This document shows positions 1-64,000 of a DNA stretch of 64,000 nucleotides, piece after piece. The stretch covers positions 173,634,556-173,698,555 of the forward strand of contig CP136067.1 in the NCBI GenBank assembly GCA_032622095.1, given 5' to 3'. Made by a program: the position numbers and the translations under genes. The stretch's first letter is position 1; every line of letters begins with the position of its first letter. Below the pieces are notes generated by a model. It saw only the letters and a list, made by a program, of their open reading frames with translations. It was not told where the DNA came from and did not search any database. This stretch comes from Siphonodentalium dalli. Lineage: Eukaryota; Mollusca; Scaphopoda; Gadilida; Siphonodentaliidae.

Positions 1-560
1 ACTCCAGACAAATTCCCACGGATACGGATAGACTGGCCTCAAATGAACCTTTCCTGGTGTTGGAATTTTCAAACCTCATATTCCCCCTCAGGTTGGAAAA
101 CTCTCCAACTGATGACTATTTCAGTCCACAAGTTTGACCAAATGAAGTAAAATATTGTTTTGTTAAACTAATTAGCAGTTTTGTATTGGCCACGGGGGAT
201 GGTACAATGACAACGATAGTCGGCCCGGTGTGCAATTTCTTTTTAATCTGAACAAGAAAATCTCAAAATCCTAGCATCTAGACTAGCCTCAAACCTTCCT
301 AGAGTTGGACATTTCAAACCCGACACCCCCACTTAGGTTGGAAATTTTCAACTGATGACAATTCCAATGACAATGTTGACCAAATGCATGACAATATTAT
401 TTTCTTAAATTAACTAGCAGTTTTTTGACTGGCCACGGGGGAGGGACCAGGACACAAATTGTCCAAGTGTTGGAAATTTCCAACCTGTCACCCTCCTAAG
501 GTTGGAAATTTTCGACTGATGACCATTTCAGTCCAAAATATTTACCAAAAATAGGAAAAT
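1..560. repeat. Degenerate repeat units, about 90 bases, three copies
   Basis: Copies near 56-148, 302-390 and 467-555 share TTGGAAATTTTCAACTGATG followed by a CAGTCCA..TTGACCAAA block. A second shared block, GGCCACGGGGGA, occurs near 190 and 431. The spacing suggests an old duplicated unit of about 240 bases. No coding potential. Confidence 0.6.
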
Positions 561-1640
561 ATGCAAATGAATTATTTGAAAATCAAACTACAAGAACATT
601 TTCAACTTAATGTTGGTGTGAAATTTCCAACTAATGTTTTGGCAGGTATGAAATTTCCAACTGTTGAACATTTTGACCAAAGTTGGGGGGGGGGGGGGGG
701 GGGGGGTGTGAGACAACCAACCTCTGTCGGCACGTCTCTGTCTATATCATATAAATACTTTTTCTAAAAACCTTTAAACCAACTCGACGTGCGATTTCCC
801 ATGCGCTCCTGTTGTGCAAATTCTAGTATAAAAAGTGCGTCTATTTCAGACAAAGTTCAAACAGCAAATGTGACAAGACAAGACATAGAAACCGCTAATC
901 TCATATTACCAATCTGACAACACCAGTCGAACATGATTACCTTTCAAAGCAATAACACCGGGCACCATGTTACGGACAACCACAGGCACGCACACCATGG
1001 ATAAATACACGGTAAAGAGAACGGCGTTTTTTTGTACGGTTATATCTGGCATATATACCCATGGTTATATATAAACGGGCTACGAGCATCTGACTGCGGC
1101 TTCTTTTTATTATACGCATTTCCAAAGAAATTCACCATTTACGACGCTAAATGATCTCACAATCGTCTTCAATCGATGCATCAATTTTGAAGCCATCAGC
1201 TGGTCGCTGCCTGTTCACGCAATGCTACCTCACACTTCACCATCCGCAGAAAATAAAACTATAGTTCCCGTATTCTTCCCTTTAATATCCCCCCATAAAT
1301 ATGACGAATTTCAACATAAAATAGATTTTAATTATAACTGCAATATCAGTGAATATAACATACATGTACATTAGAATATCACACTGGGTTCTTTCACTTT
1401 GTCCTTCTTCAACAGTACAAATCGGAATCAGTGTTGGTACATGCAAGTGAATCGGTCGTACGCGCGAGCTAGTGTGAAAGTATATTCTTCTATGTCCCCT
1501 TCTGGGTGATATCGATGTTTATCTAAACGAATTTTTTTCTATAATTCACTGTTGAGCGGAAAATAAAATATCCTTTTCCCCTAAACTGGGCTATCAACAA
1601 ACAAAAGCACAACCAAATCCTATGACCCATGGCTAAGTTA
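561..1640. other. No gene seen; G homopolymer at 685-706
   Basis: Apart from a run of 22 G residues and the tail of the preceding repeat, I see no gene, palindrome or recognisable element here. Confidence 0.5.
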
Positions 1641-1925
1641 CAAGCTGAATTATCATAAAGACTCAAATTTCACAAAGTTCCATGCGCGATTCAAACAAGG
1701 GCCATAACTCTGATAAAAATAAACGGACGAAACCTGTAGTAAGTCTATAACCTTTCTCACGAGCTGTGCTATCGCCACACCGAAGGACAACTGATTCCGG
1801 GCGTCCTTGCCCAAGTTACAAGCCGAAATGTTCTGTCGGACACAAAGTTCACAAACTTAAATGTCAAACAAGGGTGCTAGCTCTGGTACAAATTATTGAC
1901 GAAACCCGTAGCATGTTGGTATCCT
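1641..1925 (+). repeat. Dispersed repeat of the 'cataactctg' type, two units
   Basis: Two related stretches (1640-1745 and 1800-1915) share AAGTTACAAGC, CACAAAGTTC and CAAACAAGGG blocks ending in ACGAAACC.GTAG. Similar wording recurs at 30900-31380. Probably decayed copies of one repeat family. Confidence 0.45.
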
Positions 1926-2321
1926 GTTCCCGAATTTTTTGTTTCGTATTATTCTGATTTATTTACTAATTTTTGGGGAGGTGGGTCCGAAAATGTTGGC
2001 CTGGAAATAATAAAACATTTGCAGAGTGTGGGATTTGGTGCTCATGTAGCGGATTTCTTTTTTCAATTCAAGATCCCCCCCCCTTGTCAAACCAAAACGA
2101 CGACTTTTAGTATAAAGACCGTTTGTAATTAACAACACGTGAATAGATGGTACATAGTGATATAAGTTCTATATATATCATATATGCGATATTTTGTTTA
2201 TTTAAAAATTATAAAAATGTGATGCAGATGTAATAAATGTTATACCTTGGATATGAGATTCACGTCGGTGGATCATTATCAAATATCCTGGCTTATTATT
2301 ATTATGTGTTATTATCCTGCC

Positions 2322-2468
2322 GATATATATACTGGGAACACATACAGGTATACGTTATTATTTCTAAGATATATATACTGGGAACATATACAGGTATACG
2401 TTATTATTACTAAGATATATATACTGGGAACATATACAGGTATACGTTATTATTACTAAGATATATAC
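2322..2468. repeat. Short tandem array, about 46-bp unit, three copies
   Basis: The unit contains GATATATATACTGGGAACAT followed by ACAGGTATACGTTATTATT. Units begin near 2320, 2368 and 2414. Confidence 0.85.
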
Positions 2469-2975
2469 CCCCATCTAGGAGAGTATGGTTTACAAGATAC
2501 ATTTTACAATCAAATTATAACATAACAATATGGAAAGGAAAGCATGGTAACAATAGCCGACATCATAATTTATCAAACAGCTGAGTATAAGTCATTCACT
2601 ATTATCCTAAAAGTGAAAATGTTCGGACCAATTGTCACAGTATGATTACTGTCTACAGTACGTTTGTGTGATTTGAATCGCAAACAATATCCAAGTCTAT
2701 GAAAATATATTCTTTTTTTTTACAGTAATAAGAAATGTATATATTCCGGTATTGGCGGTTCACAGTTAGTATAGTGAATCGACACCCGGTCACACCCCGC
2801 CAATCGCGCAACCACTGGCCACGTCACTGCTATAGCTTGCCAGTTGGTTATTAATTACTATAATTCCCAATACACCCCTCCGTGTTCGCAAGATGTAATT
2901 CAGTTCAATCTATTTAGAAAACATACATGAACAAGATCCCATTCATATTTCCGAAAAACGGCAGATCACAACTTA
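2469..2975. other. No feature recognised
   Basis: AT-rich non-coding sequence. No open frame with coding character and no repeat relation found. Confidence 0.4.
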
Positions 2976-3160
2976 CATGTAGGTCTTAACTTTAAGATTA
3001 TCTTAAGACACCTCTCACCAGACTTAAAGTTAAGAAAAAAGTTAAGACCATATTAAGTTAGGACCTTGTTCGTGAAACGCACTTATGACTTAAATTTGAG
3101 CTTATGACCATCTTATGACCCAACTATGTCATAAGTTGTTTTCATGAAACTGGGCCCTGA
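2976..3160. repeat. Foldback-like repeat with TTAAGAC / TTATGACC blocks
   Basis: Several inverted AGTTAAGAC/GTCTTAACT and TTATGAC/GTCATAA blocks, ending in ATGAAACTGGGCCC, a sequence I associate with a widespread invertebrate MITE end. Boundaries are approximate. Confidence 0.4.
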
Positions 3161-3735
3161 TGATTTTGCAATGAATTTATTGTTTTGGTCAAAATGTGTT
3201 CTCTCTTCCAGATATTATTCTCAATTTATTACAAAGCGTGAACCGGTATACACATACTGTGACATGGAGTATAAGTACTTGTGTCAACATTTTATCCTTC
3301 AAAGCATGCACCTGCAATACCACAAACGGTGCATTTTAATAGACATATAACCATACTGTAGAGGATGTTGACATGAAGGTATGCTATGACACCACACAGC
3401 TAACATTAATGCGTTGTGTATGTCAACACCCAATTCGCACAATGAACCCATTAAAGACATGTGGTTATTTTACAACTTCCAGTCATTCGTCCCGACCAAA
3501 TACCCCGATAGACAAACGAGAATGCATGATTTTGTCAACCAGAATAACTGTTAAAAATTTATATGAAAGAATGGCGTTTTGTTGAGCAAGTTCATTCGAT
3601 GTGGGTCGCAGCAGAGTATTTAATATCACTTTAAAGAGGTTATGTCTGATTTGACTGACACAATACCCCCCCCCCCCACACCACCATATGTACGTTCCCT
3701 ACACCAGAAAATAATTATATCGGACACATGAGCCC
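3161..3735. other. Unassigned; weak exon-like stretch at 3213-3350
   Basis: After a good acceptor (TTCTCTCTTCCAG at 3212) a frame with cysteines spaced C-x7-C-x15-C runs to a stop at 3350. It faintly resembles the second half of the six-Cys domain, but no donor and no first-half exon were found. Confidence 0.3.
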
Positions 3736-3890
3736 ATTAATAGCAGGTTTTGGTAGTCAGAAATCAGTTTTCAAAAGAGGAAGTTTTAACAAAGTTTGAA
3801 TATTATTCAAAGTAGCAAAAATTCCAAATAATCGTCCCTCATAAAGAGCGTCCATGCTTCCGTCGCCCAAAAGCGCGGTATATAATACAT
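3736..3890. repeat. Repeat with AAAGAGCGT box, copy 1
   Basis: Shares with 4458-4615 the series AGGTTTTGG, TTTTCAAAAG, GTTTTAACA.TTTGAAT and ATAAAGAGCGTCCA.GCTTCC. It may be a relative of group A elements, which follow directly. Confidence 0.5.
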
Positions 3891-3904
3891 AGCGTTCTCA
3901 ATCG

Positions 3905-4316
3905 TCATTGAAAATACACATACTATTATTCGCTTTTGAATTTTTATCACTATCGAAATAGGTCGATAATATCTGAAATACCTTTCTACGAACCCAAAAA
4001 AGACGCTTTGAAGTAATGAAAAATACAGCTGTGAATACGGTGTTTGGGTAACAAACACAAAACAGCCATTTGCACGACATGGAACATAAAAGAGCATTCT
4101 GTGTTATTCTATTCCTGATATGGTAGCAATAAAGAGCGTTTGTCTGACTTCTGGCGAAAAGTTGAAAACAGTTGAACAATGGCTGTGATTTTGGCAAGTG
4201 TTTTTTCAGAGCAGACGAAGCCGGTATATCAACAGTTCGTTTAATTATTGACATATCGTATCTGTCGCTCCAAATTTCGTAGAAAAAAAAATTGGAGGTT
4301 CGAATGAGCCATGTTA
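3905..4316 (-). mobile_element. Group A TTAA MITE, reverse orientation
   Basis: Matches group A from the ATTATTCGCTTTTGAAT end through CCTGATATGGTAGCAATAAA and AGAGCGTTT to GAATGAGCCATG. Outer TTAA ends have decayed. Non-coding. Confidence 0.7.
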
Positions 4317-5141
4317 GTTTACAACGGATGCATGATCTTGTATATTTTCGCGATGTCTGTACAATGTGTACAAATTGTGGTGATGGCTAGTATTTTCATT
4401 GTTCTTTTGTCCGGCTGAAATTTAACTCTCTAAATGTTTGTATCAGTGCATCTTTAACAATAGGTTTTGGCGGTAAAAATCGACTTTCAAAAGTGGACGT
4501 TTTAACACTTTTTGAATTTTTGTCGGGGTAACAACATTTCCTATGAGCGTCTCTGATAAAGAGCGTCCACGCTTCCACCCCAATGCTTTAGATACTAAAG
4601 AGCGTTATCAATTATGTATATAAGACTGCACGTTGGACGCTTTCGTGGAAATTGCGATACACGTGTCATGCGAATGGTGGTGTTTGCAAGTATTTCTCAA
4701 TATTCTTTCGTATGGTGAGCGGGAACTTGGCTTTGGAAATGTTTACTACCTAGCTTACTCATATTTAAATTTGCGCAGTTCTATTATCCGCGCACGGTGG
4801 GTGTACGAATTTAAAATCATCTTATTCACAGCTATACAGAGACACATCATATCGTCGCACCGTTTTTTAATTAGAATATCCAATGGAATAGTACACCTCC
4901 AACAGCTTCTGCTTAATCACATATATTACCCGCACACTGTGTACGCTGATTCATTACTTACCCTATCCCCTGAACCAACCTTGCACGAATATTGAACAAT
5001 CCGCATTAATTTGAGTTCGTGTCTTTATATCAGGGGAGAGGAGCGTTTCATAAAGTGAAAACAAATTGTGCTCCGATCTCCATTCCACTCCCATCATCTA
5101 TTTCTGTTTTTTTTCAGCTCGTGTATTATTGATATTCTATG
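4317..5141. repeat. Mostly unassigned; AAAGAGCGT repeat copy 2 at 4458-4615
   Basis: The block at 4458-4615 pairs with 3736-3890. The remainder (4616-5141) has an open frame of about 120 codons that shows no family motif, and is left uncalled. Confidence 0.4.
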
Positions 5142-5640
5142 TTAAAGGCACGAGCGGCGTTCGTTGCAGAAATATTCATATTTGTTAAAATGTATATAGT
5201 TTTGTTCATATGCCAAACATAATCAGCGCGTAAATAGTATATTGTCGTCAAGACGTACGATGGTGTGCGTAAACAAGAGTCTGCTCGTGTTATAGAAGTT
5301 GTGCTTCTGTTTACATAACACATCGCAATTCTATTGGTTAATCACACACAACCTATATAAACGCTCTTTATTATTTCCATATAAGGAAAACAGTAAGAAA
5401 TAACGCTCTTTATGTTTACCATATCCGGATCTAAACTAAAGCCAGGTAACGTAACGTGTTTTGCTTTTGTTTAAACAACAAAGGAAAAAATTAACAATAA
5501 CATACTGTTTATGCCATATTTCTGACTGGTGTAAGAACAAAGTCTGTCTATATTTTACTATTATTTCTGTTTATGGCTGTTTTTGACGGAGATGAATATT
5601 TTAACAGCATACCCACCGCCAACACCGCCCGTATCTTTAA
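5142..5640 (-). mobile_element. Group B TTAA MITE, reverse orientation
   Basis: Bounded by TTAA at both ends. It begins TTAAAGGCACGAGCGGCG and ends GCCCGTATCTTTAA. Core boxes AACGCTCTTTAT occur near 5362 and 5403. Most diverged copy of the group besides 42917-43448. Confidence 0.75.
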
Positions 5641-6465
5641 TGTTTGGGATGTTCAATAACAATATGAAATTAAATGGATTTAAAACCATGGCAAGTATTT
5701 TCCAGAGCATGTGAGGACGGTATATCAATATTTCGTGTATTTGTCAACCTATTGTATACGTCGAATGGGCCATAGCCATATAAAGGATGACAGAACTGTT
5801 ACATAAAATAGTCTCTCACAGGGGATGAGACAAGTATTTCATGTTTTTATGTGTAACCAATCAGGTAAGTGGGTGTCAGACCAGGTAACACGAGTTCCAG
5901 GGTAAGCAACACCAAACCTAGCACACCAGAATGACAGAAAACAAGTCAAAGTGAAGCACTGGCAGGTAGACCATAAATGGCCTATTTGTTAGTCAACATA
6001 GGTTTTAGTAAGAAAGAAAAACGCCTCAAACATATTCGTCATTTTACCCACATAATATTGGCGGAGCAAAAATGTAATGGATGTCAAGAACAAGAGGAGA
6101 GTGTCTGCAAAGTATATGAAAGAAAGGGGATATATTAGGGTCAGGGTCCCAATCACATGCAGATACTGTGTTCCTCGTGTTCTTGGCATAAATTTTGAGT
6201 CGGAGAGCAAAGTCACGGAGCGGCTGGAAATATTTTGAAAAGTAATTAAGAACGTACAGATCGAAAGAGGGTAATTAAAATCAAAGATGCCTAAGAATTT
6301 GTAATTTAAGGAAAAAGGTAAAACTTTAAAATTTTACAAGACCAAAGAGGTAAAGTTTTGAAAAGTCAAAAGAAAGTTACAACCAATAGGATCTTCCTCA
6401 GTTGCAAGTCGCTAACCTGTGCCATATTAAGCATATGAACACAAACTTTTCGGCCTTACTATTAC
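5641..6465. other. Group A fragment at 5689-5770, otherwise unassigned
   Basis: CATGGCAAGTATTTTCCAGA through TTTGTCAACCTATTGTATAC matches one end of group A. The remaining sequence shows no gene. Confidence 0.45.
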
Positions 6466-6786
6466 TAGGGCTGAAGGGGTTACTCTCACACAAAAAAGTG
6501 CTGAAGGATACACAAGTTTTGAAAATGTGCTGAAGGGTATACAGATTTTGAAATGTCGTTCTAAATGACGTTTATTTTTCGTATCTGCCATGATTTTTGA
6601 GAATAATTGTTTACGTTCCAATGAACATTAAAATGAACTGGAAACAAACTGCTAATGCGCGCCAGACTTTCAGAAACACAGTTTAAGTAACGGTGTTAGT
6701 GCCGATCACAAACACTGTGTACCCTTCAGCACATTTTCAAATCCTGTGAACCCTTCAGCACTTTTGTTGGTGAGAGTGACCCCTTC
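6466..6786. mobile_element. Foldback MITE with CTGAAGGGGT ends
   Basis: The left arm GCTGAAGGGGTTACTCTCAC and following AAAGTGCTGAAGG blocks are mirrored by CACATTTTCAAA, CCCTTCAGCACTTTTGTTGG and TGAGAGTGACCCCTTCA on the right. The arms are about 80 bases around a 160-base centre. Confidence 0.7.
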
Positions 6787-7805
6787 ACCATATAGGTCGT
6801 CTCCCCTCTATCATGATAAGCCTGATACAGGTTACAATCAACTAATTATTTCCCATAGGCGACAGTGTTAGGGTTAAGCCATGTCCACGACTCATTGCGG
6901 TACTGGGCCAAACTTTAAAGACATATTATGTACTTGTTCTGGTGAGTGAAACTGAACAGTTAGTATCCAGGCGTTATACCAACTGGAGGAATGTAGCACT
7001 CTACTAACCTTGCCGAAAATCTGAAGCAAATCGACCGTACCACTCCATAGAAAACATCGTCTGAACAACGATAAAATGTAAATATTTACTACTCGATTCG
7101 GGACGCATCTATTGGTGATAAACTACCAAAAAAAGACTTCGCCATCGAGAGTCACTGCATTTAATTAATATATAAGAATGATGATGTGTGTTGTCAATTT
7201 GGATATATTTGTAAAAATTACTAATTTGAACAAGATTATTCTCCATTTATATTTGATCACCCTACTGCAGTGTTTCACATCACTTTATATATTTTGGCGT
7301 TTAGAACTCCACGTCGGACATAAGTTGCCAAAAAAAAAAAATTGTGCCTTTCCATACTTATTCCTGGAAGTAAATTGGCATTTCCACAACTACCCCCTTT
7401 TGTGCACAAAATTTCAGTATAGAAAAATACCCCCACCCCATACTAAATTTTGCGACCAACGTAGACTCTTGACGAACAATCCCACACAAATGCATGGCTG
7501 AGTAATTAGCACAGCCTATGAATTTCTTTTTTCTTTCATATTAAACAACCGAAGACATTATACACCATTCAGCTGTCGGTATTTTTTTTTTTTTTAAAGT
7601 GCACATAGCATTTATTGGGATCAAGTATATAAGAACATGCCCCGTATAGGTGGGGGGCATGGCAACAAAGTAGCTGTCAGAAATGTGTGTAAAAAAAAAA
7701 TAACTGGAATGAGCTTGTTTGAATATTGAATGATTAATTGTGAAATATAGCCCAATTCCCTGATGAAGATGTAACAAGTGATTAAAAGTTAGGTCACACG
7801 TTTTT
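6787..7805. other. No feature recognised
   Basis: A 107-codon frame at 7178-7501 has no motif or splice context. Poly-T and poly-A runs only. Confidence 0.4.
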
Positions 7806-9982
7806 AATTTTTTTTTTTTTTTTATATAGAGGGCGGACTCAGTCCTGGTCAGCGGGCCGAACGAGTACTCAAGACCAGGAGGGTCCTAACGGTGATCGCC
7901 CATCGATACATAAGACGCGTGTTACGGGCGATACAAGGACCTATCATCACTGTCCGTGGGACCGAAAAGGGCCAAAAGACGGTCCATCTTTTCTCAATTT
8001 TTGAATATTTTTTTCTTTTTTCCTTTTTTTTTCTGAATGTTTATTATTTTTTAATTGAAATTGGAAGAGATTAGGTTAACAATACAAATTTGTAAAATAT
8101 AAAAGACATGTGTGGACGTGGCGCACAGAAACTGCCTGAAAATAGAAACTAAAAAGACAAATTAGGCATATGTATACAAAGACACAGCAAGTATATATAT
8201 ACCTAAAATAAAACGGTTTAGAACAAGACAGAGTGTATGGAAAACAGAGACGTACTGGTGTCGTATTAAAATGTAAACGAAAGTAGGTCATTCTCATCAA
8301 GCTCGCAAAAGTCATCAGATTGAAGCCACAATTCATTAAAGCTGGGTGTTGATAATCGATTTTGATCTATTAGGACCCGGTGCGAATGCGTGATAAAAAG
8401 CGTAATACGGGGATTAGTGAGGGGTATACGGTTCGAGTAGACATGCGATATTTGGAGGCTTTCTGAGAGGAATGTAGGGGGTTTCGGATATTCCAAATTG
8501 TAGCGATAGCTTCCGTAATTAAAACGAGTGCTAGAGCACGGTGTAAGGGATTACGTGCTCGGACTATAAGAAAACGAATGTGGCCTAAATGAGTACGAAA
8601 TTTGTTACCGGGAATGAGATTATTAATCCAAGTAAATAATGTATTCCATAATGGAATAACGACCTCACACGCTACAAAAAGATGTTGTAAGTCTTCGGGT
8701 GCCTTGTGACATAATGGGCAGTTAGTATACATAGGGTAACTTAAAAATCGCTGTGCGCGAGTTCTTGTAAACAATACCCCATGAATGAGGCGATATAGGG
8801 TACCGCGAATAGCGGGGATCTATGTGTTCATGGTGAAGATTGAGCCAGAGCAAAGTAAGGGGTAATTTTGGATAGAGGGTGGTGATCTTGGGAAGAGAGG
8901 TGTGGGGAGTAATTAAGTGAGTGTAAATAGCCTTAGAGTCAACATCAGGTAAATGCGGATAATTCGGGATATCACGAAAGGCAGCTAAAGCAGGCAAGCA
9001 TGCTTTATAAAAAGGGGGAATGGACGCCGGATCGCTATCCGCGATGTTGTGACCGGCAAAGGTAGGAACAAAGTCTCGTAAGTGAAATCCTATCCAATAA
9101 ATGGCAAAAACGGACCAACGTACTGTAGGGTGGGTGATAAGTCGTTGAATATGGCGAAGATGGATAGTGTAACATTTGGAAGGTAAATGTACAATATCAG
9201 CGCCACCTGCCTGTGTGGGTGCATAAAGTAGAGACCTAGGGAGGGGTTCAATCCTAGTAGTCCAAAAGAAGCGAAATGCAGCTCTCTGGAAAAGTGTAAT
9301 ATAAGGGGCTGGTAAGGGAACGACGGAGATATAATACCACAGTTTGCTGAAGCAATAAACATTAAGGTAAGAAGCTTTCGTAAATTGCGCTAAATTGATG
9401 GTGCGGCCAAAGGCTGTAGGGTTTTGGAAAACATTTGAAATAAATTATGAAAGTGGTCGTCTGTGGAGACTGCAGAACCGAAAAGCAGACCCAGAATTTT
9501 GTGTGATTTAGACCACGTGAGACCGTACGGTGTGTCTGAGCGGCGACTCCAACTACCTAGGAATAGGCCTACTGATTTAGTTATATTTAACTTGGCACCA
9601 GATGCCGAACCAAAATTATCTAATGTTTTTAGTGTTTCTCCGATGGAAGCGTCTGTGGTAAGAGCTAGTGTGACGTCATCAGCATACGCTGTCGTTTTAA
9701 AGGGGATCGGTTCTCCAGGTACCGTTAACCCGACAATCGAGGGTTTAGCACGAAAATGATTTAAGAGGGGCTCTAAGCATAAAATGTACAACAGGGGAGA
9801 AAGACTGCAGCCTTGTCGGACTGACCTAGTTACAGGGACGGGATCTGTGATAAGCTGGTTAATTAAGAGACTAGAATAAATGTCAGTATATAAAAGTCGA
9901 ACCCAAGCAATAAGGTTTGCCCCAAATCCAAAGGAAGAAAGTGTATTAAATAAATATGTGTGATCTACCCTATCAATTTTGT
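7806..9982 (-). mobile_element. Non-LTR retrotransposon (LINE), 5'-truncated, frameshifted
   Basis: Reading the minus strand from 9982 the frame opens at IDRVDH, the middle of the reverse-transcriptase AFDRVD region, so everything upstream is missing. RQGCSLSPLLYIL, then the catalytic AYADDVTLAL near 9690 and SKSHKILGLLFG follow. A shift near 9430, another near 8820 and a third near 8490 break the frame. The C-terminal zinc motif CPLCHKAPEDLQHLFVAC lies near 8710-8660. The 3' UTR ends in an A-tract (T7807-T7823 on the plus strand). The YADD box, thumb and C-terminal CCHC order fit the L1/Tx1-like clade; I am less sure of the clade than of the LINE call. It is the same orientation class as a dead-on-arrival insertion and cannot mobilise itself. 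Confidence 0.92.
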
Positions 9983-10078
9983 TTGTATGCTGACTCGAGT
10001 TCCCCTACACAAATGCCAAGGGGCACAATATCAATTATTTAGTTGCTTATAACCTACAAATAATATTATACTAGCAGA

Positions 10079-10312
10079 AATGAGCGTTCTGTTTTAGTCT
10101 ATTCCTGATAAGGTAGCAATAAAGAGCATTTATTTTCACTTCTCTGCGGAAAAATTGAAAGCAGCTGGAAAATGTCTGCGACCATGGCAAGTATGTTTCA
10201 GAGCACATGAAGCCGGTATTCAGTATTTCGTGTATTTGTCAACCTATTTTATACCTCTAAGCTTCCAGATTACGTAGACAAATTTAGACGCTCGAATGAG
10301 CCGTGGTGTTTG
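10079..10312 (-). mobile_element. Group A TTAA MITE fragment, reverse orientation
   Basis: GAGCGTTCTGTTTTAGTC, TTCCTGATAAGGTAGCAATA and AGAGCATTT are the group A core. It runs to CTCGAATGAGCCGTGG. The other half is missing. It lies just upstream of the first found exon of the six-Cys gene. Confidence 0.7.
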
Positions 10313-10452
10313 AAACCTGAAATGATGCTCTCTTGGGTCACACCCGGTCCACGAGGCTTAACTTTTGTCATGACGATTTCTGTCGTAAAGACCTGTTCAA
10401 GTGCCTAAACCTTTTCGCTACATTATTTCAAAGTTCTCCTTTTATTTTTCAG

Positions 10453-10582
10453 GTCTCTCACAATGTTCAGAAGGACATCGGTCATTATGTTTCCGAAAGA
10501 TGGAGGGACTCGGTAATCTCTACGATATCAGTGGACTCACGTCGTCATCAATGAACGTCACAGCGATAGCGGAAACGTGTAT
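10453..10582 (+). CDS. Six-Cys gene: domain 1, first half exon
   Basis: Acceptor TTTTTCAG|GT at 10452. After two bases completing a split codon the frame reads LSQCSEGHRSLCFRKM and ends VTAIAETC plus two bases. The donor AT|GTACGT leaves phase 2. It aligns by cysteine position with 18957-19095. Confidence 0.75.
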
Positions 10583-13500
10583 GTACGTGTGGCTACTCGT
10601 ATAACAATATTTACATAGCCCGCGTATGTGTTACACTAAATTCTGTTCGGTGATTTGTCAACAGTCAATTGGGTCATGTGTGCTATACCACAATAAAACA
10701 CATCATAACACGAAACAACGTCTCATCTCGTTGACCTAAATCAATGAAACCTGTTCGATCGCCAACTCGCGGGTAGATTATATATTGGGATAACTTACAG
10801 TGCCGCATGGTATAATATCCATACTGCGGGCAGATTTGGGGGGGGGGGGGGTAATAATGTCAGCCAATTAGATGGAAATCAATAAGAAAAAGAGATATGT
10901 ATAAATATAAAAAATGAATGTATCTTGAATGTGTTTTATTGGTGGATACGGCCCTGTGTCCGTTGAAGTACATTTAGTGTGAACCACATTGTGCCCAACG
11001 AACACAGCGCCGTGTCCCTCAATAAAATCAATAAGAAAAAGATCTATGTATAAATATAAAAAACATTATGTATCTTGAATGTGTTTTATTGGTGAATAAG
11101 GGGCTTTGTCATTTGAAGTACATTTAGTGTGAACTATACATTGTGCCCAACGATCACAGCGCCGTATCGCTCAATACAACACGCCAAAACTGCATTCATT
11201 TTTGAGTAAAATATATAAAAATCAACCATTCATATTAATAGTTCTGATCTTCATATGGTATTTAATATACACAATATGTACTTTAAAACGAAAGGTCTTT
11301 TACAACATGCGGCAATAAAGCGCGTTCGTTGTTAGACTTTACTAATATTCTAAAAGTAAAGAGCGTTTGTTTTGGAAATTAAAACCAGCTATTTAATTTG
11401 TCAGTTCACAAATTATTTGCAAAGTATATTTATTTTACAATTTACAAGTAATACTGAATACTATATATTGTTATGTTGTGTGATTATGAGTCGCCTAAGA
11501 CTCTTAATTCTGTATAGCTGGGAGTTGCAATCACATTTCATAAATTATGAACGATTGTCCAAAGTTATCATGGAACCTATGAACGTGATTATTCTATTAT
11601 TTCCATTACAGACTCTACCTGGAATTCAGAGATTGTTCTATTCCTTTCCTCGACATTTGTGAAGATGAATTCGTGGCAGAAATGGAAGTCTTAGATGGCA
11701 TATTCAATCCCATATGTGTCAACATAGAAGGTATGCATATATCTGTTATGGGACCACTTGTTTCACTGTCGGTAAAGTGCATAGCACATACATATAGGCC
11801 TACGTCGTAATATCTGATTCAATTATGGCGAGGCGTGTTTATGACCCACGCAACGACACAGGTTGGGGGGGGGGGGGGTAGAGGTGTAACCCGATTTGGT
11901 TATCCGTGCAATTGTGAAACAATACGCTACATCTAACCATATTTTCAGACTATAAGACCGACCCCCTGGGAATTTAACATATATTCTCGTACAAACAGGT
12001 TGACATTGGACCTAAATATTCACATAGGTTCACATAGGTTCACATATAGGACATATGTGTCTATGAAAAAACCCGTCGTGAACTTATACATGTTAATTTC
12101 GACCACGTCCAAATACATATGGGTTCACATTGAGCTTTTTATTATTATTTTTTTCATGACGGAAGCTGCACTTGCGCAACATTAAAGATCCTGTGCCAAT
12201 GCATTATATTATATATACGAGTCGACGAAAGGTCGTCTCCCATAAGAGAATGCATTGGCCGAACAATTTTTTAACAATTTTTATAATTTTTTATCATTTT
12301 TGTCTTTTTTTCTTACATTCTTTAACAATATTTATAATTTTGTTTAAAGAAATTTTTCTTACATTTTTTAACAATTTTATCATTTTGTATTTTTTTTCTT
12401 ACATTCTTTATCAATTTATTATCATTTTCTATTACATTTATTAACAATTATTTCCTATTTCGACCTCCAACTACATGTGGGTTTACGTTAAAGGTACGGT
12501 TGGCCTTGGCGGTGGGTATCCTGTGAAAATATTTACACCCGTCAAAAACCGCCACAAACAGAAAGAACATCAAAATGTAGACAGACTTTGTCCGTATACA
12601 AATAAGAAACATCGCATAAACAGTATGTTATTGTCATCTGTTTGACCATTGTTATGTAAACAAAAGCATAAAAAGTTACTTTTCTGGTGTTTGTTTATAT
12701 TATGATGGTAAACATAAAGAGCGTTCTTTGTTGGTGAATTCCTGATATGGAACTAATAAAGAGCGTTTATGCCATTTGTGTGTGATTAGCCAGTAGCATT
12801 GTGCTGTCTTCTGTAACACAATCAGGCTCTTGCTTAGGTAAAATATAGTAGGTCGGATAACATGCTGTTTACGCGATGGTCATGGTATATATGAACGAAA
12901 CTGTATGCGTTTTAATGTTTTTCTGTTTACGGTGATTGGAACAAATATGAATATTTTCGACAACTAAGGCCTCACGTGCCTTTAAGCGTATGATCCAGGA
13001 GAACAGGTTGGATAGTTTAGTGGAGCCCTTTTGTTTTTGGTCCGTCGGTGACCAGTTTGTCGACAACTCTAGTTACCGACGAGAGACGTTTTACTTTAAG
13101 CATATTTTTAAGTATCTGAAAAATATTCACACATACATATGGAATTGAGGCACAAGTCTTTACAACTTACGTGGAGGCTCGCTCGTCATACATTTAAAAC
13201 AAATACATTAACCCTTTACCCAACAAACCGACCAAAACCGGCCAAATAAAGCTGCAACAGCCTAAATTATCTTGGGTCTGTCTCAATAAAACCATACAAA
13301 TATGGATATCATTGGAACCGGCTCATTGACCACATTGTGATGGTTACAGTTATGCCCTGTGCCAATGCATTCTCTTATATATGCGAGTCGACCATAGGTC
13401 GCCTCGCATATATAAGAGAATGCATTGGCTTTTTACCATTTTTTCTTACATTCTTTAACAATTTTATAATTTTTAATGTGTTAAGCCAATGCATTCTCTT

Positions 13501-16500
13501 ATATATGCGAGGCGACCTATGGTCGACTCGCATATATAAGAGAATGCATTGGCACAGGGCCCTTCTGTTGGGTAAAGGGTTAAACGGACATGGCTCATTC
13601 GAACCTCCAATTTGTTTTCTACGTAAAACGGAGCGACGATAGGTCGATAAACTTTTCATATACCGGCTTCATATGCTCTGAAAAACACTTGCCAAAAGTC
13701 ACAGCCATTTTTCAGCCGGTTTCAAATTTTCGCCAGAAGTCATATAAACGCTCTTTATTGCTACCATATCAGGAATAGACTACAACAGAACGCTCTTTTC
13801 TGTTACACGTCGTGCAAATGGCTCCTTTGAGTTTGGAACCCAAACACCGTATTCACAGTTGTATTTTTCATTACTTCAATGCGTCTTTGTGGGTTACATA
13901 ATGCTCGTAGAATGGAATTTCAGATATTTATCGACCTGTTTCGATACTAAGAAAATTCAAAAGCGAATAATATTATTTGTATTTTGGAGCGCAAACCGAC
14001 ATGTGGCGTTAAAACTACAAGATAGAAGAACTATTTAGTAAGGGATATGGAATACAGAGTGTGTGAGTTGCTGGTTGTCAGTAATGAGACATTTTTGTTT
14101 GTTATCAAATCAAATGATTTGATTAGGGTTGTTCGAATGCTTTGTTTAAAGGTACGGTTGGCCTTGGCGGTGGATATCCTGTGAAAATATTTCCACCCGT
14201 CAAAAACCGCCATAAACAGAAAGAACAACAAAATGTAGACAGACTTTGTCCGTATACAAATAAGAAATATCGCATAAACAGTATGTTATTGTCATATTTT
14301 TGACCATTGTTATGTAAACAAAAGCATAAAAAGTTACTTTTCTGGTGATTGTTTATATTATGATGGTAAACATAAAGAGCGTTATTTGTTGGTGAATAAA
14401 GAGCGTTTATGCCATGTGTGTGTGATTAGCCAGCAGCATTGTGCTGTCTTCTGTAACACAATCAGGCTCTTGCTTAGGTAAAATATAGTAAATCTTTATG
14501 ATAACATGCTGTTTACGCGATAGTCATGGTATACATGTATATGAACGAAACTGTATGCGTTTTAATGTTTTTCTGTTTACGGTGATTGGAACAAATATGA
14601 ATATTTTCGACAACTAAGGCCTCACGTGCCTTTAACCGATGTACAATTGGATTAATCTAAAAATAATTGTATTTTGATTGCTGGGCATGTCTTCTGCTCC
14701 GTAAAGGAAATATTCAGTTTCGAGTGAATGAAAGGCGTGCATACTTAAATTTCGATAAAGGTCGATCCTCTCTTCGATAAAAATGGACATACATGGAAAT
14801 AGTGTTTGGGATCTTCAATACCCGAATGACAGGTACTGATACAGGAGTTTCAGATATATGGTTCCGGAACATGTCTGAATTGAGTTCGCTACACAGATGT
14901 CCGAATGTGGAATGTTTTAACGAGAGAACATGTATCCAAACTTCCCACATACCGAGAGAAGAAAATACAAGCTGACACTCGCGCGACAGACGCCCCCAAT
15001 CGACATTTATTGCTGCTCCGCATATTGAACTGAGTGTACAATGATTGGAATCCGAGGTTTAAAAAGTACTGCTTCGTTGTCTCAGCGTTTATTTTATATT
15101 AATAGCAATGTCATAGTAATACACGTTGCAAGTTACACGTATATAGAGTTGTGGCCATTATAGTTATCATCAGAACCGATCGAATAAATGTATGTAATCA
15201 GCGTAGTCATCGTTAGTGCATAACGCTGTTGACCAGTCTTCTAAAACTATGCAGTTTTGAACACTTCGCATGCCTCTCACACCCATGCATGCATTGTTTA
15301 TTCGGGGAATAAACAGATGATTTGGAGCTTATCAAACTGCCATTAACCTGTTGAGGGGAAGGAATTGAAATCAACTCGAATGATCATTGATAAAGCTGCA
15401 TAGTGGATGTATACAGTATACTTCAAATCAGGGTCCGCGCTGGACCGAAATTTACTTTTGCCAAATTATTTGCCAAATGAAAATATTTTTTGCCAAATTA
15501 TTTTAGCAATTGCCAATTGCTATCCCTGATAGTATCATTGTCTGCACTTAAGTTTTATCATTCAACACTCGCGGTTTGAACGACTTTTGAAAAGTAGGTA
15601 ATTAATTAATTTAATTTTTATAATTAGTTGATAATTAATTATACTCGCATCTATATTGTGGTTTATCATACAACAATAAGCCGATCACCGAACACTACAA
15701 TGGTAGAAGGGTTTCTCCATCAGAAGGGCGCATCACACGAGGATTAGTGATCCCTCCATCCAATGTACTAGTGCTAATGCTAGTGATTAACTGCATCTTT
15801 TAATAGAGGTGTTGACTTTTCCTAAACCTTATAAAATACCACTAATATAATTATGTTGTAAGATTTCCTGAAATTACTGCTATTGATTGACCAATATTTT
15901 TCAAATTGCTTGAGGAATTAAAAAGTGACTTGCCAAAACTTTTGCCAAATGACGGACGCGAAGATGATAGCAGGGCAACATATAACACCACAAAATAGTA
16001 AGTGCACCCCCTGATATTTTCTTGGTAAACTTCAGATGTGGTAATGAGAATGCATGAAACTTTTGGAAGATAATCTGTTATATGTGACCAACACATATAT
16101 ACGTGCGCGTGAACTTGACTAATAACACTTTCTCGACAACTGTTTATGGAAAATTATGTATATTTTTACCAGATGTATAAAAGATCCCGATCTTCCAAGT
16201 TATTGTATACAAGCATCCAGGAACTAACCAAATTTAACAATGCTGCTACTCATACATCTTATCTTGCTGAAACAAATCACCTTCCCTCTGTACCCACACC
16301 AAACAAGTTAATATAACTTTCATACTAACACCACCCTTCTCAAATGTTATGTTTATGCCAGAAAACCGAAATATCATATCGCCATCCCATTTCCAACACG
16401 TGTGCATGTTATGTCATTTTCTTGTCTCCAAGTCCTCGCTATCTACTGATATCACCAAAACACCGACAAAGACTGACCCTTTGGCATTAGCTGCTGCCTC

Positions 16501-19500
16501 GTGGGGACAATCTTATGTATGTACTAAGTAAAATCGTTATAAATTTTGCATTCTGATTAATGAGCCGACGCTCTTTATAGCTATGTGTCACAACGAGTAC
16601 TAAGCCAGTAACAACTCTATACCAAGCAGATATTTCGCATTCTCATTATATACTGAGGCGACGCTATATCTATTCGTCGTAACGAGTACTAAGCCATAAC
16701 AACTCAAGTTTGCATTATTGAGGCGACGCTCTTTATATTAATTTTAGGAATTAATTGTATATCATTTAAATTGTTGAAACATATCGCATGCGTACGTGAA
16801 CTTCATTTCATCTGAGTCAATTGAAAAACAAATTCGGACATCATCGCCAAATCCCCATCGAAATTCGACATCACAACCAATTCCCGCTGACAATTGTGAT
16901 AAAACTATAGTCGGCAACTCTATGATGTTGAGGATTATGACACCTACCACAACACCTATTAGAAACAATAGATGCCGGATGAACAGGACGACCCCCAATC
17001 CTACACGGACACGACTCAAATATGCACATACGCCTCCTGCCGGATCCGATCAACGAATTATTGCTTCATCCTATATCTGTAACTGCATCGCTGCAACATA
17101 TCCTCGTGCAAATATATAGGTTCATATTGGATCTAAATGTTCACATAGGTTCACAGTGGACTTATTTGAGTTTGAAATAACCCCACAGTGAACTTATACC
17201 CGTTATTCCAACGGTGGCGCGGGCTAGAGTGAAAAAGCGTTCAGTAATGGCCAAAGTAATCGACCCCATAACGACAGCAGAATTATGGGTAACTTTTCAG
17301 GATTTAGTCGGAAATATGGCTTGTTGCCATTCATCGGAAAGCTCTAATCGAATTATGGGGTCGATTACTTTGGCCATTACTGTACGTCTGGTAAGTCATG
17401 AGTTGTTTTATTCGTGTTATTTTCCAGCCTGTTTTCGTGCAAATAAGCTCTGAAAAACACTTTGCCAAAGTCACAGCCATTGTTCAGTCGGTTATTAAAC
17501 TTTTCGCCAGAAGTAAGATAAACGCTCTTTATTGCTACCATATCAGGAATAGACTACCACGGAACGCTCTTTTCTGTTCCATGTGGGGCAAATGGCTGTT
17601 TTCTGTTTGGGACCTAAACACCGTATTCACAGTTGTATTTTCCATTACTTCAATGGGTCTTCTTGGATTACACAATGCTCGTAGAAAGGTAGTTCAGATA
17701 TTTATCGACCTATTTCGATACTGAGAAAAATTCAAAAGCGAATAATAGTATGTGTACAGCAAGACGATACCCTAAGGTTCATATTCAATGTGAAGCCAGA
17801 TGTCCACTCATCGTGGAGACTCTGGGAATTGTGCCGCAATGTACCCGATTACTATCCTATGTGCATCAAAATGGTAAACATTCTAGCAAAAACCACGTAC
17901 AATAATGATGCCACCTGTATTCATTGCCATAATTCATTCATTAATCTTCTTACTCACATGTATCATGATTGTATGTCAGAATTTGCACAGGTGACGAGGA
18001 ATGCTTTCTGGTATGCAATAATCGACATGGGATAGAAACATTCGCGCTCCTAGATAGCCTCAGCAAAAACACATTTCTAGCGTACTGCTTTGGTGGGTGT
18101 ATCCCACTACAGATCCATCTTCTCTGCAACGAGAATCTCTTATTAAAGCGAATCGTTCGCTTCATTTGTTTCCTCTGCTCGGAATAGAAAGTATATACCC
18201 TCAGCATATAAATGAACACCTCTGAATGGCGACCAATTATATGGATATGTTTTATTGCGGTTAAACATATCCTAGCCATTATGTATATGTTGGCGTTTAA
18301 TACCAAATGCGGCTGTGTTGAGAACTGTTCACGATACTGGCAGTAAAATTGCACTAAAACTTAGCAAATGTGTTTACGCGCATAGCTCCCAGCTTGTATT
18401 AACAAATTATATGTAATTATTTTGTTGTATATATTTGTAATATATGTAATCTCCGTTGATATGGAGGAATAAAGTATCTCTCTTTCTGTGGCTTTAAACT
18501 AACATTGCTGCGTATATACTTACCACTAGACGACATATATTGGTGTACTGATATATCTGTCAAATGATAAGTCAGAGATCTCTCTGTCGTTTCGAATTGC
18601 GTGATGGGATGATTGAATTAAGTCATGACATTATATCTCGGACAACACGAGATAATGGACAGTCACTGCTGATTTGACCAATGCTCTGTTTTCACAAGTC
18701 CACAAGCAGACATATCCTCGTTCAAATAGGTTCATATTGGACATAATTTTTCACATAGGTTCATATTGGACTTATTTGATTAGCCCAAATGAGCTTATAT
18801 CCGTTTTTCCGTTTAATTTCGCGGGCGCAGTGAAAACACATTATAAAGAGCTTGAGTTTGGTAAGTCGTGTCGAAACTACAAAGCATATTTTTTTTCAAT
18901 CTCGTTTTGGAGTGTTGTGGCTGATCTTCTTAGTATTTTGTTCATTTTCTTTATAGTTATTCGACGACAGCAACAATGTTATGATCTGAACGCGGTGGCA
19001 TATGGAACGTGTGCTAAAAACAGAGATGTGGCGTTAAGCGACAGTTTGCAGCAAGAAGGAAATCCAGGCTATACAGACACGGAAACCGTTTGCAGGTATA
19101 TACTATAGAAATACAGGAAATCAGCACACATTGGAAACAAAAAGTAACAATTATAGTAGCAGCTTTGAACACCGTTAAATAGGGGCTTTGTAACTTGTGC
19201 TTGAGACTATGTGTCACAATTTGTATGAATAAATTGAATCATAGTTGAAATGTAAAAATATTTAATGAGACACATGTTTTACATCAGGACTTTGTTCTGC
19301 CAAACCAACGCGTTAAAACAGCACAACATGGGCCCAATGGTTTAGAATATATAGAAATGATTGTAAACGGTTTCTCGCTACGCCGAATTGAGACATCAGA
19401 GAAACCGTCTGCACGTATTTAATGCTAGCACTATTAGGTGTAATCTGACAAATCTGTTGAAATTATATCGAAAAAACTGTCCCACCGACTTCAAATCTGA

Positions 19501-21210
19501 AGAGAGTACTTTCGTGAATATCTCAAGTTTCGTTTCCCAATGACAAATATGGATATCAGTTTTGGGATCAATATATCAAATGAAATAAATAGAGAACTAT
19601 TGACTATTAACTAAATGCAACACCTCTATACTTTCAGATATAGAGTCCCATCATTTGTGTTCTAAATAAAGATAAACAAAATGGACGCGTTCCTATCTAA
19701 TAAATAGTCATATGTTTAAAATGTGATGTTTCGAAATCAACATTGTACCTGGTTTCAAATATTACAACACTGTCCGGGACCCAAACTTAAAACATCGAAG
19801 TTCAGCCACAAAAGATAATTCCACAAATAAGTAGACCTAGTTAACCACGAACGCATATGATTAAGCTAAAGTTGATCTGCACAAAATACAGCCGATTTTG
19901 AGGTAATCTGATAGCCAAGCTAACATTCGTAAACTACTATTACAGTTTGGATAGTTGCACGAGTCATTTTATGGAAAAACGAGAGGCCACCACGCAAGGT
20001 GCAGATACACACATTTATTACACGCTTGTTCCTAGAAGTACAGTGTTATTGCTGTTCCATATTTACAAATCCGTACGGAACGTACGTTCCATACGCATCT
20101 CGTTGACGTAAAATGACGTACATGACGTTCGCCTGAACCATGAAACTGGAACTATATTTAAATAAAAGAATCATCACAGATGACAAACACGCCCTGTATG
20201 AGCCTAAATAAACCTTCTAATCCTGTGTTTTTAATGCACGGATTCTAGGAGGCGAAACGTGTAATAAACACAGAACGACTGTTCAACGACACGATGTGTA
20301 AATGGGTTTGTCGATACGGCACTCGTGCTGTCGCGGAAGGATAGAACTCGAGGCGTAAGCGCCTCTCGTTCTATATCCTTCCGCGACATCGCTCGGGCCG
20401 TATCGACAAACCAATTTACACATCGTGTTGTTCTGTGTGTATATATACATATAGCCACATATTAGCGCTTATACACGTATACATGGTAACGTTATTAAAT
20501 GAACATATTAGATATTGGTATGGACCCCGGGAGAACTATATGTGCATAGAATACGATTTTAATATTAATACATATTTATAAAATTACTGTATACTGAGGT
20601 CTGACTGTCGGAGACTGGTACATTTGTACATAACTATATTGTTTATTAAATGTATATGTAGTCTTTTTTTCTTCATATATTTGATGAAGACAAATACATA
20701 TTTGAATTGATTTGAATATGTGGATGATATATGTCAGACTGAGAGTATACACACTTATGAGAACAAATGTACGTATTTATTTGCACTCTGTTTTTCAGGT
20801 TAGCACAAGCTTTCTCAGACTGCATGTACGATACAACACGTGGAAGCTGTTCTGCTGACTCAACGGAGTTGGTTCAAGTTCTAGTCCAGTCAAGTAACTC
20901 GGTGGTGCGGACAGTAGCAGAAATAGAATGTGACGTCCGGGGACCAACAAACAGTTCCGCTACAACACTGTTACCAGAAATACATTCCAGAGATATCTCA
21001 ACCGACCGTACACCCACACAGGATGTTACGTCACACAACATTCCATGGCTGGTAAACCGATCAGCGTCGACTAGTGAATACGTCATATCAACCGATTCCG
21101 TGAAGACGGTTATTTGTGACGGTGTTGGGTGTAACGGATCTGGGATGAAGATAAATTTCAATGTGATATTAATATCTGTGATATTTCTTGGATATATAAT
21201 GCTAACGTAA
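10453..21210 (+). CDS. Secreted protein with two six-Cys domains and a GPI-like tail (5' end missing)
   Basis: Four exons (10453-10582, 11612-11730, 18957-19095, 20799-21210) join in one frame with intron phases 2, 1, 2; the first exon also begins in phase 1. The product has two repeats of a domain with spacing C-x7/10-C-x26-29-C-x8-C-x7/8-C-x18-24-C. In both repeats the third cysteine is followed at once by the phase-2 intron. After the second domain come a Ser/Thr-rich stalk with sequons (NSS, NRS, NGS), two cysteines, and a final hydrophobic run INFNVILISVIFLGYIMLT ending the protein, as in GPI-anchor signals. Surface localisation is therefore inferred. I do not recognise the family; nematode-type DUF19 domains have a loosely similar cysteine layout, but this is only a guess. 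The signal-peptide exon must lie upstream and was not found. Further domain pairs could be hidden in the 7.2-kb intron. Confidence 0.8.
10877..11174. repeat. 149-bp tandem duplication
   Basis: Two units start AATCAATAAGAAAAAGA at 10877 and 11026. Both contain TATCTTGAATGTGTTTTATT and CATTGTGCCCAACGA.CACAGC. Located in the first found intron of the six-Cys gene. Confidence 0.9.
11612..11730 (+). CDS. Six-Cys gene: domain 1, second half exon
   Basis: Acceptor TTCCATTACAG|A at 11611 completes the split codon. The frame then reads LYLEFRDCSIPFLDIC and ends GIFNPICVNIE plus one base. The donor is GAAG|GTATGC. The phase-1 end fits the TT start of the exon at 18957. Confidence 0.78.
11982..12150 (+). 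repeat. Dispersed repeat with TTCACATAGG blocks, copy 1
   Basis: Shares TTCACATAGGTTCACAT.GGAC, GTGAACTTATAC and a CGT.CAAA.AGGTT start with 17096-17225 and 18708-18835. Function unknown. Confidence 0.6.
12195..12480. repeat. Degenerate group P palindrome and TTCTTACATT-rich tail
   Basis: GCCAATGCATTATATTATAT to GAGAATGCATTGGC (12195-12258) is a worn copy of the 69-bp palindrome. It is followed by the same T-rich ACATTCTTTAACAATTTT sequence that accompanies it elsewhere. Confidence 0.7.
12488..12985 (+). mobile_element. Group B TTAA MITE
   Basis: TTAAAGGTACGGTTGGCC at the left end and GCCTCACGTGCCTTTAA at the right form imperfect inverted ends bounded by TTAA. The core at 12716-12770 has two AAAGAGCGTT boxes flanking CCTGATATGG. 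Non-coding. Confidence 0.85.
13208..13583 (+). mobile_element. Group P MITE (piggyBac-like ends) with two 69-bp palindromes
   Basis: Bounded by TTAA, with ends CCCTTTACCCAACA and TGTTGGGTAAAGGG, as in piggyBac-type elements. Palindromes at 13361-13429 and 13485-13553 are reverse complements of each other. It abuts a group A element and shares its TTAA (13580-13583). Confidence 0.88.
13580..14012 (+). mobile_element. Group A TTAA MITE
   Basis: Runs from TTAAACGGACATGGCTCATT to CGACATGTGGCGTTAA. The core near 13748-13800 has AACGCTCTTTATTGCTACCA, TATCAGGAATAG and AACGCTCTTTTC. This is a good full-length reference copy of 433 bases. Confidence 0.85.
14146..14635 (+). mobile_element. Group B TTAA MITE
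   Basis: Near-identical to 12488-12985 except that the core between the two AAAGAGCGTT boxes has lost the TTCCTGATATGG segment (14371-14410). TTAA at both ends. Confidence 0.85.
14636..15428. other. No feature recognised
   Basis: Intronic sequence of the six-Cys gene. Short open frames at 14714-14975 on both strands have no motif or phase fit. Confidence 0.4.
15429..15965. repeat. Possible hAT-like MITE with TTTGCCAAAT blocks
   Basis: Begins CAGGGTCCGCGCTGGACC, a plausible hAT end, and has TTGCCAAATTATTTGCC near the left end and CTTTTGCCAAATGACGGACG near the right. No clean matching right terminus or 8-bp target duplication was found. Confidence 0.35.
15966..17095. other. Unassigned intronic sequence; three GCGACGCTCTTTATA boxes
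   Basis: GACGCTCTTTATA-like boxes occur at about 16568, 16660 and 16727, recalling the group A/B core. An open frame with a TM-like run (16762-17019, minus) has no supporting context. Confidence 0.4.
17096..17225 (+). repeat. Dispersed repeat with TTCACATAGG blocks, copy 2
   Basis: ACATATCCTCGTGCAAAT, TTCATATTGGA.CTAA and TTCACATAGG match 18708-18835 and 11982-12150. Ends near GGCGCGGGC. Confidence 0.65.
17242..17382. mobile_element. Tc1/mariner-like palindromic MITE, copy 1
   Basis: Starts CAGTAATGGCCAAAGTAATC and ends with its reverse complement. The same family at 40148-40283 is flanked by TA on both sides. It has no coding capacity. Confidence 0.8.
17430..17757 (+). mobile_element. Group A TTAA MITE, truncated at both ends
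   Basis: From CTCTGAAAAACACTTTGCC to GCGAATAATAGTATGTGTA. The core at 17519-17572 is intact. It joins a LINE fragment directly at about 17758. Confidence 0.75.
17758..18485 (+). mobile_element. LINE 3' fragment (C-terminal zinc motif and 3' UTR)
   Basis: The frame from about 17790 includes CIHCHNSFINLLTHMYHDC, a CCHC-type motif typical of the C-terminus of non-LTR retrotransposon polyproteins. One frameshift near 18000 leads to ETFALLDSLSKNTFLAYCFG and a stop at 18185. The 3' UTR ends near GGAGGAATAAAGTATCTCTC. Clade not assigned. Confidence 0.7.
18708..18835 (+). repeat. Dispersed repeat with TTCACATAGG blocks, copy 3
   Basis: ACATATCCTCGTTCAAATAGG to TTTCGCGGGCGCAGTG. It ends about 115 bases before the exon at 18957. 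Confidence 0.65.
18957..19095 (+). CDS. Six-Cys gene: domain 2, first half exon
   Basis: The acceptor follows a strong pyrimidine tract (TTCATTTTCTTTATAG). The frame reads IRRQQQCYDLNAVAYGTC and ends TDTETVC plus AG. The donor is CAG|GTATAT. Upstream the frame is open through the pyrimidine tract and looks like a TM segment, but the phase match makes splicing the better reading. Confidence 0.78.
19096..20270. other. Intron of the six-Cys gene, no feature recognised
   Basis: AT-rich sequence without repeat relations to the rest of the window that I can see. Confidence 0.5.
20271..20440. mobile_element. Foldback MITE, near-perfect palindrome
   Basis: CACGATGTGTAAATGGGTTT and GTCGATACGG on the left are mirrored by CCGTATCGACAAACCAATTT and ACACATCGTG on the right. 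The centre GAGGCGTAAGCGCCTC is itself a hairpin. Lies in the last intron of the six-Cys gene. Confidence 0.85.
20799..21210 (+). CDS. Six-Cys gene: last exon (domain 2 end, stalk, GPI-like tail)
   Basis: Acceptor CTGTTTTTCAG|G. The frame reads LAQAFSDCMYDTTRGSC and continues through AEIEC, then the Ser/Thr-rich stalk, ICDGVGCNGSG as a possible omega-site region, and a 19-residue hydrophobic C-terminus. TAA is at 21208-21210. ATTAAA follows 11 bases later. Confidence 0.82.
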
Positions 21211-21220
21211 TATGATTTTC

Positions 21221-21226
21221 ATTAAA
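21221..21226 (+). terminator. Candidate polyadenylation signal of the six-Cys gene
   Basis: ATTAAA lies 11 bases after the stop codon. It is the common variant of AATAAA. Close spacing to the stop makes it uncertain; the 114-bp minisatellite begins about 30 bases later. Confidence 0.4.
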
Positions 21227-21256
21227 GATATTATGTATTGATATTATTAAAACAAC

Positions 21257-21837
21257 ATGCCCGTTTGAGATATTGATACCATCATTTTGTCCATAGTTGG
21301 CAATCGTTTTATGCCCTCGCCGTAATCGGATATGGTTCGGAATATATAGTCGATGGATAAATCCGTCCATTCATACATTGAAATATTGAAACCATCATGT
21401 TGTCCATAGTTGGCAATCGTGTTATGCCCCCGACCGGACTCGGATGTGGTTCGGAATATATAGTCGATGGATAAATCCGTCCATTCATACATTGAAATAT
21501 TGATACCATCATGTTGTCCATATTTGGCAATCGTTTTATGCCTCCGACCGGACTCGGATGTGGTTCGGAATATGGATAAATCGATGGATAAATCCGTCCA
21601 TTCATACATTGAAATATTGATACCATCATGTTGTCCATAGTTGGCAATCGTTTTATGCCTCCGATCGGACTCGGATGTGGTTCGGAACATATAGTCGATG
21701 GATAAATCCGTCCATTCATACATTGAAATATTGATACCATCATTTTGTCCATAGTTGGCAATCGTTTTATGCCCCCGACCGGACTCGGATGTGGTTCGAA
21801 ATATATAGTCGATGGATAAATCCGTCCATTCATACAA
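21257..21837. repeat. Minisatellite, 114-bp unit, five copies
   Basis: The block CCATTCATAC recurs at 21367, 21481, 21598, 21712 and 21826, spacings 114, 117, 114, 114. Because the unit is a multiple of three it leaves two long overlapping minus-strand frames of about 190 codons, which I regard as by-products, not genes. The array begins 47 bases after the six-Cys stop codon. Confidence 0.93.
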
Positions 21838-23230
21838 ACATTTCGCCTTGTCACTGATCCCTTACTCAATTGGTATCGCGATAGCACATCAATTTATTTT
21901 TACCATGCAGGTTCATCATTTGTTAAACATATATGCAGTTTCTATCCGTGCTAACATTTCACATCATGACTCGGTCTGAAATAAGGCTACGTTCATACAC
22001 TGGCAAGTTTACACGGTATAATTTGCAGGCATTTCGTCGTAGACAACGATATGATGCCAGAATATACGGACGGAAACATGCAGATGAACTGCATCTGTAC
22101 CACAAATAACTACTTGAGAAGTAAAATCTATGTAGTTCCACCTGTAGCGATGCTACCGGAATTTGCTTGGAATTATCGCGCAAGAATTTTATCATACAGG
22201 TATTTGAAGGCAAGTGCCAGTAGCACTGTTACATATGGTTACAAACAACTAATTATATAGAGTTACTCTTCTTGAATTTGTATAGGGAAACTCGAGTCAG
22301 CATAAACAAAAATTCTGGCTGCTGATTGGTTGATTATCATTGAGGGAAATATCCCTAATCGGGAACAGAAAATCATAGCCTACGTAAATATGGCGATCGT
22401 GTATGTTTAGATGTCCAGGAAGAGTCTGGTGGCGTCCAGAAGTTACGGAAGGGGTCTGGGTATTTTTATGCTGCTTAATTTTTTGCAGTAAATGGGGTAG
22501 TTGTAGAAATGCAAGATTATCGTTTGAAAAAAATACCGAAAAGGGCGCGTTTGTTGTCACATACTGGTGCAGAGGATGACGTTCTAAGGGAAATTGACCA
22601 CTTGAAGTTCAACTAGGTCAAACCCATGGCCGGCGGGACTTTTAGTTAACACTGTCGCCTATGGAAAATAATTAGTTGTGTGTAACCATATGCATGGAGC
22701 CACAGCCGTGTTAGTTCTCATGTCGTTCGGTTTGATAATAAAGTTGCGCGCTGTATGCATGTTTGGTGTAAACAATATTTTATTCCCAATACAAAACAAG
22801 ATGAATAGTTTAACAAAAATGCTAATGGATGATTGGAATGGGATGAGACAACAAGTCTATTGTGGCTTTTTTGTATGCATGTTTCCGTCCATATTATGGC
22901 ATCACGTGATTTTCTATGACTAAATGACTACAATAAACACAGTGCAAACATGCCAGCGTATGAATGTACCCTAAGGGATATGGCTGTCATTTGTTATGAT
23001 GATATCATCATCTCCCAAGTTAGGAGAAAGGATCCTGCCCAGTTTGGGGAAAGTACGCCAAATCCTACGATATTCGTCCATTCATTCCTACGGGAGTTTC
23101 AACACTTGTTGGACTTACAAGTTTTTGAATTTTCACTATGTAAAGACTCCATGACATTGTTAGTTCTGTAATTGATTCTGCCAAAGTTGTTGCCGTTTTG
23201 AACTTGGAAAATAACTAGATATTCCATCTA
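21838..23230. other. Intergenic, no gene recognised
   Basis: Includes a block AGTTAACACTGTCGCCTATG at about 22645 that recurs inverted near 6845 and in changed form near 36211, suggesting an old repeat end. Short frames at 22297-22560 and 22950-23171 have no recognisable motif. Confidence 0.4.
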
Positions 23231-23674
23231 TGACCCGCCATATCAAATCCAGTCGTAAGTCGGGATTTTTTTTACCCTGTGCCAATGCATTCTCTTATAT
23301 CTGAGAGTCGACCATAGGTCGCCTCGCATATATAAGAGAATGCATTGGCCTAACAATTTTTTTTATTTTTTTAAAAATAAATCTTCTTACAATTTTTAGG
23401 ACATAAAATAAAAAACATCCATTACCCTGCATGGAGCCCCACACATATATAGAAGCATATAGAAGAGTGTCGTCTGCTCATGTTTATCTGGGGCTCTGTA
23501 TGGGTTAAATTATAAAATTGTTAAAGAATACAAGAAAACATTATAAAAATTGTTAGGCCAATGCATTCTCTTATATATGCGAGGCGACCTATGGTCGACT
23601 CGCATATATAAGAGAATGCATTGGCACAGGGTAAAAAAAATCCCGACTTACGACTGGATTTGATATGGCGGGTC
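23231..23674. mobile_element. MITE with TGACCCGCC ends carrying two group P palindromes
   Basis: Terminal inverted repeats of 40-plus bases: TGACCCGCCATATCAAATCC at the left and its complement ending GGCGGGTCA at the right. The palindromes lie at 23281-23349 and 23557-23625. The ends are unrelated to the TTAA ends of group P, so the palindromic cargo occurs in a second terminal context. Confidence 0.85.
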
Positions 23675-23964
23675 ACATATTGTGTTACTCAAGTACCGGC
23701 ATGATGAGAGTTCAATGGCTTTAATATGCCACAGTATATAGTGACCTAAACCATGTATAATCAAGAAGTGTTCTATATAAGAATATAACAGGGTAGAATG
23801 CTATGTCTAAAAATGCACCCATTGGCTATTAAAATAGGGGTGGTCAAATATATGCAGATGCACAAAATATACACATTCCACTCCACTTTGAAATTATATG
23901 TAAAAAGCAATAACAGATAGAACAATCAGATTGGCGGGCACCATGGGTTTTATGCAAATAACTG

Positions 23965-24355
23965 TTATTATTATCCATCCCTTAACTGACATCATTTCCG
24001 ATTGGGCAAAAGCCGCCACGTGATAGTCCTGGAAAAAGTCATATTGGACTCCCGAAAGTCATATTGGACTCCCGACTGTACAATATCACTTATTATTATC
24101 CATCCCTTAACTAACACCATTTCCGATTGGGCAAAAGCCGCCACGTGATAGTCCTGGAAAAAGTCATATTGGACTCCCGAAAGTCATATTGGACTCCCGA
24201 CTGTACAATATCACTTTTTATTATCCATCCCTTAACTAACACCATTTCCGATTGGGCAAAAGCCGCCACGTGATAGTCCTGGAAAAAGTCATATTGGACT
24301 CCCGAAAGTCATATTGGACTCCCGACTGTACAATATGACTTTTCATATTGGACTC
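23965..24355. repeat. 124-bp tandem array, three copies
   Basis: Units begin near TTATTATCCATCCCTTAACT at about 23970, 24094 and 24218. Each ends with two copies of GTCATATTGGACTCCCGA. The GTCATATTGGACTCC word continues into the following foldback. Confidence 0.9.
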
Positions 24356-24810
24356 CGTGACGTCACGAATTAACTCTATTGCGAAATGAATCGGTGAAAT
24401 TGTGATGCGCGCGCAACATTGATGGATTTTAGCAGACGTTTCACTTCCGGATTGAGTTTTTTCTCACTTCCGTGTTTACTTTTCCAAATCATGCTTTCTG
24501 ATGATCAATATACGGTACAGGCTTTTATAGAGAATTAAGTGCCGACAAATACCAAAAATAACCACAAAAAGTTTAATTTCCAAAATTTGGATAAACATAC
24601 AGATGGATAATAAAAATGTCATTATACAATGTTGTGTACAGTATGAGTTTTTCTTGTACTCGTCCAGGTTGTGGTAAAAAGTCATATTGGACTCGACACT
24701 GGCGTGTCTGGTCCAATATGACTTTTCACCACAACCTGGACGAGTACAAGAAAAACACATACTGTACACAACATTGTATAATAACTTTATATTATTGGGA
24801 CTCCGTGACG
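24356..24810. mobile_element. Foldback element, copy 1 (palindrome 24622-24781)
   Basis: CTCCGTGACGTCACGAATTA and a body of about 260 bases precede a near-perfect palindrome: TTATACAATGTTGTGTACAG on the left mirrored at 24762-24781. The arms are about 70 bases around GACTCGACACTGGCGTGTCT. Confidence 0.85.
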
Positions 24811-25234
24811 TCACGAATTAACTCTATTGAAATTATGATGCGCGCGCAACACTGGTGGATTTTAGCAGACGTTTCACGTCCGCGTTGAGTTTTTTTTTCT
24901 CACTTCCGTGATTACTTTTCCAAATCATGCTTTCTGATGATAAAAAAAGAGGCTTTTATAGAGAATTAAGTGCCGACAAATACCAAAAATAACCACAAAT
25001 GTTTTATTCCCAACATTTGGATAAACATACAGATGGATAATAAAAATTAGTTATAAAGTTATTATACAATGTTGTGTACAGTATGTGTTTTTTTTTTGTA
25101 CTCGTCCAGGTTGTGCTGAAAAGTCATATTCGACTCGACACTGGCGTGCCTCGTCCAATATGACTTTTCACCACAACCTGGACTCGTACAAGAAAAACAC
25201 ATACTGTACACAACATTGTATAATAACGTTATAC
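24799..25234. mobile_element. Foldback element, copy 2 (palindrome 25054-25234)
   Basis: Direct repeat of the previous copy from CTCCGTGACGTCACGAATTA through the palindrome. Similar CATGCTTTCTGATGAT and GTGCCGACAAATACCAAAAA blocks are present in both. Tandem insertion or duplication. Confidence 0.85.
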
Positions 25235-25716
25235 TAACGCTCATCAAAGGTGCACCATTCAATTTGAATCAAACTTTTAGTTGCAAATTAACAAAGACAA
25301 ATCTTGGTCATCTAGACATGCAGGTATACGCTGTAAAATATCTTATCCGCTAACAGAAATAACTTTATAGCTTATGTATACATTAATCGTCATTACGAGT
25401 GATGCCCAAATATTTCAATTTTTAGCAAACAAACATTTGGGAGTTATTTCGTTTAAAAAACAGCTATCATGGAAAAAGAGAGGTGGGTCCCCAATTTGAT
25501 GGAGCAAAATCATATTTTGTTTTGCACTCAAGGAGTGGTGGGTCCCCGGTTGGGTGGAATTATTTTGTTCACCCCTGTGTGCGCATTTATTTTTATGCAG
25601 ACCGCCCCCTGATTTTATTGCAAAAAAAGATTTAAGAAGGAACACGACTGAATGAATACACATGTATTATGTACACTCGTGCATGTATTTACAAAAACAA
25701 AATTGCATCAATTATC
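25235..25716. other. Intergenic, no feature recognised
   Basis: No gene or repeat relation seen. Confidence 0.4.
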
Positions 25717-25962
25717 AAGCCTTGAAATAGGGTGTCTGTCATTTGCAGAATGAGGTCCCCAGAGAGTGACTTTAGTGATGCTACCCCGCATAGCGGGCTA
25801 GCATCACCAAATTCACCCTCTGTGGACCTCATTCTGCTTACACTTCAGCAGAATGAGGTTCCCAGATGGTGAATTTGGTGATGATAGCCCGCTATGCGGG
25901 GTAGCATAACTAAATTCACCCTCTGGGGACCTCATTCTGCAAATGACAGACACCCTATTTAT
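25717..25962. mobile_element. Foldback MITE with CAAGCCTTGAAATAG ends, copy 1
   Basis: CTTGAAATAGGGTGTCTGTC and TTTGCAGAATGAGGT are mirrored at the right end. Internally AGCCCGCTATGCGGGGTAGC occurs in both orientations. A second copy is at 63643-63859 and a fragment at 35250-35281. Confidence 0.85.
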
Positions 25963-26164
25963 TGAAATTAAAGTGGGGCAAATGTGGCTTGTTCTAACAT
26001 TGGCAGCAAACGAACGTTTATTTTTTCTTTTTTGAAAAACTGAAACTTCCATAAACTAAGATATATTTTCAAACTAATGAAATGATATAAAATCGGGTTT
26101 TCACGACCAACATTATATCCCCTACGAGAACAAAAATTAATCTATATTTGAACAATTAACCAAT

Positions 26165-27080
26165 ATTAGACATTATTTATTAGATATGCCATTTTTGCCC
26201 AGAACTTCTTGTTATCGAAATATGTGAATATCGCTTCAATTTGCCCTTAAACCGAGTAATATTATTTTACGACATCACCAATCCGAGTAATATCATTTTA
26301 CGACATCACACATTCGAGTAATACGTAATGGTTTTACGATATTCCGCAACTCCACCTCACCGCTAAATACATTCGGTACACACTCGTCGAAATCTGACGT
26401 TTCAACTTCGAAATAGTCGACAAATTCGGACAAAGTTTGTTACGATTGTGCTAAATAATGTATAGACATAGATTTTTGTGTCATCACTCAGTTCAAAGAG
26501 TTGTCGATATTACACTGTTATTAACCCTTTACCCAACAAACCGGCCAAAAACGGCCAAATAAAGCTGCAACAGCCTAAATTATCTTGGGTCTGTCTCAAT
26601 AAAACCATACAAATATGGATATCATTGGAACCGACTGATTGACCACATTGTGATGGTTACAGTTATGCCCTGTGCCAATGCATTCTCTTATATATGCGAG
26701 TCGACCATAGGTCGCCTCGCATATATAAGAGAATGCATTGGCGTAAAAAAAACTTTTTTTAACACTTTTTACCATTTTTTCTTACATTCTTTAACAATTT
26801 TATAATTTTTAATGTGTTAAGCCAATGCATTCTCTTATATATGCGAGGCGACCTATGGTCGACTCGCATATATAAGAGAATGCATTGACACAGGGCCCAT
26901 CTGTTGGGTAAAGGGTTAAGAGGCGATCTATAATTGAGGACATTATTACTTGGTTGGCTTGATATGATTGGCCTCACATCAGCACTCAGTAACCTCATAT
27001 AAGCATTCGACCTTCGGTCTCAGGCTGATACGAGGTCAACATGGGCTGAGATCGAGCATAATATCAATCAGCATATTATA
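26165..27080. mobile_element. Repeat E, split by a group P MITE
   Basis: Left part 26165-26524 (CTTGTTATCGAAATATGTGA, CGAGTAATAT.ATTTTACGAC) and right part 26916-27080 (AGAGGCGATCTA, GGTCTCAGGCTGATA) match the uninterrupted copy at 47160-47535. The junction is TTAA, as expected for insertion into a TTAA site. Confidence 0.8.
26521..26919 (+). mobile_element. Group P MITE nested in repeat E
   Basis: TTAACCCTTTACCCAACA to TTGGGTAAAGGGTTAA. Palindromes at 26674-26742 and 26821-26889. Confidence 0.9.
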
Positions 27081-27604
27081 ATAACCAAATCAAATCGGAA
27101 GATATGCAACAATGAGCTAGGTTATAACCTGATCACATAAGAACACACTCCGCGTTCGAATTCATTGTGAACTGTTACCGTGGTGCATGCGACGTCGGCT
27201 CAGAGACTATAGGCCAGCTCTTCAAAATCATTATGTCTACATCAGATTATCCACATATCTTTAAATTCTCTTCTATCTGAAACATTACTATCTAATTCTC
27301 CCTTTTTCTCCCACTGATCTGATATTAATTTTCTAATACCACTGTATTACTAATACCAACTCTTAGTCTCATTTAAACCGTTTATTCCATAAAACTTAAT
27401 ATCGACAAACCTATCGAACGAGCCCACTACGTGAGTTAATGCGAGACAAAAAACAAATAAACGCCAACTGTGAACATCAAATTGTCTGAAATACATAACA
27501 CTTAATCTCACATCTCCATACCGTAACTTGTTATTATATTGTAATTACTTTATGAATTATATGGATTAATTACTCCAGATATCATCGGCGTCAAGTTGTG
27601 TTTT
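27081..27604. other. Intergenic, no feature recognised
   Basis: No gene or repeat relation seen. Confidence 0.4.
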
Positions 27605-28028
27605 TGGCTGCGGACACACGTATCGCAGTAGCGATGGCATAGTAGGTGTGACAATTATATATGGTGGAGTTTGGTGACAATTGGTTGTCATAATTAATTT
27701 GCCATAGCGATCAATGTCGCCCGCTGCATATTCGTATAATGAGTCCTCCAAAGTTCGTTATAATCAGTCTTTTTCTTGTTTTTGGTCATTGTGCAGTTCC
27801 CCCAACAGTTCCGACACAGCTTCATTGGCCCACATGATAATATTAGCGGAATTATGCGGTGAAACGCCGTGGGTTAATTGGTCGAGTCAACTCATTGTGC
27901 GGAAACTCAGCGGGCGACACGCTAGCTATGGCACAGAAATATGACGACCAATTGTCACCAAAATTGCACCATAATAAATTGTCACACCTACTATGCCATC
28001 GCAACTGTGGTACGTGTGTCCGCAGCCA
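27605..28028. mobile_element. TIR element of about 424 bases with TGGCTGCGGACACACG ends
   Basis: TGGCTGCGGACACACGTATC, GCGATGGCATAGTAGGTGTG and GGTGACAATTGGT on the left are mirrored on the right. The centre (27770-27860) has short frames without a recognised transposase motif. Superfamily unknown. Confidence 0.75.
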
Positions 28029-28552
28029 TTCTTGAGGTTTTGTTACTATCGATCAATATAATTTAGAAATGTTAAAGTAAATATTTCATTTCCATGTGTA
28101 ATGCGCACGGTAAATCTTGTTAGGATAAAACGCAGAATCTCCAGTGCATAAAAATTACTGTCACGTGAACTCAACATGGTTGGTATAGGAGCTGTCACGA
28201 AAGACGTGGTGTGGTCAGAAGTCAAAATATTTACACGGATGGCCTGGTATAGGCCGATCGTATAGTCAATATGTACACACTATTTACATGTACATGCAGA
28301 TGGTGGTCGAACGAGTAGACACTGATGTTATTTCACATATTGCAGAAATGAATCGCCTTCACCAGAATAAGTTCTTTGTCCTCAACGAACATCAAATTGC
28401 ATTGATTATTTGCAGATTGTCCTAAGAATTTAGTTGGCTCACATAATCCGTTGGTTCACATGGGATTGTCGTTCTGAACATGTTGGTTCAAGTTAACTGC
28501 GATTAGTTCACGCCATTGTTCTGAACAGGTGATTCGCGCCGACATCCCTGGA
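28029..28552. other. Probable 3' UTR and flank of the tetraspanin gene
   Basis: Sequence downstream of the tetraspanin stop on the minus strand. No canonical polyadenylation signal was identified, so the end of the transcript is unknown. Confidence 0.4.
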
Positions 28553-28624
28553 TCAGTACCAATCGTACAGGTCTTGCAATTTTATGTTCCGGCGCAGAAC
28601 TATCGCCAAGATAATCCCCAAAGC
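28553..28624 (-). CDS. Tetraspanin exon 8 (end of TM4, cytoplasmic tail, stop)
   Basis: Encodes residues 248-270, ALGIILAIVLRRNIKL then QDLYDWY and TGA at 28555-28553. Acceptor TTTCAG|GCT. The RR after the hydrophobic run fits the cytosolic end of TM4. No clear AATAAA signal was seen just downstream. Confidence 0.94.
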   Translation of the reverse strand, partial: ALGIILAIVLRRNIKLQDLYDWY

Positions 28625-31600
28625 CTGAAAATTAACAAAACATTTTATCATCACAAATGAGCATTATTATGGCACCGAGGTGGCCCCGGAAATTTTAATT
28701 CTTCACAATTTGATGTCATTGCATGCATTCATGGGTAACTGGGCATCTTTTAAAGATATGTTATCCGAATTAACGCTCCTAAGTTACTATTTGCTTTTGG
28801 GGGTAAAACATATTTGATTCCATTCGAGGAACCCACTCACCAAAGCTCAGAGTTATAAGATACCGATTTTTTTATTTTTGGCGGCCTAGCAAATATTCGA
28901 AGAGCCGACCGACATACTCACTATACCAAATGTTGATATATAACACGTTTTTTTGGAAATTTTATGCTATAGTTGACAGTGGTTAGAATTTTTTTTTTTA
29001 TAATTAATCGATTCTGATAACTGGAACGTCTTTTGACGAAATGTTGTTGTTGGAATCTGATGATACGGGGACCATCGAATAGGATTGTGTACCTTTAAAG
29101 TATATGTACTGTTGACGATCGAAAGGAGATAATTCATTTTTCAGAAATTGGTGACAGGTTTTTGAGAATAACAGTTTCTAAAAATATATTTAACGGATCA
29201 TGTGAAAATCACAAACACTGAAAGATGGTACTGTTATCTTGTACACACATTGGGTTGTTTGATCAATTAGATTCATTTTAGTAGATAAACAATGTTTTTA
29301 TCATTTTTTTTCTTACATTATTTATCAATTTTTATCAGTTTTTCTTATATTCTTTAACAATTTTTATCATTTTTTATCATTATATCGTACATTCTTTAAC
29401 AATTTTTTAACATTTTTTCATTTTGTTTTCTTACATTCTTTAACAATTATAAAAAATAATATAAAATTTGTTAGGCCAATGCATTCTCTTATATATGCGA
29501 GGCGACCAATGGTTGACTCGCATATATAAGAGAATGCATTGGCACAGGGTTTTCCAAAAATTCAGGAAGCTCCCGTCATGAAAGGGTTAAGTTGGACAGC
29601 CCCACGATGGCCACGTCCCTGCTGATACGCCCATGTACGCTGATGTACATGGAGGCTGTGTTGTATTACCTTACCTGAATCAGAAGTATTCCAGCGCCTG
29701 TACCTATCATTACTGGCTTCTCTGCGTCTATGATGTGCAACAGTTTAGTGTAGCAACCCTGCAATTGCGTCGAGATTCGTTAAAACTTCAATTCTCAAAA
29801 CAATACATTTTCACATATATATACATGCACATTTCTACAGGTATTGAACATTTCATATTAATGTGTGGAAATATATTAATATTCATTTAAATAGCTCTTG
29901 AAAAATGGTTTCACTCAAAACATTGTAAACATCGAAACTTGGTAGAGTTAATTTGCCTAATGTCTAACAAATTTTAATGTGAACAAGAATTGTTTTGCAT
30001 CTGAATAGCCAAGAACACCCCACTAAACTGACCCAGATGTACATGGTTTATATAGATCATTTCGTCGAAAACAGAACACTGAATTAGACTGGCATAACCT
30101 GCAAGCGCTGTACATGTTTATGCGACCCCGAAAATTTGAGCGACAGGTGACTGACTTGTTGACCATTGAATCTTTCTGCACACCCACACGTCCTACAGAA
30201 GAATGGCGACAATGCTCTCCGGAGATCTGCGCATGTTGCTCCGATGCACAGATAATAATGGTCATATTGTGCCAGAATAGGACATTTGGACGTATCCATT
30301 CAGGAGGTTTCCACATATATTAAGTAGTGGGAGGAGCTTACGGTTGCTAGGATACAAAGCATCTTCAGAAATAGTTTAATTAGTTTCACAGAGCCTGCCT
30401 TCATGACACCCGAGAACATTGTAAAAGATATGACGATTGGGGTCCTACTAAAACCCGACAGGGGAGGTGCGGTCGGCGCATTTTTGGATATCCCGTACCT
30501 GGCAGAAACGGCCGCAAGTTAGGGGTTAACAGTGGCGTGTCCGCTCGAGCTATCGACTTGGGGTTGGAACTTTAGTACATTCAGGTCCATTCTACACGAT
30601 AGTGCAAACCCCACCTCGCTCGGACCCCTGGGGGCGGTCCGGTCGGTGCGGTCGGTGCGGTAGGGGTTTAGTAGGACCGGACGATTGTCACGAAAAATGA
30701 AAACAAAATAAAAGTGTCCCCCCGAAAACGTGGCATGTCGATGCCGCTTTGTTAAAGAAATTAAAAAAAAGTCGAAACGGTTAATAATTCCGGAAAGAAA
30801 TATTTTTTCCGTCATCTGTATACATTTTGCACATCTCCAATATGTGGGTAACAATACTCTGAATTTTCAAATATCTACGATCAAAACTGTATGAGGAGTT
30901 GAGGTACCCTCATATATTAAGTGGAAAGGCCCATAACTCTGGGAAAAATCACTGCATCAAACTCAAATTCTAACTTGATATGAACGACTCACAAAAAAAC
31001 GGAATTTTCAATTGAACAGTTCAAACTTGAGTTATAACCCGGAAACCAAAGAAAAAAGAAGAAAATTGAATTTTCTAAGTAAAAAAAACTCCATAACTCT
31101 AGGAAAAATAATCGGACCAAACTCAAATTCGAACTCAACCTGTATCTTGATATGACTGATCCACATTAAAACCGTATTTGCAATTAAAGGATCCAAACTT
31201 GACATATCATCCGGAAACCGAAAAAGTGAGAAATTATCTAAGTAAAAAAAAAGTCGAAAAAGGGAAATAACTCCATAAAAGAATATCGTATCATACCCAG
31301 AATTGCAGAGCACCTTTGTTCTTGTTTTATACAACTACACACCAAATTGTAATAAAATCGGATGATCATTACTGGAGTTATAACTCAGGACGGACGGACG
31401 GACGCACGGCTAGACGGACGGGGCTGATTACAATAGTCCCCCAAAAATAAATTTATCGGGGGACAAATTGTGTTATAATCACTGATGCATTTCCAACATC
31501 ATTGCACAAATCGTTTCAGTGCATTATGATTTGACAATAACAAATTTGTTTCAGAAAGGCAACCTAACACTGAAAGTATGCGCAAATATCAATATTAGGG

Positions 31601-34600
31601 TGAGCGAAGAAATTTGAATTCAACAAACGACCAGCTCATTAGCTGATTGGTAGAAAATATATGCTAATATCTATTTGATTGGCAGGTGTGGAAAAGTCCA
31701 TTATTCTGATGTGGTCATGATCAATGACCGCTAAAACATTGACATCTATTCTGACTCATCTAAATACCCAGGTACGCCAAATATATAGACCTCGTGTGAT
31801 GGGCCAATCGCCTCACCTCTTTCAAATGTTATTCAAAGTTGTTTACAGGCAAAAATTCTTGCATTTAATTTGCGTATTGTTAATAAAGCGAATACTCCGA
31901 TAGCCCCCCCCCATACCAAATAAAGCTTCAATGCCAACTACGCTTCATCTTCAATTTTATTTCCGTGCGGGCATACCTGTTTGTGGACGTCCAATGAATC
32001 GCCCATGACTCTGACGCCCAGCCTCGCGGATCTGCATACCTGTTTGTGTACGTCCAATAAATCGCCCATGACTCTGACCTCAACCTCGCGGATCTACAAA
32101 CCTGTTTATGCACGTCCAAGGAATCGCCCATGACTCTGACCTCAGCCTCGCGGATCTACATACCTGTTTGTGGACGTCCAGGGAATCGCCCATGACTCTG
32201 ACCTCAGCCTCGCGTTGACACATTTCTTTGTTCTTTGGTTCGTGGTTCTGATTCATTACACAACAACTGTGTGGCACATACATCACCTGAAATTTGACAT
32301 CGACATTTCTAACTTTTGATATGTTCAGGCGTTAACCCTTTACCCAACAAACCGGCCAAAACCGGCCAAATAAAGCTTCAACAGCCTAAAATATCTTCGG
32401 TCTGTCTCAATAGAACCATACAAATATGGATATCATTGGAACCGGCTCCTTGACCACATTGTGATAGTTACAGTTATGCCCTGTGCCAATGCATTCTCTT
32501 ATATATGCGAGTCGACCATAGGTCGCCTCGCATATATAAGAGAATGCATTGGCCTAAAAAAAATCCTTTTTTAACACTTTTTACCATTTTTTTCTTACAT
32601 TCTTTAACAATTTTAGAATTTTTAATGTGTTAAGCCAATGCATTCTCTTATATATGCGAGGCGACCTATGGTCGACTCGCATATATAAGAGAATGCATTG
32701 GCACAGGGCCGTTCTATTGGGTAAAGGGTTAAATAGTTTGATGAATACATTAAACACTGATATACAGACGTTCTGACAGACCGAGTCTTCTCGGTCTACA
32801 ACAGCTTGGATATCGGTTGGAATGATGCTGGGTTGGACGAGAGCCGCCCCGTTGCTCTTCTGTAACGGACTTTCTAAGGCCTAATGCTTGGTTCTGACTG
32901 ACCCAAATAATGGGTCCGATCGATTGGTCATCTGGACCTAAACTTTTCTATACTAAAGCATAATTGATGAGTAGTTATCCCATAGGAAATGTTCAGATAA
33001 TAAGTTTAACAAACGACCATATAGGCGGTTTGTTGAACTTTTGATTATCTAGAAATGTCCCCCAATAAATAGGACTCCATATAAACCTGTGATTTAGTTA
33101 TCGGTTGTCTCCTTATATTACCTGTACATCACTGCCAATAAATGTACACGTTTTAAAGCCACATGACGGTTTGCGCATAATATTATTCGCTTTCGAATTT
33201 TCTCAGTATCGTATATACGTCGATAAATATCTGAACTACCTTTCTACGGGCATTATGTAACCCAAAAAAGACGCATTGAAGTAATGCAAAATTCAACTGT
33301 GAATACGGTGTTTTGGTCCCAAGCACAAAACAGCAATTTGCACGACACGGAACAGAATAGAGCGTTCAATGGTGGTCTATTCCTGATATGGTAGTAATAA
33401 AGAGCGTTTGTTTGACTTCTGGCGGAAAGTTGAAAATTGGCTGTGACTTTGGCAAGTGTTTTTCAGAACATATGAAGCCGGTATATTGTAACAGAACGAT
33501 GTGCGCCCATGTCCGATTCAAATCCCTGTGTACTACCTTGTGTGCTATTGCATAAGTTATTTTTCATCTATTACGATGCACGAAAAACAGGCACGATTTG
33601 TTAGTCGGGACAGTTTTACTTAGCATGATGACGAAATCACGCGATGCTGGTTCTCAGGAAATACACCCGGTCAAACCAGTGCAGTGGTATAAAGTTTATA
33701 GTTGTTTTGGTAAACTGCACTGGTCGTGATATACGATAGCTTCCGTTAGTTCGAGCCGTTGCCAAACTTTGGCCAATAACATCGTCACATGATTTTGAAA
33801 GCAGGTCACCATTTTCAAATATAAGCGATGAGAATTTACCCACCATTGTTCAGTTGACCGAGTCGCACTAAGATATCGCTCTGGTGATGACTTACTGATC
33901 CCAAAGAAAGAAGACCTGAGAATGCCAGCATCGGCTCTCGATATCTTATGGTTCCATGAGTTTGTCGACATCCACTTCGAAACAAAAAAAGTACTCAACG
34001 CGAAGTCCGGGAACGACCTTTATCTCCAACGTACAGGTTCTGACACAATATCAATAGTCGTTTTATCGACCTATCGTACCCGTCGCTCCAAATTACGTAG
34101 TAAAACAAATTGGAGGTTCGAATGAGCGATGTCCGTTTAACTGACTGAGAATCCATGTAGTAAAGATATGGTTAAACGGACATGGCTCGTTCGAGCTTCA
34201 AAATTCCGTTTACCTAATCTGGAAGGAGATATAAGATAGGTTAACCCTTTACCCAACAAACCGGCCAAATAAAGCTTCAACAGCCTAAAATATCTTCGGT
34301 CTGTATCAATAGAACCATACAAATATGGATATCATTGGAACAGGCTCCTTGACCACATTGTGATAGTTACAGTTATGCCCTGTGTGAATGCATTCTCTTA
34401 TATATGCGAGTCGACCATAGGCCGCCTCGCATATATAAGAGAATGCATTGGCCTGAAAAAAATAATTTTTAATGTGTTAAGCCAATGCATTCTCTTATAT
34501 ATGCGAGGCGACCTATGGTCGACTCGCATATATAAGAGAATGCATTGGCACAGGGCCATTCTGTTGGGTAAAGGGTTAACAAACACACGAAATATTGATG

Positions 34601-37600
34601 CTTCATGCTCGGAAAAATACTTGCCATAACCACAACCATTTTCCATCTGTTTACAATTTTCGGACATAAATGGAATAAACGCTCTTTATTTCTACCATAT
34701 CAGGAATAGACTAACACGGAACGCTCTTTTCTGTTCGATGCCATGCACATATGTCGCTTGTTTGGTACCCAAGCATCGTGTTCAAAGTTGTATTTTTGTA
34801 TGACTCCAGTGCGTCTTTCTGTGCCATATATAATGCCAGTAGAAATGTAGTTTAAGTACTTATCGACCTACATGTATTTCGATACCGGGAATACCTCACA
34901 AGCGAATATTATTAGGTGTATTTTGGATCGCAAACCGCCACGTCGCTTTAAACATCGGTGATATACATCAGGGCCGGCAACCTACGTCATAAGTTACTCG
35001 AAAATGGCGACAGGAGATCACGCCTGGCAATTTCAGCACTGGTTTTTCTATATGTTCCAAATATAAATATCACAACGGATACGACAAAAACAGGTATCGA
35101 ACATATATGTATTTGCTTTAAAGGAGATTTTGTCCTTCAAATCACACGACCTCGAAACATGAGCCGAAGTCACGTGAACACTTATGCCTTCTCGATAGTC
35201 ATATTTATACGAGGACGGGACTGATAGTGAGCTAGTAAATAAATTTAGCATCACTAAATTCACCCTCTGGGGACCTCATTTTTTGCTGATTTGATTTTAT
35301 ATTGGCCCTTCGTGATGTCTATTTTATTGGTGGAGGAAAGGCAACAGAAAGAGATAATTTCACTGGGAAATTACTGCCATGGGCCTAGATATCAACTGAG
35401 GAGCTTGCCCAGATACACGAATCAAATTATTCTCCCTTTGCACCAGCATTGTTTGTTTATTGCTGTTTGAAAGGTGAGAAAAAATGAACCTGCAGTAATG
35501 CCCTAAATAGTCGACTCCTTAACCACACAGAATTATGGGTAATTTTTCAGGATTTAGTTGGAAATATGGCTTGTTGCCATTCATCGGAAAGCTCTCAGTG
35601 AAAAATATGGCTTGTTGCCATTCATCGGAAAGCTCTCAATGAGACCTTTCCGATGAATGACAACAAGCCATATTTCCGACTAAATCATGAACAATTACCC
35701 ATAATTATGCTGTGGTTAAGGAGTCGATTATTTAGGGCATTACTGTATGTTTTTGGTCGAGTTATTTACATGGGCGAAAAAACGATGAGTGCGTCACTCT
35801 CTTTAGGTTAGTGAAGTAATTCGATTGGTAGCGCCCTCCAACGGATTTTGGACCAAGATGCAGGAGAGAATTAAAAACATTCTGGGCTCTGGTTGGTTAA
35901 TAGTAGTTTCGATATTTAAACATATAAAATACATGCAATCACTCCTCTTGAAATTACAGATGCCAAACAAAACATTGGTACATTGTAAAGCACGTGGTTC
36001 CTAGATTGAATTTTGTTGGTGTGAGGTAAAACATGTGAATACTGTTTTCATGGACTTCTGACTCTAGATTATAAATTCCAAATTTAAAGATATATTCCAT
36101 GCCCGACTATATGATTTTTTTCGTGCAGAAACTTTGCGCAGATGCCAATCCTGGTAACATGTACTCACTTATCACAATTCTTGGAAAGTCAGGGCTGCAG
36201 GCCATTAAATGTTAACACTGAGGCCTATGGGAAATAATTACTTCACTGTAACCTTTAATGTGACGGAGACATCTTGCCGCCATTTTCGAGCAAATTACAT
36301 GTATGACGTATGTTCCGGATCTGTACATATGTATCGTCACGATAATGTGAAACTCGTACTGCTGATTTTCGCACGGAAATGCATCAATCATATATCAGGA
36401 AAAGAGACGCCAGATGCACACTTATGTTAAGTTATTACGGAGATCCGACTGCGACACCCAGTCTGCAAGCGATCGCATAGGATGAATCAATATATTTATG
36501 AATTGTAACATAAACCATGCATGGCTCAAGTGTATGGTGTGCAAGGAGAGCGCATGGTTAGTGTGCAAGGACCCCACCCGCACCACATGTGATGTCACTC
36601 GAATTAATAAAATGATTGTTTTTGTAATACATGTACTTACACATACAGAGGATCTCAAATGAGTTTCTATTTTATACGGAATTTATCAACCGAGTTCACT
36701 AAATTCGAGTTGAGCCGAGGTTTACCGAGGCTCAAATAGAATTTAGAGGACGAGGTTGATAAATTACGTATAAAATAGGACGAGTGTGAGATACCTTTTA
36801 TCACATGATCAAATAAACCCGAAGCAACGCGAAATATTCATCGAAAACAACAATCATAAACTACAGCGATCGCAAGTTATTTGAAGAACGCCGTGACGTC
36901 TTCGCACGCGCTGATATTAAAGATACGGTTGGCCTTGGCGGTGGGTATGCTGTGAAAATATCTCCACCCGTCAAAAACCGCCACAAACAGAAAGAACATC
37001 AAAATGTAGATAGACTTTGTCGTATACAAATAAGAAATATCGCATAAACAGTATGTTATGGTCATATGTTTGACCATTGTTATGTAAACAAAAGCGTAAA
37101 AAGTTACTTTTCTGGTGTTTGTTTATATTATGACGGTAGACATAAAGAGCGTTCTTTGTTGGTGAATACCTGATATGGAACTAATAAAGAGCGTTTATGC
37201 CATTTGTGTGTGATTAGCCAGTAGCATTGTGTTGTCTTCTGTAACACAATCAGGCTCTAGCTTAGGTAAACTATAGTAGGTCTTTATGATAACATGCTGT
37301 TTACGCGATGGTCATGGTATATATGAACAGAACTGTATGAGTCTTACTGTTTTTCTGTTTACTGTGTTTGGAACAAATATGAATATTTTCGACAATTAAG
37401 GCCGCACGTGCCTTTAAACGTGTCTATTACCGATAATTATGAAACTGCTTTTATGGCCACATTATGTGATAAATGATTGTATGACATCACTGTATATAGT
37501 GTACATAAATTATACAAATAAAATATAATAAAAAAAAATCGAAATAGAAATTTTACTTCGCACGTCGTTTGGTAAATGTACATTGTATCTGCATGTTGTT

Positions 37601-40600
37601 TGGTAAATGTACATTGTATCTGCACGTCGTTTGGTAAATGTACATTGTATCTGCATGTTGCCGTTCATATTCTGGCACCATATGTTTTTTTTACAAGAAA
37701 ATACCTGCAAAAAATCCCATGCAAACTTGTCAGTGTATGAACGTGCCCTAATCCAATTCATATAATGGCATAATATTATTGTGACAGAAAGGCACATCGA
37801 TCATTTCAATTTCGGCCTCAAGTCCTTGATTTAAACTGGAGCTGACGAACATGATATTCGAGATTTACAAGTAATTCATATTTACGTACATGATGATATA
37901 AACGCTCTTTATTTTGTCTTTCCAATAACACAGCCGAACGCTCTTTAATTCTCGCGCCGAGAAACACATTATAAGCGTTTGATGGAGAGGTTTCACAAAT
38001 TCGCGGTTGGGAGATTCGAGTACAGGTATGACATCTCGTCACTAAGTTGTGTGTCCATTCTAACTGCAACCGCGAAGCCCTATAATCACCTTAGTGGGTA
38101 GGGTATCAATTTCTTTGGTTTGTACAACAACCTTTTATTATATATACAACTATTCTGATTGTGATAAAAGCGAGCATTACTAGGTATAAACTGAGGCTTC
38201 ACATCGTATTTCTGTTATCTTTGTAGAATCACTGCTCCATCCGAAACGAATTCGTTTAACTGCGAACTTTTCGCACACCTTTCCCATCAAAATATAAATA
38301 ATACCAGAAAATAATTATCAGATGAATGATATCAATATACGCTTGTACACTATGAGGAATAAAACACACGCGCCGTGATAACGGCGTGAATATATGCGGG
38401 CAAAATCGTCATCAACAAATGAATAATATCAAAGGTGACACATCCCATTTAAAACCAATTTACGCACATAAAAATAAAAAAAACAATATTTCACTTATCA
38501 GGAATGCATTAATTGCAATTAGAGTTGTCCGCGTATAACACCTCGATGCCATGAAGACCACAACAAAAGCATCAACACTTATCAGATTGGAATATGCATA
38601 AAATCATATTTTAGGAGCATTTGTATTATATAACTCCATCTCATCATTAGCCAATAACATTAATGGGTATATTCGAACCAATTATATAGGACACGATAAA
38701 ATTATGCATCTGCACTTAAAAGGTGCAGAATAGGGACATATAAAACTTCAGGTAAGTACTGGCGTCCAAAAAAATAGTTCATTTAATATATGTGTTAGTT
38801 AATACCTTTTAACTTTAATGGATGACAATGTAGATGAAGGTTGCAGCTCGAGATTGAATGGATTAAGTGACTTTGGTGAGCGACTTTGCTTTGCGTCGCT
38901 TTCAATCATGGAATTTCTACTGGGTAATCAAGACAATGTTTGTAGAGATATCGCCTCACACAACTCACAAAAATGAAAACAAAAACACGCAAACTCAAGA
39001 TGGGACCACCCATACTTTGAAATTGATTATTAAGGAACAATTAGTATTAACAATGAAATATATTCCCTGCGTTGTTCGTTTAACCATTTCAGTGCCAGGT
39101 TCGATTTTTGTATCAACCGATATATCCTGTGCCAATGCACTATCTTATATATGCGAGTCGACCATAGGTCGCTTCGCATATATAAGAGAATGCATTGGCC
39201 TAACAATTTTTCATCATTTGTTATTATGTTTTACAATTTTAATAATTTTTTCTTATATTCTTTAACAGACTTATTGTGTAGGTTTAGTGCCATGGAATCT
39301 TACGTTTTACACGGGCATCAAAATTATTACTATGAATACTTGGTGATATTTTTGAGTTATAACATGCCCCTACGGTTTTATCCAGTTTGTTTTAAAATTT
39401 GCTATAGCATGCTTAAGCATACCCACACAAATATTTTTTTAAACTTTTTTTTATAAATTTTTAGGGCCGATTTTACAGACCGTAAATTAGGGCCGATGAG
39501 ATCGGCCCCTGGCACTGAAAGGGTTAATGTCATAGAGTTCCCCGTCATAATAGGTCGGGATATCAAACAGTTCCCAGGTTTTAATCTGGTGGAGTATGAT
39601 CTCAATGGGCGAAGTAAATATGTAAATTAATTTGTGACGCATAATAATGACCGCGTAGTTTGTCAATACCCCTCTCTATACTAAATACTCATCGTCGAGT
39701 ATGGGCTCGGTGGCTCAATCGGTTAGGGGTACAACTCCAAGCCGTCTCGCCACCAATCGTTGGCGAGAAGGGTTCAAATCAACATGACTACATCGTGGAC
39801 TTTGTAACTCGAACTAGTTATCCGGTGGAGTTGCCAATTACTCGCCGATGACCGGTGGTTTGCCGCACATTGTCGACGTGTTTATCAGCCATTGAAATCA
39901 CTGTTAGATTAGCCATAAGTGTGCGGTTTCCTCCACCACTAAACTGGCAATGTCGTGAAATGGCCTTAGTGGCTGAAAACGACCTTAAACCCCAACCAAT
40001 CAATCAATCAATCATTGACGAGTAGTTCCCTTATATGAAATGTCCAGACCATAGGTCGTTTGTTGAACTTATATTATCTGAAGATTTCCCACCAATGAAA
40101 ATGAATTCTTCTGGACTTGTATTATCTTTTCGTTATACTGTCATCTACAGTAATGCCCTAAGTAATCGACTCCTTAAACACAGCAGAATTATGGGTAACT
40201 TTTCAGGATTTAGTCGGAAATATCCTGAAAAGTTACCCATAATTCTGCTGTGTTTAAGGAGTCGATTACTTAGGGCATTACTGTACTCTTATTATCTGAA
40301 CAACACTCTAGCTAAATACTAGACGATTGGTACACTTTTATAACTGAGTGGGATAATCCATTCAGCATAGGAAGGGGTTAACTGAACCATAAGGCTTTGA
40401 TCAGTAGACCAATAGGGTGTGGGAGTATAAAGTGTTGTAACTTACGATGTCATTTGGTCCCGAGTGGTTTCGCTGGTTAAGGAACCACGTACTTGTTCTG
40501 TAGTCTTGGAAACTGTCCATACCACAGCAATGGAACTAGAAGGTATAGAGTAGAATCTAATGTTATATTCGTTCCAGACGGGGTACATTTCCCCGTAATC

Positions 40601-43600
40601 ATACCATTAGGCTAGATCAGCCAAACGTACGTGTAACTTGTACCGTGTGTTATTATGGTATTGCTATGGATATGCATTTGGCGGGGAAAAGTCACGTGAT
40701 TTTACGGTGCCAATCTTACACGTTTTTATATCGGCCAGCGTCTTGTGAATAGTAATGTGATTTTACCAGCCAATACGCCAAGGATTATAAAGCAAACTAT
40801 ATGTAATCGTGGTTCACGATTGGATGGCCAGTGGCATCTAATCGCGAGCACATCGATTGAATATCAGAATGTTGGATATCATATATATAGGATATCCACA
40901 CCTTTTCAGTGGATATGGGTTATATCTCATGAGTGATGACAAAACATTGAATTTCCACGAGTGGCTTTAGCTACGAGTGGAAATTCAAATGTTTTGTCAT
41001 CACGAATGAGATTTAACCCATATCCACTGAAAAAGTGTGGATATTCTGTTTATTATATACTTTAGATACTTGCCAATGGCCCCCAATGAATGTCAATACA
41101 TCAGAAATTTCAAGCTGACACATTACGCCCAAAAATATAGTCCCATATTTAAAACACTCAAAAAGTATAGATTTTGTATTTATTATATACTTTCGTTACT
41201 TGCCGATCATTTAACATAAACGTAAAAAATTCATTGTTTTACAAATTATGCAAAAAATATTTATATAAAATTGCCTCACGAAACCAGCGCGTTTGTCGAG
41301 TAAAATTGTTTAGAGCTTAAGTCTGAGCTTTGTTGAATAGCATTCATTCATTCATTCAGGCGCAATAATACCAGTGATATATCGGTATCTCACTAGTGGG
41401 ATATCACTTATATCTCACTGCTAAAACATTATAATTCATGGGCAAGTATATAATAAAATCCCATATCCATACTATGTCAAGTATAGCGAATTATCGAAAT
41501 AGGAAAATACAGCGAAATATAATAATTATTTTTCTAAACGAAATAACGGAAATATTTGAAGAAGTGTTTTAAAGAGCGTAACCCAAACCTGCACCAAGGC
41601 CGCCCACCCAATAAAAGAATTTGACTTATATTTCACCAGAGTTGATCGATTGTGGTGTTGCAATTTATCATGCAAATCGCCGTTATTTCGTCAAAGTACA
41701 TTCTTTATAGAGTTATTACCCTTCAGATTATAATATGATATTCAATCGAAACCACGCGTGCCTCCCGTGGTCGCGATTATATGCCAATAGCCATCATATC
41801 GTGAACCCCTATTGACTATCTTTAGGTATTCAAACGTGTGCGTATTAGGTGAATTTTACGGTGCCAATCTCACATGTTTTTATATCGTTTTGTGAAACTT
41901 ATAGATAATAGTTGGATATAATATTTATAGAGGAAGCGAGACAACTCTAATTGTTTTATTTGTCATTTGGCCGATACTAGAACCATGATTAATGTTTCAG
42001 TTCTGTTCCAACCGCGACATGCGACCACAAGAAGCCACGACTGGCTTCAACTAAATTAAAATAATTCCGGGCCGGAAACCTCTGACTGCACAGTGCTAAT
42101 CGGTCATTATATAAGCACACTCTTGGGTTATTCCTCTTCGCTACACGTTTCGTAAAGTAGACGTTGACACAAAACTTCTGAACGGGTTGACCGCGTACGT
42201 GTAGGCGTCATGGTCACGCGAGTCAGGTGACTTTCGTTGGCAACGACAATTACACACGCTACAAGTTACATGTGTCTGATCCTGGCTATTTTTCTGAAAG
42301 ATTTACTATTCCGAAGATTTAAATGTTGATAAATATTCGAACTTATAAACATTCAGAACAACGAACCACCATACTAGTAATCATTCGCGAAACTTCGGAA
42401 TGGAGAAACTTCGGAATGGAGAAACTTCGGATTGGTGAAACTTCGGAATGGTGAAACTTCGGAATGGTGAAACTTCGGATTGGTGAAACTTCGGAATGGT
42501 GAAACTTCGGAATGACGAAACTTCGGAATGGTGAAAACTTCGGAATGGTGAAACTTCGGAATGGTGAAACTTCGGAATGGAGAAACTTCGGAATGGTGAA
42601 ACTTCGGAATGGAGAAACTTCGGAATGGAGAAACTTCGGAATGACGAAACTTTGAAAAAATGTCAAATTCCTACAGCGATTCTAAGTTGAATAATCAGCT
42701 CTCTTCAGCGTTTTACTGTCTCCACACATACCTATACACTGCCAAATCAATTCACAGCCTCTCAGATGACTGCCATGTGTACATGTAGATGCTAGATGCA
42801 AAATTGTTTATGTATTCCTTTCCAACGAATTTTATTGCAAAAAATGAAGGACCTTTTGGTGTTTAACGTTTATCTATATTTCGCCCACTCGCAATATAGC
42901 CAAATTAAACTATATATTAAAGATACGGGCGGCATTGGTGGTGGGTATGCTGTTAAAATATTCGTCTCCGTCAAAAACCGCCATAAACATAAAGAATAGT
43001 AAAATATAGACAGACTTTGTTCTTATACCAATCAGAAATATGGCATAAACAGTATGTTATTGTCAAATGTTTTCTTTTGGTATGTAAACAAAAGCAAAAA
43101 ACGTTACAGGACCTGGTTTTTGTTTAGATCCGGATATGGTAAACATAAAGAGCGTTTTTTGATACTGTTTTTATGATATGAAAATAATAAAGAGCGTTTA
43201 TATCATTTGTGTGTGATTAATCAATAGAATTGCGCTGCCTTATGTAAACAGAAGCAAAACTTCTGTTCTGTAACACGAGCATGTTCTTGTTTACGTACAC
43301 CATCGTGCGTTTTGACGACAATATAATATTTACGCGCTGATTATGTTTGGCATATGAACAAAACTGTATATATTTTAATATTCCTTCTGTTGATGGCGAT
43401 TTGAACAAATGTGAATATTTCTGCAACGAACGCCGCCCGTGCATTTAAGGGGCGTGTGTATATTGCACTTATATAGGGTTGCATCCGTGTCATTGAGAGG
43501 CAGCGAATTGGTTGGGTTGTGTGATTTGGGCATGATATAATCGATAGAGGCGCACAGCACATGTTGTGGACGAACCAATACAAGTAGTCACGATTATTTA

Positions 43601-46600
43601 ACACCTTGGCTCATCCAATATAAACGTTGGGAATCCCTTGGTCAGTACAATAACATTTTCACGCGTAATTTACAAGACGATAATATTTCGAAGCATATAT
43701 ACGTTTTATTTTGATTGAATTTGTTTATTAATATTAGTTTATCTTCGTTCATATCAACAAAAATAGCCTAAGAGTTTTCAACTACTAGTTTGCATTTCTG
43801 TAAAAGTGTAATATACATGTATACATGACCCCAGGAGTCATTGGGATCGTACTTTTAAACTCATCCGTGAATTAAGTCACACTTTTGCACACACAAAAAA
43901 AAAGGTTAGTGAGAAGAGAGATATTCCCTCTGGATTTGGATACCTTACTCGTATTTAAATTCGCGCAGTATTATTTTTCGCTCAGCTTTGAAATCGCGCA
44001 CTTTAAATTCGGGCACCTAGCTGCGCGAATTCCAAACTGACAAAAATATTTTCATAATAATTCCGTGATATTTCGTATATCTTGGAGCTGATGACAGTTT
44101 CGGTTCTTAGTCAATGCTGGAGATAGTATATGTGTATATTAAACACCATCGCGGCGGATTTACATCGTGTAGACAATAAACTACTAACTACATGCATCAT
44201 CATTTTGTGGCGACCTGGATTATTAGTATTTCTTATACGAGTTCAACAATGTCTATGTTACCATGATTTGTCGCTTGGTATTTTGAGCAATGATCTTGAT
44301 AGCGGTTGGCCAAACAGGGCCAAATGGAAATAAATGCATAAACGTATAGGCGTAATTGTCTATTCAACCGTTCATAATATATGTAAACTTAGCAACATAG
44401 CCCTCTTTTAATTCATATGGACTCTGGTTTAGATTAAACTTGGGAGTCGTACTATTTTTCGCTCACTTTTAAATTCGCGCACCTGTGGGTGCGCGCAAAT
44501 AGTACTGCGCGGATTTAAATACGAGTAAGGTATGTCAACTTTTAAAGGCGCTCTACGTAAAATGAAGAATTGGAAAATAAAATCGAGGGTTACACATGTA
44601 CCTATTTGGTGAAGGAAATGAAAATAAAATCGAGGGTTACACATATATAGATGTACCTCTTGCTGAAGGAAATCAACCGTGAGGTTCCCCGTGTTCTTGT
44701 ATGCTTTTATTTCATAGAAAAGTTTCTGCCGGACAATCTCGTCTATCTGGAATGAAAACATAAACAAAATGTATAACTGAATTAATTAAAGGGAAATAGC
44801 TCGTTCGAACATCCAAATGTTGTTCTACGTTATTTGGAGCGATGGACACGATAGGTCGACAAATAAACGAACTATTGATATATACCGGGTTCATATGCTC
44901 TGAAAAAACTCTTGCCAAAGTCACTGCCATTTTCAGCCGTATTCAACCTTTCACCAGAAGTCAGACAAACGCTCTTTATTGCTACCATATCAGGAATAGA
45001 CTACCACGGCACGCTCTTTTCTGTTCCATGTCGTGAACATGGCTGTTTTGTGTTTGGTACTCAAACACCGTATTCACGGTTGTATTTGACATTTCTTCAT
45101 TTCGTCGTTTTGGGTTACATAATGCTGGTAGAAAGGTAGTTCAGATATTTATCGACATATTTCAATACTGAGAAAAAGTCAAAAGCGACAAAATATGTGT
45201 ATTTCGGAGCGCAAACCGCCATGTGGCTTTAAAGAGAAGCAATTAGTCCGGAGGGTATTTGTTCCATGTAATGTCCATGGCTTTGTCTTCTGATTTTGTT
45301 TGAAATTTTCAATTAGGTCGGCAACATCATCATCATCATCATAAATCTTCATGTGGATGTTTTCTGTTATGTTATGCTAGATATGTTTAATCTTCCAACC
45401 AAGATATATGGTACGAAGAACAAAAACAAAACGGAACTAGAGGTGTGACTGTCCCAATGGGACTAAGGGTACCCCCGTGTTTTTAAAATACTAAGATGTT
45501 TCGCATGTCAGGAAACATATAGTTAAAATAATAAAATAACAGTATCCATTGCAGGTGCACAACCCTAACCATAATCTTAAATGTTCAAAGTCGAAAAAGG
45601 GAAATAACTCAACAACAAAAAAGGTCGGACAGACATAATAATCGCAGGTGCACAGGTTCCAATATCAGTGCCAAGATTAAAAAACATTGACCTATAATTG
45701 TAGGAATAAAAGCTCGGACAAAATTATGCATGTTGCATACAAAATTATAAGTCGAAAAAGGGCGATAACTCCACCAAAAAATGTCGGATAGACGTCGCAG
45801 GTGCACAGGTTCTCATGGTACTAAATATCTGCGCCAAGTTTAACAAAAATTGACATAAAAATGTAGGAATAAAGCTCAAACAAAATTATACATGATGCGA
45901 AAATTGTATAAGTCCGACAGACGTCATAATCGCAGGTGCACAGGTTCCCATGGTGGTTGATGTCTGTGCCAAGTTTCACGGAAATTGATAACAAAACGAC
46001 TGAGAAAAACTCCGGACAAATTTGTGTCCACGGACGGACGGACGGACGGACGGACGACGGACGGACGGACGGACGACAAGACGGACAAGCTGATTCCAGT
46101 ATACCCCCTAATAACTTCGTTGCGGGGGTATAATGACAATAAACAATACCTATCCTTAGCCATGCGCGGAGAAGTGGGAGTCTCGATTCTTATTGCTGAG
46201 TTGTGATTTTATTTTGGGTAGTGGAGTAGCCCAAATTATTGGCCCTGGCTAACTTTGACTATTTGATTATTAATGTTCCGCTTATACAGGGACCCACTTA
46301 ATTGTCCGCGCATGGCATTGGATTTAACAAACTAGTATATGGAAATGTATGATGTGGTAGATTGACAGGTTATGTAATTTACACTTTAGCAGGAAATGAT
46401 TTTCGTCTGCATGATGTGTATCAGTGCAAATTGTGCATGAGCGTTCGTGTGTCTTTTCCCCTTGTACCGCCCTGTTTCAATACGTAGGGGAAGCTATATA
46501 CAGTAGGAAGGACTGCAAATTGCCTTAGCACACCCGTAAATATATGAACTATGCAATTTAGTAATCTACTCAATCCCCACTTATGGACCTACTCCCCACT

Positions 46601-49600
46601 CAATCACCAGTTCTCTATTATTGGTGTACCGTATTCCAGAGTCGCTGACTAACACTTGAATAATATATATATGAAGAAAATACCCTTTGCACAAAACCCT
46701 GCTCCCACATTAGTCAAAACGAACAAAGAATCACACAAACTCCACCAAATGTTATAGCTACCAAATCAACCATAAGCCTATATAATATAGCAATATGCTC
46801 TGGAAGGCACAACACCAATCACCATAAAATCACAAATCATGAATGTAAATATGTTCAGCTGTCATCTTGAAAACACTTTGTATCTTTAATCGATTGTATT
46901 GGGAGAGGGGCTTCTTAAGTTGAAAAAACTTGTGCCCCAATCCCTTTTGTATATTATATGCAATTAAAATACGTTTCAAGTCAAGTCAAGTCTATACACA
47001 GTACGTAAGATATATATATTGAAGTATGTATTTCGTACTCACGTTATGAAGTTGAACCGCTGCGAGTATTCCAACTGCAATCTCGGCCAGTATCACCAGT
47101 ATTATCAGCACTATATACTGCGAACGGAATAACACCATTATCAGCACTATTATATATCTGTATCTATTAAATATTTATGACATTTTTTACCCAGGACTGC
47201 TTGTTATCGAACTTGGTTAATATCGCTTCAATTTGCCCTTAAACCGAGTTAATTAAGTAATGTCATTTAAAATTATTACCAATCCGACTATAATTTCATT
47301 TTACGACATCACAACTCCGAGTAATATCGTTTTACGACATGCTGCAAATCTACTTCACTGCTAAATTAATGTGTAGATATGGATTTGTTATGTCACTTAG
47401 GAAAGAGTTGTCAGTTATATACTAAGAGGCGATCTAATTAATTAATAGGGTAAGTCCGATATCAGCTATCAGTCCGCTTATATCAGCCTTCGACCGCCGG
47501 TCTCAGGCTGATATGGGGTTACCTCGGGCTGCTATATGGCCTAAAATCAAACCAACCAAGTAATATCCTCTAAATATTCTGAAAAAAAGGGACAGTATCG
47601 ATCTCTCATAAGAGGGCCCAGCACCTGTGATTCAATCTGTTGTTGGCAAGACACCACAAAACATGCCAAATATGTGATGAGCGCAACTATAGGCAGCTCC
47701 AGTGAGTGCATTCTTGTTGGCACACGGTTCCGTGCAAAAAGACACACAGGATCTCACAAACGTTCAAAAAGACACCCATGATCTCCCAAATATGCAAAAA
47801 GTCACACATCCTCTCAAAGGCTCATAAACAATATATTTTAAATCAGTCACATGTTAATGATTATTACAGTAATTATTTGTTTGTGACTTTGAGTGAAATT
47901 TCAAACCTAATTTGATGGGTATTGCATCCGCATTGAGTTTGACTGTCGCAGACGATTGAAACTTTGGAATGCTGGGTGACGTTTTGTACATTTGGGAGAT
48001 CCTGTGTGTCGTTTGCACGTTTGAGAGATCAAACGATAAAGATAAAGATAAATTTATTGACAACGCCCCTCGAGGCCGATGTCAAAACAGTTACATAAAT
48101 AAAATGTGATTATAAGTATAGTAACATAAATATATTAATGTTCAAAGTTTGGTGATTCACAAAGTTTATGTAGAAAGAGTTGGAACATGTTGCACGGCAG
48201 ATGATATAACATGTTTTGGGTTCACCATTTCTCAAGATGATTAAGAATTTATGTTGGTCCTCCATATTATTAAAGGTCTGAATATAGTCGATTATTTCCA
48301 CAAATAAACGTTTTCTTATATTTTTATAAATGGGGCATATATAACACAATGAAGTGTTCTTCGGTTTCTACCTCCATTCCACACTTTTTGCAAATTCTCT
48401 CATCAGCGGGTACTTTAGGTCGTTTGTGTCTGCCTTTCCCAATTTCTAAAGTATGGTTGCTGATCCGAAGCTTTGTGAAAGATTACCTAACGGAGAAATT
48501 TTTAACGAGGTTCAAATATGGTTCTATCTGGTATTTTATTTTCGCCCTGTCTGTGTGTCTTTTTGTTCGATACCATGCGACAATGACCAGTTGATCCCCA
48601 TTTGGACGTAGTTCGGGTTGATACTTACAACGATGAGCACTGTTATCTTTTCCATATAAGCTCCGATGCAACCAAACAATGCGACTAGAAACGCGAATAC
48701 GCCGACGCCGATGGTGATGTAAGCGACCATGTGTAAGTCATCCCGGGTGATATCCAACCCATGAAAATGTTCCAGGAAGTACTCAAGGCGCAAGTCCAAG
48801 CGCATGAATATTCCAAGGGCAATCAGGCCAAGTCCCACTATCTGAAATACAAACGATCTTTTGAGATATATAGTTCATGCCGGTTACAATGGTACAAGTA
48901 TGAATCGAAGGTCCTCCGACTATAGGAGAGAATAAAATATACACTGGGCTGTGATTGGTCAATATTTGTGTCTGTTTTTGTTTTTTACACAACAATTACA
49001 GCACACATATTCCTGTAAATTCCCTTCTGTAAAATATCCATTGGCACAAAAAATAACCCTTTATGGTGAAGTAGGAATTTTGTGGTGCGCGGTGTGGACA
49101 ATGCCAGTATTTCGTTCAGTGTTGTTATGACCTTATGTTAGTGTTGTTCTGAACCTAAGATGCTAAAACACAAGGTTTAAACCTTCCACGACCGAAGTTT
49201 CCTCAAATTTTACGAAAACCATGTACCAATGTATTCTCATATATAAGCGAGTCTCCCATGGGGAAACTCGCAAAAATAAGATAATGCACTGGCATAGGAT
49301 CTTTAAAGTTTATAGCTGCACCATCGCAGGTGTTAAAAGGGTTTAAATGGTTAAAGGCAGACTCCCTGCAAGACGGACCTGAGTTTTTTGCATAAAATGT
49401 TTTGCCAAATATTTCAGATTCTAAGAAAATTCAGACCTGGGTTTTATACTGAAAACAGTATATACATATATACACTAATTTTTTTTTACTTTTTACTGAT
49501 GACTATTTAAGGAAATGATTTACAACATTGTAACATGCCATGACACACTGAATCATGAACACCAGTTAACATATGGATGAATACTGAATGCCTATAAACA

Positions 49601-52600
49601 GAGGAATGGACACTGAATACCTATAAGCAGATGGGTGAATACTGAATACCTATAAATAGATGGGGTGAATACTGAATACCTATAAATAGAGGTGGTGAAT
49701 ACTGAATACCCATGAATAGATGGGGTGAATACTGAATACCTATAAACAGAGGGGTGGATACTGAATACATATAAGCAGATGGGTGAATACTGAATACCTA
49801 TAAATAGAGGTGGTGAATACTGGATACCTATAAATAGAGGTGGTGAATACTGGATACCTATAAATAGAGGTGGTGAATACTGGATACCTATAAATAGAGG
49901 TGGTGAATACTGGATACCTATAAATAGAGGTGGTGAATACTGGATACCTATAAATAGAGGGGGTGAATACTGGATACCTATAAATAGAGGGGGTGAATAC
50001 TGGATACCTATAAATAGATGGGGTGAATACTGGATACCTATAAATAGATGGGGTGAATACTGGATACCTATAAATAGATGGGGTGAATACTGAATACCTA
50101 TAAATAGAGGGGGTGAATACTGGATACCTATAAATAGAGGGGGTGAATACTGGATACCAGTTAAGAACATATGTGATGAAGCTTTCACATTTCAAAACCA
50201 TCTATTTTCATTACTTTTCTCAATAGTTATCTGCCAAACTGAACCTCATTACGAGTCTAATTAAAACATACATACTTTCGTCCAGAGTGTTTATTGAGGC
50301 ACATAATGGCTTGTTTTGATGTGTGTGGTGGTGTTTTTATTATATAATTCCGGTTTCATGGTTGAGGCCAAGCTGCAGAACAGAGTTCAGTCCCCTCGCT
50401 ATGCTATGTCTGACCGCTGCCGGAATGTGTATTTTCTTAATTAAATCTTTTTATTGAAGTGTTTTGTCAGTTACAATTCATTCTGGCTTGATCGAAACAA
50501 ATTTAAAATTAACATGGACAGTTCAGTTTCTCAGAATAATGCAGAATGAATTGTAACCTTGCAAAAGTCTCAAATAAATAAATGCGACATTTCTTCACAG
50601 TATATATAGGTGCTGGCAGTGGTAAGTCCTGCGTAGGGGACTGAACTATGCATGGAGCTTGCCTCAACCCAAGCTTCATGCAGAGTACATATACTGCGAA
50701 GAAATGTCGCATTTATTTATTTGAGGCTTTTGCAGGTTATAATTCATTCTGCATTATTCTGAGAAACTGAATTGTCCATATTCATTTGAAAATTGTCTTG
50801 GTCAAGCCAGAATGAATTATAACTGACAAAATACTTCAATCAAAAATGTTAGATTAAATTAAGAAAATAAACATTACGGCAGCGTTCAGACATAGCATAG
50901 CGAGGGGACTGAACTCTGTTTTGCAGCTTGGGTTTGAGGCGACCGTCCGTCACGTCATATGACGTCAACGGGGTGCATAGAAAACGTGGGGCATATTATA
51001 CGTATTTGTAATTATGGAGCAGCAGCAACTCTGTAATTCTATAGGAACAAGCGCTAAATGTCAATGACAATTTCGTTCTCCTTTAAGCAACGTTAAAATT
51101 TATAAAATCTTCCGGAAGATTATTGTGATCAATCAATAAATTACCCAATCTCTACCAGAGCGCACCAGTCATTCTTCCTGACTGACTGTCACCGGCTGGG
51201 TACTGGTATGTGTTTCTATATTTAGCATGGGGTTTTCCAGCAAAAACGGCGAAACCTGATCGCTCCAAATTCAAATTTTCAATGAGCTTTGAGAACAATT
51301 ACCACACTAAAACATGATGACAGAATGGAAAATCAGAGCGGTAGATTTGTTGACGATTTTCGCAAGCTACTCGTCAAAATTGCAGCAAATTAGAACTCTT
51401 GTGTTTGACTTGCCGTGCGAGTTGTTAATGTCGTACACGTGCGTTTAGACTTTTGTGGTGATAAAATAATCGGAGAACCGAATCACACCGTTTCGAAATA
51501 TAGTTCTTCGGTTTTAGTGGGACTTTTCAAACTTAAGGTTCAAAATTTATACAATTTTGTTCGATATTCTTTGTGCTTAACAAGGGCAGTATGTTGCTCT
51601 GTTCGTTTAGTATATATCTTAATATCGCGGAAGTCCATAAAATGTGGGTAAAATGTCGCCGGCAGCAGCGGTCTTACCGAGTCATCAATGGGGGTAAACC
51701 CTTCATGGAGTTTGTAAATTACCTACGCTCTTCGCGGCAATACATTATAGAACCCTTATTTATGATATACATTAATTATATATTTATTATATACACACCC
51801 TTACTTCCAACGTTCATACACAAATCGCCCTGTCTCCAATTTAGCCCCCCTGAACATATGTAACGTCCCTTATCACCTCTAAATACATTACATGACATAT
51901 CTTGTCTACATGCATCCACACTTTTTCAGCCCCACCCTACACATACTCATACACCAGTAATGCCTGATATTTTAAATTTTCTTATTTAATTTTCCTTGTA
52001 TGCATGCATCCGTCATGCCACATCGATTATATTAAAAATTTTGTTGTTATACGTTGTTATACATATTCTGTATTGTTGGGAGCGGAGGCCCATGAATGTT
52101 TCATGAACTTTTTTTTCCAATCCCCCAGTCGCTGTACCTCATTAGACTATTAAATTATGTTTAAATCAAATAAATAGTTGTAGTAACACAGCCCACAACA
52201 ATGTGCTGACATTGGACACTTTGAAATCGCGTCGGATCACATAACACCATTATTCCGAGACGACCTCCATTATAAATCGGTTTCTAGGTCTCAAACCTTT
52301 ATTTTTAATTGTATTCAATCTGATTTCACACTATACAATTGCTCCTTCTTCATGCTCCGTAACGGTAAATTAAACTTCATCTAAGAAACTACTTCGTGTG
52401 TATGTCTGTCCGATGTCGACTTTCAAAACTTATGATAACCACGTTATGGATTCTGTATGTATATTTTTTAATTTATGAATAATTTTAAACGCCCTAATTA
52501 TCATGCAGGCCCAATTCACACAGACACATAGATGACTGTACTATTGGACTGCATGGTACATGTAGATCTCTCCATGGAACATACTGTACTTGTGGATACC

Positions 52601-55600
52601 ACGAAGAAACCGCATTCCATTTAATTTTCATGTGTCCTCTGTACCCATTAGAGAGACAAATCATGCTTGACCGTTTTAATCGCCTTGGTATAAGAGAAAA
52701 AGTACTTTTCGGTGACCCAAGCGTCTCTTATGAAACTAATACTGAATTATTCAAGATAGTACAGTCATATATCAATGCTACCAAGAGATTCGAAGAATGA
52801 CATTAATCGTATATTAAAACCTCAAACAGTGCTCTTCAATTCAGATGGATATGTGGTAGAGAGTCCCTTCCTGTCACCAGTGGATCACGGATGACGGTTT
52901 TTCTCCAAATTTACTTGCTTTGATTGTTTTTGTATCGTGCTGTAATTGTCGTCTTTTGTATGTATGTCTATTATTTGTAACATTTGTAGGGAGAGGAGCC
53001 ACCGTAAGTTTTGTAACTTGTGCTCCGATCCCTTAAGCTGAGTTTAGCTTAATAAATATGTTTAAACTAAACTGTACTATTGGACTGCATGGTACATGTA
53101 GATTCTTCATGAAACATACGGCTAACGGCAGACGAAGTCACGAAGAAGAAAATAAGATAAGAGAACAGTTGTATATAATTACTGGGTTTTTACCATTTCT
53201 ATACTAATTGAACTCTCACATTCAGTTATACAAATATACATTGGAATAGTTTATTAATAATTTGGAGGGGTTTTCATGTAATAAAAGCAGACTACATACA
53301 GAAATACAGATAATAGACGAGCAAAATGATTCATATTGATAAAGGTGGGAACTATTCAGAAAATAAGTTCAACAAAAGACCTATTAACCCTTTACCCAAC
53401 AGAACGGCCATGTGCCAATACATTCTCTTATATATGCGAGTCGACCATAGGTCGCCTCGCATATATAAGAGAATGCATTGGCTTAACACATTAAAAATTA
53501 TAACATTGTTAAAGAATGTAAGAAAAAATGGTAAAAAGTGGTCGACTCGCATATATAAGAAAATGCATTGGCACATGGCATAACTGTAACTATCACAATG
53601 TGGTCAAGGAGCCGGTTCCAATGATATCCATATTTGTATGGTTCTATTGAGACAGACCGAAGATATTTTAGGCTGTTGAAGCTTTATTTGGCCGGTTTTG
53701 GCCGTTTTGTTGAGTAAAGGGTTAACTTATTATATGAACATTTTCTAAGGGGGAACTACTCGTCAATGTGTATTTAGGATAGAAAAGGCGAACGCCTCAT
53801 GGCGATTTAAAGGGGAACTGTACACCAATTCCAGCCATTTATGAGACAATCTCCTATTATACTCAACATAATATATGTACCACATGAATGATTTTGAGCC
53901 AGGTATACCGTATGAGTTCAAAATACACTCATGTGCTCTATGAGCGATGCAAATTATAATGAAAATGAGTTTATGGCTCAGCGGGCTTCTGAATGAAAGA
54001 TAGACGCGAGAAATGTGTTTTAAAAATTACACAGCCATCACTCCTGCACTATAATATGCATAATTAGGGACCACACCTATCGTAAGTTGCCAATAAGCGA
54101 GATCACTGAGACGCTACCATATTGGATACATCCAGCCACATTCAGCTCATGCAGTGCTACAGGTCAAAGTTCTGAAGTAGCATTCCAATTATGGAGCTTT
54201 TGAATATTTATGAATTCCATATAAGGAATTCATGAATATTCAAAACTCCATATATGGAACGCTACTCCAGAATTTTGAAATGTACCACTTAAACCGCGGA
54301 ATGTGTCTGGGAGGATCCAATACGGTAGCGACAGTGATATCGCTTATACGACATATAAACCTATCCTCTAAACTGGTTCCCACCTACACAGTCACATTTT
54401 GCTCTTCTACTCTTTCTAATTTAGTCATGAGAATTATGTAGTGTATGTTGGCACGCAATTACGTAGTACGAATTGTAGAGAAAACAATGTCTGTATGAGT
54501 GAGTTCCCTTGGATCACTCTCGATTGTTTTGAATCAAAAGAATAAATCATAATTGTTATAAATTGCTTTATCAAGTTATTAACACGCCCATACAACAATT
54601 GGCGACGAGAATACATAAATCGCGGATATATCCCTTTGAGATAAACGCAAAAGTTGTGAAAAACGTCCCAAAGAGACATTGCAACTATTGAACTGAAAAT
54701 CGAGTTTCCTATTTTCGTGCAAGCATGGCCACAGCGGTCAACACGGTAATTGAACAAATTAACCCAAATACTGATAAATGGGAAGACTATACCGAGAGAT
54801 TAGAGCAATATTTTCTGACTAATGATATTAACAATGCAAAGAAAAAACCCACACTGCTCACACTCTGTGGACCAGAGACTTATGCTCTGATAAAAAGCCT
54901 ATCTTTCCAGATAAACCAAGTGACAAAAGCTATGCTGAAATTGTGAAAATGGTCAATACCCACTACTGTCCAACACCTATCGCCATCACCGAACGGTGTA
55001 AGTTTCATAACCGTGTCCAAACCGAAAGTGAAAACATGACCGAGTATGTGGCTTCAGTTCGAAAAAGTTTGGTGCTTTCTTAGATGAGGCACTCAGGGAT
55101 CGGTTAGTTTGTGGTATGCGATCAATGTCCACCCAAAGAAGACTGCTCACCGAGAAAGATTTAACTCTAGCTACAGCGTCATCCATGGAAAATACTGATA
55201 TTGAATCGACGTTGCTTGATAAAAATACAAACGAAGGCACCGAGGTCAGATACGTGAAAATGCCACCCAAGAGCAAGAGTTATCCCCCTTGTTTCCGATG
55301 TGGGAAGTCCAATCACAGCCCGGATTTTTTTTATTTTAAAGATAAACCGTGTCACCTATGTTCGGGTACGGGCACACAAAGTCCAGATGTAAACAGCTGA
55401 ATTCCAGGAAAGCGCAGATGACTAAGAAGAAAAAAACAGCCAATGTACATATAGTCGAAGACGATGCTGCTGATAGTGACCCAGAACAATTAAATTTTAT
55501 TTCTATGAATAAAATACAGCAGACCACAACTACTGACTGTTCTTTTGTTCCGAAAGAAATTCTTCCATTGAATGTTGAGCACTGTGAAACATCCATGGAA

Positions 55601-58600
55601 CTGGACACGGGTGCCAGTGTTTCCATTATAGATGAGCACCTGTACTACAAACAATTTGCACACGTTCCATTGCAAACGACGAGAAAAGTGCTGCGAACTT
55701 ACACTAAAGAAGTTCTACCAGTGTTGGGAGAAATCGTGGTGAATGTTAAATACAATGACCAATGTAAACAACTGCCACTTATTGTGGTTTAGGGCAAAGG
55801 GCCCTCCTTATTCGGTCGGAACTGGTTACAGCATATTAAGATTGATTGGGAAGAATTGAAATTTGTATATACAGGTCATGAGACAGGTGAGCCCCATGTA
55901 GCAGGCCTTGATCAATTACTTAAGGAAAATGAATGTCTTTTTGATGGGTCTGCGGGTACATGCAAAGAGTTCACAGCCAAGTTGGAGTTGAAGGAGGGTA
56001 CACAGTCGATATTTTATAAAGCTAGATCTGTTCCATTTGCATTAAAGGGAAAAATAGCAGCTCAGTTAGATAAATTAGTTCAAGTCGGGACTTTAGAGAA
56101 AGTAGATTATGCAGAATGGGTCACTCCTATTGTACCAGTAGTAAAGTCCGACGGTTCATTACGTATATGTGGAGATTATAAAGTCACTGTAAACCCTTAT
56201 CTTAAAGTACCGGAACATCCAGTTCCTAAGATAGATGAGCTCCTTTCTCAGTTAAATGGGGGTCAGAAATTCACTAAATTGGATTTATCGGCTGTGTTTC
56301 AACAAATTCAGCTCCATCCTGATAGCCGTGAACTCGGGATGTGATCACTCTTATGGGAGTGGCTATTCAATTTTGCACACAAATTGACACAATGTAGATT
56401 TCATTCGATTTTGTCCATTTTGGCGGCTCTTTTTGGTACAGATATTCTACAGATATGGTTCACGACTAAACAATGTTTGTAATATTACGAAATAGGCTTT
56501 ATTTGGTGTGTAAATATGACGACATTCGCATATATATAGACTGATGGAATTGCATCAGAATTTGAACCATTCTCAAACATCGCAAATTTCAAAAAGCTCA
56601 GTTCGGATTTCCGGGAATTTCCTGTATTGTTCATAAACATGTTCTTTTTAAAATAATCTTATTTTCATGTTTTTGTCCCCATTTAACCCTATAGTGTGCC
56701 TGGACTAACTAGGAAGATAATGGTGTAGCTTAATATAAATCAATTGTGGCCTAACAACATACGAAATGTCGTCGATATGCAGGCTTTATATTGTACCAAG
56801 CGTGTTAGAGCAAGTAATTGGTTAATCGCTATATAAAACTGGTCATTATTATACTTCCATGGTGTAACCAAGGAAGTATATTGTTTTTCTACTGAGGTCG
56901 TTTTCCGTTTATTTCGAAATACTCAGAAACTGATTGCAGTAGGAACGCGAAATCTCTAGCGAATGTAGGCATCGAAGGTTTACTAGATATAATGGTATCC
57001 GGATTTCCGCCCAATGTTTCTTGGCGGAGTTATGGCCCTTTTGCGATTATTTTTCATTGTTATTATTATTATACTTGACACTTTTGTAATCACTATTACT
57101 CGAAAAGTACAAGAAGTAGGACACCAAAACTTGGTAAGTAGGTTGGGGTACATGAGTTCTAACCATATGGCCCATAACGATTTTGTCCGCGCTTTCACCG
57201 AGGAGTTATCTCCCTTTATTTGAAAAAATGTCATTTTATTATCTCGGAAATTATAAGAAGCAGAGCATCGAAAATTAGACCGTATGCACATCTCGATATG
57301 CACTACTGCCCACGGGCATAAAAACTTGTGTCCGCGCTTTCCCTGAAGAGTTACCGCCCATAGTTGGCAAACCTCTATTTTATTGTACTCTGTTGTCCTC
57401 CCGTATTATTCCAGATAACTGCATTTGGTTTTTATAGTCGTATTGACCGTTGTCAGCTTAGTCCAAGGAAGAAAATTTGACAGGGTTGGACATATATTTT
57501 TACAATAGGATGGGGGTGCCAAATTAAAAAAAAAAATTCGTTACGAAACTCGTCTATTTATGTGTATGGCTTGACTGTGTAAAGCTGATCAAATACCGCG
57601 AAAGATTTTTGAAATCTGAGTAGAAATACCAGAGTTGTGGGCCCTCAAATTTTTTTTTTGGGGGACAATCGGGTTGTCGCCCTATCTCCTTTAAAACGGA
57701 CAATCATTGCAAATAGTGACACGCTTCTAAGTATCCAGACTAACTAGTGCTCGGTGTGAGCCAAATTTTGCCAGTGTCGGTTCAGTATTGTGGTTCTGGG
57801 GAGGGGTGGTTTATGGTTCCATATTTTATTTAGTCTCCGAATCAGATGAAACTTGGAATATAACATCTACCCTACAAACTTATCACGACGCTGAAAACAG
57901 ATCTCAGATCCGTTGGAAAATGGCGGAGATTTGGACCCTCAAAGTTTGAACTTGGGCCCATATGCTTTCCAATAACCGAAATGTTTTTCGTCTCCGATTC
58001 AGATGAAATGCATTCCATACAATATATGTGAGCAGCAGATCACAAAACTGAAAACAATTTTTAAATCCATTGGAAAATAAAGGAGTTACGGGTCTTCAAA
58101 ATTCGCATTTTGAGCCTGGGTTGACAATTTCCCAATCCCGTCACCCAATTTCGAGGCAGGGGTGGGGTCACTTGCAATCACTTGAGATCAACATAAACAT
58201 GGTAAGGACGTGATATAATCATCCTACTTCCTATTTTCCGTCCCTAAACTACGATGTTTTCAGCTCAAGATTCGCCCTATTATTATACTTCCATGGTGTA
58301 ACCAAGGAAGTATATTGTTTTTCTACTGAGGTCGTTTTCCGTTTATTTCGAAATACTCAGAAACTGATTGCAGTAGGAACGCGAAATCTCTAGCGAATGT
58401 AGGCATCGAAGGTTTACTAGATATAATGGTATCCGGATTTCCGCCCAATGTTTCTTGGCGGAGTTATGGCCCTTTTGCGATTATTTTTCATTGTTATTAT
58501 TATTATACTTGACACTTTTGTAATCACTATTACTCGAAAAGTACAAGAAGTAGGACACCAAAACTTGGTAAGTAGGTTGGGGTACATGAGTTCTAACCAT

Positions 58601-61110
58601 ATGGCCCATAACGATTTTGTCCGCGCTTTCACCGAGGAGTTATCTCCCTTTATTTGAAAAAATGTCATTTTATTATCTCGGAAATTATAAGAAGCAGAGC
58701 ATCGAAAATTAGACCATATGCACATCTCGATATGCACTACTGCCCACGGGCATAAAAACTTGTGTCCGCGCTTTCCCTGAAGAGTTACTGCCCATAAATA
58801 GGGACACACTACACACCAGGATGAATAAACCAAGTGTTTTTTTTTTTTTTTTTTTTTTTTTATAAGTACAGAGCTCTAAACTTTTTATAGCATATTCCGA
58901 ATTGGACGAGAAATTCGGACTCGAATATACCGCTTAAACATGTTTTTACCCAGGACTTTCCGTGTTACGGGGTACGGAAATATTGCAACTATTTTTCCCG
59001 CCAAATCCAAACCGGCTGATTAAAGAGCAAGATAATGTCGTAGCAGGTACGTTGACATACTTTATGTACGTCCCAGAAGTTTGACGGCTATACTGTAAAT
59101 GTAACATGCCCAACGGAGAATGCGTGTCAGGGTGGGTTGAGACATTTGGAAAATTCCACGAAAATTGCAAAGGGGGGAAATTCAAACATCGAGATAAATT
59201 TTTTTAACGAGTACATCTGATGGCTAGTGTTCACGCGCATCTAGAGGGCGATTTTCTAATTTTCAGATGGAGCGGTTTACTCGTGACAACACTATATATC
59301 ATAAATGTGTTTACTTATGTAGTCTATCACTAACCGATTTTTAGCCCCAAATCCAAACGGGCTAATGTAGAGCGAGTTTCTCGCAGGCGCATGTAAGCCG
59401 GTATACTGTAGGTACGCCTACTAAATTTGACCGCTCTACTATAAACGCAACCTGCTCAAGGGAGTGTTTGTGTCGAGTGGGTTCAGATTTGGCAAATTCC
59501 ACCGAAGATCAAATGGGGAAAATTACTCCGAAAATCAGATATTGAGATACAAACTTTTCGACGAGTGAGTGTGATAAGTAGTATAGAAACGCAAGATTAG
59601 GACGCTTTTTAAAGATTTAGATTGGACGGTTTAACCCTGGTAGCGTTTAACGTTGTAACGGGTGATATATAATACTCAAATTCAAACCCTCTCTTCATGA
59701 CGCAAATTCAAACGGACTTGTCTAAAAGCAAGGCAAATGCATGAACATGCTCACCGATATACTATACAGGTATGTCCGCTCTACTATAAAAGTAACCTAT
59801 TGTTACGATTTGACCTGTCCAAAACACTCCCCGGACAAAAGTTTTCCTAGGTATCAAATTTTGTCGAAATCCGTTCGTTTTACCCGATTTGACCTTGAAC
59901 TGACCATTTCGAAGGTCAATGTGAGGTCGGGCCACAATTGGACCCACCCAAAAGACTCCCCGGATAAAAGTACCCCTAGGTATCAAATTTCGTTGAAATC
60001 AGTCTGTTTTGCCCTATTTGACCTTGGATTTACATTTTTGAAGGCCAAGGTCAGGTCGGGGGTCGCGATTTGACCCGTCCGAAACACTCCATGAATAAAA
60101 GTACCCATATTTATCAAAGTTTGTCAAAATCCGTCCAGCAGTTTTCCCGGTCATAGCTAACAGACAAACAAACAGACAGACAGAAGTCCCAAAATATATA
60201 TTAAACTAGCAGGTGGACCCGACTTCGACCGAGCTCTTTCCCCTTTGGTTTTCGGCGAATTGCGCGATTTGACCTTGAATTGTCAATTTTGAAGGTCAAT
60301 GTAAGGTGGATTCACGATTTGACCCGTCCAAAACACTGCCCGGAAAAAAGTACCCGACAGAAGTACCCGTCGAAATCCATCCTGTTTTACCCGATTTGAC
60401 CTTGAAGTGATCACTTTGAAGGTCAAGGTCGGGTCGGGGTCACGATATAACCCGTCCAAAACACCCAGTGGACAAACGTAACCATAGGTATCAAATTTCA
60501 TGGAAATCCCATCAAAATTCGCGATTTTACCTTGAATTGACCCGATTTAAAGGTCACGTCGCACGGGCAAATGAATAGGCGTATGAGACTCCCCATACTA
60601 AAGTATCCCTAGACACTAATTTTAATTGAAATCCACGGCGTTTGACCTTGAAGTGACCCGATTTCAAGGTCAATGTCACGTCGCACGGGCAAATTAATAG
60701 GCATATGCCACTCCCCGGCCGTATGTACCCCCACATACCAAGTTTCATCAAAATCCCGTGATATTCCGGCGTTTGACCTTGAAATGACCCGATTTCAATG
60801 TCAAGGTCACGTCGCACGGACAAATTAATATGCCTATGCCACTCACCGACCGAAAGTACCTCCACATACCAAGTTTCATCGATATCGGTTCGGCCGTTTT
60901 CGAGTTCATCGCGATCACACACACACACACCCTGATCTTCCAAAATGGATAATAGATTTAGAAATGACAATGCAAGTGCACCATCGGATCAAAAGGCACC
61001 AATATGCATTCGTATAAAGAGGAACACATACACACGCATAACACTCACATGGGATGGGATGGGATGGGATACCATGGAAGTATATCTGATTCCATGGAAT
61101 CTGACCTCTA

Positions 61111-61147
<37 letters not shown>

Positions 61148-63034
61148 CCAATACAAACTTGCCAATGTCATAGCAATTTCCCAGCAGTTTTTCAAAGTTT
61201 CACACATATACTATGTAGCTTGAATAAGTCTCCATGTGATATGTACATACTTATTTATATGTCATATATCGGCATACTTTAATCACCGAAACCAGGCCGG
61301 GATGTTACATAATGTAGCTTCAATTCGCCATAGAACTTCAAGGACGTCGCGTTCGATTTACACCAAATTAGTCCAAGAGCATGTCTGATTAGATGAACGA
61401 GACATGAATTATGAATATTAATTGAAATCTCTGCATGCACTATATATTGTGCATAAGTCGCTGAGTAGAAGAATGCTACATGAATATTAATTGCAATCTA
61501 CGATCTGCAGTGCATGCACTATATATTGTGCGTAAGTCGCTGGGTAGAAGAATGCTACATGAATATTAATTGCAATCTACCTCCTGCATGCACTATATAT
61601 TGTGCAAAGATCGCTTGTTAACAATGCACGGTCACGTGATTATTGCGGTTAATGCGGATAATGTGGTCGTACGTGCACATCGTATGCCGTCTGGCTAAAA
61701 TCAGATATAAGCTAATTATGGAATTAGATGGTAATGATAATATGTTCACAAAACAGTTTATGTGGCTTAATGGGGTTCGAGGTGTGATAAAGGATGCGGT
61801 ATACCTCCCTTGTATAGAATATAATCTGAATGATCATTCCTTTCAAGAATGGCATTTTAGTTGGGGTCCAGCAGAGGAAAATTTTATAATGCCATTAAAC
61901 CTTATCCAAGTTTCAGTAAATATCTAATTCGCATACCATTATATTTGTCAGAATATTTGACAAAAATTCGAACATCTAATCATAGGTTACCAAACGAAAT
62001 GCGCAGATGGAAATATAACAAAAGTGAAAACAATTGCAAATATGTGGTGTTTTAGTGGATGAATTCCATTTTGTTTTAGAATGTGACGTAATTAAAGACA
62101 TCAGAGAGAAATACATCCCGCAATATTATTGGAAATATCCCGTTAGAGAGAAATTCCACGATTTACTCACTATATGTAACGTGGCAATACTGAAACGACT
62201 TTGTACATTTCTAAAACTTGCATTCAAACGGATAAAAAAGTAATCTCACACGAAGGAAGCAGTGAAGCTGGAGGTACAGAACATAATGGGAAGAGCTAGT
62301 ATTTCCGTTATGTTGTGTAAATCCTGTTTAATTGTTAAAAATGAAACTACTACTGTACTGAAATTATTCATAAAATTTTATACCCAGTGCCACTTAGCCA
62401 TGCAGTTCAGTAAAATACATTTTTGTATATATGTATATATATATTATCGATGTATGTTAATGTATGTTAATGTATGTCATATACCATGTGTTATTGGTGG
62501 AACAATAAATCAATCAATCAACATATAATTACACGTATATAGAAGCTTAACCCTTTTCCCAACAAACCGGCCAAAACCGGCCAAATAAAGCTTCAACAGC
62601 CTAAAATATCTTCGGTCTGTCTCAATAGAACCATACAAATATGGATATCATTGGAACCGGCTCCTTGATCACATTGTGATAGTTACAGTTATGCCCTGTG
62701 CCAATGCATTCTCTTATATATGCGAGTCGACCATAGGTCGCCTCGCATATATAAGAGAATGCATTGGCCTAAAAAAAAAACTTTTTACAATTTTTTTCTT
62801 ACATTCTTTAACAATTTAATAATTTTTAATGTGTTAAGCCAATGCATTCTCTTATATATGCGAGGCGACCTATGGTCGACTCGCATATATAAGAGAATGC
62901 ATTGGCACAGGGCCGTTCTGTTGGGTAAAGGGTTAAAATCGCAAATGATGATATTTAGCAAATCTTACCAGAAATATTGCATTCAATATCACCAACACAT
63001 ATTGTGAACATTTTCCGCAGCATCCGATGGCCAT
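28553..63034 (-). CDS. Tetraspanin, complete eight-exon gene
   Basis: Membrane scaffold protein of the tetraspanin family, which organises integrins and other partners in plasma-membrane or endosomal microdomains. Coding exons in order are 63034-62969, 48841-48629, 47117-47043, 44746-44657, 40535-40446, 32286-32164, 29758-29675 and 28624-28553, together 813 bases or 270 residues plus stop. Every intron is phase 0 with GT/AG ends. The N-terminus is MAIGCCGKC, with Cys 5, 6 and 9 as likely palmitoylation sites. TM1 is about 12-34 (Asn18), TM2 about 61-83 with GCIGA, TM3 about 94-115 (Glu105) and TM4 about 235-257 (Gln247). The large loop (116-234) has CCG at 151-153, VPHSCC at 182-187, Cys201 and GC at 220-221, so six cysteines. 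Sequons lie at Asn139 and Asn171. The tail ends LYDWY with no YxxΦ lysosomal motif. Introns total about 34 kb and are full of transposons. The family call is firm; the orthologue is not determined. Confidence 0.95.
28625..29674. mobile_element. Tetraspanin intron 7; T-rich sequence and a lone group P palindrome
   Basis: The stretch 29284-29460 is TTCTTACATTCTTTAACAAT-rich, followed by the palindrome at 29475-29543 and a right end ATGAAAGGGTTAA at about 29589. The left TTAA end was not located. 28640-29280 shows no other feature. Confidence 0.6.
29675..29758 (-). CDS. Tetraspanin exon 7 (GC motif and start of TM4)
   Basis: Encodes residues 220-247: GCYTKLLHIIDAEK, then VMIGTGAGILLIQ. It supplies the last loop cysteine and the first half of TM4, ending on polar Gln247. 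Acceptor TTGCAG|GGT, donor CAG|GTAAGG. Confidence 0.94.
30440..30679. mobile_element. 240-bp TIR element with an exact 8-bp target duplication
   Basis: Ends GGGTCCTACTAAAACCC and GGGTTTAGTAGGACCG are inverted. Both flanks are GACGATTG (30432-30439 and 30680-30687). An 8-bp duplication is known for hAT, P and Merlin elements. It lies in tetraspanin intron 6 and is GC-richer than its surroundings. Confidence 0.85.
30890..31470. repeat. Dispersed repeat with GGAC microsatellite and terminal stem
   Basis: Two CCATAACTCT.GGAAAAAT units (30928, 31090), then GAGTTATAACTCAGGACGGA and CGGACGGACGC, ending in the stem AGTCCCCCA / TCGGGGGAC at 31434-31464. Same architecture as 45430-46135. Confidence 0.7.
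31471..31965. other. Tetraspanin intron 6, no feature recognised
   Basis: No gene or repeat relation seen. Confidence 0.4.
31966..32213 (-). repeat. 62-bp tandem duplication of the exon 6 / intron 6 boundary, four copies
   Basis: Each unit holds GAGGTCAGAGTCATGGGCGA, then GGACGT.CA.AAACAG and a donor-like GTATG or GTTTG. Exon-type ends fall at 32164, 32102, 32040 and 31977, spacings 62, 62 and 63. Only the first keeps the tetraspanin reading frame into exon 7. Confidence 0.95.
32164..32286 (-). CDS. Tetraspanin exon 6 (VPxSCC motif)
   Basis: Encodes residues 179-219, beginning VMYVPHSCCVMNQ and including EMCQRE. It holds the second cysteine pair and Cys201. Acceptor TTTCAG|GTG, donor CAG|GTATGT at 32163. 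The last 50 bases of the exon plus 12 bases of intron are repeated three more times immediately downstream (31966-32157), each with its own donor-like sequence. The donor at 32163 is preferred because it keeps phase 0 into exon 7. Confidence 0.94.
32332..32732 (+). mobile_element. Group P MITE with two palindromes
   Basis: TTAACCCTTTACCCAACA to GGTAAAGGGTTAA. Palindromes at 32485-32553 and 32634-32702. Starts 46 bases upstream of tetraspanin exon 6 on the gene's strand. Confidence 0.9.
32733..33152. other. Tetraspanin intron 5, no feature recognised
   Basis: No repeat relation seen. Confidence 0.4.
33153..34140 (-). mobile_element. Group A TTAA MITE, reverse, split by a 561-bp insertion
   Basis: Left part 33153-33490 (TTAAAGCCACATGACGG … GAAGCCGGTATAT) and right part 34048-34140 (ATATCAATAGTCGTTTTATC … GATGTCCGTTTAA) together equal a 427-base group A copy. 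Confidence 0.85.
33487..34047. mobile_element. Solo LTR candidate, 561 bases
   Basis: Begins TGTAACAGAACG and ends GGTTCTGACACA, so TG…CA termini within an inverted end TGTnnCAGAAC. Flanks are ATAT on both sides, and removal restores the group A element. No internal LINE or transposase motif. The superfamily cannot be told from an LTR alone. Confidence 0.65.
34172..34951 (+). mobile_element. Group A TTAA MITE split by a group P MITE
   Basis: TTAAACGGACATGGCTCGTT to AGATAGGTTAA on the left, and TTAACAAACACACGAAATAT to CGCCACGTCGCTTTAA on the right. The core at 34678-34731 is intact. Confidence 0.85.
34241..34579 (+). mobile_element. Group P MITE nested in group A
   Basis: TTAACCCTTTACCCAACA to GTTGGGTAAAGGGTTAA. 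Palindromes at 34385-34453 and 34481-34549. The spacer between them is shortened to 27 bases. Confidence 0.9.
34952..35492. other. Tetraspanin intron 5; fragment of the CAAGCCTTG foldback at 35250-35281
   Basis: AGCATCACTAAATTCACCCT and TGGGGACCTCATT match that foldback family. No gene seen. Confidence 0.5.
35493..35745. mobile_element. Tc1/mariner-like palindromic MITE, copy 2
   Basis: CAGTAATGCCCTAAATAGTC at the left and its complement at the right. The internal block AAATATGGCTTGTTGCCATT is present twice and once inverted, making this copy longer than the others. Confidence 0.8.
35746..36660. other. Tetraspanin intron 5, no gene recognised
   Basis: GTTAACACTGAGGCCTATGG near 36211 is the repeat end mentioned for 22645. 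Nothing else recognised. Confidence 0.4.
36661..36790. mobile_element. Short palindromic MITE
   Basis: CTATTTTATACGGAATTTAT and CAACCGAGTTCACTAAATTC on the left are mirrored by GAATTTAGAGGACGAGGTTG and ATAAATTACGTATAAAATAG on the right. Confidence 0.75.
36917..37417 (+). mobile_element. Group B TTAA MITE
   Basis: TTAAAGATACGGTTGGCC to GCCGCACGTGCCTTTAA. The core at 37142-37197 is complete. Very similar to 12488-12985. Confidence 0.87.
37556..37655. repeat. 31-bp tandem repeat, three copies
   Basis: CGTTTGGTAAATGTACATTG followed by TATCTGCA recurs three times with CACGTCG/CATGTTG alternation. Confidence 0.85.
37656..39079. other. Tetraspanin intron 5; isolated AACGCTCTTT pair at 37908-37946
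   Basis: ATAAACGCTCTTTATTTTGT and GAACGCTCTTTAATT repeat the group A/B core spacing outside a recognisable A or B body. No gene seen. Confidence 0.45.
39080..39527. mobile_element. TTAA MITE variant carrying one group P palindrome
   Basis: TTAACCATTTCAGTGCCAGG to CCTGGCACTGAAAGGGTTAA are inverted ends bounded by TTAA. The palindrome is at 39131-39199. Ends share only TTAACC…GGGTTAA with group P, so this is a third terminal context for the palindrome. Confidence 0.85.
39700..40016 (+). mobile_element. tRNA-derived SINE
   Basis: Box A TGGCTCAATCGG at 39711-39722 and box B GGTTCAAATC at 39771-39780, spaced as in a Pol III promoter. The body includes GTGCGGTTTCCTCCACCACT, and the 3' end is (CAAT)n at about 39999-40015. 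The cloverleaf is degenerate, so it is not a functional tRNA. The tail resembles the 3' end of the LINE at 62500, a possible mobilising partner. Confidence 0.85.
40148..40283. mobile_element. Tc1/mariner-like palindromic MITE, copy 3
   Basis: CAGTAATGCCCTAAGTAATC to its complement, flanked by TA on both sides. Almost a perfect palindrome of 136 bases. Lies 163 bases from tetraspanin exon 5. Confidence 0.87.
40446..40535 (-). CDS. Tetraspanin exon 5 (CCG motif)
   Basis: Encodes residues 149-178, beginning FHCCGMDSFQDY, the family's diagnostic CCG, and ending with the N-H-S sequon region and PNDI. Acceptor CTTCTAG|TTC, donor ATC|GTAAGT. It follows QQE of exon 4 directly, as in other tetraspanins (…QQEFxCCG). 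Confidence 0.94.
40889..41042. mobile_element. Palindromic MITE with TTTTCAGTGGATATGGGTTA ends
   Basis: The left arm includes GTGATGACAAAACATTGAAT and TTCCACGAGTGG; the right arm mirrors it. The centre is CTTTAGCTACG. In tetraspanin intron 4. Confidence 0.82.
41043..42369. other. Tetraspanin intron 4, no gene recognised
   Basis: Two short related blocks near 41045 and 41165 (TATTATATACTTT..TACTTGCC) suggest a local duplication of about 120 bases. Nothing else recognised. Confidence 0.45.
42387..42655. repeat. 15-bp minisatellite, about 18 copies
   Basis: GAAACTTCGGAATGG with final G/GA/GT variation repeats without interruption. It opens a 107-codon minus-strand frame of FRSFTIPK-type repeats, which I treat as a by-product. 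Confidence 0.93.
42917..43448 (+). mobile_element. Group B TTAA MITE, diverged
   Basis: TTAAAGATACGGGCGGCATT to GCCGCCCGTGCATTTAA. The core near 43147-43200 has AAAGAGCGTTTTTTG and AATAAAGAGCGTTTAT. Resembles the inverted copy at 5142-5640 more than the other three. Confidence 0.8.
43449..44574. other. Tetraspanin intron 4, no gene recognised
   Basis: Inverted AATTCGCGCA / TGCGCGAATT-type blocks occur at 43965-44030 and again at 44450-44520 (GCGCACCTGTGGGTGCGCGC hairpin), perhaps an old MITE. Confidence 0.4.
44657..44746 (-). CDS. Tetraspanin exon 4 (start of the large extracellular loop)
   Basis: Encodes residues 119-148, beginning IDEIVRQKLFYEIKAY and ending VDFLQQE. This matches helices A/B of the large loop that precede the CCG motif. 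Acceptor TTCCAG|ATA, donor GAG|GTACAT. The last bases of the exon overlap a short local duplication in the intron (44575-44650). Confidence 0.92.
44786..45232 (+). mobile_element. Group A TTAA MITE
   Basis: TTAAAGGGAAATAGCTCG to CGCCATGTGGCTTTAA. The core at 44968-45020 is intact. Ends 40 bases upstream of tetraspanin exon 4 on the gene's strand. Confidence 0.85.
45430..46135. repeat. Dispersed repeat with GGAC microsatellite and GCGGGGGTATA stem
   Basis: Internal units of AATCGCAGGTGCACAGGTTC recur at about 45645, 45795 and 45930. (GGAC)n lies at 46033-46077, and the end is the stem AGTATACCCCC / GCGGGGGTATA. A pattern common in marine mollusc genomes. Confidence 0.8.
46136..46500. other. 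Tetraspanin intron 3, no feature recognised
   Basis: No repeat relation seen. Confidence 0.4.
46501..46995 (+). mobile_element. LINE 3' UTR-like tail
   Basis: TGTATTGGGAGAGGGGCTTC and ACTTGTGCCCCAATCCC form a stem, followed by AATTAAAATACGTTTCAAG and (TCAAG)n. The same stem-and-tail layout ends 52070-52178 and 52978-53070. No coding sequence is retained. Confidence 0.55.
47043..47117 (-). CDS. Tetraspanin exon 3 (TM3)
   Basis: Encodes residues 94-118, YIVLIILVILAEIAVGILAA followed by VQLHN. It contains the conserved TM3 glutamate (Glu105). Acceptor TTCGCAG|TAT and donor AAC|GTGAGT. The frame joins exons 2 and 4 without splitting a codon. Confidence 0.93.
47160..47535. mobile_element. Repeat E, uninterrupted copy
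   Basis: Matches 26165-27080 without the group P insertion. Includes CCGGTCTCAGGCTGATATGG. It lies just upstream of tetraspanin exon 3. Confidence 0.75.
47734..48030. repeat. Foldback with 30-bp GCAAAAAGACACACAGGATC units
   Basis: Three direct units at 47734-47823. Two inverted ones at 47989-48032 read GGGAGATCCTGTGTGTCGTT. A hairpin of about 300 bases. Confidence 0.7.
48031..48545 (-). mobile_element. LINE 3' fragment with zinc motif
   Basis: On the minus strand the frame reads EPYLNLVKNFSVR, then LRISNHTLEIGKGRHK and CKKCGMEVETEEHFIVL, followed after a frameshift by CPIYKNIRKRLF. This is the usual C-terminus of many invertebrate LINEs. The 3' end is GGCCTCGAGGGGCGTTGTCA then AATAAATTTATCTTTATC repeats. 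It is inserted in tetraspanin intron 2 in the gene's own orientation. Confidence 0.82.
48629..48841 (-). CDS. Tetraspanin exon 2 (end of TM1, small loop, TM2)
   Basis: Encodes residues 23-93. It starts after TTTCAG with IVGLGLIALGIF, which completes TM1. The small extracellular loop follows, then TM2 with YITIGVGVFAFLVALFGCIG and the cytoplasmic turn AYMEK. The donor is GTT|GTAAGT. It is the longest exon of the gene. A LINE remnant lies about 85 bases downstream in intron 2. Confidence 0.95.
48842..49589. repeat. Tetraspanin intron 1; degenerate group P palindrome at 49222-49294
   Basis: ACCAATGTATTCTCATATAT to AAGATAATGCACTGGC is a worn palindrome. No other feature seen. Confidence 0.55.
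49592..50160. repeat. 30-bp minisatellite, about 19 copies, each with TATAAATAG
   Basis: The unit is GAATACTGGATACCTATAAA followed by TAGAGGGGGT, very regular from 49790 to 50155. A 198-codon minus-strand frame (IQYSPPLFIG repeats) runs through it and is not considered a gene. It lies 750 bases upstream of tetraspanin exon 2. Confidence 0.95.
50363..50945. mobile_element. Large foldback element, 583 bases
   Basis: Arms of about 250 bases: GCCAAGCTGCAGAACAGAGT and TCAGTCCCCTCGCTATGCTA at the left, mirrored at 50890-50940. The centre has CTGCGTAGGGGACTGAACTA, echoing the ends. In tetraspanin intron 1. Confidence 0.87.
50946..51770. other. Tetraspanin intron 1, no feature recognised
   Basis: Short open frames at 51415-51863 have no motif. 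Confidence 0.4.
51771..52180 (+). mobile_element. LINE 3' UTR-like tail
   Basis: TATTGTTGGGAGCGGAGGCC, AACTTTTTTTTCCAATCCCC and a terminal AAATCAAATAAATAG repeat the layout of 46501-46995. No coding sequence recognised. Confidence 0.5.
52181..52509. other. Tetraspanin intron 1, no feature recognised
   Basis: No repeat relation seen. Confidence 0.4.
52510..53072 (+). mobile_element. LINE 3' fragment (C-terminal motif and 3' UTR)
   Basis: An open frame ends at the TGA 52798-52800 with CTCGYHEETAFHLIFMCPLY, LFGDPSVSYETNTELFKIVQ and SYINATKRFEE, a C-terminal zinc-motif block of a LINE polyprotein. The 3' UTR carries GTAGGGAGAGGAGCC … GTGCTCCGATCCC and ends AATAAATATG. A 30-base block, CTGTACTATTGGACTGCATG…, occurs at 52534 and again at 53072. 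Confidence 0.8.
53384..53725 (-). mobile_element. Group P MITE, reverse orientation
   Basis: TTAACCCTTTACCCAACA at the left and GTTGAGTAAAGGGTTAA at the right. Palindrome at 53414-53482 and half of a second ending near 53574. The GCTTTATTTGGCCGG body is at the right, so it is inverted relative to the other copies. Confidence 0.87.
53726..54445. other. Tetraspanin intron 1; short palindrome at 54190-54258
   Basis: TGAATATTTATGAATTCCAT and ATATGGAGTTTTGAATATTC-type arms. No gene seen. Confidence 0.45.
54446..54597 (+). repeat. 5' LTR of a Ty3/gypsy element, 152 bases
   Basis: Starts TGTTGGCACGC and ends CATACAACA, giving TGTTG…CAACA inverted ends. AATAAA lies at 54540-54545. It is followed by ATTGGCGACGAGAATAC, where TGGCGACGAG is the likely tRNA primer site. 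Confidence 0.75.
54446..56340 (+). mobile_element. Ty3/gypsy LTR retrotransposon, 5' part only, degenerate
   Basis: Gag begins at the ATG 54725 and has shifts near 54905 and 55065. Two zinc knuckles follow, CFRCGKSNHSPDFF and CHLCSG, with a shift inside the second near 55365. The protease motif LDTGASVSIID is at about 55600. After a TAG at 55790-55792 the frame resumes with LFGRNWLQHIKIDW and enters reverse transcriptase: WVTPIVPVVKSDGSLRICGD and KFTKLDLSAVFQQIQLHPDS. It stops at about 56340 before the catalytic YxDD region. RNase H, integrase and the 3' LTR are absent. It lies antisense in tetraspanin intron 1 and cannot be active. Confidence 0.93.
56341..56841. other. Sequence replacing the gypsy 3' half, unrecognised
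   Basis: No reverse transcriptase sequence continues here. No repeat relation seen up to the direct repeat at 56842. Confidence 0.4.
56842..57358 (+). repeat. Long direct repeat, left copy (about 515 bases)
   Basis: Near-identical to 58272-58796. Starts TTATTATACTTCCATGGTGT with the short hairpin ATACTTCC…GGAAGTAT. An identical 69-codon frame in both copies (57014-57223 and 58448-58657) is not called a gene. Confidence 0.9.
57359..58271. repeat. Spacer between the long direct repeats
   Basis: About 910 bases with two loosely related blocks (CAGATGAAAC…CTGAAAACA…AAATCC.TTGGAAAAT) near 57845 and 58000. No coding motif. Confidence 0.5.
58272..58796 (+). repeat. Long direct repeat, right copy
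   Basis: Differs from the left copy by only a few bases, for example ACCGTATG/ACCATATG and TTACCGCC/TTACTGCC. It then runs into unrelated sequence and a T-run of about 24 bases at 58838-58861. Confidence 0.9.
58797..59720. repeat. Degenerate repeat units before the AAGGTCA array
   Basis: Blocks such as CCAAATCCAAACCGG / CCCAAATCCAAACGGGC and CAGGGTGGGTTGAGA / GAGTGGGTTCAGA recur at about 300-base spacing, an old tandem structure. No gene. Confidence 0.5.
59760..60930. repeat. Tandem array rich in TTGACCTTGAA / AAGGTCAAGGTCA
   Basis: Units of 120-180 bases repeat CCGTCCAAAACACTCCCCGG, GTATCAAATTTC.TCGAAATCC and TTTGACCTTGAA…GAAGGTCAA.GT. At least seven units are visible. The array ends with GTTCGGCCGTTTTCGAGTTC and (CA)n. 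Typical of molluscan dispersed repeats. Confidence 0.75.
61045..61142. repeat. (GGGAT)n and (TTA)n microsatellites
   Basis: ATGGGATGGGATGGGATGGG at 61048-61070 and TTATTATTATTATTATTATT at 61113-61142. Confidence 0.9.
61407..61612. repeat. Tandem repeat of about 75-80 bases, three copies
   Basis: TGCACTATATATTGTGC recurs at about 61437, 61517 and 61588 with AGTCGCTG.GTAGAAGAATGC and TGAATATTAATTGCAATCTA. Confidence 0.88.
61760..62521 (+). mobile_element. LINE 3' fragment with zinc motif, frameshifted
   Basis: The frame gives IKPYPSFSKYLIRIPLYLS, LTKIRTSNHRLPNEMRRW, then a cysteine and, after a 1-base deletion near 62045, CGVLVDEFHFVLEC. The end is LCTFLKLAFKRIKK and TAA at 62241-62243. This is the CCHC C-terminus of a CR1- or I-like LINE; the clade is uncertain. 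The 3' UTR ends GGTGGAACAATAAATCAATC with a CAAT repeat, like the SINE tail at 40000. Confidence 0.82.
62547..62936 (+). mobile_element. Group P MITE with two palindromes
   Basis: TTAACCCTTTTCCCAACA to GTTGGGTAAAGGGTTAA. Palindromes at 62700-62768 and 62838-62906. Only 32 bases from the exon 1 donor of the tetraspanin. Confidence 0.9.
62969..63034 (-). CDS. Tetraspanin exon 1 (start codon and first part of TM1)
   Basis: Encodes residues 1-22, MAIGCCGKC followed by the hydrophobic SQYVLVILNAIFL. The ATG at 63034-63032 is chosen because the Cys-rich juxtamembrane start is typical of the family; an open frame continues upstream but looks non-coding. The donor reads CTG|GTAAGA. A group P MITE ends only 32 bases beyond the donor, at 62936. 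Confidence 0.93.
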
Positions 63035-63642
63035 GACTCTGGGGAATACAGCAAACCGATGTTTCTCAAAAAATTGAAGACAACCTGAAGAATATGAAGA
63101 ATACATAGTTTTGGAGTTTCTATTAAACGCCACTAAGAATAAAATAGAATAGAATTGATTAGCAAGAACATCTATATATCAGGACAGGTCGCTGCGAATA
63201 CACATGAATACACAATCAAATAACAAACATGGCGAAAAGTAGAACTACATGTAATGCGTTCAAATAATAATACAAATGAAAATGGCAATTCATACCTGGC
63301 AATCGACAACGGAATTGTTGTTTAATTGCTTACAAATTGAAATTAAGTCTGTAAATAACAATATCGCATTTATTACCCTGTTACCGACAGTAAGCGACGG
63401 GGTAGCCAATAACCGTAAGCAAATTAAGTGCTAATGTGATAATCAGATCGCAAAGCAAAGAACCTCTGGATCAGGTTGCATACATCTGCACATGCATAAT
63501 TCACGACAATCGTCAAAAATGACTTGGAATTGTTCCAGTGATTCGAAGTTGTCGTGTACAGAACTGTCTGTAACTCTGTCAAGCTTTTGGTGCGTTTAAA
63601 ACTATAGCAGCCTCATGTACGATTGTGTCCAAATGTTGACCA
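63035..63642. other. 5' flank of the tetraspanin gene; promoter not identified
   Basis: The 5' UTR and promoter should lie here or further right if there is an upstream non-coding exon. No TATA box at a convincing position was found. Confidence 0.4.
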
Positions 63643-63859
63643 CAAGCCTTGAAATAGTGTGTCTGTCATTTGCAGAATGAAGTTCCCAGAGGGTGAATTT
63701 AGTGATGCTCTGGGAACCTCATTCTGCTGAGGTGTAAGCAGAATGAGGTCCTCAGATGGTGACGTTGGTGATGCTAGCCCGCTATGCGGGGTAGCATCAC
63801 TAAATTCACCCTCTGGGGACCTCATTCTGCAAATGACAGACACACTATTTCAAGGCTTG
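63643..63859. mobile_element. Foldback MITE with CAAGCCTTGAAATAG ends, copy 2
   Basis: CAAGCCTTGAAATAGTGTGT at the left and its exact complement ending CAAGGCTTG at the right. Internal AGCCCGCTATGCGGGGTAGC. It defines the termini better than copy 1 at 25717. Confidence 0.88.
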
Positions 63860-64000
63860 GTTGACCATGCGGCGCATCTTAAAATACGACACCCAAAAGT
63901 TCTGGCAAATCGGTTCAAGGCAACCTGAGATATAATGCATTTGCCAAAGGTTATTAAGGCGATATTTCCCCCGTTAAATGCGTTTCTCCAAAGGCGAATG

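Follow-up and report, generated by a model that had tools for sequence, protein, structure and literature searches.

A four-copy minisatellite across the exon 6/intron 6 border of a tetraspanin gene in Siphonodentalium dalli

At the end of exon 6 of a tetraspanin gene in Siphonodentalium dalli, a 62-bp unit made of the exon end and the adjoining 5′ splice site (donor) occurs four times on the minus strand, with spacings of 62, 62 and 63 bp. The gene lies in the window analysed here, i.e. the whole 64,000-nucleotide stretch of contig CP136067.1 from position 173,634,556 to 173,698,555, from whose first letter the positions below are counted. The array is very probably a neutral minisatellite, founded by a tandem duplication over the exon 6/intron 6 border, with the first donor being the one used; both the use of this donor and the neutrality of the array we infer from sequence. 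A further observation is the recurrence of such exon-boundary minisatellites across several genes of this genome.

The tetraspanin gene occupies roughly 48.8 to 28.6 kb of the window on the minus strand, and its mapped junctions are in phase 0. Exon 2 (48629-48841) carries the second part of TM1 together with TM2 and corresponds to a match of Pfam PF00335 at G000:C7:173683187-173683411, with CD9 found among the PDB sequences (E 1.4e-05). The assembled product further includes the TM3 exon (47043-47117, YIVLIILVILAEIAVGILAAVQLHN), exon 5 (40446-40535, FHCCGMDSF...NDI) with the CCG motif of the large loop, exon 6 (32164-32286), exon 7 (29675-29758, GCYTKLLHIIDAEKPVMIGTGAGILLIQ, phase 0, acceptor ATTGCAG, donor GTAAGG) and the last coding exon, exon 8 (28553-28624, acceptor TTTTCAG), which reads ALGIILAIVLRRNIKLQDLYDWY to the stop and contains the end of TM4. 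These six exons, assembled without exons 1 and 4, score 103.5 bits against PF00335 (cut-off 32.1, E 1.7e-29) and reach profile position 223 of 225; membership in the tetraspanins is thus given by a PF00335 score above the cut-off and by the CCG loop motif, and the weaker matches of the same product, to DUF2981 and MARVEL, fall below their own cut-offs. A search for exon 4 of the gene yielded no convincing candidate.

The preliminary description had claimed four consecutive donors made by tandem duplication, and these are real: Tandem Repeats Finder (TRF) reports the array at 31972-32214 with a period of 62, 3.9 copies, 91% matches and a score of 400. Where that description gave the last 50 exon bases plus the donor as the repeated span, the unit comprises 51 nt of exon end and 12 nt of the adjoining intron, with the spacing as described; the donor positions named there, 32164, 32102, 32040 and 31977, are exactly the exon-end coordinates of copies 1 to 4, and the AAACAG followed by GTATG or GTTTG is present in every copy (AAACAG/GT in 4/4). 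Copy 1 consists of the last 51 nt of exon 6 and its native donor CAG/GTATGT. It is followed by copy 2 of the exon end (32102-32152) with the donor-like CAG/GTTTGT, by copy 3 (32040-32090) with CAG/GTATGC, and by copy 4 (31977-32028), which has one extra base and the same CAG/GTATGC, after which the intron is unrepeated. Pairwise comparison of copies 1 to 3 shows 4, 6 and 7 differences over 63 sites, and copy 4, besides its extra base, departs from copy 1 at three sites of the exon part. All four copies keep the G at donor position +5, while at +6 a T is common to copies 1 and 2 and a C to copies 3 and 4; since copy 4 adjoins the native intron, the C is probably the older state. As a repeat the array is beyond chance: the 24-mer centred on the exon 6 junction has a copy matching at no fewer than 20 of 24 positions within 450 nt, a result given by 0 of 62 shuffled stretches.

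A DNA search of the genome (2.23 Gb, 9 contigs) matched the array region at one place and found no second copy, and exon 6 used as a protein query matched only itself and copy 2, a missing match being no proof of absence in either search. Rfam applied to window positions 28000-36000 at the gathering score gave no match. The mollusc haemocyanin family PF14830 was likewise without a match, a result that the search tool itself rates as uninformative. A separate observation concerns a near-perfect hairpin repeat of 69 nt, often paired (e.g. at 32485-32553, 32634-32702 and 29475-29543 of the window), two copies of which lie in intron 5 immediately ahead of exon 6. Allowing up to three mismatches, the window has 33 occurrences of its half-site CCAATGCATTCTCTTATATATGCGAG, on both strands, against 0 expected, and the repeat looks like a small hairpin mobile element.

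Joining donor 1 to exon 7 gives ...GDSLDVHKQ/GCYTKLLHIIDAEK..., reading ...VHKQ/GCYTKL, and among the four donors it is the only one that yields an intact Pfam tetraspanin. As had been calculated before, the distal donors add 62, 124 and 187 nt, none a multiple of three (remainders 2, 1 and 1). The frame opened by donor 2 stops 30 residues past the exon end, those of donors 3 and 4 share a stop inside copy 3, 27 residues past the exon end, and each of these products ends ahead of the last membrane segment. On a donor matrix from the literature the four donors score 9.8, 5.8, 8.3 and 8.3, copy 2 having a T at +3 that makes it a poor donor. In the mechanism we favour, a tandem duplication crossing the border would have founded the minisatellite, copy 1 would be the true exon end and copies 2 to 4 passive intronic sequence; the splicing machinery would choose donor 1 as the one nearest the exon and the best match, so that the mRNA would be unchanged. 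This reading draws support from the intact product of donor 1 and the early stops behind donors 2 to 4, from the donor scores, from the wealth of arrays in the window, from the recurrence of the structure elsewhere, from a rate of donor copying equal to the background and from the amphioxus splicing data cited below.

With one period-3 array excluded and a TRF score of at least 60 required, 22 merged tandem arrays occupy 8.1% of the window, and when the 11 mapped exon borders of the gene are rotated round the window at least one border falls in an array in 51% of placements; given this coverage and this proportion, an array over some exon border is unsurprising here. The large arrays of the window include those at 49578-50158 (30 bp x 19.5), 42389-42652 (16 bp x 16.4) and 21265-21836 (114 bp x 5).

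The same arrangement of exon end and donor was found in three other exons among those sampled from the tetraspanin, fn3 and Sushi families of the genome. At locus L018 (1416-1582, contig G000:C1, minus strand) the end of a TM2-type tetraspanin exon with the donor GTAGCG/GTAAGT is repeated five times in units of some 33 bp. Locus L059 (G000:C4, around 35.17 Mb, minus strand) has an fn3 exon end and donor in about seven units of 72 bp, over a stretch that begins 37 nt ahead of the donor and ends 460 nt past it, most copies reading LVSDKVTPKKPL or one change away from it. At the donor of locus L007, also on the minus strand, a tetraspanin exon end with GGAACG/GTAAGT is present in two units of 78 bp, unreported by TRF. 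The first donor scores highest or is tied in three of the four arrays; in L059 it scores 4.8 against 4.9 for the fourth copy. A 40-bp array at L028:1678-1810 runs from the donor of a tetraspanin loop exon onward, with the GT itself uncopied. On contig G000:C1, among the matches listed, several distant arrays have a unit core like AGGTAAGTGGGTGTCTGACCAGGT, and these look related, perhaps as a dispersed repeat with a donor-like motif.

How freely such duplication strikes splice sites was gauged on 62 donors, made up of 24 from tetraspanin exons (read by eye), 5 from the window, 29 of 30 fn3 loci and 4 of 22 Sushi loci. The sample includes L054, L060, L026 and the four Sushi loci, and also L052 and L059, despite donor scores under the cut of 5. 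Excluded were L009, L012, L013 and L019 (unreadable donor), L004 and L005 (exons the same as window exon E2 and L030, respectively), L063 (domain match shared with L062) and 18 Sushi loci in one long open frame. The Sushi repeats at G000:C3:206394530-206402929 lie within one unbroken open frame of 2,818 codons, whereas many other Sushi matches are single-domain open frames.

The junction 24-mer was copied, by the threshold used for exon 6, at 4 of 62 donors and 0 of 61 acceptors, a further copy at the L050 donor (19/24) lying below the threshold and being left uncounted. Random 24-mers of the same loci were copied in 40 of 620 cases and shuffled stretches in 0 of 62, and donors are therefore struck at the background rate. 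Acceptors look spared from junction copying, the difference from donors not being significant (p 0.119; without the exon given at the outset 3/61 against 0/60, p 0.244) and most acceptors having been picked by pyrimidine content, with a possible bias against unusual ones. Arrays within 100 nt of the junction were counted at 6 of 62 donors against 0 of 61 acceptors (p 0.028; 5/61 against 0/60, p 0.057, with the given exon removed) and arrays within 300 nt at 14 of 62 against 6 of 61 (p 0.086; 13/61 against 5/60, p 0.072), so that a preference of arrays for the donor side of introns is suggestive only. An enrichment of the donor motif in arrays genome-wide found no support in scan counts: triples of AGGTAAGT spaced 20-50 nt apart numbered 2,291 against 2,315 for the reversed pattern, and the rearranged motif AAGTAGGT gave 366 against 1,441 reversed, the counts being unsupportive because the matches overlap and are dominated by large satellites. 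Counted by eye as separate places among the matches listed, and uncorrected for the abundance of either 8-mer, the donor motif occurs at no fewer than 15 on C1 (to 250.5 Mb) and the rearranged motif at 3 on all of C1, which hints at such an enrichment.

These counts raise a more general proposition, which we consider tentative and on balance doubtful: tandem duplication may affect 5′ splice sites as readily as any other DNA of these loci while leaving 3′ splice sites out, so that exon ends with a working donor would be copied into introns repeatedly and the donor nearest the exon would prevail through its position. If true, it would mean a standing stock of exon-end copies available for intron sliding, exon extension and new introns.

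One point speaks against copies that have always been intronic. In a single post-hoc test, run under three substitution models and with copy 4 taken without its extra base, 5 of 8 minimal substitutions are synonymous in the frame of the gene (p 0.014-0.038), and such coding-like differences are unexpected in DNA assumed to have been intronic throughout. They hint that the copies may have been coding at times, e.g. through unequal exchange, and the corresponding alternative is that turnover of the array, by unequal exchange or gene conversion, placed each copy beside the exon at times and left marks of coding selection. In line with this, copies 1 and 2 differ in their exon part by synonymous changes only (3/3), and the pairwise differences amount to 14 synonymous and 10 non-synonymous in the frame of the gene, against 6:18 in each other frame. 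The events are few, however, the test was made post hoc with the p values given, and when applied to L059 it gives 3/7 (p 0.34); we hold this history to be improbable, if compatible with the neutral minisatellite described above.

The preliminary description had set a neutral duplication beside a switch, and the neutral duplication with use of the first donor is the better supported, by the sole intact product, the best score on the donor matrix and the recurrence at background rate, while the switch has gained no positive support. In such a regulated switch, donors 2 to 4 would produce frameshifted tetraspanins without TM4, or transcripts lost to nonsense-mediated decay. The AAACAG/GT and the +5 G kept by all four copies would fit it, as would the early stop in every alternative product, the stops lying 27-30 residues past the exon end. 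The distal donors are weaker, however, with copy 2 poor at +3 on the donor matrix, and the units of the other arrays, 33, 72 and 78 bp, are all multiples of three, so that no frame-shifting design is shared among them. With donors copied at the background rate, and with nothing in the analysis pointing to regulation, a switch seems very improbable.

We give equally little credence to a geometry of intron gain or recursive splicing, in which units would be removed stepwise and the protein left unchanged. Every unit is a GT...AG segment of 62-63 nt that begins with GT and finishes in CAG/GT, and the junction is therefore the same whichever unit is removed; new introns have moreover been described to arise by tandem duplication, either of AGGT segments or, in the potato RdRp, over an intron-exon border (PMC4974935). 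Against this, the array is located at an existing intron and so needs no new intron position. Scored as acceptors on a crude pyrimidine index, the copies reach 9-10, and none exceeds the lowest value in a sample of 55 acceptors (range 10-17); most of that sample had been selected with a minimum of 10 or 11, and one acceptor was entered 2 nt off. The lower length limit of animal introns is about the size of the 62-63 nt units, which would place each of them at that limit. An assembly artefact, conceivable in a single haplotype seen as assembled sequence only, is the least credible reading, as the copies differ from one another and copy 4 has its extra base, which makes assembly stutter unlikely, and as the DNA search gave no second genomic copy, the exon 6 protein query matched itself and copy 2 only, and similar arrays are present in other genes.

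Taken alone, the exon 6 array is a curiosity, and a natural test of splicing choice among four near-identical donors in series. Exon-boundary minisatellites, described in amphioxus, are found here in four exons of two families (tetraspanin and fn3) in a large genome, and their recurrence allows the frequency of splice-site duplication, the tolerance of donors versus acceptors, and the contribution of arrays to intron change to be measured.

Among known systems, human segmental duplications contain internal tandem repeats, with units averaging 30 bp and four copies, that alter gene structure (PMC2812944). The exon 6 array resembles them as a minisatellite expansion touching gene structure; the human repeats change exons or create introns, whereas the array leaves the protein encoded through donor 1 as it was. 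New introns gained through tandem duplication are exemplified by ATP2A1, by a fission-yeast intron across four 24-bp duplicates and by the potato RdRp, whose duplication extends over an intron-exon border (PMC4974935). The array shares with these cases an AG/GT in the duplicated segment, the crossing of an exon-intron border and units bounded by GT and AG. It differs in that its AG/GT already belongs to intron 6 as its donor, and the extra donors lie inside the old intron; since, in addition, donor 1 gives an intact product with no need of a further intron, nothing indicates a new intron position, and the array therefore falls outside the definition of intron gain.

The closest likeness is to the mirages of amphioxus, minisatellite-like tandem duplications of exon-intron boundaries in globin genes, whose name comes from earlier work on Adh3 (PMC3087553). 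Mirage units measure 10-160 bp and many, but not all, contain AG/GT signals; duplication can affect the 5′ as well as the 3′ boundary, two haplotypes of BflGb6 have 6 and 3 units, and regular splicing despite the mirages is suggested by RT-PCR and by the Adh3 data (PMC3087553). The array differs from those of Adh3 and the globin genes in its host, a tetraspanin gene, and in lying in a genome of 2.23 Gb, larger than the roughly 0.5 Gb of amphioxus; it resembles them in its unit of 62 bp, which lies within their range, and in the two features of a mirage that can be checked on sequence, a repeat spanning an exon-intron border and AG/GT signals repeated in 4/4 copies. We read it as a further case of the mirage kind, a kind known from amphioxus.
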